A stretch of 44,076 nucleotides of DNA from the NCBI GenBank assembly GCA_022616535.1, contig JAKEEM010000043.1, positions 1 to 44,076 on the forward strand, read 5' to 3'. The DNA is from Chlorobiota bacterium. GTDB taxonomy: Bacteria; Bacteroidota; Ignavibacteria; Tepidaquicellales; OLB5. Both the position numbers and the translations under genes were made by a program. The notes below the pieces were generated by a model, which saw only the letters and a list, made by a program, of their open reading frames with translations, ran no database searches and was not told where the DNA came from. Below, piece after piece: positions 1-44,076 of this stretch (positions within the stretch are counted from its first letter, which is position 1; the number at the start of each line of letters is the position of its first letter).

Positions 1-104
1 ACCTCGACCAAATCTAAATTGGCTCCCTTTATCGCTACTACACATACTACAAATATGTAAAGCGATTGATAGATGATAAACTTTACGTCTCGGTTCTTTT
101 TCAT
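1..104 (-). CDS. N-terminal part of a membrane-anchored protein (clipped by window edge)
   Basis: An open frame starts at an ATG whose first base is 104 and runs off the left edge (34 codons visible). A canonical AAGGAG ribosome site lies nine bases before the ATG, so the start is convincing. The visible protein begins MKKNRDVKFIIYQSLYIFVV and continues with a hydrophobic stretch (about residues 9-26), then KGANLDL. This looks like a single N-terminal membrane anchor. The pattern is faintly like the N-terminus of GldM-type gliding/secretion proteins, but I do not recognise the family and give no function. It follows the response regulator gene on the same strand after about 100 bp and may be read from its own promoter. 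Confidence 0.6.
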   Translation of the reverse strand, partial: MKKNRDVKFIIYQSLYIFVVCVVAIKGANLDLVE

Positions 105-202
105 TTCGGTTAACTCCTTTTATAATAACAAATATAGACTTTCAAATGCAAATTTTAAATCGATACAAATACTCTTTTTATCTAAGTAGTAATACTCAAA
201 TT

Positions 203-844
203 CTAAAGTATTGATTTATTCTCAATTGAAAACAAAAGCAGAGCATGTGGTCCTTTAAGTCCGAGTTTATTAATAATATTGTTTCTATGGTTTTCAATGG
301 TTCGGATGCTTCGAAACATTTCCTCGGCAATTTGCGAACTTGTCTTATTTTTAGAGATTAACTTCAATATTTGCAATTCAGTTGCCGTGAGCCTGGAAAG
401 AGGAGACTCCTGCATTAGTGGCCTTCTTTTTTCTATTAAATAGGTTGAAATCGCCGGACTGATATAATACTCACCTTCGGATACCTGCATTATGCAGTTA
501 ACTAAGTCACTTGCAATACTATCTTTCAAAACATATGCTTTAATATCAAGCTCTATTGCCTCATCGAAATATTCTTTATCTTTGTGAATAGTTAATATTA
601 CAACTTTTGATTTTGAATTTTGTTTTTTTAAAATTCTTGCAACTTCAAGACCGCTCATCAGAGGCATATCAATATCTAGAAGCACAATATCTGGTTTTAA
701 TTCGTTAATTAATTTAAGAGCTTCCTCTCCGTTTGAAGATTCACCAACTACCTGAATATTCGGATTATCATTAACAATGCTTAATACACCTTTTCTGAAT
801 ATAGGATGGTCATCTGCGATCAATATTCTAGTAGCCTTGCTCAT
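203..844 (-). CDS. NarL/FixJ-family response regulator
   Basis: DNA-binding response regulator, 213 residues, the usual length of the NarL family. The receiver domain (about 4-125) has the acidic pocket at D11/D12, the phospho-acceptor D57 in VLLDIDMP, the conserved Thr in VVILTIH and the Lys in YVLKD. The C-terminal LuxR-type helix-turn-helix (about 148-210) has the typical LTATELQILKLISKNKTSSQ start followed by IAEEMFRSIRTIENHRNNI. The start overlaps the stop of the upstream histidine kinase by four bases (ATGA), so the two are a translationally coupled two-component pair. Neither protein reveals the stimulus or target genes. Confidence 0.93.
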   Translation of the reverse strand: MSKATRILIADDHPIFRKGVLSIVNDNPNIQVVGESSNGEEALKLINELKPDIVLLDIDMPLMSGLEVARILKKQNSKSKVVILTIHKDKEYFDEAIELDIKAYVLKDSIASDLVNCIMQVSEGEYYISPAISTYLIEKRRPLMQESPLSRLTATELQILKLISKNKTSSQIAEEMFRSIRTIENHRNNIINKLGLKGPHALLLFSIENKSIL

Positions 845-1671
845 TTCACGGGAATTGTAATCTCAAAGGCAGTGCCTTTATTTCTTTCCGATTTTACAAT
901 AGATGTCCCCCTAATCATCTGGAGTCTTTCTTCAATGTTGAGCAACCCGAATCCAAGCTTGCGCGAGTTCGATACATCAAATCCAACGCCGTCATCATTA
1001 ATATAAAGCTTGATAAACATCACCAGTCTTTTAACAGATACATTCACCGTTTTTGCAATTGAATGTTTTATAATGTTATTTAATAATTCCTGTACAATTC
1101 TGAAAAATTGAATTTCATTTTCTTTAGAAAGAACATTATCAATATTTTCAACGTTCGTAATGAATCTAATACCAGAGGCTGAAGCCAGACGTTCTATCAT
1201 TGCTTGAATTGATATTGTAAGTCCCAGTCTTTCAATTTGCTTTGGGTAAAGTTTCTGAGAAATCCTCCTGACTTCATTAAGGGTTTCGACTACCAAATCT
1301 GAAGCTTTTTCTAGATTTTCTTTGTCCGGAGATTCTGAATTTAAGCTCCTGTGCAGAAAAATATTTACAGCACTTAAATTTTGACCAATATTATCATGAA
1401 GCTCACCCGAAATAACCTTCCATTCCCGTTCCTGAGCTTCGATAAGTTTTCTTTTAAAAGCCTCGAACTCAAATTTTCTTTTCTTAAATGCTTCATAGTA
1501 ATAATATAAGGCTAGGCAGAGTATAATTAGGATTAAAGCTAAAACTCTCCATAAAAACCACTTTGTTTGCCAAATTGGAACGGAGGAAGACTCTATTTGG
1601 TAATAAGCATCTACAACTAAAATTAAGATTAAAAGGAAAATTATCCATATATATCCAGATTTTCTCATCAT
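841..1671 (-). CDS. NarL-type sensor histidine kinase (HisKA_3)
   Basis: Membrane sensor kinase of 276 residues. Two hydrophobic segments (about 7-20 and 39-59) bracket a very short extracytoplasmic loop of about 18 residues, too small for a ligand-binding domain, so the signal may be sensed in the membrane or cytoplasm. A coiled linker leads to the HisKA_3 dimerisation helix with the phospho-acceptor His92 in ISGELHDNIGQNL. The ATPase domain follows, with an N box (ELLNNIIKHS), the G1 box DDGVGFD and the G2 box GFGLLNIEERLQMI. It overlaps the response regulator by four bases and is its likely cognate partner. Confidence 0.93.
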   Translation of the reverse strand: MMRKSGYIWIIFLLILILVVDAYYQIESSSVPIWQTKWFLWRVLALILIILCLALYYYYEAFKKRKFEFEAFKRKLIEAQEREWKVISGELHDNIGQNLSAVNIFLHRSLNSESPDKENLEKASDLVVETLNEVRRISQKLYPKQIERLGLTISIQAMIERLASASGIRFITNVENIDNVLSKENEIQFFRIVQELLNNIIKHSIAKTVNVSVKRLVMFIKLYINDDGVGFDVSNSRKLGFGLLNIEERLQMIRGTSIVKSERNKGTAFEITIPVK

Positions 1672-1737
1672 AATCCAAAAATATGTGAATGAAATTGCAA
1701 AGTAAGTGAATAACTTTATATACGTAAATAAATACTT

Positions 1738-2742
1738 CTAAATATTTAGACCGACTTTTTCCCAAACTTCTGCTTTTGTAGCGGATGCAAACTCACGTGC
1801 CTTTTGAGCTCCGGTTTTTAATATATCCTTAACAAAATCCAGATTTTGACACAGCCGTTCACGTTCATCCCTGAAAGGTTTAAAGTGCTCTAGCATTTTT
1901 TCAAGCAAAAGCTTTTTGGCATCACCGTAACCAAAACCACCGGCTATGTATTTGTTGGCGAGTGACTTCTTTTCATCCTCAACTGCAAAAAGAGAATATA
2001 GCTTAAATACAGTGTCCATATCTGGATTTTTGGGGGCTTCAACAGGAGTTGAATCAGTTACAATACCCATAACCTGTTTTTTGATGACTTTCTCATCGGC
2101 AAACATGTTTATCACATTTCCGTAACTTTTACTCATCTTATTAACACCATCAGTGCCAACAACAAAGCCACGCAATTCATGTATCATAGGTTCGGGAAGC
2201 TTAAAAACATCACCGTAAATGCGGTTGAACTTGCCCGCTATATCACGTGCGATTTCTACATGCTGTTTCTGATCTTTGCCCACGGGCACAATATCAGGTT
2301 TGTATATTAATATATCAACTGCCATAAGCACCGGATAGTCAAACAGCCCAGCGGTTGCATCTTTTGAGCCTTTTGTTACAGCATCTTTATAAGCATGTGC
2401 TTGTTCAAGCATGCTGACTGGGGTAACACAATTAAGAACCCAAGTTAACTCGGCATGTTCAGGTATATCACTCTGCCTGAAAAAAACTGTTTTATCTGGG
2501 TCAAGGCCTATTGCAAGATAGTCAAGAGCGAGATTAATCACCATATCCTTCAGTTTCTTTTGGTCTCTTACGGTTGTGAGTGAGTGCAGGTCAGCAATAA
2601 ATATGAAGCTTTCCATCCCGCTTTGCTGAAGCTCAACATGCCCTTTCATTGCTCCGAAGTAATTACCAAGGTGCTGAATACCGCTTGGCTGAACTCCTGA
2701 CAATATGCGTTTTTTAACGGAAGATTTCGACGTAGAAGGCAT
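1738..2742 (-). CDS. trpS: Tryptophanyl-tRNA synthetase
   Basis: Class I aminoacyl-tRNA synthetase that charges tRNA-Trp in the cytoplasm. At 334 residues it has normal bacterial TrpS length. The HIGH-type motif appears as PSGIQHLGN (residues 19-27) and the KMSKS motif as KMSKSYGN near residue 205; VLNCVTPVSMLEQAHAYKD and GKDQKQHVEIARD are typical TrpS segments. The ATG overlaps the stop of the upstream nuoJ-like gene by one base (TAATG), which implies translational coupling. No hairpin terminator is visible in the 66 bp before the histidine kinase gene. Confidence 0.96.
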   Translation of the reverse strand: MPSTSKSSVKKRILSGVQPSGIQHLGNYFGAMKGHVELQQSGMESFIFIADLHSLTTVRDQKKLKDMVINLALDYLAIGLDPDKTVFFRQSDIPEHAELTWVLNCVTPVSMLEQAHAYKDAVTKGSKDATAGLFDYPVLMAVDILIYKPDIVPVGKDQKQHVEIARDIAGKFNRIYGDVFKLPEPMIHELRGFVVGTDGVNKMSKSYGNVINMFADEKVIKKQVMGIVTDSTPVEAPKNPDMDTVFKLYSLFAVEDEKKSLANKYIAGGFGYGDAKKLLLEKMLEHFKPFRDERERLCQNLDFVKDILKTGAQKAREFASATKAEVWEKVGLNI

Positions 2743-3260
2743 TACTCAAACTTTTTCTGTGCCAGAACAATTGCACCCACAATCCCTGCAAGAAGGATTA
2801 ATGAAACAAGCTCAAACGGAAAGGAATATGTTGTATATAATTCTCTGCCAACCGATTCAATGGTGCCCTGTGTTTCAGCAGCAGGGTTCAATGTTTTGTG
2901 CTTTCCCAAAAATCCGTAATATGCGGTTATCGCAAGTGAGCTGAACAGAAGCAATGCCATTATTACTGCAGAGAGCTTTTTATACGAAATGTTCTCTGTT
3001 AGCTTCTTATCATCCTGAAGGTTTAAAAGCATAATCACGAAGAGAAATAACACCATAATAGCCCCGGCATAAACGAGTATCTGTATAATGGCGACAAACT
3101 GAGAGCGCAGCATCAGGTATATTGCCGAAACCGAGAAAAAGTTTAATATCATAAACAATACGCTTACTACAGGACTGCGTCTGGTTATCATCATTACTGC
3201 AGAGCCGAGTGCTATCGCCGCAAAAGTAATTATAACGATATTTTCAAATGTCCACTGCAT
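2742..3260 (-). CDS. nuoJ: NADH-quinone oxidoreductase subunit J
   Basis: Membrane subunit of respiratory complex I, in the proton-pumping arm. The 172-residue protein has five hydrophobic segments and the conserved NuoJ stretch ILVYAGAIMVLFLFVIMLLN (helix 3). Its length and C-terminal helix (FELVSLILLAGIVGAIVLAQ) fit the family. In most genomes nuoJ lies between nuoI and nuoK. Here it is preceded by tRNA-Leu and its remnants and followed directly by trpS, with no other nuo gene in the window. It is either a split-off subunit gene or a second copy. Confidence 0.88.
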   Translation of the reverse strand: MQWTFENIVIITFAAIALGSAVMMITRRSPVVSVLFMILNFFSVSAIYLMLRSQFVAIIQILVYAGAIMVLFLFVIMLLNLQDDKKLTENISYKKLSAVIMALLLFSSLAITAYYGFLGKHKTLNPAAETQGTIESVGRELYTTYSFPFELVSLILLAGIVGAIVLAQKKFE

Positions 3261-3280
3261 TTCAGTTAAACAATCCTCTT

Positions 3281-3350
3281 GCCCAGAGTCCCGACTTGTC
3301 GGGACACCGAGGTATTACCCCGATCCCGCTTTAAGCAGGACGCGTCTAAA
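3281..3350 (-). pseudogene. Decayed tandem copy 1 of tRNA-Leu with palindromic arms
   Basis: This block aligns with the intact tRNA-Leu that starts 240 bp to the right. It keeps the 3' acceptor strand (gcccaga on the plus strand), the variable-arm sequence accgaggtattacccc and the gcgtcta of the D-arm side. It lacks 21 bp that would encode the 5' acceptor strand; the deletion lies between two cta triplets of the intact gene. The T arm is replaced by an inverted repeat at 3288-3305 (GTCCCGA/TCGGGAC) and the anticodon arm by tcccgctttaagcagga. It cannot form a complete tRNA. Confidence 0.75.
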
Positions 3351-3401
3351 TTTGTAATGAAAGCTACCATCTTTGATTTTCTTGAAACATTTAAGCCTTG
3401 T

Positions 3402-3470
3402 GCCCAGAGTCCCGACTTGTCGGGACACCGAGTTATTACCCCATCCCGCTTTAAGCGGGACGCATCTAAA
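3402..3470 (-). pseudogene. Decayed tandem copy 2 of tRNA-Leu with palindromic arms
   Basis: Second member of the approximately 120-bp tandem array (spacing 121 and 120 bp). Like copy 1 it lost the 21 bp carrying the 5' acceptor strand and has the same replaced T arm. Its anticodon arm is a perfect 5-bp stem (TCCCG/CGGGA, read on the minus strand) with a 7-base loop CTTAAAG that still contains the TAA anticodon. Both sides of the stem differ from the intact gene yet still pair. It would be co-transcribed downstream of the real tRNA. Confidence 0.75.
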
Positions 3471-3520
3471 TTTGTAATGAAAGCCATCATGTTTGATTTT
3501 CTTGAACCATTTAAACCTCG

Positions 3521-3607
3521 TGCCCAGAGCCGGAATCGAACCGGCACCGAGGTATTACCCCGACAGGATTTTAAGTCCTGCGCGTCTACCAATTCCGCCA
3601 TCTGGGC
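3521..3607 (-). tRNA. tRNA-Leu (anticodon TAA)
   Basis: Read on the minus strand, the acceptor strands GCCCAGA and TCTGGGC pair perfectly over 7 bp. The anticodon arm is CAGGA-CTTAAAA-TCCTG with anticodon TAA, a long type II variable arm is present, and the T arm is GCCGG-TTCGATT-CCGGC. The discriminator base is A, as expected for tRNA-Leu; CCA is not encoded. The tRNA reads the UUA codon. It is followed downstream by two decayed copies of itself. Confidence 0.95.
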
Positions 3608-3743
3608 TAAATTTCGGGACTTAAAATACATAAATAGCAAAAATTTACCATTATTTCTAACCTTAAATTCAGTTGCATGACGGAAAAAGGGACTTTGAGT
3701 TTTTAAACCGTTTTCATCAAAAATAACACGGCAGAAAAAAAAC

Positions 3744-3795
3744 CGTGTTGTAAATCCGATATTATGTAAAGTTGGATGAAAAATATGGTCAATTT
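3744..3795 (+). repeat. Dispersed noncoding repeat, copy 1
   Basis: About 52 bp that match 14280-14331 with only scattered differences. The core attatgtaaagtt is identical (3761-3773 and 14297-14309), and cgtgtt, aaatcc and aaatatgg flank it in the same order and nearly the same spacing. Both copies lie between genes in AT-rich DNA. Neither carries an open reading frame of interest. Confidence 0.65.
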
Positions 3796-3819
3796 TAAAC
3801 GGAATCGAAATTTTTGATA

Positions 3820-3834
3820 TCCGCCTGAGGCGGA
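3820..3834. repeat. Short palindrome TCCGCCTGAGGCGGA
   Basis: Seven-base arms (TCCGCCT/AGGCGGA) around a single G. It is much more GC-rich than the surrounding intergenic DNA and belongs with the other isolated palindromes in this window (14196-14213, 17668-17697, 23539-23557, 33747-33765). Confidence 0.6.
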
Positions 3835-4095
3835 CAAGTTTGAAAGTGAGACAATTAGTGTTTTTTGAATATTTTTAAGGATTATGTTTACCTCTTAATT
3901 AGGCAGAGTAGTAAATCCTGTGGTACCCCCGTGAGATAATGTTTTAAAAAGACAACAATATGAAATTGAATTTATCCTCATGGGGTAAATTTAATATATT
4001 TAAAATAAATAGTCAAGTGCTTTTGCCTTATTAGGTATATATGTCACAAACAAAATTAATCCAAGGAAATTGGTTTTAGTAAAATAATCCGAAAA

Positions 4096-4434
4096 TCACC
4101 CCGTTTTAATATTTGAGCTTACCGAACTTTTGGAAACATCTGTTTCTTCCTTCTGCTCGCTCTGCTCAGTAACAGAAATTAATGATTTTGGTCTTTTTAA
4201 TATCCCGTAAGGAATGACAATACAGTAGCCGATAACAAGAATAATCGGTGAAACAACAGTAGGCACAAATCCGTCAACTGAGTTTTGCGCCATTAAAATG
4301 TAACCGATTATCAGCAGGACTATACCTGCTCCGATAATCATGAAATTTTCTTTCTCGAGCGGGAAAGAGAACTCTTTTTTCTGTTTGCCCAGTCTTGATG
4401 ATTGTAATTTTTTGCTTTTTACTTTTGTCTGCAT
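4096..4434 (-). CDS. DUF3098-like small membrane protein
   Basis: 112 residues with a basic N-terminus (KVKSKKLQSSRLGKQKKEF), the FSFPLEKENFMIIGAGIVLL segment and two transmembrane helices (about 31-50 and 62-80) separated by a short loop, then a polar tail. The order FxFxKxNxxxxxIGxxxxxIGxxLM followed by SPxxLVIGY matches what I know of DUF3098, a family of unknown function typical of Bacteroidetes/FCB genomes. It lies downstream of the M20 peptidase on the same strand after a 21-bp gap and may share its transcript. Confidence 0.75.
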   Translation of the reverse strand: MQTKVKSKKLQSSRLGKQKKEFSFPLEKENFMIIGAGIVLLIIGYILMAQNSVDGFVPTVVSPIILVIGYCIVIPYGILKRPKSLISVTEQSEQKEETDVSKSSVSSNIKTG

Positions 4435-4455
4435 AATTATTAAAAAATTTTATAA

Positions 4456-5826
4456 TTACAATTTAGCAAGTTCATTATAAAAGAGCGAGGCGGTAATTAT
4501 TCCATTTTGAAAATTGTTCAAATTTAAATGCTCATCAGGCGAGTGTGCATTTTCATCCGGCAGTCCGAAGCCGAGCAAAACTGTATCGGCCCCCAAAAGT
4601 TCCTTAAACGTAACAACAATCGGAATCGAGCCACCTTCCCTGATAAAAACGGGCTCTTTGCCAAATCCTTTTTTCAGAGAATCAAAAGCTGCCTTAACCC
4701 ATTTGCTGTTTACGGGAGTAATTGCGGGCTTTCCGTGATGCAAACCATAGACTTTTACTTTAACGGATTGCGGAGCAATTTTGTAAATAAATTCCGTAAA
4801 CAGCTTTTCAATTTTATCGGGGTGCTGGTTCGGAACAAGCCTCATGCTAATTTTTGCATAAGCTTTTGAGGGTAACACTGTTTTTGCTCCCTCACCTGTA
4901 AAACCGCCCCATATCCCGTTGCAGTCCAGTGTTGGTCTCGCCCAAATTCGCTCCAAAGTTGAGTATCCTTCTTCGCCGAATAATTCAGCTACTCCAAGCG
5001 ATTCAGCATATTTTTCGTCGCTAAACGGTAATTTTTTAAACTCTTCTTTTTCTTTATTGCTTAAAGGAAGAACGTCATCATAAAACCCATCTATTAATAT
5101 TTTCCCGTTTTTGTTTTTAAGCTTTGTAATCATATTAGCAAGAGCATTTATCGGGTTTTCAACTGAGCCGCCGAATTGTCCAGAATGCAAATCGCGGTTC
5201 GGTCCTGCAAGTTCGACCTGCATATAGCACAGTCCCCTTAATGCATAACCGATAGCGGGAATATCTTTATCATACATCGCGGTATCGGAAATCACAACCA
5301 CATCGCATTTTAATAAATCTTTATGCTGAGCAATAAAATCTTCAAGATTAACGCTTCCGATTTCTTCTTCCCCTTCGATTATAAGCTTAATATTAACCGG
5401 GAGTGTGTCGTTCTGTTTAAAGTGCGCCTCAAGAGCTTTAAAATGGATAAATACCTGACCCTTGTCGTCGGCTGAGCCGCGGGCGTAAATATTCTCTCCT
5501 CTGATTGCTGGTTCAAAAGGTGGTGATGTCCATAAATTAACAGGGTCGACAGGCTGTACGTCATAATGACCGTAGATTAAAATTGTCGGCTTGCCTTCTC
5601 CCGCATTAAGCCAGTCGGCATAAACAATAGGATGTCCTTTCGTAGGGTAGATTGTAACATTTTCCATTCCTATTTTATCAAGATGCCATTTGACATACTC
5701 CGCGCACTGGTAAACATCTTTTTTGTTTTCGGGATTCGTGCTTATGCTCGGAAATTTTAAAAACTCCTTAAGCTCGCTGATGTATCTTTCTTTATTCCCG
5801 TTTATGAACTCCTTAATGCTGTTCAT
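4456..5826 (-). CDS. M20-family dipeptidase
   Basis: Zinc metallopeptidase of the M20 family, carnosinase/CNDP-like dipeptidase branch, 456 residues. Metal ligands are visible in order: His in IYGHYDVQP (about residue 88), the bridging Asp in ARGSADDKGQ (about 121) and the catalytic Glu pair in EGEEEIGS (about 152). A dimerisation lid domain follows, with HSGQFGG near its start. No signal peptide is present, so it should work in the cytoplasm on imported peptides. Its start overlaps the TPR gene stop by four bases (ATGA), so the two are translationally coupled. Confidence 0.9.
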   Translation of the reverse strand: MNSIKEFINGNKERYISELKEFLKFPSISTNPENKKDVYQCAEYVKWHLDKIGMENVTIYPTKGHPIVYADWLNAGEGKPTILIYGHYDVQPVDPVNLWTSPPFEPAIRGENIYARGSADDKGQVFIHFKALEAHFKQNDTLPVNIKLIIEGEEEIGSVNLEDFIAQHKDLLKCDVVVISDTAMYDKDIPAIGYALRGLCYMQVELAGPNRDLHSGQFGGSVENPINALANMITKLKNKNGKILIDGFYDDVLPLSNKEKEEFKKLPFSDEKYAESLGVAELFGEEGYSTLERIWARPTLDCNGIWGGFTGEGAKTVLPSKAYAKISMRLVPNQHPDKIEKLFTEFIYKIAPQSVKVKVYGLHHGKPAITPVNSKWVKAAFDSLKKGFGKEPVFIREGGSIPIVVTFKELLGADTVLLGFGLPDENAHSPDEHLNLNNFQNGIITASLFYNELAKL

Positions 5827-7340
5827 TTATTGTTAATAACTTCCCCGCAGAATTTTTTTACCTGTTCCTGAGCGAAGGTATCATTCGGCTCAAGCTCAAG
5901 ATATTTTTTATAATCATCACAAGCCTTTAGCTCGCGGCTTTTTTTATCTTCTGGTGTTATCCCTTCTTTGAATGAAGAATTGGCATAATTATTTGCCCGC
6001 CAAAGCCATGCAGATGCAACGTTGGGAGCCAGCTCGATGCTTTTTGTTATAATTTCAATTCCTTTATCATATTCCTCCAGGTAATAATAGCATATTCCCG
6101 AATAAACATAAGCGGCAACGTTTACGATTCCAAGCTCGATAGCTTTATTGAACTTGATGAGAGCATCGCCGTATTTTTGTTCGCTGAATATAGATTTTCC
6201 GTATTCAAAATAAACGTTCTCATCAAGGGAATCTAATGATAACGCCTTATCGAGCAGCTCATACGCTTTTGAAAATTCCTTTTTATCAGTATAAATTCTC
6301 GACCATATTGTATAGTCTTCAGCATTCAATTCTTCTGTTTTTATTTTTTTAAAATATTCTTCTGCTTTATCAAACTCTTTCTTTTTAATTAAACAATAAG
6401 CATAGTATTTATTCGCTTCACTATAATCAGAGTCTTTTTGTAAAACTTCCTCTAGTATTTGCATAGCTTTATCAATCTCATCTTTTCCATAATGTGATTT
6501 AGCAAGGTATGTTTTCCCTCGCGGGGAGCCGGGAACAAGCTTGTCATACCTCTCAAATGCTTCGATAGCATCGTTAAATCTATCCAGGTAATAAAATATT
6601 AATCCTTTTTCAAAAAAAGCCGGCGCAAAATTATTATCTGATTCAGCTGCCTTTATTTGATTTTCAAGTGAAAGACTATACTTCTTTTGTTTAAAAGCAA
6701 CTCTTCCGAGACCATAAAGTGCAGGGGCGTAATTAGTCTTGTATTTAAGAGCAAGCTCATAATTAGTAACGGCAGGCTCAAAAGCGCCCCTTGCAAGATA
6801 AGCGTCGCCGAGTCCGACATATATCACGGGATTTTTATCGTCATACGTTCTTGCCGTTGTTAAAGATGTAATCCCTTTATCCACCTTACCATCTGCTATA
6901 AAGTTCTCCGCTTCTGCGCTCAGAACCTGGATGATTAGCTCAATTTCTTCTTTATCCAAATCATCCTTTGTCTTACTAAGGGGTAAATATTTTCTAGCAA
7001 TTTCAAACTGAGAAGCGGCATCTCCGTATTTTTTCTGAGAAGTATAAAGCTCTCCAAGGAAAGAATATGCCTCCGGCCTTTCATCATCCTTCTTGATTGC
7101 CGTTTTAAAAAATTTTTCCGCATCTTTTTCAGAACCAGTGTAAAACAGTGCTATTCCATAGTATAAATTTGCATTGTAAGAGTCTTTATCCGCATTTTTC
7201 AGCAAATTCAGTGCATTAAGATAATCTCCCTTTTTAACCGCAGAAATTCCTTTTTCAAGATTATCCTGCGAGTAAAGATTTAAAGAAGCAAGCAAAAATA
7301 AAAATGCAAATAATGTTCTCGGTGTATTTTTAATTAGCAT
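5823..7340 (-). CDS. Exported tetratricopeptide repeat protein
   Basis: 505 residues. An N-terminal signal peptide (FAFLFLLASLNLYSQ, cleavage near residue 25) is followed by about a dozen 34-residue TPR units filling the rest of the chain. Recognisable TPR signatures are AYSFLGELYTSQKKYGDAAS, PALYGLGRVAFKQKKYSLSL and AAYVYSGICYYYLEEYDKGI. TPR proteins are scaffolds for protein contacts, so the function cannot be read off; a periplasmic location is likely. It sits between a PstS-like lipoprotein (12 bp upstream) and the M20 peptidase (overlapping). The run TonB, small membrane protein, PstS-like, TPR suggests an envelope-associated operon. Confidence 0.85.
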   Translation of the reverse strand: MLIKNTPRTLFAFLFLLASLNLYSQDNLEKGISAVKKGDYLNALNLLKNADKDSYNANLYYGIALFYTGSEKDAEKFFKTAIKKDDERPEAYSFLGELYTSQKKYGDAASQFEIARKYLPLSKTKDDLDKEEIELIIQVLSAEAENFIADGKVDKGITSLTTARTYDDKNPVIYVGLGDAYLARGAFEPAVTNYELALKYKTNYAPALYGLGRVAFKQKKYSLSLENQIKAAESDNNFAPAFFEKGLIFYYLDRFNDAIEAFERYDKLVPGSPRGKTYLAKSHYGKDEIDKAMQILEEVLQKDSDYSEANKYYAYCLIKKKEFDKAEEYFKKIKTEELNAEDYTIWSRIYTDKKEFSKAYELLDKALSLDSLDENVYFEYGKSIFSEQKYGDALIKFNKAIELGIVNVAAYVYSGICYYYLEEYDKGIEIITKSIELAPNVASAWLWRANNYANSSFKEGITPEDKKSRELKACDDYKKYLELEPNDTFAQEQVKKFCGEVINNK

Positions 7341-7352
7341 CTTCGTATGAAT

Positions 7353-8315
7353 TTAATTTAACTGAATTATCCTGACAGGCTGCGTAACCGGAACCAGTCC
7401 TGATTTTAAAACTATTCTCTGACCGTCGTAAGCCGCTAAGAAACTCGTAAATCCGACAGAAACATTCATAGAAAAATCACTTGATATAATATATGCCTCA
7501 GTAATTAACGGATATGATTTATTAGCAATATATGCCTGGTGAAGGCTCACGTAATCCCCAACAGCCTCTGTTTTCGGGTCAACGGAGGCAATCTTTAACG
7601 GCTTAACGCTGGTATCAAGTGTATCGTTTGATACGGTAATCCACGCCATTGATATAAAGCCAATTGCATTTTCACTCGATTTTATCTCGCTCATCATTTG
7701 GGCAGAAGTACTGCAAATCAGGTCATAATCTGCAAAATCAACCCCAGCCAGCACCTTTTCCCTGAAAATATCGTGAATAGATGCGTTTTTTCTTGCAATA
7801 AGGACTTTTATGTTACCTATGTATACATCTTTATTATTGCCGTCTAAATCTTTCCAGTCCTTCTGCACTCCTGTAAATATCCGTTTCAACTCGTTAAAGT
7901 TCAGTTTTGTAAGGGGATTCTTTGGATTTACAATTACTCCGATTCCGTCAAGAGCAAATTTAGTTTTCTTCAGTTCAATTTTATTTGCTGCAAATATATC
8001 TGCTTCTTCTTTTGTTAAGTCCCTGTCTACAACAACGGTTTTATAAACGCCGCTGTTTAAATCAGCAATTACTTCTTTTGATGTTTTAACAGTTAAGTTG
8101 AGCTTTGCTTCGTTATTCAATCTCATAAATTCCGAAGCTTCTCTGCTCATTACAGGAAGCAGGCCTTCGTCAACCCCTATTGTAATCTCACCCACAGTAG
8201 TAACGGATTTTTGAGTAGTATAATCACATCCTGAAAAAAGAACAAACATTGACAGTAATGCAAGCAATGCTGCTTTATTATGCAAACTATGTTTCTTATT
8301 CAGAATCATTGTCAT
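7353..8315 (-). CDS. PstS-like phosphate-binding lipoprotein
   Basis: 320-residue periplasmic substrate-binding protein of the PBP-like (PstS) family. The N-terminal signal ends in a lipobox LFSG-Cys30. Typical features are GEITIGVDEGLLPVMSREAS (first strand), KTVVVDRDLTKEEADIF, the DGIGVIVNPKNPLTKLNFNE stretch common to PstS proteins, and FTGVQKDWKDL. No pstCAB transport genes are nearby. In FCB genomes such stand-alone PstS-like proteins often sit near tonB, as here. The ligand is not proven. The start overlaps the upstream 78-residue gene by 20 bases; a second in-frame ATG (codon 3) would give a 14-base overlap. Confidence 0.82.
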   Translation of the reverse strand: MTMILNKKHSLHNKAALLALLSMFVLFSGCDYTTQKSVTTVGEITIGVDEGLLPVMSREASEFMRLNNEAKLNLTVKTSKEVIADLNSGVYKTVVVDRDLTKEEADIFAANKIELKKTKFALDGIGVIVNPKNPLTKLNFNELKRIFTGVQKDWKDLDGNNKDVYIGNIKVLIARKNASIHDIFREKVLAGVDFADYDLICSTSAQMMSEIKSSENAIGFISMAWITVSNDTLDTSVKPLKIASVDPKTEAVGDYVSLHQAYIANKSYPLITEAYIISSDFSMNVSVGFTSFLAAYDGQRIVLKSGLVPVTQPVRIIQLN

Positions 8316-8532
8316 AGTAATGGAGCTCTCTTTTACTTCCTTGTTTCATTTTCAAATAAACATTGTATGCCCTGAAAATTCCGTAAATAACAAGCACCGC
8401 CCCGAACAAAAACCTTACGAACTCGTTATTTCTAAAAAGCTGGGCTGTATTGTACGCACCGGTTAAAATAAGAATTCCCATCACCATAAAGATGAGGGAA
8501 ATCCCAAGGGTAAAATAATTATATACTTTCAA
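8296..8532 (-). CDS. Small two-helix membrane protein
   Basis: 78 residues with two hydrophobic segments (about 7-26 and 40-58) and a charged C-terminal tail (KMKQGSKRELHYYDND). The RFLFGAVLVIYGIFRAYNVY motif is common in short membrane proteins encoded beside PstS-like genes in FCB genomes. I know no function. It lies between tonB and the PstS-like gene and overlaps the latter, so it is probably co-expressed and membrane-associated. Confidence 0.7.
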   Translation of the reverse strand: MKVYNYFTLGISLIFMVMGILILTGAYNTAQLFRNNEFVRFLFGAVLVIYGIFRAYNVYLKMKQGSKRELHYYDNDSE

Positions 8533-8579
8533 ATTAATCCCTGTTAAAGACTTAAGCAGTCCGGGATTTGCTATTAATA

Positions 8580-9371
8580 CTATTTTAGCTTAAAGTTAAA
8601 AGGAACAGTAACCCAAACTTTTACAGGCTTTCCGTTTTGAAGTCCCGGCGTAAACTGTAAATCCGATGCCTTATCGCGAACCTCATCATGAAATACATCC
8701 GGTCCGCTTACCGAACCGACTTTTATAACATTTCCATCAGGACCAACCAGAACTTTTACGGTAACCCTGCCTTCCAAACCGGCTTCTCTTGCAATTTCAG
8801 GATATCTCATTGAAGCCCTTACCTGCGCAAGGTTCACGCACTCAGGCGCCTTTTCGACTTCAAACGACTGGTAAACGCTTTTCTCCTCAACTTTTTCTTT
8901 TACAACCTTTTCTTCTATCTTTTTTTCCTCAACTTTAACGTTCCCTGTGAACTGAAACTTTCCTGAATCCTGATTTCCCACCGGAGCTTTGATTTGCTCA
9001 AGCTCTTCCTGCGTTTTAATTGTTTGTTCTTCCGCTTTCTCCTTAGCCACAGGCTCAGGGGTTAATGCAGTCAAATCCTTAGGCGGAGCAACAGGAGGCT
9101 CTTCGATTTTAGGCGGAGGAGGTTCCTCCTCGTCAGTTGCAGAAGGAGGCGGCTCTAGGTCAGTAATATTAATTATCCTTTGCTGAATATCCTTGTTTTT
9201 GCTCTCTTCAAGCCCGCTTATATAATTGGCAAATAAATAAGTCCCTATTATAAATCCATGAATCAATATAGCAAAAATCAGCCCCTTCTGAAGATATTTC
9301 TGATAAGTCTTCTTAAGCTCCGAGGCACCGTAACCTGTACTCTGAAGGACTTCAATATTATCGCTAACCAT
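8580..9371 (-). CDS. tonB: Energy transducer TonB
   Basis: 263-residue TonB protein that links the proton motive force of the inner membrane to outer-membrane receptors. One transmembrane anchor (about 32-51) follows a short cytoplasmic start. A proline- and glutamate-rich periplasmic spacer (PPPSATDEEEPPPPKIEEPP and onward to about 175) comes next. The TonB C-terminal domain (about 180-263) has YPEIAREAGLEGRVTVKVLV, GPDGNV and VTVPFNFKL. A strong ribosome site (AGGAGGAG) precedes the ATG by a few bases. No exbB/exbD are in the window. It appears to be the first gene of the run to PstS-like, TPR and M20 genes. Confidence 0.92.
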   Translation of the reverse strand: MVSDNIEVLQSTGYGASELKKTYQKYLQKGLIFAILIHGFIIGTYLFANYISGLEESKNKDIQQRIINITDLEPPPSATDEEEPPPPKIEEPPVAPPKDLTALTPEPVAKEKAEEQTIKTQEELEQIKAPVGNQDSGKFQFTGNVKVEEKKIEEKVVKEKVEEKSVYQSFEVEKAPECVNLAQVRASMRYPEIAREAGLEGRVTVKVLVGPDGNVIKVGSVSGPDVFHDEVRDKASDLQFTPGLQNGKPVKVWVTVPFNFKLK

Positions 9372-9502
9372 AACTCCTCCTATGGTTTACTTTGTATTCT
9401 TTAAACTTATACAAAAAATAACAAGATTTTGTTCCAATTTCTCAAAATAAAGCCTTGCATTATAGAAAAAAAAGAAAATAAATACAAGCCTCTTAAAGCA
9501 TT

Positions 9503-9529
9503 AAAAAAGTTAAGTTTTAGTTAAAACTT
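9503..9529 (-). terminator. Probable terminator after the EthD gene
   Basis: On the minus strand an 8-bp AT-only hairpin (AAGTTTTA-AC-TAAAACTT) is followed by a run of six T. It starts at the EthD stop codon. The stem contains little GC, so efficiency is doubtful. Confidence 0.45.
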
Positions 9530-9828
9530 TACTTTAAAGTTCCGAGATAGAACTCAACATTATTTTTAGCAAAATTCACCAAATCTTTTGCGGTAGCTTT
9601 GCCTTCGGGTGATGCCATTGCCGAATTAAAAGAATCCATATCTTCATAATACATTTCTGTCATCATATAATACTTATTCTCACTGCCCGGCATTGGCTTT
9701 AGCTTCGCCACTTCGGATTTTATCAAGCCCGGGATTTTATCGACAAGGGGCATGTGATTTTCAATATAGTGCTTATCGAACGCTTCAGCATCTTCCGGAG
9801 TTTTATATATTGCAATTAGTTTTACCAT
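9529..9828 (-). CDS. EthD-family small protein
   Basis: 99-residue ferredoxin-like (dimeric alpha-beta barrel) protein of the EthD family. The signature HYIENHMPLVDKIPGL (about residues 20-35) matches EthD domain proteins, which were first found beside an ether-degrading cytochrome P450, but whose biochemical role is mostly unknown. AEMYYEDMDSF-type spacing (here TEMYYEDMDSF) and the C-terminal FYLGTL also fit. It stands between the L,D-transpeptidase and tonB genes with independent spacing. No partner suggests a substrate. Confidence 0.85.
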   Translation of the reverse strand: MVKLIAIYKTPEDAEAFDKHYIENHMPLVDKIPGLIKSEVAKLKPMPGSENKYYMMTEMYYEDMDSFNSAMASPEGKATAKDLVNFAKNNVEFYLGTLK

Positions 9829-9857
9829 CTGTAAAAGATATAATTAAATTTTGAAGT

Positions 9858-10937
9858 TTACCTGTTTGGAGGAAAGTAAGGCAAAATACCCACCGAATTG
9901 TGAACATACTTTTTAATCAACTCTTCGGTTACAAGTAAGTCCGCTGTTCCCCGTGCTGAATTTGTATCCTTGCCATCAGTTAAAAATTTTTCGGCAAATC
10001 CATTTTTAGTTCCATCCTCAAAATTCGGAAATGATGAATATCGTCGGTTCAGCTTATCCGCCAACACCTCAAGATTTACAATTGCAAAGGGCAGTGTTTG
10101 TCTTTTTGGGATATTATCCGTCGAGCTTACGTTAATTCCAATTCTCGGAATCACAGTTCCGTCAATAATAAATCTTTTCGGCGGATTTACGAAATACTTA
10201 CCTTCGACAATCGAACTTAGATTATGAGCAAGCATATTCATATAATCTTCCTTTGTATAGTCTGCTTCATTTTTGAATCCTTCCGGTGCAAATGCCACTA
10301 CCCGCGCGCTTCTGCCTTTATGCGACAGAACAAGAGTTCCTATTTTACACTGATGGAACAAAGCCTTTACATCGACATTTCGCATTCTGATACAGCCGTG
10401 AGATGAAGGTCTTACACCAAGATGTCCGTAATACCCGGTTCCCTGAAGTCCGTGAAACCCTATACCCATATTGTAAGGCATATAGTAATTCATACGGGCA
10501 TCATTAAACTGTGAGGAGAGATGGACTTCTTCTTTTAAGAAGATTGCATACAAGCCCGGGCGGGATTCTACACTCTTGCTTAAATGCGGGTTTCCAGTTG
10601 AAACAGGGTACTTTACAATTCGGCCGTCCCTGTAATGAACATAAAGCATTTGCTGGTCAATTCTAAGTTCAAGCCAAAAGTCATCGGCTGTATAGACGGT
10701 ATCGCGAAGATTTTGTGAAAACTGCTCGGCTGCAAGAAGAGCAGAAAAGTTAATTCTGGGATTTTTTGTTTTTACTTCGCTGTATGTTTCTATCTCACTT
10801 AAATTCTCCTTTCGAGAACTTAACTGAGTAAAGCCGACAAAAAAGAAAACACCTAACAAAAGAGGCAGAACTATAATGGATTTACTTCCGAATGAATTAC
10901 CTTCAATTGCCATAGTGTTTTCTTTGTTTTTTCCCAT
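9858..10937 (-). CDS. L,D-transpeptidase (YkuD domain)
   Basis: Cell-wall enzyme that cross-links peptidoglycan through mDAP-mDAP bonds or attaches proteins to it. The 359-residue protein has an N-terminal membrane anchor or uncleaved signal (about 20-38), a YkuD domain (about 85-205) with the catalytic His162 and Cys182 in the HGLQGTGYY...SSHGCIRMRN motif, and a C-terminal extension of about 150 residues that I do not recognise. An alternative start is Met9. It begins 10 bp after the citrate synthase stop and may be transcribed with it. Confidence 0.9.
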   Translation of the reverse strand: MGKNKENTMAIEGNSFGSKSIIVLPLLLGVFFFVGFTQLSSRKENLSEIETYSEVKTKNPRINFSALLAAEQFSQNLRDTVYTADDFWLELRIDQQMLYVHYRDGRIVKYPVSTGNPHLSKSVESRPGLYAIFLKEEVHLSSQFNDARMNYYMPYNMGIGFHGLQGTGYYGHLGVRPSSHGCIRMRNVDVKALFHQCKIGTLVLSHKGRSARVVAFAPEGFKNEADYTKEDYMNMLAHNLSSIVEGKYFVNPPKRFIIDGTVIPRIGINVSSTDNIPKRQTLPFAIVNLEVLADKLNRRYSSFPNFEDGTKNGFAEKFLTDGKDTNSARGTADLLVTEELIKKYVHNSVGILPYFPPNR

Positions 10938-10947
10938 AAAATGAAGG

Positions 10948-12225
10948 TTAGTTCAAAACCGCTTTCTCAAGCCACGATGTGGTAATCGACTTAGGCCGGG
11001 TAATCGGCTCGCCAGTAGCGCGGCTCAGGATAAGCTGGGAGCAGATTCCGAGCGACCGGGATACACCGAATATCACAGTGTAATATTCAAATTCTTTTAC
11101 ACCATAGTGGTATAACAGTGCACCCGTGGCTGCATCCACATTGGGCCAGGGGTCTTTAGCCTTGCCCTGCTCAATCAGAATTTGCGGCACAATGTTAAAA
11201 AGCTTTTCGACAATTACAAATCTTTCGTCATTTGGGATATGTGACTTTCCGAACTCAATCGAAGCCGTAAACCTCGGGTCAGTAACGCGAAGAACCGCAT
11301 GTCCGTAACCGGGGATAACAAGCCCTTTAGCTAAGCGTTCGCTTGCATATTTTTTTAATTCCTCATCACCCGGCAGCTTCCCAAAATGGTTCAAGAGCTC
11401 GAGAACGAATTTCAAGCATTCCTGATTAGCAAGCCCGTGAAGTGGTCCCGCAAGGCCGTTCAATCCAGCAGCAAGCGAATAATATGCATCGGATAATGCC
11501 GAGCCTACAACGTGCGAAGTAAATGCACTTACATTTCCGCTTTCGTGGTCGCAATGCAAAACCATATACATTCGCATAAGCTTATACCATTCGTTAACAT
11601 TATCATTAACCCCAATCATATATGCGAAATTAGCGCCCCAGTCCAAATCCGGATTTGGCTTGATTATCTCTCCTTTGACGAACCTTACTCTGTAAATTGC
11701 AGCTGCTATTACAGGTATTTTGGCGATTAAATCAAGAGAGTCCTCGAGTGCGAACTCCCAGTAAATATCTTTATGCATCCCTTTATCATATTCACGCCTG
11801 AATTTTGATTCATGCTCAAGCGCGTTTATTAATGAAGTCAGAATCGACATGGGATGCGCATCTTTGGGAAAAGCTTTCAGCAGACTCCAGATATATTCGG
11901 GAACCTCCGAGCGTTTTTTAAGCTCCTCCTGTAAATCCTTTGACTCTGCATCATTTGGTAACTCTCCTGTAAGCATCAGCCATAAAACTTCTTCAGGCAG
12001 TTTATTGGTTAGTTCAAGTATCGGAATTCCGCGAATTATCAACCCTGTATCAAGCCCGACCTCTGACGTATCACAAACCAATGATTTAACACCCCTCATT
12101 CCTCCTAACACTTGTTCAACCGTAACTTCTGATATCAACTTCGTGCCGTGGTTTTTCCCCAAATTTCGAACTCTCTCTCTCAAATTCGGAATTTGGGAAG
12201 CAAGTTTTGCTTTTAAAAGCGACAT
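10948..12225 (-). CDS. gltA: Citrate synthase, eukaryotic (si) type
   Basis: Condenses acetyl-CoA and oxaloacetate to citrate at the entry of the TCA cycle. The 425-residue protein resembles the mitochondrial type: RGIPILELTNKLP, HCDHESGNVSAF, GLAGPLHGLANQE, IPGYGHAVLRVTDPRF and the Asp in NVDAATGALLYHYG carry the substrate and catalytic residues (His, His and Asp of the family). A clear AAGGAG ribosome site lies before the ATG. Eukaryotic-type citrate synthases occur in several FCB and related lineages. The family name is certain; gltA is the conventional symbol rather than proof of the E. coli type. Confidence 0.95.
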   Translation of the reverse strand: MSLLKAKLASQIPNLRERVRNLGKNHGTKLISEVTVEQVLGGMRGVKSLVCDTSEVGLDTGLIIRGIPILELTNKLPEEVLWLMLTGELPNDAESKDLQEELKKRSEVPEYIWSLLKAFPKDAHPMSILTSLINALEHESKFRREYDKGMHKDIYWEFALEDSLDLIAKIPVIAAAIYRVRFVKGEIIKPNPDLDWGANFAYMIGVNDNVNEWYKLMRMYMVLHCDHESGNVSAFTSHVVGSALSDAYYSLAAGLNGLAGPLHGLANQECLKFVLELLNHFGKLPGDEELKKYASERLAKGLVIPGYGHAVLRVTDPRFTASIEFGKSHIPNDERFVIVEKLFNIVPQILIEQGKAKDPWPNVDAATGALLYHYGVKEFEYYTVIFGVSRSLGICSQLILSRATGEPITRPKSITTSWLEKAVLN

Positions 12226-12328
12226 TGCATTAACTCCTTTTTCTTAATAATTAAATGATTAAGGTTAAAAAGCAATATATTCAGAAATCAAATAATTATA
12301 AAGGTGAAAACACGTGAAAACATTCTAC

Positions 12329-13030
12329 TTAAGGAAGATTTAACGCTATTTTTTTACCAGATTTCACGCAAATCATTCTTATAAAAGGAATATTTTTCCT
12401 AATGCAAAACTCCTCCTGATTGGTTCTAACATGTAAATCCCAATCATTAGTGCTCACGTAACTGTATGAAAATCCACTATGTTGTGCAAGGACTTCCCGC
12501 TGGTGTTCATCCAACTTCGCAACATCTGTCATTATATATAGTGTACCGCTTGGTTTGAGTACACGGTGTAATTCATCAAGCAGCTCCAGTGAAAACGCCC
12601 TGCGCTTGTTGTGACGCTTCTTAATCCACGGGTCAGGGAAAAAGTAGAATATCTTCTCAACCGATTCATCGCTTATGAACGGAAAACAGTTTACCGCGCT
12701 GTACCAAAGCGCTTTTGCATTTGGTATCTTCTCGCCGGCAATGACTCTGTTTATCCAATCCACCGCTCCGCTTCTGACTTCAAAACCGAGGATGTTTACA
12801 GAAGGATTTAGCACCGCCATCTCAATCATGAACTTCCCCAAACCGCATCCAACATCAAGATACTTCGGTGATTCTCCGTTTACAAAAACATCCTTCCAGT
12901 TCAGGCTTTCAATCAAGGGAGGGTATCTCAGCTTTTTGCCCTTCTGCTGTCTCAAGGGAAAATACAAAACCGGATTTGCATGATGCCTTAATCTCGGCAG
13001 CGGATACTTTTTATAATCAATCGCCTTCAA
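12329..13030 (-). CDS. trmB: tRNA (guanine-N7)-methyltransferase
   Basis: SAM-dependent enzyme that makes m7G46 in tRNA. Visible motifs are YLDVGCGLGKFMIEMA (SAM site), NILGFEVRSGAVDW, KIFYFFPDPWIKKRHNKRR (the TrmB signature) and LHRVLKPSGTLYIMTDV. I chose a TTG start at 13030, which begins the protein as (M)KAIDYKKYPLPRLRHHANP and gives 233 residues, normal for TrmB. The longest open frame starts 99 bp earlier, but that extension lies inside the 3' end of ada and looks like a frame shadow. With the TTG start the gene begins four bases after the ada stop codon. Confidence 0.9.
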   Translation of the reverse strand: MKAIDYKKYPLPRLRHHANPVLYFPLRQQKGKKLRYPPLIESLNWKDVFVNGESPKYLDVGCGLGKFMIEMAVLNPSVNILGFEVRSGAVDWINRVIAGEKIPNAKALWYSAVNCFPFISDESVEKIFYFFPDPWIKKRHNKRRAFSLELLDELHRVLKPSGTLYIMTDVAKLDEHQREVLAQHSGFSYSYVSTNDWDLHVRTNQEEFCIRKNIPFIRMICVKSGKKIALNLP

Positions 13031-13034
13031 AACT

Positions 13035-14108
13035 CTACAGCTTAAGCACTCCCCTTTCCAAATCCAGCAGCCATTGCTTGCGCCACACACCGCCGCCGTA
13101 ACCGCCGAGCTTTCCGTTTTTGTTGACAACGCGGTGGCAGGGAATAATTATCGCAATCCTGTTCATTCCGTTTGCAGTGCCGACCGCTCTTGATGCGCCC
13201 TTATATCCGGCACGCTCAGCAAGCTCAATGTATGAAATGGTTTTGCCATAGGGAATCTTCCGCAGCTCATTCCATACTTTCACCTGAAACTCAGTTCCCG
13301 GGTAAACAAGCGGAACTTTGAAGTTCTTAAGGTTGCCGGCAAAGTATTCCTTCAGCTCGGCTTTTGCTTGCTCGATATGTTCATTGTTTCCTGGAACTAT
13401 TGCTGAGTCGAATCTCTTCCTTAGAGTCTTAAGCTGAAACTCAAGCATTCTGCGTTCGGTAAACTCGGCTAAACAGAGTCCTTTTGATGTTGCGCCGAGT
13501 ATAATCGGTCCAAGCTCGCTTTCAAGCAATGAAGTAACGACCGCCTCGCTTGAGCGAGATTTACCCGGTGATTTGCCGAACACCTTGCCGAACGCATCGC
13601 GGAAGCCGCTGTGTGACTCGTACCCGTTGCTGAATATCACGTCGTCCAAATCGCTGCCGTTTCTGATTTGCGTTAACGCCTCCGAAAGCCGCCTTGAACG
13701 CTGGTAAGCGTGGAATGTTATGCCATAGTTTTTGAGGAAATACCTGCGCGCTCTAGCGGGTTCGATTCCCATTTTACGAAGCTGGGAGTCCTTTATACGT
13801 TTGATTTCGGATTTATCGACTTGCTCCATTAGCTTTTTCACCCATTCGGGGTGTGAGCCGGAGAGCTCAAGCGGTCTGCATTTCTTGCAGGCCCTGAAAC
13901 CAGCAAACATAGCGTCCCTTGCACTAGGGTAAAATACAATGTTCTCCTCTTTGGGCTTGCGCGATGAACAGCCCGGGCGGCAGAAAATACCCGTGCTTTT
14001 AATTGCCGCAAAGAAAATCCCGTCATAGCTCTTATCCCTTGCATAGAGGGCTCTCTTCATTTCTGATTGAGGCGGTAATGTACTTAGTGTTGTGTTCATA
14101 TCTTTCAA
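13035..14108 (-). CDS. ada: Bifunctional Ada: alkylation-response regulator and O6-methylguanine methyltransferase
   Basis: Suicide DNA-repair protein and activator of the adaptive response. The 357-residue chain has an AdaA zinc domain with C43, C47, C74 and C77 (FCRPGC...FRACKKC), where C43 is the predicted phosphotriester acceptor. An AraC-type helix-turn-helix follows (about 85-185, with SNGYESHSGFRDAFGKVFGK). The C-terminal methyltransferase domain (about 190-355) carries the acceptor C324 in IIPCHRVV. All three modules are intact, so regulation and both repair activities are expected. trmB follows at once on the same strand. Confidence 0.95.
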   Translation of the reverse strand: MKDMNTTLSTLPPQSEMKRALYARDKSYDGIFFAAIKSTGIFCRPGCSSRKPKEENIVFYPSARDAMFAGFRACKKCRPLELSGSHPEWVKKLMEQVDKSEIKRIKDSQLRKMGIEPARARRYFLKNYGITFHAYQRSRRLSEALTQIRNGSDLDDVIFSNGYESHSGFRDAFGKVFGKSPGKSRSSEAVVTSLLESELGPIILGATSKGLCLAEFTERRMLEFQLKTLRKRFDSAIVPGNNEHIEQAKAELKEYFAGNLKNFKVPLVYPGTEFQVKVWNELRKIPYGKTISYIELAERAGYKGASRAVGTANGMNRIAIIIPCHRVVNKNGKLGGYGGGVWRKQWLLDLERGVLKL

Positions 14109-14173
14109 GTTTGTACTGCAAATATAGACGTATTAAAAAACCCATTCCACCGAAAAATTGACATTGAATTTGT

Positions 14174-14213
14174 CTCCCCTTTGGCAAAGGGGAGTGTCCG
14201 CCAGCTGGCGGAC
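14174..14213. repeat. Composite of two perfect palindromes
   Basis: CTCCCCTTTG/CAAAGGGGAG forms 10-bp arms around one G (14174-14194). It is followed after one base by the 18-bp perfect palindrome GTCCGCCAG/CTGGCGGAC (14196-14213). A gaggggt just after it repeats part of the first arm. The block is far more GC-rich than its surroundings and lies upstream of ada. Confidence 0.75.
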
Positions 14214-14279
14214 GAGGGGTTCAGACCACACCACGATTTTACGCTGTAATCGTCATTTTTCTCACCCAAAAATATTTTG

Positions 14280-14331
14280 CGTGTTCCAAATCCCACATTA
14301 TGTAAAGTTAGGTGAGAAATATGGCTAAATT
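14280..14331 (+). repeat. Dispersed noncoding repeat, copy 2
   Basis: Partner of 3744-3795, with an identical 13-bp core (attatgtaaagtt at 14297-14309) and matching flanks. The two copies are 10.5 kb apart, in the same orientation, and each is close to a GC-rich palindrome. Confidence 0.65.
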
Positions 14332-14493
14332 CGTTTGTTTTGTGCAAAACGTGGTTAAGCAAGGTGAGAAATTTGTTGAATTTTGAATGCGATTGCAATT
14401 TAAGGCAAAATGTTAATGTCCGCTTAAACACCAACAACACCTATAACAAATATAGTGGTAAAAAAGTTACTGTGCAAGGGACAAAGCTGAACA

Positions 14494-14826
14494 CTAAAAT
14501 GATACGATTTTTTCCAGTTCCGAAATTAAATCAGGGAGATTTTTGTAAACTGTATCCCATACAATCTTTAAATCAATATCATCATATTCATGAATCAAAA
14601 AGTTACGCATTGATTTCATCTTTTGCCAGGGGAGGTCTTTGTAAGTCTTCTGTGTTTCCTCGCTTACCCTGTTTGCCGCTTCGCCAATCATTTCAAGACG
14701 CCTGATTACAGCATCCTGAGTTTTAATATCGCTTTCGTAATTACTGAATTCTTTTCCCTCAAGGTGGCTTAGAGCAATTTTTGCGGATTGGAGGATATCG
14801 AGCAGGTAAGCGTTATCCTTCTGCAT
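14494..14826 (-). CDS. hepT: HepT-like toxin (DUF86)
   Basis: 110-residue all-helical HEPN ribonuclease of the HepT/DUF86 family. The diagnostic Rx4HxY motif is present as RNFLIHEY (R74, H79, Y81). In characterised HepT/MntA systems (type VII toxin-antitoxin) the Tyr is AMPylated by the MntA nucleotidyltransferase, which silences the RNase. The start overlaps the mntA-like gene by 14 bases, and both read on the minus strand with the antitoxin first, as usual for this module. Confidence 0.9.
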   Translation of the reverse strand: MQKDNAYLLDILQSAKIALSHLEGKEFSNYESDIKTQDAVIRRLEMIGEAANRVSEETQKTYKDLPWQKMKSMRNFLIHEYDDIDLKIVWDTVYKNLPDLISELEKIVSF

Positions 14827-15106
14827 AGACCCGTTTTAAGCGGCTGAGTATGGATTTTTTTCTGATAGTGTTTCTGCTTTTTTCGACTCCGTTTTTTGTA
14901 AGAATGTCAACCGGGCGTCCATAAATTTTTTCAAGCTCCGTTTTCATTTCGGCAAGGTCAAAAAATCCGTAATGCGCGCTTTCATCAAAGGATACAAGAA
15001 TATCCATATCGCTTTCATCGTTGAACGATTCTGTTACAGCAGAACCGAACAATGAAAATTCCTTTATTTTCCACTTTTTACAGAAATTTTTGATTTTTTC
15101 TTCCAT
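14813..15106 (-). CDS. mntA: MntA-like minimal nucleotidyltransferase antitoxin
   Basis: 97-residue minimal nucleotidyltransferase with the GSx10DxD signature (LFGSAVTESFNDESDMDILV: G21, S22, D33, D35). The third acidic residue is probably in the PVDILTKNGVE strand. It is expected to transfer AMP from ATP to the Tyr of HepT. It directly precedes and overlaps hepT. The upstream region is an A-block repeat that is also found beyond the next gene. Confidence 0.9.
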   Translation of the reverse strand: MEEKIKNFCKKWKIKEFSLFGSAVTESFNDESDMDILVSFDESAHYGFFDLAEMKTELEKIYGRPVDILTKNGVEKSRNTIRKKSILSRLKRVYAEG

Positions 15107-15112
15107 ATTAGC

Positions 15113-15156
15113 TAAACATAGCTATAGAAAACCAAAATTAAAATCCAGTTTTTATT
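15113..15156 (+). repeat. Junction repeat block A, copy 1
   Basis: 44 bp identical at 38 positions to 15978-16021. It begins taaacatagc and ends tttttatt. It lies between mntA and the 3' end of the hydrolase gene, so the hydrolase gene is bracketed by two direct copies. Its end continues as the 17-bp string tttttattgttggtgac (15149-15165), found again at 16936-16952. Confidence 0.75.
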
Positions 15157-15958
15157 GTTGGTGACCCGCCTTCTGAAACTTTTCAAGTTCAGCAAGAAAG
15201 CTGTCCCGGGATACTAAATGAGGCGCATGTCCACCCGGAAATTCTATAATCCGTGAATGAGGAATATTTTCGGAAAGCGAGTCAATAACGCGGTGCAGCC
15301 AGGGTGCAGAGCCGGCGCCTTTGACCAGCAAAACAGGTGGCTGAAAATTTTTTAAACGCTGCACAGAATCATTATGAGATATTACGGAAGGACTATTACG
15401 CAGGGACTGCCTGAATCCGGTCCAGTTATTCCATTGAGGCAATTCCCGGGCATTTTGCCCCGGCTTTAAAAAACCAGCATACTGTAAAAAAACCTCAAGC
15501 ATATCTTCGGTAATATCACCATGAAATTTTTGAAAAAAATCCGCTGCCTGCTGTAATTCATCATCCCATTTTCCTGTTTCGCGAAGCACCCACATAGCGG
15601 GCGGCTCGATGAGCGTTAAAGTACGAATTCGCTCCGCGTGGTTAAGGGCGTAATTCAGGGAAGTGAAAGCGCCGAATGACCAGGCAACCACATCAACGGG
15701 AGCGGTAAGCCGTAGAGAATCCAAAACGTCTGCAAGGGCGCGGCTTTCTGTTTCCACAGTATAGTTTTCCGGTAAAGGACGGTTTTCAAGTCCGTACTGG
15801 ACGCTGATGAGCTGAACAGCAACGACTTTTCTTTGCTTGGCAGAAAAAATTTCCGCAAATGGTTCCCAGCTCACCCATCCGGTCAGGCCCCCCGGCACAA
15901 GTACAATGGGTGTCCCTTCACCGCTTACTTTATATTGCATCTTCGGTTTATTATTCAC
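15152..15958 (-). CDS. Alpha/beta-fold hydrolase
   Basis: 268 residues. The oxyanion-hole region is IVLVPGGLTGWVSW, and the nucleophile elbow is VVAWSFGAF with Ser94 (Ala replaces the first Gly of the usual GxSxG). The catalytic His is in FPGGHAPHLV near the C-terminus. No signal peptide is seen. The family covers esterases, lipases and haloalkane-type enzymes, so the substrate cannot be assigned. Related repeat blocks lie on both sides, as if the gene were a separate insert. Confidence 0.85.
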   Translation of the reverse strand: MNNKPKMQYKVSGEGTPIVLVPGGLTGWVSWEPFAEIFSAKQRKVVAVQLISVQYGLENRPLPENYTVETESRALADVLDSLRLTAPVDVVAWSFGAFTSLNYALNHAERIRTLTLIEPPAMWVLRETGKWDDELQQAADFFQKFHGDITEDMLEVFLQYAGFLKPGQNARELPQWNNWTGFRQSLRNSPSVISHNDSVQRLKNFQPPVLLVKGAGSAPWLHRVIDSLSENIPHSRIIEFPGGHAPHLVSRDSFLAELEKFQKAGHQQ

Positions 15959-15977
15959 GGCAATCCGTCATAATCAT

Positions 15978-16021
15978 TAAACATAGCCATTGAAAACCGA
16001 AATTAAAATGAAATTTTTATT
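15978..16021 (+). repeat. Junction repeat block A, copy 2
   Basis: Second copy of block A, 38 of 44 bases identical to 15113-15156. It lies just upstream of the hydrolase gene and is followed 14 bp later by block B (16036-16068), so this junction contains both block types. Confidence 0.75.
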
Positions 16022-16035
16022 AAAAGTGGCTCACG

Positions 16036-16068
16036 AAAGAACTCCGCAAGCTTAGGTTAATGGTTGAG
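16036..16068 (+). repeat. Junction repeat block B, copy 1
   Basis: 33 bp beginning aaagaact and ending ggttaatggttgag, identical at 31 positions to 16867-16899. The two copies lie on either side of the NYN gene. Confidence 0.75.
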
Positions 16069-16074
16069 TAAAGG

Positions 16075-16686
16075 TTATTTCCACTCTGGCGGGCAGGATA
16101 TAGTTAAGCCACTATCTATCTTTACAGTATCGGGCAATAAGCTTGTTCTTAAATGTTTCTCCTTTACCTTCATATAAAAGTCTGCACTTTGTTTAAGAAT
16201 TTCTGCACAACCCCCTATAGGTATTACAATTCCAATTCTCTTAGATGAAAATAAGTTACGAATACTTGATATAACAGGCACAAGGTCGCTGTCACCAGAA
16301 AAGATTATTGCTTTATCATACCCATCTTTAATTGATAATTCCATCAGTTTGACAGCAATATTAACATCGGTTTGTTTTTCCTCAAATGTTTCATATTGTT
16401 TATTGCATATTCTGCATTTCTTATCTCTTCTCCTAAATTCACCATAAATTACTTCTACACCATTAAGCTCCTGAGCTCTAATGAACAGTTTATGTTTTCT
16501 TACTTTGTTAGGATTCCATGTTGCCAAGGCAGTAAAATAATATATACCTGTAATACTATCTTTTGAACCGATAAATTTTTTAGTGAACGATGCTAAATCC
16601 AACCATTTATACTTGTGATAATACTTTGGAAAATGCAATGAATGGTAAAGATTGAACCCATCTATTAAACAAGATACTCTAATCAT
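16075..16686 (-). CDS. NYN-domain (PIN-like) protein
   Basis: 203 residues with the start at the Met that begins MIRVSCLIDGFNLYHSL. A longer open frame adds 20 hydrophobic residues with no family match, so I reject it. NYN hallmarks are the first acidic residue in LIDGFN (D9), the central DVNIAVKLMELSI with Asp, and AIIFSGDSDLVPVI with two Asp. A CRICNKQY pair of cysteines sits in the middle and may bind zinc. NYN proteins are metal-dependent RNases or regulators such as LabA/YacP relatives. The RNA target is unknown. The gene is bracketed by two block B repeats. Confidence 0.85.
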   Translation of the reverse strand: MIRVSCLIDGFNLYHSLHFPKYYHKYKWLDLASFTKKFIGSKDSITGIYYFTALATWNPNKVRKHKLFIRAQELNGVEVIYGEFRRRDKKCRICNKQYETFEEKQTDVNIAVKLMELSIKDGYDKAIIFSGDSDLVPVISSIRNLFSSKRIGIVIPIGGCAEILKQSADFYMKVKEKHLRTSLLPDTVKIDSGLTISCPPEWK

Positions 16687-16866
16687 ATTGAATAATAATA
16701 AATAAAAAACCCAGCACCACGAGGGTAACTGGGGACAATGAAACATAAAGTTTCAAAGCGATTATGTACAAAGATAATATTTTTTTTAGGAATTCTCAAT
16801 AATACAAAAATATTTGAGGCAAGTTACTAAAAAACACATAAATAATCCATAAAATAATGATTTACC

Positions 16867-16899
16867 AAAGAACTTCGCAAGCTAAGGTTAATGGTTGAG
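16867..16899 (+). repeat. Junction repeat block B, copy 2
   Basis: 31 of 33 bases match 16036-16068. It is followed 36 bp later by tttttattgttggtgac (16936-16952), which is identical to the end of block A plus the hydrolase 3' end at 15149-15165. Confidence 0.75.
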
Positions 16900-16996
16900 G
16901 AGTAGGGCTTTGTTATTCCAGCAGACGGGAATTCATTTTTATTGTTGGTGACAACACCAACAAAGCGGGTGAACGCAATATTTTTGTATTGATTTG

Positions 16997-17010
16997 ACTA
17001 CAATTGTAGT
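16997..17010. promoter_or_regulatory. Perfect 14-bp palindrome, possible antitoxin operator
   Basis: ACTACAATTGTAGT is a perfect palindrome ending 14 bases before the ATG of the small plus-strand gene. It overlaps TTGACT and is followed by an AT-rich TATATT, so it sits where an autoregulatory operator over a promoter would be. Antitoxins commonly repress their own promoters through such sites. Binding is inferred only. Confidence 0.4.
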
Positions 17011-17024
17011 ATATATTTATTTAT

Positions 17025-17261
17025 ATGAGTTCTAAATTTAATGATGCTCTCGAATTAATTGACTCTCTTTCCATAGAAGAGCAGGAAGAGCTATTGGAAA
17101 TCGAAAGGAAAAGGCTTATCGAAAAAAAGAGGAAAAAGCTTATTAAAGATATAGCCGAAGCTGAAGATATCCGAAAGGGTAACTACATAACAGGGACACC
17201 GGAAGAACTTGTTAAGGCAATTGAAGAAGAATCAAAGAGGCTTGAGAACAAAAAAGATTAA
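17025..17261 (+). CDS. Small antitoxin-like protein
   Basis: 78 residues, charged and predicted almost entirely helical. It starts MSSKFNDALELIDSLSIEEQ and has the EEQEELLEIERKRLIEKKRK pattern seen in small FCB and cyanobacterial proteins usually encoded just before RelE/ParE-type toxins, and it lacks a recognisable DNA-binding domain. It is the only plus-strand gene in the first 25 kb. Its stop overlaps, tail to tail, the stop of a broken RelE/YafQ-type toxin gene on the other strand. The partner assignment is an inference. Confidence 0.6.
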   Translation: MSSKFNDALELIDSLSIEEQEELLEIERKRLIEKKRKKLIKDIAEAEDIRKGNYITGTPEELVKAIEEESKRLENKKD

Positions 17262-17535
17262 TAAACCACATCATGCGACCCTACAGATAATAGCTCTATA
17301 ACTTTTTCATTATTTATTGTTGTAATTTTAAACACTATCCTTAAATCATAAGTTAAACTGCAAGCCCATTTACCTTCAAGTTCACCTTTAAGCTTATGTG
17401 TTTTTAGTTTCGCGTTAAAAATACATCTTCTTGCAACATTTTATAGACCTCGACTAATTTACTTAATAATTGCTTATTATTTACAACTATCTTAGCAGCT
17501 TCTTTTTTATATTTATTGGTTTGGATAATTTTCAT
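17258..17535 (-). pseudogene. RelE/YafQ-type toxin gene with one-base frameshift
   Basis: The minus strand from an ATG at 17535 reads MKIIQTNKYKKEAAKIVVNN and on to LQEDVF, then hits a stop (VFLTRN*). In the next frame it continues NAKLKTHKLKGELEGKWACS, LTYDLRIVFKI and VIELLSVGSHDVVY, which is the conserved RelE/YafQ ending (LKTHKL...GxxxG...YDLRIVF...GxHDxVY). The total of 278 bases is one short of 93 codons, and the break is at a run of five T (plus-strand A run). The toxin is therefore inactive unless the missing base is a sequencing error. Confidence 0.85.
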
Positions 17536-17626
17536 GTGTGACTACACAATTTCAACGTTAGAAACGATCTAAAAAAGTCAAAAAGCGAAGCATTTACAAT
17601 TTACAAATTAAATCAACGGGTTACAC

Positions 17627-17653
17627 AAAAAAGGGACGCATAATATACGTCCC
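17627..17653 (-). terminator. Terminator of nrdJ
   Basis: On the minus strand a hairpin GGGACG...CGTCCC (9-base loop) is followed by TTTTTT. It lies about 60 bp after the nrdJ stop and fits an intrinsic terminator. Confidence 0.65.
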
Positions 17654-17667
17654 CTACTTTACACACT

Positions 17668-17697
17668 CCTGCCTGCGCCGAGGCTTCGGCAGGCAGG
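17668..17697. repeat. GC-rich palindrome after nrdJ
   Basis: Outer arms CCTGCCT/AGGCAGG (7 bp), a two-base bulge and inner arms GCCGA/TCGGC around GGCT. It has the same outer arms as the palindrome inserted in the ATP-grasp gene at 23978-23998. It lies between the nrdJ stop and its terminator. Confidence 0.7.
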
Positions 17698-17713
17698 CAA
17701 TACACTCACGAAC

Positions 17714-20700
17714 TCACGAGCATCCGCTCGTCTCTCCGCAGGTTGTGCATTTTAAGCACGTTCCGTTGCGCACCATCGTCAAGCTCCCGCATGAGGGGCA
17801 TATATCGCCCGTATAGCCCTTAAGCTTCGCCTCGCGTATCTTATCGGTGTCATTTGATTTAACTGCTGTTTTCTTATGCGAGCCCTTGACTGTTGTTCCC
17901 GTTTTTATCTCACCGCCGTTTGCAACCTGCTTGGGGTTAACTATCTCCTGGTGCGGGGCGTCGGGAGCAACCGGCTCATCAATAATACGCTCCATAAATA
18001 CTTCCTCGTCCTCGTAATCGGCTTCCGAGTCAAGCTTACTGATTGAATCTATCGGACTTGTTTTCAGCTCGTCCTCCTGCGATATGTGCGAAAGCTCATT
18101 GCGCCCCAGATACGTTACGGCAAGCTCGCGGAAGATGTAATCGATAATCGATGTCGTCATTTTAATATTCGGGTTGCCGATGACAATTCCGTTTGGCTCA
18201 AATCTTGTATAAACAAAAGCGTCCACAAATTCCTCAAGCGGCACGCCGTGCTGCAAGCCGAGCGATACGGAAATAGCAAAGCAGTTCATTAAGCTTCTGA
18301 ATGCGGCGCCTTCCCTGTGCATATCGATAAATATCTCGCCGAGCTGTCCGTTTTCATACTCGCCCGTGCGCAGGTAAACCGAATGTGTGCCGATTTTCGC
18401 CTTCTGCGTGTAACCGCGCCTGCGGAAGGGAAGCTTCCTGCGTTTTGCAATATAGCGGTGAATAATACGCTCAGCTATGCGTATGATATCATTAGGTTTA
18501 GAAAGCACCTCGGCAAGCTCTTCGCCCTCGCCCTCGTAAAGCTCATCGTCTTTAACGGAGTTAAGCGGCTGTGAAAGCTTCGAGCCGTCCCTGTAAAGCG
18601 CGTTTGCCTTAATTCCAAGCTGCCACGAAAGCATATAAGCGTGCTTCATGTCGTCTATAGTGGCTTCGTTGGGCAGGTTAATGGTTTTGCTTATCGCGCC
18701 CGAAATAAAAGGCTGAGCCGCCGCCATAATCTTTATATGGGCGCCTGCAGAGATGAAACGTGTTCCTTTTTTGCCGCACTTATTAGCGCAGTCAAATACC
18801 GGGTAATGCTCCTCCTTAAGGTGGGGCGCGCCTTCAATTGTCATTGTTCCGCAGACGTAGTCATTTGCCTCATCCGTTTGCTCGCGTGTAAAGCCGAGCG
18901 ACTTAAGCATATTGAAGCTGTAGTCGTCAAGCTGCTCATCCGTAAAGCCAAGCGTATCCTTGCAGAAATCCGTTCCGAGCGTCCACTTGTTGAACGCAAA
19001 ATTAATATCGAACACCGAGGGGAGCGATTTTTCAATCATTGCAATTACCTCTGCGGTAAAACCTTTTTCGGCTAGTGACTGCGGGTTGATGTGCGGGCAA
19101 CCGATTAAAGTGCCGTGCCCCTTTGTGTATTTTATTATGTCCTTGATTTCATTTTCCGTGTAGCCGAGTCTTTTTAGCGCGGGCGGAACTGACTCATTTA
19201 TAATTTTGAAATATCCGCCTCCTGCCAGCTTTTTGAATTTGACCAGTGCAAAGTCCGGTTCAACGCCCGTTGTGTCGCAGTCCATAACCAAGCCGATTGT
19301 TCCCGTCGGCGCGATAACCGTTACCTGCGCGTTGCGGTAGCCGTATTCCTCCCCGAGTCTTAATGCAAGGTCGGAATCTTCTCTTGCGGCTTTTAATAAA
19401 TCATCGGGGCAGTATTTTTTATTTATTCCCATCGGGTGGATTGAAAGTGATTCGTATTCTTCATTAGGCATATTATAGGCAGCGCGGCGGTGATTGCGGA
19501 TAACACGGAGCATGTTCTGCGCATTTTCCTTATATCGCGGGAACGGTCCGAGCTCTTTTGCCATTTCAGCAGATGCAGCGTAAGACCTCATATGCAGAAT
19601 TGACGTGAGTGCTCCCGTGACAGCAAGCGCCTCATTTGAATCATACGGAATGCCTTGAAGCATCAGCAGGGCACCCAGATTTGCATAGCCGAGTCCGAGC
19701 GTTCTGTAATCATAGGAAAGCTTTGCAATCTGCCGGCTGGGGAACTGCGCCATTAAAACACTGAGCTCAAGAACAATTGTCCACAGTCTTACAGCATGGC
19801 GGTATTTTTCGATATCAAACACACCGCTTTCGGTATCATAAAACCTTACAAGGTTCAACGATGCAAGGTTGCATGCCGTGTCGTCAAGAAACATATACTC
19901 ACTGCATGGATTTGACGCTTTTATTTCTCCTCCTTCGGGGCATGTGTGCCACTCATTAATAGTAGTGTGATACTGCATCCCGGGGTCGGCACAGGCCCAT
20001 GCGCTGTATGCAATCTGGTTCCATAAGTCCCGTGCTTTCAAAGATTTACAGGGAACCGGCTCTCTTCCCTCTTTTTTAGCTTTCCCAAGCTCAATCCTCC
20101 AGTAAAGATTCCATGAGCCGTCGGATTCAACGGCTTTCATAAACTCATTGGCTGCCCTTACGCTGTTGTTTGAATTCTGCCCCGATACGGTTAAATACGC
20201 TTCGCTGTTCCAGTCCGTATCATACGTTGGTATATAGATTTCCTTCACCCCCTGCTTTGCGAGCTGTATAACTCTTTCAATGTAATTTTCAGGTATTAAA
20301 GATTTTCTTGCATCACTAACTGCTTTAGCAAGGTGTTTGTTTTGTTTTTTATCAAACGGGTGATTTTCGGGGTGAGCTTCATGGCAAGCTCTAATAATAT
20401 TGTTGAGATTTATGTTCAAAAGCTTTGAGCCGATAACAAGGTCGGCTACTTTCTGCTCCTCAACTACTTTCCAGTTAATATACTCTTCTATATCGGGATG
20501 GTCCAAATCAAGCGTAACCATTTTGGCCGCGCGGCGTGTTGTGCCGCCGGATTTAATCGCTCCCGCACTTCTATCGCCGATTTTTAGAAATGACATCAGC
20601 CCGGAAGATTTTCCGCCTCCGCTCAAAGGCTCATTAGCCCCTCTTATATTAGAGAAGTTTGAACCGGTACCTGAGCCGTATTTGAACAGCCGCGCCTCGC

Positions 20701-21358
20701 GCACCCAGAGATCCATAATACCTCCCTCATTAACCAGGTCATCATTAACAGACTGGATAAAGCACGCATGCGGCTGAGGATGAGTGTATGCATCGGTTGA
20801 TTGAAGAAGCTCTTCGGTTTGCGGGTCAACGTAATAGTGCCCCTGCGAGGGACCGGAAATTCCGTAAGCCCAGTTTAAGCCGGTATTAAACCATTGGGGT
20901 GAGTTCGGGGCTGCCATTTGCATTGCAAGCATATAGCAGTGCTCATTATAAAAGTTTAAGGCGTCCTCTTCTGAATTAAAATATCCGTGTTTAAAGCCCC
21001 AGTAAGTCCAGCACCCTGCAAGACGGTTAAAAACCTGGCGTGAGTCTTTTTCGCCGGTGTACCTTTCGTCCTCTGAAACGTCATTTAATGCTTCCGAATC
21101 AATGGTTGATGCCTGAAGCCACTCAGGAACGCCTTTTTCATGGATTTTTTTTAATATCTTAGGCACTCCTGCTTTGCGGAAATATTTTTGAGCGAGTATA
21201 TCGGTTGCAACCTGCGACCAGTGCTTGGGGACAACGATATCAATCATCTCAAATACGATTGACCCGTCGGGGTTCCTGATTACTGAGCTGCGTTTTTCGA
21301 ACTCGATATTCACGTAGGGATTTTTCGATTCGCCGACAAATAGTCTATCTACTTTCAT
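17714..21358 (-). CDS. nrdJ: Adenosylcobalamin-dependent ribonucleotide reductase (class II)
   Basis: Makes deoxyribonucleotides with coenzyme B12 as radical source, so it works with or without oxygen. At 1214 residues it is the long NrdJ form. Radical-site residues are in SNPCSEYMF (N483, C485, E487); one redox Cys is C199 in [30 protein letters not shown] is another family segment. The C-terminus carries a zinc-ribbon-like CPSCG...CLKCTTCG tail with the terminal cysteines that re-reduce the active site. The gene stands alone between a 447-bp leader region and its own terminator. No B12 riboswitch motif is seen upstream. Confidence 0.96.
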
Positions 21359-21620
21359 GCAGAAAAAAAATTAAGAACGTTTATGAAATCTTTAATTTGA
21401 AATTAATGCATCGTTAACACGGCTGAAATTCTTTTTGATATCTTTTCTTTTATGGGTGAGGTGACTCAATTCGGCTGAAAAGCTTTTTGGTTAACGACTG
21501 GATTCAAAATTAATAGAACAAAACTATAAATGCAAATTCTTTCAGCCAAAAAAAATTTCTTAAAATACTTGACATTCTGTAAAGTCTTGCGTATTGGTCA
21601 TCTATGCCTCCCCAAAAAAA

Positions 21621-21684
21621 ATTTCGGCAAGGTAAAAATATTTTACCACCACCCGAAATGAAACAAGGGGTATTTTACCCCTTG
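21621..21684. other. Pair of adjacent strong inverted repeats
   Basis: The first unit has outer arms ATTTCGG/CCGAAAT and an inner perfect stem GGTAAAA-ata-TTTTACC (21631-21647). The second is a 9-bp perfect hairpin CAAGGGGTA-ttt-TACCCCTTG (21664-21684). Neither has a proper T-run on either strand, so they do not look like plain terminators. They could be RNA structures in the nrdJ leader or mobile palindromes. Confidence 0.55.
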
Positions 21685-21750
21685 TATTAACAAACAAAAA
21701 TTCAGCTTATTCTGTTTCCTATTTTATCAGAACCATTTTTTACTATTTTC

Positions 21751-21780
21751 AAAATAAAAAGGGAGCCTGCGCTCCCCTTT
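21751..21780 (-). terminator. Terminator of the kamA operon
   Basis: Hairpin GGGAGC-CTGC-GCTCCC (21761-21776). Read on the minus strand it is followed by TTTTTATTTT. It lies about 30 bp after the kamA stop and ends the ATP-grasp/GNAT/kamA transcript. Confidence 0.8.
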
Positions 21781-21805
21781 TAAGTTATTAATTATGAATT
21801 AATAG

Positions 21806-22942
21806 TTACCCCGCCAAAACAGGCACGGGGACTTTTTTCTTACCGTTCTTTCTTTTAGGTCTTTTTTCAATGCTTCTGCCTCGCTTTAATACAATATGTT
21901 CTTCCTGAACATCGGGATACTCGTAAACTTCATTTTTGAAATTGCGAAGTATTATTTTCTCTTTATCCCTTGCCAGAACATACTCAGGCAGCAAGGGAAT
22001 TTTACCGCCTCCGCCCGGGGCATCGATAACAAAATACGGTACTGCAAGCCCTGAGATATGCCCGCGGAGATTATCCATAATCTCAAGCCCGACATCTATA
22101 GGCGTGCGGAAATGGTTTGCCCCCTTGGTTAAATCCGCCTGGTAGATGTAATATGGTCTCACTCTGATTGCAAGCAGCTTCTTCATAAGCTCCTTCATAA
22201 CCTCAGGGTCATCGTTAACGCCTTTTAAAAGAACAGTCTGGCAGCCAACGGGACAGCCGGCATCAACGAGCATCTCACACGCTTTTTTGCTTTCTTCGGT
22301 AATCTCCCACGGATGGTTGAAATGCGTGTTAACATAAATCGGATGGTACTTTTTAAGCATTTTGCAAAGCTCGGAGGTAACTCTCTGAGGGAGCACGCAA
22401 GGCATCTTTGTTCCAAGTCTTATGATTTGAATGTGAGGAATCTGCCTCAGCCGCGCAAGTATTTTCTCAAGCATTGCATCGGTAAGCATAAGCGGGTCGC
22501 CGCCGGATAAAATCACATCGTTGACTTCTGTATGTTCTTCCAGGTAGCGGAATGCGCTTTCAAGCTCGCGCATGTTAATTTTGCTTGAGTCTCCGACTTT
22601 TCTCTTTCGCGTGCAGAACCTGCAGTAGAGCCCGCACTGGCTTGTAGTCAAAAACAAAACTCTGTCGGGATAGCGGTGGGTGATGTTGGGCACGGGGCTC
22701 ATACTCTCTTCATTCAGAGGGTCTTCAGAGGCATCAACATCATAAAGCTCTTCTTCGTCCGGTACAGCCTGCAGCCAAATCGGGTCGCCCGGATATCTTA
22801 TTAAACTTAGATAATACGGGTTGATTCTTGCCATAAAGAACTCATTTAGTCTTTCGGCAACTTCTTTCTTTATGCCAAACTTATCAACGAGCTGGTCAAC
22901 TGAACTTACGCTCTGTTTCAGCAGCTGCTGCCATAATTCCAT
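21806..22942 (-). CDS. kamA: Lysine 2,3-aminomutase (KamA-type radical SAM enzyme)
   Basis: Converts L-lysine to L-beta-lysine with SAM, a 4Fe-4S cluster and PLP. The 378-residue protein has the cluster motif CGLYCRFC (C103, C107, C110), the glycine-rich SAM site LSGGDPLML and the PLP lysine in APGGGGKIPL. Both aspartates that hold the lysine side groups in the Clostridium enzyme appear conserved, in YQADLTKG and in FVIDAPGG, which favours free lysine as substrate over the EpmB branch. The C-terminus ends in a basic tail (KRPKRKNGKKK). It is the last gene of an operon with two ATP-grasp ligases and a GNAT, and has an AAGGAG ribosome site. Confidence 0.92.
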   Translation of the reverse strand: MELWQQLLKQSVSSVDQLVDKFGIKKEVAERLNEFFMARINPYYLSLIRYPGDPIWLQAVPDEEELYDVDASEDPLNEESMSPVPNITHRYPDRVLFLTTSQCGLYCRFCTRKRKVGDSSKINMRELESAFRYLEEHTEVNDVILSGGDPLMLTDAMLEKILARLRQIPHIQIIRLGTKMPCVLPQRVTSELCKMLKKYHPIYVNTHFNHPWEITEESKKACEMLVDAGCPVGCQTVLLKGVNDDPEVMKELMKKLLAIRVRPYYIYQADLTKGANHFRTPIDVGLEIMDNLRGHISGLAVPYFVIDAPGGGGKIPLLPEYVLARDKEKIILRNFKNEVYEYPDVQEEHIVLKRGRSIEKRPKRKNGKKKVPVPVLAG

Positions 22943-23040
22943 AAAGTATTAACTCCTTGTTTTGTTTTCGAATCCCCGCCAATTTCATGGCTTTTTTAGG
23001 TTTCACAGAAGTGTCCTAAGCTCTTATAAGAACACTTTTC

Positions 23041-23514
23041 TTACAGATACTTGCGATAAACGTATAAATCGTCACCGCTTCTGTAAAAATCTTTTATTAT
23101 AGTCTGCACTTCATATCCGTTTTTTGTATAGAACCTTCGCTCATTTTCGTATTCGGTTTTGCCGCTTGTTTCAATCAGAACAATTTTCCCGCTTTGACTT
23201 TTCAAATCCTTTTCCATATGTTTAACCATCGCACTACCCACGCCTTTTCCGTGTATACTTGGGTCAACGGCAATCCAGTACAGGTCGTATGTCCATTCTG
23301 TCAGCGGTCTTTTGCCGTAGCAAATGTAGCCCTCAACCGTTTTTGAATCATTCGATTCGTAAACATAAATAATGTAATCTTTTTGATTTTCATCCCTCAG
23401 GTATATGTCAATGAGCTCAACAGCAATTTTTATCTCTTCCTCGTTAAAATGATGCGTGTCGGTTAATATTCTTCGTAACTCTTCCCTATCGCTTTTTAAT
23501 AGTTTCCTTATCAT
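23041..23514 (-). CDS. GNAT-family N-acetyltransferase
   Basis: 157 residues from the Met that begins MIRKLLKSDREELRRIL. The longer frame adds 16 residues translated from a palindrome and is rejected. The acetyl-CoA loop is VDPSIHGKGVGSAMVKHME (motif A), followed by motif B with ERRFYTKNGYEVQTIIKDFY and a GDDLYVYRKYL end. It lies 57 bp after the ATP-grasp gene and 98 bp before kamA on the same strand. By context it may acetylate beta-lysine or a product of the ligases. It is much shorter than AblB beta-lysine acetyltransferases (about 270 residues), so AblB identity is not claimed. Confidence 0.85.
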   Translation of the reverse strand: MIRKLLKSDREELRRILTDTHHFNEEEIKIAVELIDIYLRDENQKDYIIYVYESNDSKTVEGYICYGKRPLTEWTYDLYWIAVDPSIHGKGVGSAMVKHMEKDLKSQSGKIVLIETSGKTEYENERRFYTKNGYEVQTIIKDFYRSGDDLYVYRKYL

Positions 23515-23538
23515 AACACAACGGGACGCACAGTGTGA

Positions 23539-23557
23539 CTGCCTGCAGCAGGCAGGC
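23539..23557. repeat. 19-bp palindromic element, intergenic copy
   Basis: CTGCCTGCAGCAGGCAGGC, with 8-bp perfect arms around one A. It lies between the second ATP-grasp gene and the GNAT gene. The identical 19 bases occur at 33747-33765, where they break a gene. Confidence 0.85.
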
Positions 23558-23571
23558 GGCAACTACAATTT

Positions 23572-24666
23572 TCACAAAACATTCCAGCGTTTTAATGCAT
23601 ACCTTATAATCTGCTGAATAAGGTAGCCGTACTCCCAGCCATACGCCTTAGCGCTGCGGGTGAATCCTGTGTCCTCGGGTGCATCTGAGGCAATATCGGG
23701 ATTCGGATTCAGCTCCAATACATAGGGTATACCGTTTTTGAATCTCATATCAACCCTTGCGTAGTCGCTTGCTCCAAGCAGACGGTAAACCTTTTTCGCC
23801 GTTTCCTGAATTATCCTCACTTCATCATCGGTTAAGTTTGGTGCGGGACAAAATGCAGTTGAATTTTCGAACTCAACAGTTTTATACATCCATTTAGCGT
23901 TGTATGTAACAATTTTCGGGTAATCTTCAGGAAGACCTGAAAAATCTATCTCGCTGATTGGAAACGTAATTAATTCGCCTGCCTTGCCGTCAGGCAGGTC
24001 ATTACCAACAACGGAAACGTTGATTTCCCTGCCGTCAATATATTCTTCAACCAGTGCAGGCTGTTTATGTTCATCAAGAACGTATTCAATTCTCTGCTTC
24101 AACGCCAATTCATTTGTTACTACAGATTCATTTTCTATCCCAATGCTTGCATCTTCACGCGACGGCTTTACAATCAGCGGAAATTTATGTCCGTTTAAAT
24201 GGATATTACTCGTATTAGCAACCAGATGTTTTGCAGTTGGAATACCATTTTGGTTCAGGATTGTTTTAACAAGCGGCTTGTTAAGAGCCATGCCAAGAGT
24301 GAACGCCCTTGCGCCGGTGTATGGAATTTTCAAAAGTTCAAACAACCCTGCTATGTTCATCTCCTGCGTAGAGTCGCCGTCAACACTTTCACACAAATTA
24401 AAAATTATATCGGGGCGGTTTTCGTTTAATTCATTTATTAATTTATTTATATCAAGTGCAACCGGAACAAGCTTTGTATTATGCTCAAGCGGTGCCAAAG
24501 CGCGTTCAACGCTTCGCACTTCATCAAGCACGCCGTATTCGCTCATATCAATTTCTTCAGGAACTGAATCTATATCAATATGCTTCCCCGGCAAATCATA
24601 AATTGGACCTTTTGCATATTGAACAGGGTCATTGAAAACCAGTGATATGTTTAATTTTTTATTCAC
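23572..24666 (-). CDS. D-Ala-D-Ala-ligase-like ATP-grasp enzyme, with in-frame palindrome insertion
   Basis: 364-residue ATP-grasp ligase that should join an amino-acid carboxylate to an amine through an acyl phosphate. The Ddl-like N-terminal region has NLCESVDGD and the substrate loop LLKIPYTGARAFTLGMALNK; the ATP-grasp core has PLIVKPSRE (K167), LVEEYIDGREINVSV and the metal site YARVDMRF...VLELNPNPD. Residues 223-229 (DLPDGKA) are encoded by a GC-rich palindrome and are missing from the neighbouring paralogue, which reads GN-GE at that place. The gene starts with GTG, overlapping the paralogue's stop by one base (TAGTG). Its substrate is unknown; operon context suggests beta-lysine. Confidence 0.88.
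   Translation of the reverse strand: MNKKLNISLVFNDPVQYAKGPIYDLPGKHIDIDSVPEEIDMSEYGVLDEVRSVERALAPLEHNTKLVPVALDINKLINELNENRPDIIFNLCESVDGDSTQEMNIAGLFELLKIPYTGARAFTLGMALNKPLVKTILNQNGIPTAKHLVANTSNIHLNGHKFPLIVKPSREDASIGIENESVVTNELALKQRIEYVLDEHKQPALVEEYIDGREINVSVVGNDLPDGKAGELITFPISEIDFSGLPEDYPKIVTYNAKWMYKTVEFENSTAFCPAPNLTDDEVRIIQETAKKVYRLLGASDYARVDMRFKNGIPYVLELNPNPDIASDAPEDTGFTRSAKAYGWEYGYLIQQIIRYALKRWNVL
23978..23998. repeat. Palindrome inserted in frame in a coding region
   Basis: Arms CCTGCCT/AGGCAGG around tgccgtc. Together with its flanks (23980-24000) it codes for the extra residues DLPDGKA of the ATP-grasp protein. The outer arms are the same as those at 17668-17697. Confidence 0.8.
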
Positions 24667-25751
24667 TAATTATTAAGCCCGTAGCGCTTGATTGCAAGAT
24701 TCAATACAGTTTGAATAAGAGTATCGTAGTCCATCCCCACTGCTCTTGCAGCTTTGGGGAAGCAAGAGTTATCATCTGGATTAGGCAGTATGCCTGGCAG
24801 AGGATTGACTTCTATAATATAGGGGTTTTCTTTTGAGTCGCATCTTACATCGATTCTCGCCCAGTCCCTTATTCTTAAAGCCAAATAAGCTTTTTTACAT
24901 ATTTCCTCTATTTTATTTGTTAAACTTTCGCTAATCTTTGCCGGACAGGTGAAAATATCAAGCTTATTTTCCCGGGTATCAAAAAACCATTTAACTTCAT
25001 AAGAATAAATTTTCGGGAAATCCTTTGGCAGGCAGCTAAGGTTTATCTCAATTACAGGCAGAACCTGAACATTTTCGCCATTTCCGAGTATTGCAACTGT
25101 AAACTCCCTGCCGTCCAGAAAGTTCTCTATTATAGAGGGCTGGCTATAGTTCTGCTTAATTCTTGTAATTTCACGGTTTAACTGTTCTCTGTTATTTACG
25201 AGGCTGCTATTATATATACCTTTTGATGAGCCCTCGTGCAGCGGCTTGACAAAAGCAGGGTATTTTACCTTTGGATAGCCGTTTACAATACTTTCGGTTA
25301 TGAAGAAATCCGGGTTTGGAATGCCGTTATATGATAGAATTTCCTTGCAAATTGATTTGTCGTGGCAGTTTCCGATTGTTACGGGTCCGCTTGCGGTATA
25401 GGGAATGTTAAGCATTTCAAGCATTGCGGGAATGTGTGATTCCCTTGAAGCTCCCCCAAGACCTTCAGCCATATTAAAAACTATGTCGGGGCGAATTGTT
25501 TTCAGCTTTTCGAAGGCATTTTCGTCAGCTTCGATGCGGTTTACACTATGACCTGCTTTTTGGATTGCCTGTTCCACTGCCGAAATGGTTTCCTCATCGT
25601 CCCACTCAGCATAAATATCGGAAAGACGATTAGAATAGTTCTCGACTAAGTTGCTGTCGATAAATTTTTGGCGGTTGTTTAACTTAATGCTTGATTGAAC
25701 TTCTTCGTGTTCAATCTCTTTTTTTATGTTGTAAGTAAAACCTACTTTCAA
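24666..25751 (-). CDS. D-Ala-D-Ala-ligase-like ATP-grasp enzyme, first gene of the operon
   Basis: 361 residues, a paralogue of the next gene. Ddl-like parts are VFNMAEGLGGASRESHIPAM, LNIPYTASGPVTIGNCHDKS, the lysine site YPAFVKPLHEGSSKGIYNSS, IIENFLDGREFTVAILGNGE and the C-terminal metal site WARIDVRC...YIIEVNPLPG. It keeps the classical EVNPLPG, whereas its partner has ELNPNPD, so the two probably use different substrates. A role as the housekeeping Ddl of peptidoglycan is possible for this copy but is not supported by mur/fts neighbours. It is the first gene after a divergent 270-bp region shared with prfA. Confidence 0.88.
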   Translation of the reverse strand: MKVGFTYNIKKEIEHEEVQSSIKLNNRQKFIDSNLVENYSNRLSDIYAEWDDEETISAVEQAIQKAGHSVNRIEADENAFEKLKTIRPDIVFNMAEGLGGASRESHIPAMLEMLNIPYTASGPVTIGNCHDKSICKEILSYNGIPNPDFFITESIVNGYPKVKYPAFVKPLHEGSSKGIYNSSLVNNREQLNREITRIKQNYSQPSIIENFLDGREFTVAILGNGENVQVLPVIEINLSCLPKDFPKIYSYEVKWFFDTRENKLDIFTCPAKISESLTNKIEEICKKAYLALRIRDWARIDVRCDSKENPYIIEVNPLPGILPNPDDNSCFPKAARAVGMDYDTLIQTVLNLAIKRYGLNN

Positions 25752-26021
25752 AAAATTTTTTTAAACAACTCTCCTTCTAATTTCTGATGATGAACAATTA
25801 ACAAAATGTTAAAGCAATACATCATCAAAAACACTGCAAATATAACATTATAACACTTATAATCAAGAGGTAATGCAACTTTTTTTAAAATTTTTTTTTA
25901 ACCTAGTTATAAAAAATATTTTCTTATACTGATTCAAAAAAAAATTTTAATAAGTTATACAAATTATTCTGAATTGTAAGTGCAATCAATTAAAAGTATT
26001 TTTGTTTTAAGAGACACAGTT
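25752..26021. promoter_or_regulatory. Divergent promoter region between ATP-grasp operon and prfA
   Basis: 270 bp of very AT-rich DNA between two divergent transcripts, so promoters for both should be here. I see long A and T runs but no clear boxes, no DnaA-box cluster and no riboswitch. It marks the switch from mainly minus-strand to mainly plus-strand genes. Confidence 0.5.
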
Positions 26022-27095
26022 ATGTTCGATAAATTAGAAAAAGTAAAAGAGCGTTACAAAGAAATTGAAGAGCTTTTAAATAAGCCCGAAACTGCAAACA
26101 ACCAGCGTGAGTTCAGAAAGCTTTCGAAGGAGTACTCGGATTTAACCGAAATTGTAAATGCGTATGACGAGTATAATAAAGTAAAACTACAACTTGAGGA
26201 AAATAAAAAGCTTCTCTACGAAACAAGCGATTCTGAAATGAAAGAGCTTGCTCTTGCGGAACAGGAAGAGCTGCAGCAGAAATTTGACAGGCTTGAGGCG
26301 GACATAAAGGAACTGTTAATTCCCAAAGACCCGAATGATTCAAAAAATGCAATGCTTGAAATCCGCGCCGGCACCGGCGGTGAAGAAGCGGCGCTCTTTG
26401 CCGCTGACTTATACAGAATGTACAGCCGCTATGCCGAAAAAAAAAGGTGGAAAATGGAAGCGGTTTCGTTCAATGAATCTTCAGGTCTCGGTGGTATTAA
26501 AGAAGCAATCATTAGCGTTACCGGAGAGGATATTTACGGCAACTTAAAATACGAAAGCGGTGTTCACAGGGTGCAGCGCGTCCCGCAGACTGAAGCGCAA
26601 GGGAGGGTCCATACATCAGCAGCATCGGTTGCAGTCCTGCCCGAAGCAGATGAAGTTGACGTTGAGATTAACTCAAACGATTTGAAAATTGACGTATTCC
26701 GCTCAGGCGGGGCAGGTGGACAGAACGTTAATAAAGTCGAAACTGCAATACGCATTACGCACATTCCAACAGGAGTAGTAGTCCAATGCCAGGACGAACG
26801 CTCACAGCTTAAGAACAAGCAAAAGGCAATGAAGATACTGCGTTCAAGACTGCTTGAGGCGGAAATTGAAAAACATGACAAGGAAACAGCGGATAAACGT
26901 AAATCAATGGTTCGCTCCGGCGACAGGAGCGATAAAATCCGCACTTACAACTTTCCGCAAAACAGGGTAACCGACCATAGAATTGGGCTGACTCTTTACA
27001 ACCTGACACAAATAATCGACGGCGATTTGGACGAGCTGATTGAAAAGCTTAAGATTGCCGACAGAGCCGAAAAACTTGCGGAAGAAAATGCTTAA
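26022..27095 (+). CDS. prfA: Peptide chain release factor 1
   Basis: Ends translation at UAA and UAG. The start chosen is the ATG beginning [19 protein letters not shown], giving 357 residues, the normal length; an upstream GTG in frame would add 14 unrelated residues. Domain 2 carries the stop-codon-reading PxT motif as VPQTEAQGR (P188-T190), which separates RF1 from RF2. The catalytic GGQ is in [11 protein letters not shown] (232-234). It begins the plus-strand half of the window. Confidence 0.96.
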
Positions 27096-27134
27096 ATGAA
27101 TTTAGATTAGTACAATTTTTAACTATTTTGCAGC

Positions 27135-27329
27135 ATGAACAAAGTGATTAAAATATTCAATAGCTTCGAAGAAGCAGAAAAAGAAGACATTGAATATTAT
27201 ACAAATCTGGACCCCAATAAAAAAATTGAGGAACTGGAAATAATCAGGGGAAACTATCTAAATTCGATAAATGCAAAGCCGGAACAACGACGACTTCAGA
27301 GAGTTTTTGAAGTTGCTGACAGAGAATGA
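27135..27329 (+). CDS. Small partner protein of a nucleotidyltransferase (antitoxin-like)
   Basis: 64 residues, helical and acidic at the start: MNKVIKIFNSFEEAEKEDIE, then KIEELEIIRGNYL and the end RRLQRVFEVADRE. I recall this pattern from short FCB proteins encoded directly before a nucleotidyltransferase. Its last 59 bases overlap the next gene in another frame, and both frames look protein-like there. A toxin-antitoxin-like role is inferred from context only. Confidence 0.6.
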   Translation: MNKVIKIFNSFEEAEKEDIEYYTNLDPNKKIEELEIIRGNYLNSINAKPEQRRLQRVFEVADRE

Positions 27330-27738
27330 GGTAGAATATCTTGTAGTTGGCGGATATGCCGTTTCTTTTCACTCAAGGCCGCGATATACCGATGATTTAG
27401 ACATATGGATTAATAAAACAACCGAAAACCTTCATAAGCTGATTAATACCTTAAACCAATTCGGGTTTCAAAATATATCTATTGATGAAAGTGACTTCCT
27501 GAATAAAGCCAAAGTTTACAGAATCGGCAATCCACCGTTAAGAATAGAGATATTAAACGAAATTGACGGCATTAAATTTGATGATGCTATAAAAAATAAA
27601 GTGACCGGTAAATATGAAGATTTGACTGGTATTAGCTTCATCTCATTAGGTGACCTTATCAAAAATAAAAAAGCGTCTAAAAGAAAAAAAGACAAGCATG
27701 ACCTTGACTATTTAGAAACTTACCGAAAGAAAAACTAA
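27271..27738 (+). CDS. Nucleotidyltransferase of the AbiEii/DUF6036 type
   Basis: 155 residues with a polymerase-beta-like fold: VEYLVVGGYAVSFHSRPRYT then DDLDIWIN gives the GG...DxD site (G27, G28, D42, D44). The C-terminal part (ISLGDLIKNKKASKRKKDKH, DLDYL) is typical of the family. Such proteins often act with a small partner in toxin-antitoxin or phage-defence modules. It starts inside the preceding 64-residue gene with a 59-base overlap; no later Met is available before the conserved FREFLKLL, so the overlap is probably real. Confidence 0.78.
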   Translation: MQSRNNDDFREFLKLLTENEVEYLVVGGYAVSFHSRPRYTDDLDIWINKTTENLHKLINTLNQFGFQNISIDESDFLNKAKVYRIGNPPLRIEILNEIDGIKFDDAIKNKVTGKYEDLTGISFISLGDLIKNKKASKRKKDKHDLDYLETYRKKN

Positions 27739-27774
27739 ATTTCTGTAAAATTTATTGATATAAATTCATGCCAA

Positions 27775-28230
27775 ATGAAGCATTCCTCTACATTTAAGGC
27801 AATTGACAGAAGGATCACATCATGGATGTCAACATACGGAATTACTCTCTTACGCATTAGTCTCGGCATAGTATTCCTGTGGTTCGGTGTGCTTAAATTT
27901 TTCCCGGGTGCAAGCGCGGCAATGCAGCTTGCAACCAAAACAATTTCCGCCATAAGCTTCGGCATTATTAAACCGGGAGTTTCGATAATTTTACTTGCAA
28001 CACTTGAAACGTTAATAGGGCTTGGGTTAATTTCAGGAAAATTTTTAAGAATAACTTTATTTCTGCTTTTTATGCAGATGGTCGGCACAATCACGCCGCT
28101 GTTTCTTTTTCCAAATGAAACTTTTAACTCAGTGCCGTTTTTGCCTACACTTGAGGGACAATATATTATAAAAAACATTGTGCTTATCTCGGCTGGAATC
28201 GTCATCGGCTCTACGGTTAGAAAAAACTAA
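27775..28230 (+). CDS. DoxX-family membrane protein
   Basis: 151 residues with four hydrophobic helices. The first has the DoxX pattern LLRISLGIVFLWFGVLKFFP, and the second half contains LATLETLIGLGLISGKFLRI. DoxX proteins are small quinone-linked or stress-related membrane proteins whose reactions are mostly unsettled. A 471-base open frame on the opposite strand is a shadow. Confidence 0.82.
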   Translation: MKHSSTFKAIDRRITSWMSTYGITLLRISLGIVFLWFGVLKFFPGASAAMQLATKTISAISFGIIKPGVSIILLATLETLIGLGLISGKFLRITLFLLFMQMVGTITPLFLFPNETFNSVPFLPTLEGQYIIKNIVLISAGIVIGSTVRKN

Positions 28231-28288
28231 AAGTAATGCTAATAAGAATAATCATAGATAATGCGGAAAAATTTCATTAAATTATGCT

Positions 28289-28507
28289 ATGCATCTAAAA
28301 ATAGAATATATTACCGATAAAAAAGGGAAACATAAGTCCGTTATCATCCCCAATAAACAATGGGAAAACTTTGAAGCAGAATATTACAGAATGAAGAATA
28401 AAGTAGCTGTCTTGGTTGGCATCAGTAAAGCTCTTCAAGAAGTAAAGCAGATTCAGCACGGAAAAAAAAGGGGCAAATCATTAAGAGAAGTTCTTAATGA
28501 ATTATAG
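28289..28507 (+). CDS. Antitoxin of a RelE/ParE-type pair
   Basis: 72 residues: an N-terminal strand segment (LKIEYITDKKGKHKSVIIPN), then a helical part with ISKALQEVKQIQHGKKRGKS and the end LREVLNEL. The SVIIPNKQWENF segment resembles Phd/YefM- or DUF-type antitoxin starts. Its stop overlaps the start of the toxin gene by 11 bases, as expected for a toxin-antitoxin operon. Confidence 0.78.
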   Translation: MHLKIEYITDKKGKHKSVIIPNKQWENFEAEYYRMKNKVAVLVGISKALQEVKQIQHGKKRGKSLREVLNEL

Positions 28508-28841
28508 AATCATTGCAACTAAAAACTTCGAAAAGCAGACTAAAAGACTTTCCAAAAAATTCCCCTCTTTAAAAAAAGATTTACAAAAGTTCGAGAAAGA
28601 TTTGCTCGCTAACCCTCAAATGGGTTTCTCTCTTGGCAAAAACACTTATAAAATAAGAATTGCCGTAAAAAGCAAAGGAAAAGGTAAAAGCGGTGGATTT
28701 AGAATTATAACATATTTAGAAATCGATTTATTTATCGATGAGCTTACGAATATTTATTTGCTTACAATTTACGATAAATCTGAAACGGAAAACATCACTA
28801 ACTGGGAATTGAAAAAGTTAATTGAAAATAAATTAAGATAG
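28497..28841 (+). CDS. RelE/ParE-family toxin
   Basis: 114 residues with the RelE fold order: NYRIIATKNFEKQTKRLSKK, LKKDLQKFEKDLLANP, GKNTYKIRIAVKSKGKGKSG, GFRIITYLEI and IYLLTIYDKSETENI. It belongs to the RelE/ParE superfamily. Whether it cuts mRNA or inhibits gyrase cannot be told. It is intact, unlike the toxin at 17258-17535. Confidence 0.85.
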   Translation: MNYRIIATKNFEKQTKRLSKKFPSLKKDLQKFEKDLLANPQMGFSLGKNTYKIRIAVKSKGKGKSGGFRIITYLEIDLFIDELTNIYLLTIYDKSETENITNWELKKLIENKLR

Positions 28842-28878
28842 TAACCTCCTGTTAGTTTTGAAAATCTACCTAAACAGT

Positions 28879-29810
28879 TTAACTTACATCCTGCCAATTA
28901 TTTCTTAAAAAATTAATAGTGTCGTCTAAATTAACCTCCCCGTTTGCGAAATTTTCCATATAAGGAATTTTCTTTACATCGTCCATAGAAACCGATACGC
29001 TGGGAGGAAAAATTGGAGCGAGGCGGTGATAATTTTCTGCCAGTATCTGTTTACACTGGTAATCCGCAATTCCTGAAACTCCGTCCATCATTAAATTAAT
29101 GAGCGGCTTAATCCACTGTGCATAGCCCCAGTCGTGAGTTTTGCCTTTTATGTAATAAAGCGAAGTGCCTGTGCCGAGCGAGAGCAAAACAATATCGGAT
29201 AAAACGCAGTGTTCAGTGTGTCTTTTATCGATTGCCTGCGCCAAAGCGCACATTGCGGGATTGCTTGCATAAACTCCGCCGTCAACATAACCGTCTACGG
29301 AGGCGGGGCTGCACTTGTATATAACCCTACTTTATATGCCGGCTGCTCGCCGTCGCTGTCACTACCCGGAAAATTATGAAACAGCTTCGGTTTCCACGTT
29401 CTTTTTGAGTCGGAAGATTCATTGTTATCCAAATCAAAAGTGGTTATAAGGACTCTCCTGCTTAGTTCGGACAATTTAGTTTCGCCGAAAATATTTCTTA
29501 AAATTTTTGTGAGATTAGTTATATCGTAATCTGCGCCGGATATCTTCCCTAAATCAATAACGTTATCAATCCATGAATCATCGAATATTTCTTCACCTTT
29601 ATTCCTGTAAAGGGCGATTATCTCATCGAGAGCAAGTCCTTTGGCAAGTCCAAGAGCAATTAAGCCGCCTGTTGAGGTTCCGGTTATTAAATCCGCTTTG
29701 CTCAGCCAGTCCTCCAGCCCGGGTTCGCCGGATAACCGTTTTAATATAATGGCTGTGATAATTCCTTTAATTCCTCCGCCGTCAAGTGATAGAATGCGAT
29801 ATTTTGGCAT
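28879..29810 (-). pseudogene. Patatin-like phospholipase gene broken by a small deletion
   Basis: From 29810 the first frame encodes the oxyanion loop LDGGGIKGI and the nucleophile Ser46 in GTSTGG. It runs to GLYTSAAPPP* near 29297. The second frame continues with SVDGYVDGGVYASNPAMCAL, which carries the catalytic Asp of the DGG motif, and ends at 28879. In patatins the joined sequence is normally SAAPTYFP...DGG. The TYF part is missing, which fits a deletion of about 10 bases that also shifts the frame. The active-site Ser and Asp are thus on separate frames, and the gene should be inactive unless this is an assembly error. Confidence 0.88.
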
Positions 29811-29864
29811 ATAATTATCTTTTAATTAATTTTAAATTGCAGATGATTAGATTCTGCAGTATTA

Positions 29865-29894
29865 ACAAAGTAATATTAAACAAAGTAATATTAA
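29865..29894. repeat. 15-bp tandem duplication
   Basis: acaaagtaatattaa occurs twice in direct succession, in the intergenic region between the patatin and DinB genes. Confidence 0.85.
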
Positions 29895-29975
29895 GCCCTC
29901 TGATATGCAAATACTTAAATCAGGTATTATTTTAAAACATTATAAAAACGAATAAATAAAATTGCATTTAAAGAA

Positions 29976-30536
29976 ATGAACACCGAAACTGCTAATTTAA
30001 TTCAAAGTCTTGAAAGCTCATCAAAACAGGTTGAGGAGAGCTTTGGAAAGCTCAGTGAATCACAGCTTAACTGGAAACCTGCGCCTGATAGATGGGGCGT
30101 TGGTGAGTGCCTGGAGCATTTAATCAAAGGCAACAGGCTTTACTTTATCCAATTTGAAAAAATTGCAAAAGGAGAGCATAAAAATTCTATCTGGCAGAGT
30201 GTTTCCCCCTTTTCGGGCTTTTTCGGGAACTTTCTGGTTAAAGCTGTTTCTCCCGATAATGTAAAAAAAGTTAAAGCTGCAGCGGTTTTTAAGCCTTCCC
30301 GAAGCTTAATTCCTTTAAGCATTGTTTCTGAATTTTCAAAAACCAACGATGAACTTAGCAGCTTCATAAAAAAGTTTGAAGGTATCGATATCAAGAAAAT
30401 CAAAATTACTTCGCCAGTAGCAGGATTTATAACTTATTCGCTTGAAAATACTCTAAAGCTTCTAACAATACATGAACAACGCCACATTAACCAGGCGAAA
30501 CGCGTGATGGAGACTGATGTCTTTCCAAAATTATAA
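29976..30536 (+). CDS. DinB-superfamily protein
   Basis: 186 residues, a four-helix-bundle DinB/YfiT-type protein. The metal-binding histidines are expected from ECLEHLIKGN (about residue 50) and from LTIHEQRHINQAKRV near the C-terminus; the NWKPAPDRWGVGECLEHLI segment is typical. Family members are metal-dependent enzymes, some being thiol S-transferases with bacillithiol, but most have no assigned substrate. It may form a transcript with the next gene, 36 bp downstream. Confidence 0.85.
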   Translation: MNTETANLIQSLESSSKQVEESFGKLSESQLNWKPAPDRWGVGECLEHLIKGNRLYFIQFEKIAKGEHKNSIWQSVSPFSGFFGNFLVKAVSPDNVKKVKAAAVFKPSRSLIPLSIVSEFSKTNDELSSFIKKFEGIDIKKIKITSPVAGFITYSLENTLKLLTIHEQRHINQAKRVMETDVFPKL

Positions 30537-30572
30537 ATAATTTAGTAAATTAATTTTTAAGGAGAAATAAAA

Positions 30573-31223
30573 ATGAAAGTCGGAATAATCGGCTCAGGCG
30601 CTGTGGGACAGGCGCTTGGCAGGGCATTTACTGAGCTAGGCTATGAAGTAATGCTCGGAACGCGCGACCCAGGGGCACCAAAAATACATGAGTGGCTCAC
30701 AAAAACAGGCAAGGGCGTAAAAGCAGGAACATTCGAAGACACCGCACAATTCGGCGAGATTCTTGTTTTATGCCCGCTATTTAGAGCGGTCGAAGATATA
30801 TTAAAGCTTGCAGGAAAGGAAAATTTTAAAGGTAAGGTTGTCATCGATACAACCAATCCGATTGCTGATGAGCCACCTAAAGACGGAGTATTAAGATACG
30901 TAACAACAGGCAAGGAATCTGCTGGCGAACTGATACAGAAATGGCTGCCCGATGCATATGTTGTAAAAGCATTTAATAGCGTTGGGAATGCCTTAATGTT
31001 TAAGCCAAAGTTCGAAGAAGGACAGCCCACAATGTTTATTTGCGGAAATAACTCCGATGCCAAGAAAAAAGTAACGCAGATATTAAAAGATTTCGGGTGG
31101 GATGTAATGGATTCAGGTTCAATCGAAGCATCGAACGCGCTTGAGTGTCTCTGCATAATATGGTGCGCAAGAGGTTTTCTTGACGGGCAGTGGAACCATG
31201 CATTTAAGCTTTTGAAAAAGTAA
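30573..31223 (+). CDS. NAD(P)-binding F420-oxidoreductase-like protein
   Basis: 216 residues. The N-terminal Rossmann fold has KVGIIGSGAVGQALGRAF, followed by VMLGTRDPG for the NADP phosphate. VVIDTTNPIADEPP and YVVKAFNSVGNALMFKP match the F420-dependent NADP reductase-like family (F420_oxidored). There is no sign of F420 biosynthesis in the window, so the redox partner is unknown. A GGAG ribosome site lies before the start. Confidence 0.85.
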   Translation: MKVGIIGSGAVGQALGRAFTELGYEVMLGTRDPGAPKIHEWLTKTGKGVKAGTFEDTAQFGEILVLCPLFRAVEDILKLAGKENFKGKVVIDTTNPIADEPPKDGVLRYVTTGKESAGELIQKWLPDAYVVKAFNSVGNALMFKPKFEEGQPTMFICGNNSDAKKKVTQILKDFGWDVMDSGSIEASNALECLCIIWCARGFLDGQWNHAFKLLKK

Positions 31224-31235
31224 AATTATCAGACA

Positions 31236-31954
31236 ATGAAAACAATTTTACTCATTCTGCTGTTTTTTTCGCTTGTTCGTGCGACAAAGATGACAAGCGG
31301 CCCCAAACCGAGACAAAAAAAGATGATAAGCCAAATACAGAAGCCAAACCTTACGAGCCGCAGAATGCAAGTGATGAGGATACTAAGGAAAACGGGATTA
31401 AAAACCTTACTTATGAGGTCACTAAGGCGCCTGAGGGAGTTAAATATGACGGTAAAATTGTAGCAAGCGCAAAATGGGAGGATAAAATGGGCGAAAATAT
31501 CGTGTTAATTACCGAGACCTCGGAAAAAACCCAATCGGGCGACAACAGGATGGAAGAGCTTTTCGGCTACCATTATATAATCAGCGGAAGCGATGCAAAA
31601 CTGCTGTGGAGGATAAATGATTTTGTAAAAGACTGTCCCGTTGATATTACACTAAGCTATTTGCCTAAATCAATTTCAATTACCGACCTTGACAAAAACG
31701 GAATAGCAGAAAGCAGCTTTTTATATAAAATGTCGTGTAAAGGCGATGTAAGTGCGGACGATTTAAAGCTCCTTATGCATGAAGGGGAAACAAAATATGC
31801 AATACGCGGTGTTATGAAGCTGATTGTAAGGGGCGAAACTTATGAAAAAGGAAGCATGAACATTGACCCTTCCTTTGATAAGGCTCCCAAAGAATTTTTA
31901 GATTATGCAAAAAGCCAGTGGAACAAATACCAAACCGAGAAAATCGGCAATTAA
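31236..31954 (+). pseudogene. M949_RS01915-like lipoprotein gene with T-run frameshift
   Basis: The first frame gives a signal start MKTILLILLFF. With one extra T in the T7 run at 31263-31269 the protein continues FACSCDKDDKRPQTETKKDD and stays open to 31954, giving 239 residues. Without it the frame ends at 31463. The corrected protein has a lipobox-like FFACSC, an acidic linker and a C-terminal domain with YDGKIVASAKWEDKMGENIV, YHYIISGSDAKLLWRINDFV, ITDLDKNGIAES and MHEGETKYAIRG. This closely matches what I know of the M949_RS01915 family linked to surface polysaccharide in Riemerella. Phase variation or a sequencing slip are both possible. Confidence 0.82.
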
Positions 31955-31965
31955 GCTTAAGACAG

Positions 31966-32580
31966 TTAATTCAGGCAGTAATCTTTTTGAATTGCGTTTT
32001 GCTGTTTTGCAAGGATTATTTTAAGCTTCACATAATAAACCAGCGTTTTATTCATTTGCTTTTGGGTTTGACGCAGAAGTATGTCGAACTTTTCAAACTC
32101 GCTTAAGCCTATTGAATTAGCAATGACATAGAAATTTATACCGCTGTATTTGGTCAAATCCAGCTTTAAAACTATTTCATTATACTTCTCAAAAACTTTA
32201 AATAGCTCATCTGAAGTTTCGACTGAATTTTTATTCAGTATTTCAATATCTCCATAGGGGTAAAGTCTTGATGGGTGTTCTTCATTATAATGCTTAACGG
32301 TAACAATATCAACTCCTTTAACTGCAATATCAACTTCACCGCCGGGGTATTTTGCAAGAACCTTTTCGAGCCTGACAAGTGCTCCGGTGTTCGAATTTTT
32401 GCCATCCAAAACAAAAGGAACACAAAAACAATTTTCAAACTGTTCAATGTCTTCAAAAAGGTTTTTATATCTCCGTTCAAAGATATGCAGAAATCTTACT
32501 TCACCCGGCATAACCATTATGCCCAGGGGAAAAAGAGGAAGATTTTCGCTTAAGGGTTGTTCTTTATTATTTAACATCAT
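31966..32580 (-). CDS. LON substrate-binding-domain protein
   Basis: 204 residues resembling the N-terminal domain of Lon protease without ATPase or peptidase parts. The start ENLPLFPLGIMVMPGEVRFL and HIFERRYKNLFEDI are the LON-domain hallmark, and GALVRLEKVLAKYPGGEVDI fits the second half of the barrel. Stand-alone LON proteins are common in FCB genomes and may bind unfolded proteins; no activity is proven. It converges on the lipoprotein gene with only 11 bp between them. Confidence 0.85.
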   Translation of the reverse strand: MMLNNKEQPLSENLPLFPLGIMVMPGEVRFLHIFERRYKNLFEDIEQFENCFCVPFVLDGKNSNTGALVRLEKVLAKYPGGEVDIAVKGVDIVTVKHYNEEHPSRLYPYGDIEILNKNSVETSDELFKVFEKYNEIVLKLDLTKYSGINFYVIANSIGLSEFEKFDILLRQTQKQMNKTLVYYVKLKIILAKQQNAIQKDYCLN

Positions 32581-32649
32581 TTAACAAAATATTTTCATAT
32601 TTTAAAAGGAAAATTTTTCTAAAAAGGTTTCAAAAATTAAACTTATAAT

Positions 32650-33594
32650 ATGAAATCAACTATAAAAGTTTTTATTTTCCTGCTATATCTGGTATTTTCA
32701 GCCGTTTGCAGTGCAAAAGATATTGACGGTAAAATAATTGTCGATGAGACAGAACGTGAATATATTCTGCACCTGCCTAAGGAATACGATGTTACAATTC
32801 CCCTCCCGCTGGTTATGGTTTTTCACGGAGGGGGAGGCGACTCAAAGGGAATGGTGAGGCTCACTAAATTCAACAAGCTTTCAGATAAAGAAAACTTTAT
32901 AGTTGTATACCCGAACGGAATTAATAAGAGCTGGAGCGACGGCCGGATAGGCGAAAAGCTGCCGGTGGACAGGGATGATGTAAAGTTTGCATCGTATCTG
33001 ATTGACACCTTGAGGGATAAATATAATATTGACACAAATTTTGTTTTTGCAACCGGAATCTCAAACGGAGGGTTTTTCTCTATATATCTGGCTTATAAGC
33101 TCTCCAAGAGAATACTTGCAGTTGCACCTGTAACCGCCAATCTTCCTGAAAGCTATGCTAATGAGTTCAAAATGGAGTATCCTGTTTCGCTGCTTTTGAT
33201 AAACGGAACCGAAGACCCGCTGGTAAAGTATGACGGCGGTTTTGTCGGGTTCAGAGACGAGGGCGAAAGAGGAAAGAGTGTCTCGACTGACGAAACTATA
33301 AGACTATGGATGAAGGCAAATAACTGTATGACAAGCCGTAAAATTGAGGACATTGTAAATAAAAATATTCATGACGGCTGCACTGCAAAAAAATTCACTT
33401 ATTATAAATGCAATGACAGAACGAGAGTCTCTTTAATAAAAATAGACGGCGGGGGACACACCTGGCCTGGTGGAACACAGTATCTGCCAAAATTAATTGT
33501 TGGAAACGTATGCAAAGATTTTAAGGCAACCGAAGTTATATGGGAATTTTTTAAAAAGCAGATGCAGGGTATTTCCGATGAGGATGAAAATTGA
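32650..33594 (+). CDS. Secreted esterase of the PHB-depolymerase/LpqC type
   Basis: 314 residues. A signal peptide (FIFLLYLVFSAVCSA, cleavage near residue 22) is followed by a catalytic domain. LVMVFHGGGGDSKGM forms the oxyanion region, ATGISNGGFFSIYLAYKLS holds the catalytic Ser (GxSxG), GTEDPLVKYDGG contains the Asp, and GGGHTWPGG the His. This is the LpqC/poly-3-hydroxybutyrate depolymerase-like family, also related to feruloyl esterases; the real polymer is unknown. Its 3' end overlaps the start of a broken gene by 11 bases. Confidence 0.88.
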   Translation: MKSTIKVFIFLLYLVFSAVCSAKDIDGKIIVDETEREYILHLPKEYDVTIPLPLVMVFHGGGGDSKGMVRLTKFNKLSDKENFIVVYPNGINKSWSDGRIGEKLPVDRDDVKFASYLIDTLRDKYNIDTNFVFATGISNGGFFSIYLAYKLSKRILAVAPVTANLPESYANEFKMEYPVSLLLINGTEDPLVKYDGGFVGFRDEGERGKSVSTDETIRLWMKANNCMTSRKIEDIVNKNIHDGCTAKKFTYYKCNDRTRVSLIKIDGGGHTWPGGTQYLPKLIVGNVCKDFKATEVIWEFFKKQMQGISDEDEN

Positions 33595-33882
33595 GGATTT
33601 TAAATTAAGCTTAAAAGATTCAACACCGCCTAAAAATTTAAATCTGCTTCTTCTTGCGCTATATGGTATGATGCCAAAAATAACTGGCATAAGGCGCACG
33701 AAACCGCTCAGGAAATTGCAAATAAAGAGGGCTCCTGGATTCATGCCTGCCTGCAGCAGGCAGGCTTATTTGCACAGGAAAGAAGGTGATTTTATCAACG
33801 CTTCTTACTGGTATTCAAAGGCGGGAAGGGAAATGCCTCGGAACCTTTTGAAAGAGAATGGGAATTTATATTAAGGAGCTGA
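33584..33882 (+). pseudogene. Small conserved gene broken by a palindromic insertion and two other frameshifts
   Basis: Pieces of one protein are spread over two frames. Frame a gives IEDFKLSLKDSTPPKNLNLL; frame b gives WYDAKNNWHKAHETAQEIAN and KEGSWIHA; frame a resumes with YLHRKEGDFINASYWYSKAG; frame b ends SEPFEREWEFILRS*. I recall intact relatives in Bacteroidetes that read LKALWYDAKGDW...WIHAYLHRKEGD...YWYSRAG in one frame. Lesions are a two-base gain near 33663, the 19-bp palindrome at 33747-33765 between WIHA and YLHR, and a one-base change near 33833. Two plus nineteen bases equals 21, so the first two nearly cancel. Confidence 0.8.
33747..33765. repeat. 19-bp palindromic element, gene-disrupting copy
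   Basis: Identical to 23539-23557 and part of the 21-bp perfect palindrome GCCTGCCTGC-A-GCAGGCAGGC (33745-33765). Removing exactly these 19 bases restores attcatgc-ttatttgc, which encodes the expected IHAYL. Confidence 0.85.
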
Positions 33883-33911
33883 TAAAAAAAAGTTTGACTT
33901 CAAAATAAAGT

Positions 33912-34406
33912 TTGGATTTAGTTATAAGAAATCTTGCAGTTGGCGACTGGAAGCCGGTAAGTGAAATCTACCGGCAGGGAATTGAAACCAAAAATGCAAC
34001 GTTTGAAAAAACTGTTCCTTCATGGGTTGAGTGGAATAAGAAATATCTGCTTTCGTGCAGTCTTGTATGTGAGCTGAATAAAGAAATTATTGGATGGGCG
34101 GGTGTATCGCCCGTTTCACAAAGAGGCGTTTATAAAGGGGTTGCAGAGGTGAGCATATACGTTTCGCCTTCGCATCAGAATAAGGGTTTAGGCAAACAGC
34201 TTCTTTTTGCACTGATTGATGAAAGCGAGCGGGGGGGTATATGGATGCTTCAGGCATCGATATTCCCGGAAAACACCGCAAGTATAAGTCTGCATAAAGC
34301 GTGCGGATTCAGAAAAGTCGGAATAAGAAGAAAAATCGGTTTTATGGACGGCAGATGGCGCGATACGATTTTACTGGAAAGAAGGAGCAAAGTTATAGGC
34401 GTGTAA
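33912..34406 (+). CDS. GNAT acetyltransferase, phosphinothricin/methionine-sulfoximine type
   Basis: 164 residues from a TTG start. Family features are IRNLAVGDWKPVSEIYRQGI and TKNATFEKTVPSWVEW near the start, the CoA loop VYVSPSHQNKGLGKQLL-like sequence (IYVSPSHQNKGLGKQLL here), ASIFPENTASISLHKACGF and the end GFMDGRWRDTILLERRS. This is the PAT/MnaT subfamily, which acetylates methionine sulfoximine, phosphinothricin or other small amines. The exact substrate is unknown. Confidence 0.85.
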   Translation: MDLVIRNLAVGDWKPVSEIYRQGIETKNATFEKTVPSWVEWNKKYLLSCSLVCELNKEIIGWAGVSPVSQRGVYKGVAEVSIYVSPSHQNKGLGKQLLFALIDESERGGIWMLQASIFPENTASISLHKACGFRKVGIRRKIGFMDGRWRDTILLERRSKVIGV

Positions 34407-34494
34407 TTAGTCGAATATGGGTCTGCTAAAACTTTTCAGGGAAACGATTCGTATATTTATTTAGTTTAGAGAACTATAGAGGAAAGGGCATAAA

Positions 34495-35175
34495 ATGTTT
34501 AAATATATTGTGATATTTTCGCTGTTTGCGGCAGTATCCATAGGCTGTTCGCTGAATAAGAATAAGCCCGTAAAAACATCGTCCAATTCAGAGGAAAGGA
34601 AAATGCAGGGAAGTATGATTGACTCAACCAAACTTGAGAAGGCAACGCTCGCAGGTGGTTGCTTTTGGTGCACCGAAACAATTTTTCAGGATTTAAAGGG
34701 AGTTGAAAAAGTTGAATCGGGCTACGCCGGCGGAACGGTAAAATACCCGACTTATCAGGAGGTCTGCACGGGAACAACGGGGCATGCTGAAGTTATTCAG
34801 ATTAGCTTTGACCCGTCCGTAATAAGCTACGAGCAGATTCTGACAGTATTTTTCCACGTTCATGACCCGACAACTTTAAACCGCCAGGGCGCGGATGTTG
34901 GGACTCAATACCGCTCAGCAATTTTTTACCACACGGGTGAGCAGAAAAAAACCGCAGAAAAAGTTATTGAGGATATTACAAAATCTGCATTATGGGATGA
35001 CCCAATTGTCAGCGAAGTGACGGCATTCGATACATTTTACAAAGCTGAGGACTATCACCAGAATTATTATAAAAATAATCCGGAAAAGTCATACTGTTCA
35101 TACGTTATAGCACCGAAAGTTAAAAAGTTTTATAAGGAATTCGGGCACCTGCTGAGAGAAAGCGTAGAGAAGTAA
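34495..35175 (+). CDS. msrA: Peptide methionine sulfoxide reductase A, lipoprotein form
   Basis: Reduces methionine-S-sulfoxide in proteins. The 226-residue protein has a lipoprotein signal with lipobox SIG-Cys18, so it should work in the periplasm rather than the cytoplasm. The MsrA domain begins near residue 47, with the catalytic Cys56 in AGGCFWCTE. VESGYAGGTVKYPTYQEVCT, GHAEVIQ and the AEDYHQNYYKNNP segment confirm the family. An intrinsic terminator follows the stop by about 25 bp. A thiol reductant on the outer side of the membrane would be required; none is seen nearby. Confidence 0.93.
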   Translation: MFKYIVIFSLFAAVSIGCSLNKNKPVKTSSNSEERKMQGSMIDSTKLEKATLAGGCFWCTETIFQDLKGVEKVESGYAGGTVKYPTYQEVCTGTTGHAEVIQISFDPSVISYEQILTVFFHVHDPTTLNRQGADVGTQYRSAIFYHTGEQKKTAEKVIEDITKSALWDDPIVSEVTAFDTFYKAEDYHQNYYKNNPEKSYCSYVIAPKVKKFYKEFGHLLRESVEK

Positions 35176-35200
35176 TCAGAAGCAACAGATTCTATCTTCA

Positions 35201-35230
35201 GCCTGTCAATTTTGACAGGCTTTTTTATTT
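35201..35230 (+). terminator. Intrinsic terminator after msrA
   Basis: An 8-bp perfect stem GCCTGTCA/TGACAGGC with loop ATTT is followed directly by TTTTTTATTT. Confidence 0.9.
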
Positions 35231-35275
35231 TATTAGCTTTATTTTTGTATCAATTTAATTTAGCAAAATATAAAA

Positions 35276-35878
35276 TTGCGCAGAAATCTATTTCTCACCA
35301 TAATAGCCATAACTGTAGCTGTATTAATAATTTTCCCCCTTTCCCTAAAGTCACAGGATTTTAATTTAAAACTTAAGAAAACCAATACTGCACTTCCTTA
35401 TCAAAGCAGATTAAATGTAAATCCATATATAAAAAAAACAGATACACCCCCTTTTATAATAGCATTATACGTGCTTACAGTAATAAATCCAATGGTGGTG
35501 TTTGAGGATAAAAAAGTATTTTTCGCATTAACAAAAGAGATTTCATTCGGCAAATATCCTTTCGGAAGAATTGCATTTGAATATTCGTATGTATTCAGGG
35601 AATACAATAAAAGCCATTTAAGGCTTTCATACAATTACGACATAATACTTGAGTCGGGTGACCTTGCTGCATTTGTAGCTACCCCGGGTGCAGGGTTTTT
35701 TTCCGATACAAAAAATAAGGGCTGGTTTATCCACGGTTCGGCAGGGATATTTCTTGCACCGATTGATTACTTTGCGCTCTACCCTTATTTAAGATACCGA
35801 TACACTTATATTGTCGATAAAAATAAAACCGATATTCACGACGTCTCTCTTGGGATGTCATTTATGATTTATTTTTAG
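35276..35878 (+). CDS. Exported beta-rich protein, probably outer membrane
   Basis: 200 residues from a TTG start. A signal peptide (LFLTIIAITVAVLIIFPLSL, cleavage near LKSQ) is followed by alternating aromatic strands such as FGRIAFEYSYVFREYNKSHL, LRLSYNYDIIL, GWFIHGSAGIF and YFALYPYLRYRYTYIV. It ends in the aromatic MSFMIYF, a typical last beta-strand of an outer-membrane barrel. I do not recognise the family. Confidence 0.7.
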   Translation: MRRNLFLTIIAITVAVLIIFPLSLKSQDFNLKLKKTNTALPYQSRLNVNPYIKKTDTPPFIIALYVLTVINPMVVFEDKKVFFALTKEISFGKYPFGRIAFEYSYVFREYNKSHLRLSYNYDIILESGDLAAFVATPGAGFFSDTKNKGWFIHGSAGIFLAPIDYFALYPYLRYRYTYIVDKNKTDIHDVSLGMSFMIYF

Positions 35879-35963
35879 TTTCTCCAAGCAGTGTAATAAA
35901 TATCATCCTTTATATTTAACAATTTTTTATATATTTACGTTAAACTAACCAACTAAAATATAT

Positions 35964-37178
35964 ATGGAACCACCTATTTCCTATCCGGAATCGGATAGCT
36001 ATAAAGGGCAGACTGTTTACGGCAAAAAAAGGGGCTGTGCAGGGCTCGGCTGCTTTGGTATTGTTGGAGCAATTATTGTCATAGTTATAATTGTTATCAT
36101 AGGGTATTTCTTTGCCATTCCCGCTTTGATGCCGAATAAAATCAGCGGGGATTTTTTAGATGCCGTTATTGTTCCTTCTAAAGACGGCTCGCAAAAACTG
36201 TGGATTTTAACTGACGGCTCTTTTAATTTTATAAAGACTACAAAATCACCCGGCAGAACTTCAACGGGGAGAGAGTGCTATTTCTGCAAAACGTGGACTT
36301 ATATCATAGACCCCGAAACAGAAAACGTTGAAAAGAAAATCAAAACTCCGTATGAAGATATAATTACTCAAATAGACCTTGTGTATCACAGCGGAAAGGT
36401 ATGGGAATTTACAAGAGAATACGGAGAAAATGAGCCGAGAATAGAAGCTTTTGATTCCGAAACTGGAGAGAAGGTAATGGATACAAAGGAATTTATGAGA
36501 AAATTTCCAGTTTTAGCCGCCGGCTTAGCAGGATCTTATTATGACGAAAAAGATAACACCGTTAAATTAAAAACCAAAGACGGAAGGGATAATTTAATTT
36601 ACAGCCTGGAAGACGGAAAGCTGTATAATGATTTTAAGGACTTTAGGGAAGCGATGATGAGGGATTCATCCAAGTTTGTAATATCGGTATTAAGCTCCGA
36701 AAGCAGCTCAGGACCGAGAAAAAAACTCTATAAAATTGCGGGACCGAAAAGTAAAATTCTTGATAACAAATCAAGCCTTGAAAGTTACGCCGGAAATCAA
36801 AAAAGCCTGCAGTTCTTTACCGGCGGGCTCTCGTCGGAGCCAATGACCGACAGGGTGTTCCTTGAAGGAATTATCTATCACCAGGATTCCGACTGTGCAA
36901 TTGTAATACATCTTGACCAGCTTGGAAAAAAATCAAACAGAATAATGACCTCGGTTGATGTTAAAACGGGGAAAGAGAAATGGACACTTGAGCAGGACAA
37001 GCTTTTTGACGATATGAAAATTGATGAAGAAGACGATGCTTTTTCAAGCCTGTTTTTTACAAAGGATAATATAGAAGTCAAACGCAGCGGAAATTTGGTA
37101 GTTCTTCAGCTAAAGGGTGAAGGAATTATGGGCATTGACTATTCTACCGGCAAAAAGCTGTGGGAAATTGATATTTAA
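35964..37178 (+). CDS. Membrane-anchored protein with PQQ-like beta-propeller features
   Basis: 404 residues. A short cytoplasmic N-terminus (about 1-33, with CAGLGC) is followed by one strong transmembrane helix (IVGAIIVIVIIVIIGYFFAI, about 33-54) and a large extracytoplasmic part. Motifs such as IIDPETENVEKKI, EAFDSETGEKVMD, SVDVKTGKEKWTL and GIDYSTGKKLWEIDI look like PQQ-type propeller strands with Trp docking. An ECYFCKTW cysteine pair lies near residue 108. No enzyme motif is recognised. The next gene, 24 bp downstream, encodes a haem protein, so an electron-transfer or sensing role is possible but unproven. Confidence 0.65.
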   Translation: MEPPISYPESDSYKGQTVYGKKRGCAGLGCFGIVGAIIVIVIIVIIGYFFAIPALMPNKISGDFLDAVIVPSKDGSQKLWILTDGSFNFIKTTKSPGRTSTGRECYFCKTWTYIIDPETENVEKKIKTPYEDIITQIDLVYHSGKVWEFTREYGENEPRIEAFDSETGEKVMDTKEFMRKFPVLAAGLAGSYYDEKDNTVKLKTKDGRDNLIYSLEDGKLYNDFKDFREAMMRDSSKFVISVLSSESSSGPRKKLYKIAGPKSKILDNKSSLESYAGNQKSLQFFTGGLSSEPMTDRVFLEGIIYHQDSDCAIVIHLDQLGKKSNRIMTSVDVKTGKEKWTLEQDKLFDDMKIDEEDDAFSSLFFTKDNIEVKRSGNLVVLQLKGEGIMGIDYSTGKKLWEIDI

Positions 37179-37202
37179 TCTTAATAAGATAAAATCATAA
37201 TT

Positions 37203-37679
37203 ATGAAAAGAATATTAAAAATAGTCCTGTTTATACTGGTGGTTGGATTTATTGTAATTCAATTTATAAACAGACCTGATAAAACTATTCTCGCTGAAAC
37301 CGCCCCCGATGATATCACCAAACATATGCAGGTCCCCGAAAACGTGCAAAATATTCTAAAACGCTCCTGCTATGACTGCCACAGCAGCCATACAAAGTGG
37401 CCTTGGTACAGCCATATTGCCCCTGCATCGTGGCTTGTAGGGGATGACGTTACAAACGGAAGGAAGAAAATGAACTTCAGCGAATGGGGTAAAATTTCAG
37501 ACTCTAAGAAAGAAGCCCGGCTGAATGAAGTATGCGAGCAGATAACAGAAGGCGAAATGCCCCTGCCTAATTATTTGATTCTTCACTCCAAGGCAAAGCT
37601 TTCGAAGGAAGATAAGGATATTTTATGCCGCTGGGCTGAGGAGGAAGTGAAGAAACTGGAGGAAAAAGATTCCGAATAA
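37203..37679 (+). CDS. Haem-binding domain protein (single c-type haem)
   Basis: 158 residues with an N-terminal membrane anchor (about 5-21) and a Haem_bd domain. The haem motif is SCYDCHSSHTKWPWYSHIAP (C56, C59, H60). The WPWYSHIAPASWLV and GRKKMNFSEW segments are diagnostic of this family. It should be attached to the periplasmic face of the inner membrane. The role in respiration or sensing is unknown. It follows the propeller-like protein closely. Confidence 0.9.
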   Translation: MKRILKIVLFILVVGFIVIQFINRPDKTILAETAPDDITKHMQVPENVQNILKRSCYDCHSSHTKWPWYSHIAPASWLVGDDVTNGRKKMNFSEWGKISDSKKEARLNEVCEQITEGEMPLPNYLILHSKAKLSKEDKDILCRWAEEEVKKLEEKDSE

Positions 37680-37691
37680 GTCCGCTTATTA

Positions 37692-38117
37692 ATGAACAAG
37701 TTCATATCACCCAAAGCTATTTGTATTTTTAAAAATAAAAGCAAAATTTTAGTTTCCAAAGGTTACGACAAAGTTAAAAAGGATTTTTATTACCGCTCTC
37801 CAGGCGGAAGGGTTGAATTCCGAGAAACGAGCGAAGAGACTATAAGACGCGAGATTATGGAGGAATTTAACCAGAAAATTGTAAACTTAAGATATCTGGG
37901 GGTAATTGAAAGTATTTTTACATTGGACGGAGAAAATTACCACGAGATAGTTTTCATCTACGAAGCGGATTTTAACAATAAAGAAATTTACGAAAAACAA
38001 AAAGTTGAAATGTTTGAAGCAGGATGGCATGAAGCCCAGTGGATTGAATATGACGAGTTTAAAAATAACGGATTAAGGCTCGTGCCTGAGGATATAAAAA
38101 AATTTATTGAAATTTAA
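37692..38117 (+). CDS. NUDIX hydrolase
   Basis: 141 residues. The Nudix box is GGRVEFRETSEETIRREIME then EF (Gx5Ex7REUxEE), with Asn where the last Gly usually stands. The enzyme hydrolyses a nucleoside diphosphate linked to some moiety; the exact substrate is unknown. Its stop overlaps the start of the next gene by one base (TAATG). Confidence 0.9.
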   Translation: MNKFISPKAICIFKNKSKILVSKGYDKVKKDFYYRSPGGRVEFRETSEETIRREIMEEFNQKIVNLRYLGVIESIFTLDGENYHEIVFIYEADFNNKEIYEKQKVEMFEAGWHEAQWIEYDEFKNNGLRLVPEDIKKFIEI

Positions 38118-38560
38118 TGCGGCAAAATTACCCGTTTCATTATTCATTTCTGGTTAAAGATTTAGAATCCACACGCAGGTTTTACTGCGAAATTTTGAAC
38201 TGCAGGGAAGGGCGAAGTACCAATACCTGGGTTGATTTCGATTTTTTCGGTAATCAGCTATCCTGCCATGTAAGCGATGTTATTCCTCCTTCTGTAGATT
38301 GCGGAATTGTCGATAAAATCGTTGTCCCCATACCGCATTTTGGATGTATTATTTCGTGGGACGAATTCAACGACTTAAGCAAAAGATTAATTGATGCAGG
38401 AATCCCGTTTTTGATAACCCCATTGGTGCGATTTTCGGGTGAACCTAGTGAGCAGGCAACTATGTTCTTCAAAGATTACAGCGGCAACGCGCTGGAATTC
38501 AAAAGCTTCAGAAATCCGGAGCATATATTTACATCATCCCCTCAAGGCTTTGGAGAATGA
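38117..38560 (+). CDS. VOC-family (glyoxalase/dioxygenase-like) protein
   Basis: 147 residues with two beta-alpha-beta-beta-beta units. The start PFHYSFLVKDLESTRRFYCE and the late FFKDYSGNALEFKSFRNPE are classical VOC ends with a His/Glu metal pair. The substrate is unknown. It overlaps the upstream NUDIX gene by one base and the downstream FAD enzyme by four (ATGA), so the three are translationally coupled. Confidence 0.88.
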   Translation: MRQNYPFHYSFLVKDLESTRRFYCEILNCREGRSTNTWVDFDFFGNQLSCHVSDVIPPSVDCGIVDKIVVPIPHFGCIISWDEFNDLSKRLIDAGIPFLITPLVRFSGEPSEQATMFFKDYSGNALEFKSFRNPEHIFTSSPQGFGE

Positions 38561-39714
38561 AACCTGCCGAGGTACTTATAATAGGAGGCGGAGTCATAGG
38601 AGCAAGCATTGCCTATCATTTAGCTTCAAGGGGCTTTAAAAAAATTCTGGTGATTGATAAAGAGCTTAAACCCGGCATGGGAAGTACCGGTAAGGCTACT
38701 GGGGGATTCCGGGCACAGTTCGGCTCCGAGATTAATGTTAAACTTTCACTTCTTGCACGTCAAAAACTGCTGTCATTTAAGGATGAATTTGGTATTGACC
38801 CCGGATTTCAGCAATCGGGATACCTCTTCCTCGCCCAAAACGATTATCAGTTGACTCTTTTAAGAAAAGCTAATTCACTTCAAAAATCCAGCGGTTTAAA
38901 TGAGGCAGAAATAGTTACACTGGATGAAATAAAAAAACTGAACCCTCATATAAATTACAACGGGATAACAGGCGGAGCCTTCTGCTCTGCAGACGGATTT
39001 ATTAATCCCCTTCAAATCTTAAACGGGTATATAAAAGGAGCTCAAGAACTTGGAGTTGTCTTTGAATACGGGAAAGAGGTAAAAGGGTTTGTTAAAAAAG
39101 GTGATAATATTAAATCAGTTGTTACTACAAGCGGCAGCGTGAAGGCTTCTATAGTTATAAATGCAGCGGGAGCTTGGGCAGGTGAAATTTCAAGATTAAC
39201 GGATTATGATATACCGGTAAAACCGCTCAAACGCCAGGCGGCCAAAATTGCAGAAAAAGATATTCTGCCTCCTGATTTACCAATGACCATTTGGATTGAT
39301 AACAGTTTTCATTTTCGTATAAGGGAGGGCTATGTGATTATGCTTTTGCCAGCTGAGCCGCAAAGCGCGGACACTTTTAACACAGACGTTGAATCAAGCT
39401 GGCTGGAAAAAGTATTTAATATTGCAAAAGAGCGTATTCCTAAGCTAAAAAACTGCCGTATTGATAATGCAAATTCAATTGCCGGATTATATGAAATGTC
39501 ACCGGATGAACACGTAATGCTTGGTAAAGTTCACGGGCTGGAAAATTTCTATCTGGCCTGCGGCTCCTCGGGACACGGGGTTATGCATTCTCCCGTAATC
39601 GGTCAGCTTATGGCTGAGCTGATTGCTGACGGGAAAACTTCAATAGATGTTGATATTTTAAATCCTAAAAGATTTTTAGAAAATAAGCCCCTTCAATCCA
39701 TTAAGTTTTTTTAA
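38557..39714 (+). CDS. FAD-dependent oxidoreductase (DAO family)
   Basis: 385 residues. The FAD-binding dinucleotide fold is at the start (VLIIGGGVIGASIAYHLASR), followed by GSTGKATGGFRAQFGS, which is typical of sarcosine-oxidase beta and D-amino-acid-oxidase-like enzymes. The C-terminal IAGLYEMSPDEHVMLGKVHG and ACGSSGHGVMHSPVIGQLMA complete the FAD site. The substrate is probably a secondary amine or amino acid. It is coupled to the VOC gene by ATGA. Confidence 0.88.
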   Translation: MKPAEVLIIGGGVIGASIAYHLASRGFKKILVIDKELKPGMGSTGKATGGFRAQFGSEINVKLSLLARQKLLSFKDEFGIDPGFQQSGYLFLAQNDYQLTLLRKANSLQKSSGLNEAEIVTLDEIKKLNPHINYNGITGGAFCSADGFINPLQILNGYIKGAQELGVVFEYGKEVKGFVKKGDNIKSVVTTSGSVKASIVINAAGAWAGEISRLTDYDIPVKPLKRQAAKIAEKDILPPDLPMTIWIDNSFHFRIREGYVIMLLPAEPQSADTFNTDVESSWLEKVFNIAKERIPKLKNCRIDNANSIAGLYEMSPDEHVMLGKVHGLENFYLACGSSGHGVMHSPVIGQLMAELIADGKTSIDVDILNPKRFLENKPLQSIKFF

Positions 39715-39720
39715 ATTAAT

Positions 39721-40244
39721 TTGAAACTATTAATAATCGGCAACGGGGGAACAGGGAAATCAACTTTGGCTGAGAGGCTCGGCAGAGAGCTGGGAATTCA
39801 GGCTACGCATTTGGATACACTCGGTTTCGGAAAGAACTGGGTGAGAGTGGATGAAAATGAGTTTAAAAAGAAATTAAGCTCTATATTAGCCGGCAATGAC
39901 TGGATAATTGACGGGTGGTCATACCAGTCCACAATGAAAACAAGAATAGAAGCGGCTGAAATTATAATTTACCTCAAGTTTAATATATGGTCCTGTTACT
40001 GGAATGCGCTGAAAAGACATATCCAGTACACTTTTAAATATAACTCTTATGACCCGCCTGAAAGCTGGATATGGAGAAAAACCATCCGAATGGTTAGGCA
40101 ATGTGGCGGGTTTATAAAGTATACGAACCTGAGATAAAGCCATGGCTTGATGAATACTGGGATAAAAAAGAAATTTATATCTTTAAAAGAAGAAAAGATT
40201 TAGATATATTCATAGATGAATTTATTAAACTAAGTAAAAAATGA
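39721..40244 (+). pseudogene. Adenylate-kinase-like P-loop ATPase (FlaR type) with frameshift
   Basis: From a TTG start the protein reads KLLIIGNGGTGKSTLAERLG, which is a Walker A P-loop, then TPLDTLGFGKNW-like ATHLDTLGFGKNW and NDWIIDGWSYQSTMKTRIEA, up to MVRQCGGFIKYTNLR*. In another frame it continues WRVYKVYEPEIKPWLDEYWD and FKRRKDLDIFIDEFIKLSKK* ending at 40244. The length (524 bases) is one base short of a normal gene of about 174 residues. The shift lies near 40100 at the G run in tgtggcggg. The corrected stop overlaps the next ATG (ATGA), which supports the corrected reading. Confidence 0.82.
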
Positions 40245-40781
40245 CTGAACAAGAGTTACAAAAGCTCCGCTATCCCGTCGGGGAGTTCAGCCCTCAAAAA
40301 AGTTATACTGATTCAGACATAAAAAAGTTCATAGCAACTATTGAAGCATTCCCTGCCAAATTGGAGGATGCTGTAAAAAATTTAACTAAAGAGCAGCTTA
40401 ACGCTCAATACCGTCCTAATGGGTGGACGGTAAGCCAGGTGGTTCATCACGTATGCGACAGCCATATGAACAGCATGATGAGATTCAAGCTGGCTCTAAC
40501 GGAGGACGTGCCTACAATCAAAACGTATTTTGAGGACCGCTGGGCGGAGCTTGAAGATTATAAATCAACTCCCCTTGATGTATCATTAAATTTGCTTGAA
40601 AATCTGCATAAAAGGTGGGTTATTCTTTTAAAATCGCTTACCCGAACAATTGAAAAGAACTCTTTATCACCCTGAGTTTAAAAGAGAAATTTCGCTTGAG
40701 GAGCTTATGAATTTATACGCCTGGCACTCGGAGCACCATTTAGCCCATATAACAAACCTGAAACAAAGAATGGGATGGTAG
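40241..40781 (+). pseudogene. YfiT/DinB-type metal-dependent protein with frameshift
   Basis: The first part, MTEQELQKLRYPVGEFSPQK with GWTVSQVVHHVCDSHMNSMM, is the YfiT (bacillithiol S-transferase-like) start. It ends early at SLTRTIEKNSLSP*. In the other frame it continues EQLKRTLYHPEFKREISLEE and LYAWHSEHHLAHITNLKQRM then GW*, with the second and third metal histidines. The join is near ttacccgaac (about 40635-40645), where one extra C or two missing bases would explain it. The broken protein lacks part of the metal site. Confidence 0.85.
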
Positions 40782-41383
40782 GGTTAATAAATAGCCTTAA
40801 ACGGAATCCTGACGATGTTATAATCAGCTGTGGGTGTGATAAAGAAAAAATTGGATTAACTAAACAGTTGTTTGAATCTGGGAAATATAATTGTCCAGCT
40901 TGTAAAAAAGAGATAAATTTTGATCCGAATAACACAGTAATTATTGAGGGTGTAATTTACAGTAGATACAATAAGCTTGGAGGCTGGCTTTTAATACCGG
41001 CAATTGGAATTGCATTAGGGGTATTATTAAGTATTAAAAATGCTTTTGGTTCATATAAAATATATAAAACAGGACTATTTGAACCGGGATTAGGCTTACC
41101 GATTATTTTTCTTTACGTAATTATTTTCATTTCATTTTTAATAACTTCAGGATTTTTTTATAACAAGTATAAACTGGGTGTAAAACTATTAATTTTAACA
41201 TATTTAATTATCTGTCTCGCATCGATTTTAGAATTCATTGCTTTAAGAGAAGTTATTCAAAGATCTTCCAGCTCATATTTTAATACAAGTGAATTTCAAT
41301 CTCTGATTTTTACAATCATTTTTTACTTATTTTGGTCGGTCTATTTTCTAAAATCAAAAAGAGTAAAAAGAACGTTTAGGTAA
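40775..41383 (+). CDS. DUF2569-like membrane protein with N-terminal cysteine motif
   Basis: 202 residues. The N-terminal cytoplasmic part has CGCDKE and CPACKKEINF, a possible zinc ribbon. Four hydrophobic helices follow, starting with LGGWLLIPAIGIALGVLLSI, which matches the DUF2569 entry motif, and ending in WSVYFLKSKRVKRTF, the DUF2569 ending. Function unknown. Its ATG lies inside the last codons of the YfiT-type gene. Confidence 0.72.
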   Translation: MVGLINSLKRNPDDVIISCGCDKEKIGLTKQLFESGKYNCPACKKEINFDPNNTVIIEGVIYSRYNKLGGWLLIPAIGIALGVLLSIKNAFGSYKIYKTGLFEPGLGLPIIFLYVIIFISFLITSGFFYNKYKLGVKLLILTYLIICLASILEFIALREVIQRSSSSYFNTSEFQSLIFTIIFYLFWSVYFLKSKRVKRTFR

Positions 41384-41404
41384 AAAGTTACAAAATACTA
41401 ATAA

Positions 41405-41662
41405 ATGCCAGAAAAAGTCTGGATAGATATTATCGGCTGGGTTGGTTCTGTATGTGTTTTAACAGCTTACGGCTTGATAAGCATTCATAGAATCACCGCT
41501 AAATCAAAGCTGTATCAATGGTTAAATGTAGCAGGAAGCATTTTTTTAATCGTAAACACATTCTTTTATTCGGCATATCCTTCGACATTTGTTAATATTG
41601 TATGGCTGTTTATAGCTGTTTTTGCACTGATTAATATTTTTCGCTCTAAAAATGATACCTGA
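41405..41662 (+). CDS. CBU_0592-like small membrane protein
   Basis: 85 residues with three hydrophobic helices. IGWVGSVCVLTAYGLISIHR, QWLNVAGSIFLIVNTFFYSA and YPSTFVNIVWLFIAVFALIN follow the CBU_0592-like pattern. Function unknown. It overlaps the start of the threonine-dehydratase-like gene by 11 bases. Confidence 0.78.
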   Translation: MPEKVWIDIIGWVGSVCVLTAYGLISIHRITAKSKLYQWLNVAGSIFLIVNTFFYSAYPSTFVNIVWLFIAVFALINIFRSKNDT

Positions 41663-42596
41663 TAAACAAACAATAATATTAGCAGCGGACAATATAAAAC
41701 CTTACATACACAGGACTCCAGTTTTAACTTCTGAATCTTTAAACAAGTTAACGGGTTGTGACCTGTATTTCAAATGCGAAAATTTCCAGAAAACGGGCTC
41801 ATTTAAAATACGCGGGGCAATGAATGCGGTGCTTTCGCTTACCAAAGATGAATTAAAGAAAGGTATCGTAACCCATTCATCCGGCAACTTTGCTCAGGCG
41901 CTGGCTTACGCTTCATTGCGGGGGGCGGGTGCAAAAGCTAAAATCGTTATGCCAGAAAATGTAATCCCCTTAAAACACGATGCAGTGCTCGGCTACGGGG
42001 CGGAAATAATATACTCAGGCAATATGCCTTTAGACAGGGAAAACAAATGCAGTGAAGTGATTAATGAAACGGGAGCATCGTTTATTCATCCTTCCAATGA
42101 CATCAGGGTAATAACGGGACACTCCTCCTCTGCAATTGAGCTAATTAACGATACGGAGGATTTGGATTTTGTTTTTTGTCCCATAGGCGGCGGAGGGCTG
42201 ATAAGCGGAATATCAATCGGGTTTTCTCATTTTTCTTCAAAAACAAAAATTATTGGGGCTGAACCGCTAAATGCCGATGACGCTTACCAAAGCATTAGGG
42301 CTGGGAAAATTATTCCCCAAACAAACCCAAACACAATTGCCGACGGGTTAAGGACATCGCTCGGCGATGTTACATTTCCGTTGATTCAAAAATATGTTAG
42401 CGAAATTATCAGGGTAAGCGAAGAAGAAATAAAAAATGCTATGAAGCTCATATGGGAAAGAATGAAAATTGTTGTTGAACCCTCCGGTGCAGTTTCATTT
42501 GCCGCGTTGATTCAGAAAAGTTCTGAGTTTAAAAATAAAAAAACAGGGATAATTGTATCCGGCGGAAATTTAGATACTTCAAAAATTAATATTTAA
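41652..42596 (+). CDS. Threonine/serine dehydratase (PLP fold type II)
   Basis: 314 residues. The PLP lysine is in KTGSFKIRGAMNAV, the substrate loop is HSSGNFAQALAYA and the phosphate-binding glycine loop is PIGGGGLISGIS. It lacks the C-terminal ACT-like regulatory domain of biosynthetic IlvA, so it is a catabolic-type threonine dehydratase, serine dehydratase or serine racemase. Products would be 2-oxobutyrate or pyruvate plus ammonia. A bidirectional terminator follows. Confidence 0.9.
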   Translation: MIPDKQTIILAADNIKPYIHRTPVLTSESLNKLTGCDLYFKCENFQKTGSFKIRGAMNAVLSLTKDELKKGIVTHSSGNFAQALAYASLRGAGAKAKIVMPENVIPLKHDAVLGYGAEIIYSGNMPLDRENKCSEVINETGASFIHPSNDIRVITGHSSSAIELINDTEDLDFVFCPIGGGGLISGISIGFSHFSSKTKIIGAEPLNADDAYQSIRAGKIIPQTNPNTIADGLRTSLGDVTFPLIQKYVSEIIRVSEEEIKNAMKLIWERMKIVVEPSGAVSFAALIQKSSEFKNKKTGIIVSGGNLDTSKINI

Positions 42597-42599
42597 TTA

Positions 42600-42635
42600 A
42601 TAAAAAAGGCTTGGTTTTTCAACCAAGCCCTTTCT
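42600..42635. terminator. Bidirectional terminator between convergent genes
   Basis: A perfect 9-bp stem GGCTTGGTT-tttc-AACCAAGCC (42608-42629). On the minus strand it is followed by TTTTTTATTA (strong); on the plus strand by ctttct (weaker). It serves the T9SS cargo gene and the dehydratase gene. Confidence 0.88.
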
Positions 42636-42658
42636 AACCAGATTACGCACAATATCAG

Positions 42659-44076
42659 TTACTTTACCAATAGCATCTTTTTAGTCTCAACAAAATCTCC
42701 GGACTCAAATCTATACAGATAAACCCCGCTTGCGTAATTAGAAGCATCAAAATCAACGGAGTAATTACCTGCAGTCCTGAATTCATTTACAAGCGTAGCC
42801 ACTTCCCTGCCCAAAATATCATATACAACCAGCTTAACGTTGCCGGCTTTCGGTATACCGAATGAAATCTGGGTTGCCGGGTTGAACGGATTCGGATAAT
42901 TCTGGCTTAACTTATAAAGTTCCGGAATTTGATTGTTGTTGTTATTAATTCCAACAATTCCGCATCCTCCGAGGTCCCAGTTCCATGTTTGAGAAACTTC
43001 TGCAGTGCTCATTGCATATCTAACAATCTTAAATTCGTCCATCTTTCCGCTCATGCTGAAGTTTGTATTGTTATATCCCCCTACCCTGAAGCCTGTTCCG
43101 GTAGGCATATTAATTGTCCTTGGGTTTGTACTGAGCAAAGCACCGTTTCTGTAAACTCTAACATTGGTCCCGTCGTATACAATATGAAATACATGGGAAC
43201 CAGGCATCGGGCACGGAATTAAAATATCCGTCAGCGGTCCCCTAAGCAACATATTGTTTGCCAAGGCAGCACCGCCGTAGAAGCATCGGAAACTTGTTGA
43301 ACCTACATCCCCAAACAAATAAGTCGGGTTCAGGTCAATCAAATTGCTAACCCAGAAGCTTATAGTCCAGTTGCCGTTTGCAAGGTTACAGTTCCATCCT
43401 GTTTGAACAGCGCCTGTTCCTCCGGTACCCGAAAGACATGAATCAAACTGCCCGCCCGAAGTAAGCGTGAGAGGAGCTGTAATCGGGGCAGGATTAGTCC
43501 CTGCCGGAGGAGTTGCACAATTCGGAGTAAGAAGCGGACCGGGGTTCTGCTCAAATTTGTAATAAAGTACATTGGGAAAGAATGCCGGACCTCCGGGCAT
43601 GCCCTCAGCTCTAATACCATGGTTTTTAAAGTTCGGGAACTCGCTTACTGTTGATGTCCATGTATATACACCTCCCAATGTCGGGATTTTGAATGCAGGA
43701 CCGCCGCTTGTTCCGTTCTCATCGGCTGATATGAAGCATGCAAGTATCGGATTGTTATCCCATCTTGCACCGATGTAATATGAATTTTGTGTTAACGGTA
43801 TATTAACGGTGTATCTGTATCTTGAGTGCCCCGGGAAAATAGCTATGCTCGGAGCTGTAACGCCTATAACAGACGCAACAAGATTGCCGGGACCGCCGCC
43901 CGGTCCGGTGGTATCGTAAACAACGAGGTCATAGGTTAAGCTGATTGACGCTGTTGCCGTCCAGGTAACACAGATAGCCGTCAAAGTAGTCGAAGAATAT
44001 GGCATAGTCATCTTGTGAGTGAATCTTGTGGAGTCACCGTTGGAAACGGTACGGTATCCGTTCTCATATGTGCCGT
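42659..44076 (-). CDS. Secreted LamG-domain protein with type IX sorting signal (5' end outside window)
   Basis: The frame is open to the right edge, so the start lies beyond it; at least 472 residues are visible. After a Ser/Thr-rich beta region comes a LamG/concanavalin-type domain (NGNWTISFWVSNLIDLNP, HVFHIVYDGTNVRVYRNGAL, GKMDEFKIVRYAMSTAEVSQ). The C-terminal 80 residues are a type IX secretion sorting domain: LSQNYPNPFNPATQISFGIP, VVYDILGREVATLVN, GVYLYRFESG and the end KKMLLVK. The protein should cross the outer membrane through the T9SS and be surface-attached or released; LamG suggests glycan or adhesion binding. Confidence 0.9.
   Translation of the reverse strand, partial: GTYENGYRTVSNGDSTRFTHKMTMPYSSTTLTAICVTWTATASISLTYDLVVYDTTGPGGGPGNLVASVIGVTAPSIAIFPGHSRYRYTVNIPLTQNSYYIGARWDNNPILACFISADENGTSGGPAFKIPTLGGVYTWTSTVSEFPNFKNHGIRAEGMPGGPAFFPNVLYYKFEQNPGPLLTPNCATPPAGTNPAPITAPLTLTSGGQFDSCLSGTGGTGAVQTGWNCNLANGNWTISFWVSNLIDLNPTYLFGDVGSTSFRCFYGGAALANNMLLRGPLTDILIPCPMPGSHVFHIVYDGTNVRVYRNGALLSTNPRTINMPTGTGFRVGGYNNTNFSMSGKMDEFKIVRYAMSTAEVSQTWNWDLGGCGIVGINNNNNQIPELYKLSQNYPNPFNPATQISFGIPKAGNVKLVVYDILGREVATLVNEFRTAGNYSVDFDASNYASGVYLYRFESGDFVETKKMLLVK

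Follow-up and report, generated by a model that had tools for sequence, protein, structure and literature searches.

The question raised by this locus is why the arms of dead tRNA copies should have gained perfect pairing instead of losing it. In the window, i.e., the whole stretch of 44,076 nucleotides analysed (contig JAKEEM010000043.1 of the Chlorobiota bacterium assembly GCA_022616535.1), two partial copies follow an intact tRNA-Leu gene, and both carry palindromes in place of tRNA arms. The features of the array were located as follows.

3520..3607, minus strand: intact tRNA-Leu gene with anticodon UAA, from which the copies derive (ARAGORN and Rfam RF00005, 63 bits)
3469..3520, unstranded: spacer from copy 2 to the intact tRNA-Leu, part of the ~120-bp tandem unit (direct reading)
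3401..3468, minus strand: tRNA-Leu remnant copy 2, nearer the parent; a 21-bp deletion has removed its 5′ acceptor strand and some of the D arm (direct reading, alignment)
3444..3460, unstranded: palindrome TCCCGCTTTAAGCGGGA replacing the anticodon arm of copy 2, 17 nt like the original arm, loop centre kept
3409..3426, unstranded: palindrome GTCCCGACTTGTCGGGAC replacing the T arm of copy 2, 8-bp stem and 2-nt loop (palindrome scan)
3349..3400, unstranded: spacer from copy 1 to copy 2 (direct reading)
3280..3348, minus strand: tRNA-Leu remnant copy 1, the more distant one, with the identical 21-bp deletion (direct reading, alignment)
3324..3340, unstranded: TCCCGCTTTAAGCAGGA replacing the anticodon arm of copy 1, one stem mismatch (direct reading)
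3288..3305, unstranded: palindrome GTCCCGACTTGTCGGGAC replacing the T arm of copy 1, 8-bp stem and 2-nt loop (palindrome scan)
2742..3260, minus strand: nuoJ-like ORF downstream of the array (ORF list; a homologue stands next to tRNA-Leu(UAA) in family members)

The original prediction described two copies at 120-bp spacing, both without the same 21 bp between cta triplets, and direct reading bears this out. The remnants start (TGCCCAGAG) at 3280 and 3401 and the equivalent point in the intact gene is 3521, so that the spacing is 121 and 120 bp, of which the spacers take 52 bp. The stretch missing from both remnants between two CTA triplets is CCAATTCCGCCATCTGGGCTA (21 bp); its loss takes away the acceptor strand on the 5′ side together with the 5′ part of the D arm, while both remnants retain the 3′ acceptor strand and the sequence of the variable arm. 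The end coordinate of 3609 given for the remnants takes in the intact tRNA. Two ORFs of 124 and 133 aa, at 3266-3640 (minus strand) and 3279-3680 (plus strand), cross the remnants and the tRNA and look spurious. A plasmid collection searched with the array gave no match.

The T-arm stems of both remnants read GTCCCGAC..GTCGGGAC. The anticodon-arm stem is TCCCGC..GCGGGA, or TCCCGCTTTAAGC(G/A)GGA across both copies. The description of these arms as perfect palindromes stands for both T arms and for the anticodon arm of copy 2 and needs correction for the anticodon arm of copy 1, which has one mismatch. As had been noticed, the loop of copy 2 still reads CTTAAAG on the tRNA strand, against CTTAAAA in the intact gene, with six of the seven parental bases retained. 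Since both remnants carry one common palindrome pair, the swap of the T and anticodon arms probably preceded the second duplication at the locus.

Were these palindromes found elsewhere in the genome, as had been supposed? The answer differs between the two arms. TCCCG(N1-9)CGGGA, the word of the anticodon arm, occurs at 64 sites in the home genome compared with 9 for the reversed control, and it exceeds its control in all 39 genomes searched. The 16-nt core of GTCCCGACTTGTCGGGAC has two copies in the genome, both in the tRNA-Leu array, and no second site that might have been the donor of the T-arm palindrome was found across the 2.9 Mb. Among the TCCCG matches listed, 50 sites exclusive of those in this window, nine are no more than 300 bp from a tRNA gene, where 0.48 would be expected (P about 1e-9, home genome). 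Other strong palindromes in the window, broadly of this type, are CTCCCCTTTGGCAAAGGGGAG adjoining GTCCGCCAGCTGGCGGAC (14174-14213), CTGCCTGCAGCAGGCAG (23539-23555), GCCTGCCTGCAGCAGGCAGGC (33745-33765), and TCCGCCTGAGGCGGA (3820-3834).

There is strong support for the proposed link of this palindrome family to tRNA arms, as the link recurs in dead copies of many tRNAs and in several species. Remnants were detected by BLAST near intact genes, using search matches and sequence stretches around tRNA genes, at the tRNA loci of the home genome and nearly all of those of G001, G003, G005, and G022; the systematic scan covered the strand of the parent, and most of the genomes compared are draft assemblies. 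The five genomes gave 61 candidate partial tRNA copies, a few of them weak matches or adjoining pieces of one array, so that there are fewer independent remnants than candidates. Of the 61, 46 contain a perfect GC-rich hairpin with a stem of at least 6; the corresponding figures were 7.7% for windows drawn at random from these loci, 5% for remnants after shuffling, and 8 of 61 for the intact parents. Tandem copies in many sets carry identical or near-identical palindromes, and hence the copies outnumber the independent events.

In most cases, what was replaced coincides exactly with a tRNA arm. The anticodon arm has been swapped at exact boundaries in remnants of Ile-gat, Ile-tat, Gly, Gln, Leu, Pro, Ala, and Arg tRNAs, most often for TCCCG..CGGGA. 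Inexact swaps were seen in a Cys remnant, where the anticodon 3′ strand through the T 5′ strand is gone, and in an Asp remnant, where 8 nt are gone and 17 gained. Inserts in the T loop follow GGTTC, and inserts in the D arm are exemplified by CCTGCCTGCAGCAGGCAGG, 19 nt added cleanly to a Gly remnant. Arrays of at least three remnants with similar hairpins per unit were found in G003 for Cys, Ile, Leu, and Ser (loci L335, L337, L099, and L353). An apparently functional tRNA-Ser(CGA) of the home genome (about 1455-1541 of L005, C5:11121-11207) has the family palindrome GTCCCGCTTGCGGGAC as its variable arm where relatives have GTAGCGGCAACGCTAC or GCAGAGGTAACTCTGC; to judge from these sequences, it is a possible hairpin swap in a working tRNA. 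No report of bacterial tRNA arms replaced by palindromes was found in the open-licence literature searched.

The ORF at 2742..3260 is one which we take, after its family, to be nuoJ (NADH dehydrogenase subunit J). Its homologue beside tRNA-Leu(UAA) in family members fixes the orthologous locus for comparison. Genome contigs scanned with nuoJ yielded distant relatives alone, at 34-50% identity, which place the organism near Ignavibacteria. Remnant hairpins are present at this locus in G000, G003, G004, G005, G006, and G014, while no remnant was found in the sequence read at the locus in G001, G002, G007, G008, G010, and G013. Occupancy of homologous Leu(UAA) sites is thus patchy among family members, and the remnants of the relatives have their own, differing spacers. 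In G014, three remnants all have the anticodon arm TCCCGCTTTTGGCGGGA and two have the T arm TCAGGCAGCCGCCTGA; the third retains the tRNA T arm and is an intermediate in which one arm has been replaced. T-arm palindromes of the form GTTCGGC..GCCGAAC were found in the Leu remnants of G003 and G005, and the anticodon-arm palindromes TCCCGCTTTAGCGGGA and TCCCGCATTGCGGGA in those of G004 and G006, respectively. Relatives have remnants of their own at the orthologous locus, in which the same arms have been swapped for differing palindromes.

Hairpins of this kind also occupy sites other than tRNA arms. The 22-nt double hairpin TCCCGAAGGGACTCCTTTGGAG was found, with at most two mismatches, at 57 places in nine genomes (reversed control 0), and compensated variants are present. 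In the 32 contexts that were read, it lies in remnant T loops or, in many others, at the tips of larger unrelated palindromes, for example CCCCTCTCCT[..]AGGAGAGGGG; an outer stem of at least 5 surrounds it in 15 of the 32, compared with 5.7% of random positions. One element has therefore inserted at tips. The Val remnants of G003, G007, G011, and G013 show one site with differing hairpins: six of them stand between GAGCG (or GAGTG) and CAAGATGTC, two being in tandem copies of one genome that have an identical 3′ flank. The T loop of a tRNA-Val remnant in G011 (L389) holds four successive hairpins, TCCCGAAGGGA, CTCATTTGGAG, CCCGAAAGGGG, and CTGCTTCGCAG. Within the window, the 21-nt palindrome CCTGCCTTGCCGTCAGGCAGG (23978-23998) lies in frame in a D-Ala-D-Ala-ligase-like gene and encodes LPDGKAG; as solved homologues of the protein have gaps around these residues, the sequence suggests an in-frame hairpin insertion. 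Rickettsia palindromic elements similarly stand in frame in protein genes, and the palindromes described here appear to be set apart from them by being far shorter and of many sequences.

Small GIY-YIG genes, candidates for the enzymes involved, are linked to tRNA genes. Over four genomes, 19 of 34 lie at most 500 bp from a tRNA gene (P about 1e-25), including five of five that stand beside tRNA genes in the home genome. At the Asp, Gly, and Leu(caa) loci of the home genome and at Pro in G001, the tRNA is separated from its remnant by a GIY-YIG gene; the order at the Pro locus (L267) is tRNA, GIY-YIG, a Pro remnant fused to the GIY-YIG end, and a second GIY-YIG. Among solved structures, the nearest relatives of these nucleases are UPF0213 proteins and SLX1, a structure-specific nuclease. 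In phage, the GIY-YIG protein SegB is required for tandem amplification of the tRNA-segB unit, in which the tRNA 5′ end has microhomology with the segB 3′ end (PMC13096335). By analogy, the tRNA-linked nucleases may drive the tRNA duplications, a view to which the SegB precedent lends inferential support. No GIY-YIG gene is left at the tRNA-Leu array of the window. At C40:16474-17052 (L132, L135) of the home genome, a tRNA-Met lies between two small GIY-YIG genes of the same strand whose sequences differ.

We consider it fairly probable that the remnants are partial tRNA copies, dead and in tandem, in which short GC-rich hairpins of a contagious family have taken the place of the arms. The process would begin with tandem duplication of the tRNA locus and truncation of the extra copy, which is seen in the sequence, the likely trigger being breakage of the tRNA gene by the small tRNA-linked GIY-YIG nucleases. 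Hairpins would then insert at, or swap with, places that form hairpins in DNA, namely the anticodon arm, the T loop, the D arm, and palindrome tips. Such an event would be tolerated in an unconstrained spare copy and lethal in a sole working copy, and this tolerance may explain why the hairpins concentrate on dead tRNAs. At an occupied site, one hairpin would displace another, and by such turnover pairing would be strengthened instead of lost; a swapped arm would be spread by further tandem copying. The donors would be the TCCCG..CGGGA-type palindromes dispersed in the genome, and the hairpins would move as elements. Single-strand template switching or structure-selective cleavage at extruded hairpins appears the most plausible chemistry of the swap. 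Of the two explanations originally left side by side, replacement by mobile palindromes and selection for structured RNA, the former is favoured because differing hairpins share boundaries between near-identical flanks and because one double hairpin also occupies the tips of non-tRNA hairpins. The resemblance of hairpin loops to the anticodon loops of their parents, beyond that in shuffled pairings, also speaks for this replacement. Duplication, truncation, and replacement of arms by hairpins recur over tRNAs and species, and the sequences favour both insertion at existing hairpins and their exchange.

A more specific scheme is tentative and, in our estimate, unlikely. It would make the nucleases part of an exchange system, in which SLX1-like tRNA-linked GIY-YIG enzymes would cut extruded hairpins of tRNA genes and amplify the locus, the breaks would be healed with short hairpins, and the dead copies would archive the swaps.

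Selection for structured RNA would have the remnants co-transcribed with the tRNA and their hairpins kept or strengthened as a trailer, decoy, or processing signal. At the Ile-gat site pairing stays while sequence changes (TCCCGCCGGAGGCGGGA, TCCCGCCAAAGGCGGGA, and TGGCGCCGTAGGCGCCA), as this explanation would predict, and the remnants collected share the strand of the parent, which is the strand that was searched. Anticodon-loop bases are also retained in some loops: the loops are nearer to those of the parents than in shuffled pairings (p 0.003-0.008, 18 hand-collected cases, several of them orthologous). Nevertheless, remnants occur upstream or downstream of the parent with differing halves missing, they are absent from the Leu locus of several family members, the same double hairpin stands in unrelated palindromes, and a stem mismatch persists in copy 1 of the window. 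Selection for a structured RNA downstream of the tRNA thus found no positive support, and we regard it as rather improbable.

Template switching alone would perfect imperfect arms by arm-to-arm copying (quasipalindrome correction) with no mobile element. A report (PMC8794818) credits it with creating and maintaining perfect hairpins in a single step, and the symmetry axis and part of the loop are often retained in the swapped arms. However, both arms of the new stems are foreign, mostly TCCCG/CGGGA across tRNAs and species, and local arm copying cannot provide a word that is enriched elsewhere in the genome. As a complete explanation it is improbable in our judgement, though template switching may polish stems after a first change.

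In a REP/RAYT scheme, an IS200-type tyrosine transposase (Y1_Tnp) acting on single-stranded hairpins would move the palindromes, with tRNA arms as look-alike targets. Y1_Tnp (RAYT-like) genes gave five matches in the home genome and are present in 11 of 15 genomes, and their count tracks palindrome density (Spearman 0.80, p 0.0003; within the family 0.66, p 0.05), a correlation that is confounded by ancestry. The scheme predicted that a genome with no RAYT would have no palindromic remnants. This failed in G007, where the Y1_Tnp search gave no match yet nine remnants were found, most with palindromes and including the TCCCG type; RAYT is either not necessary or was lost or missed there. By eye, no constant GTAG or CGTC tag was apparent at the foot of remnant palindromes: the two copies in the window have no GTAG, and the foot reads CG|TCCC in several tRNAs, owing to a tRNA G that precedes the arm, and CA|TCCC in others. 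We consider such a transposase distinctly improbable as the agent of these replacements.

Attachment-site scars, i.e., tRNA 3′ ends duplicated by integrating islands or phages and then decayed, have a precedent in integration at tRNA genes, from which partial copies of these genes are known to arise (PMC9897764), and many remnants do retain the 3′ part, but several retain the 5′ part instead, new perfect palindromes are not a product of decay, and the close tandem spacing with no integrase-like ORF or island recognised beside the array led us to reject this highly improbable reading. A CRISPR-like or T-box reading was also dropped, as spacers and a leader are lacking and a tRNA gene is the parent each time.

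Replacement of arms by contagious hairpins would have a consequence for how such sites are read. Compensated base pairs are usually taken as proof of a functional RNA. Here, hairpins whose sequence changes while pairing is kept occupy apparently dead genes, so that structure covariation could arise through mutation alone. Since the arrays derive from a known parent, recur at many independent sites, and can be compared among close relatives, the mechanism by which short palindromes spread becomes directly testable, which is an issue for mitochondria and for bacterial REPs as well. The tRNA-linked GIY-YIG genes bring to bacterial chromosomes an arrangement lately described in phages.

Among known systems, the mitochondrial repetitive hairpin-forming elements (RHE), double-hairpin elements (DHE), and GC clusters are short GC-rich hairpins, single or double, patchy between close relatives, which merge into larger hairpins and sometimes lie near tRNA genes (PMC2800124, PMC4478555); palindromes flanking Neurospora tRNA genes are also on record (Yin 1981, as cited in PMC4478555). 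The hairpins described here similarly form single and double units at many dispersed sites (64 against a control of 9, and 57 against 0) with patchy occupancy of the homologous Leu(UAA) sites. Unlike the mitochondrial elements, they reside on a bacterial chromosome, replace whole arms of dead tRNAs at fixed structural positions, and occupy hairpin tips; as the 2.9 Mb genome is bacterial and not organellar, they are compared with those elements and not classed among them. With bacterial REP/RAYT systems (PMC2817692, PMC3733652) they share short dispersed palindromes and Y1_Tnp in most carriers, and some non-tRNA copies resemble ATTCCCGC..GCGGGAAT repeats. They differ in their many sequences, no constant tag was seen by eye in the remnants, and we do not claim REP membership since the carrier G007 has no RAYT match. 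The resemblance to SegB (PMC13096335) lies in a GIY-YIG gene adjoining a tRNA and in tandem tRNA and GIY-YIG units with a tRNA fused to the nuclease end, as at the Pro locus of G001, an arrangement absent from the tRNA-Leu array of the window. Here, by contrast, the units lie on chromosomes of bacteria related to Ignavibacteria, the additional tRNAs are dead copies with hairpins in them, and the nuclease is a candidate known from its genes. As in template-switch mutation (PMC8794818), perfect stems could arise and persist by mutation and not by selection, but switching alone does not account for a foreign stem word shared by the two sides. The closest kinds are therefore the mitochondrial hairpin elements or GC clusters and the bacterial REPs, and in behaviour the hairpins of this locus resemble the mitochondrial ones.
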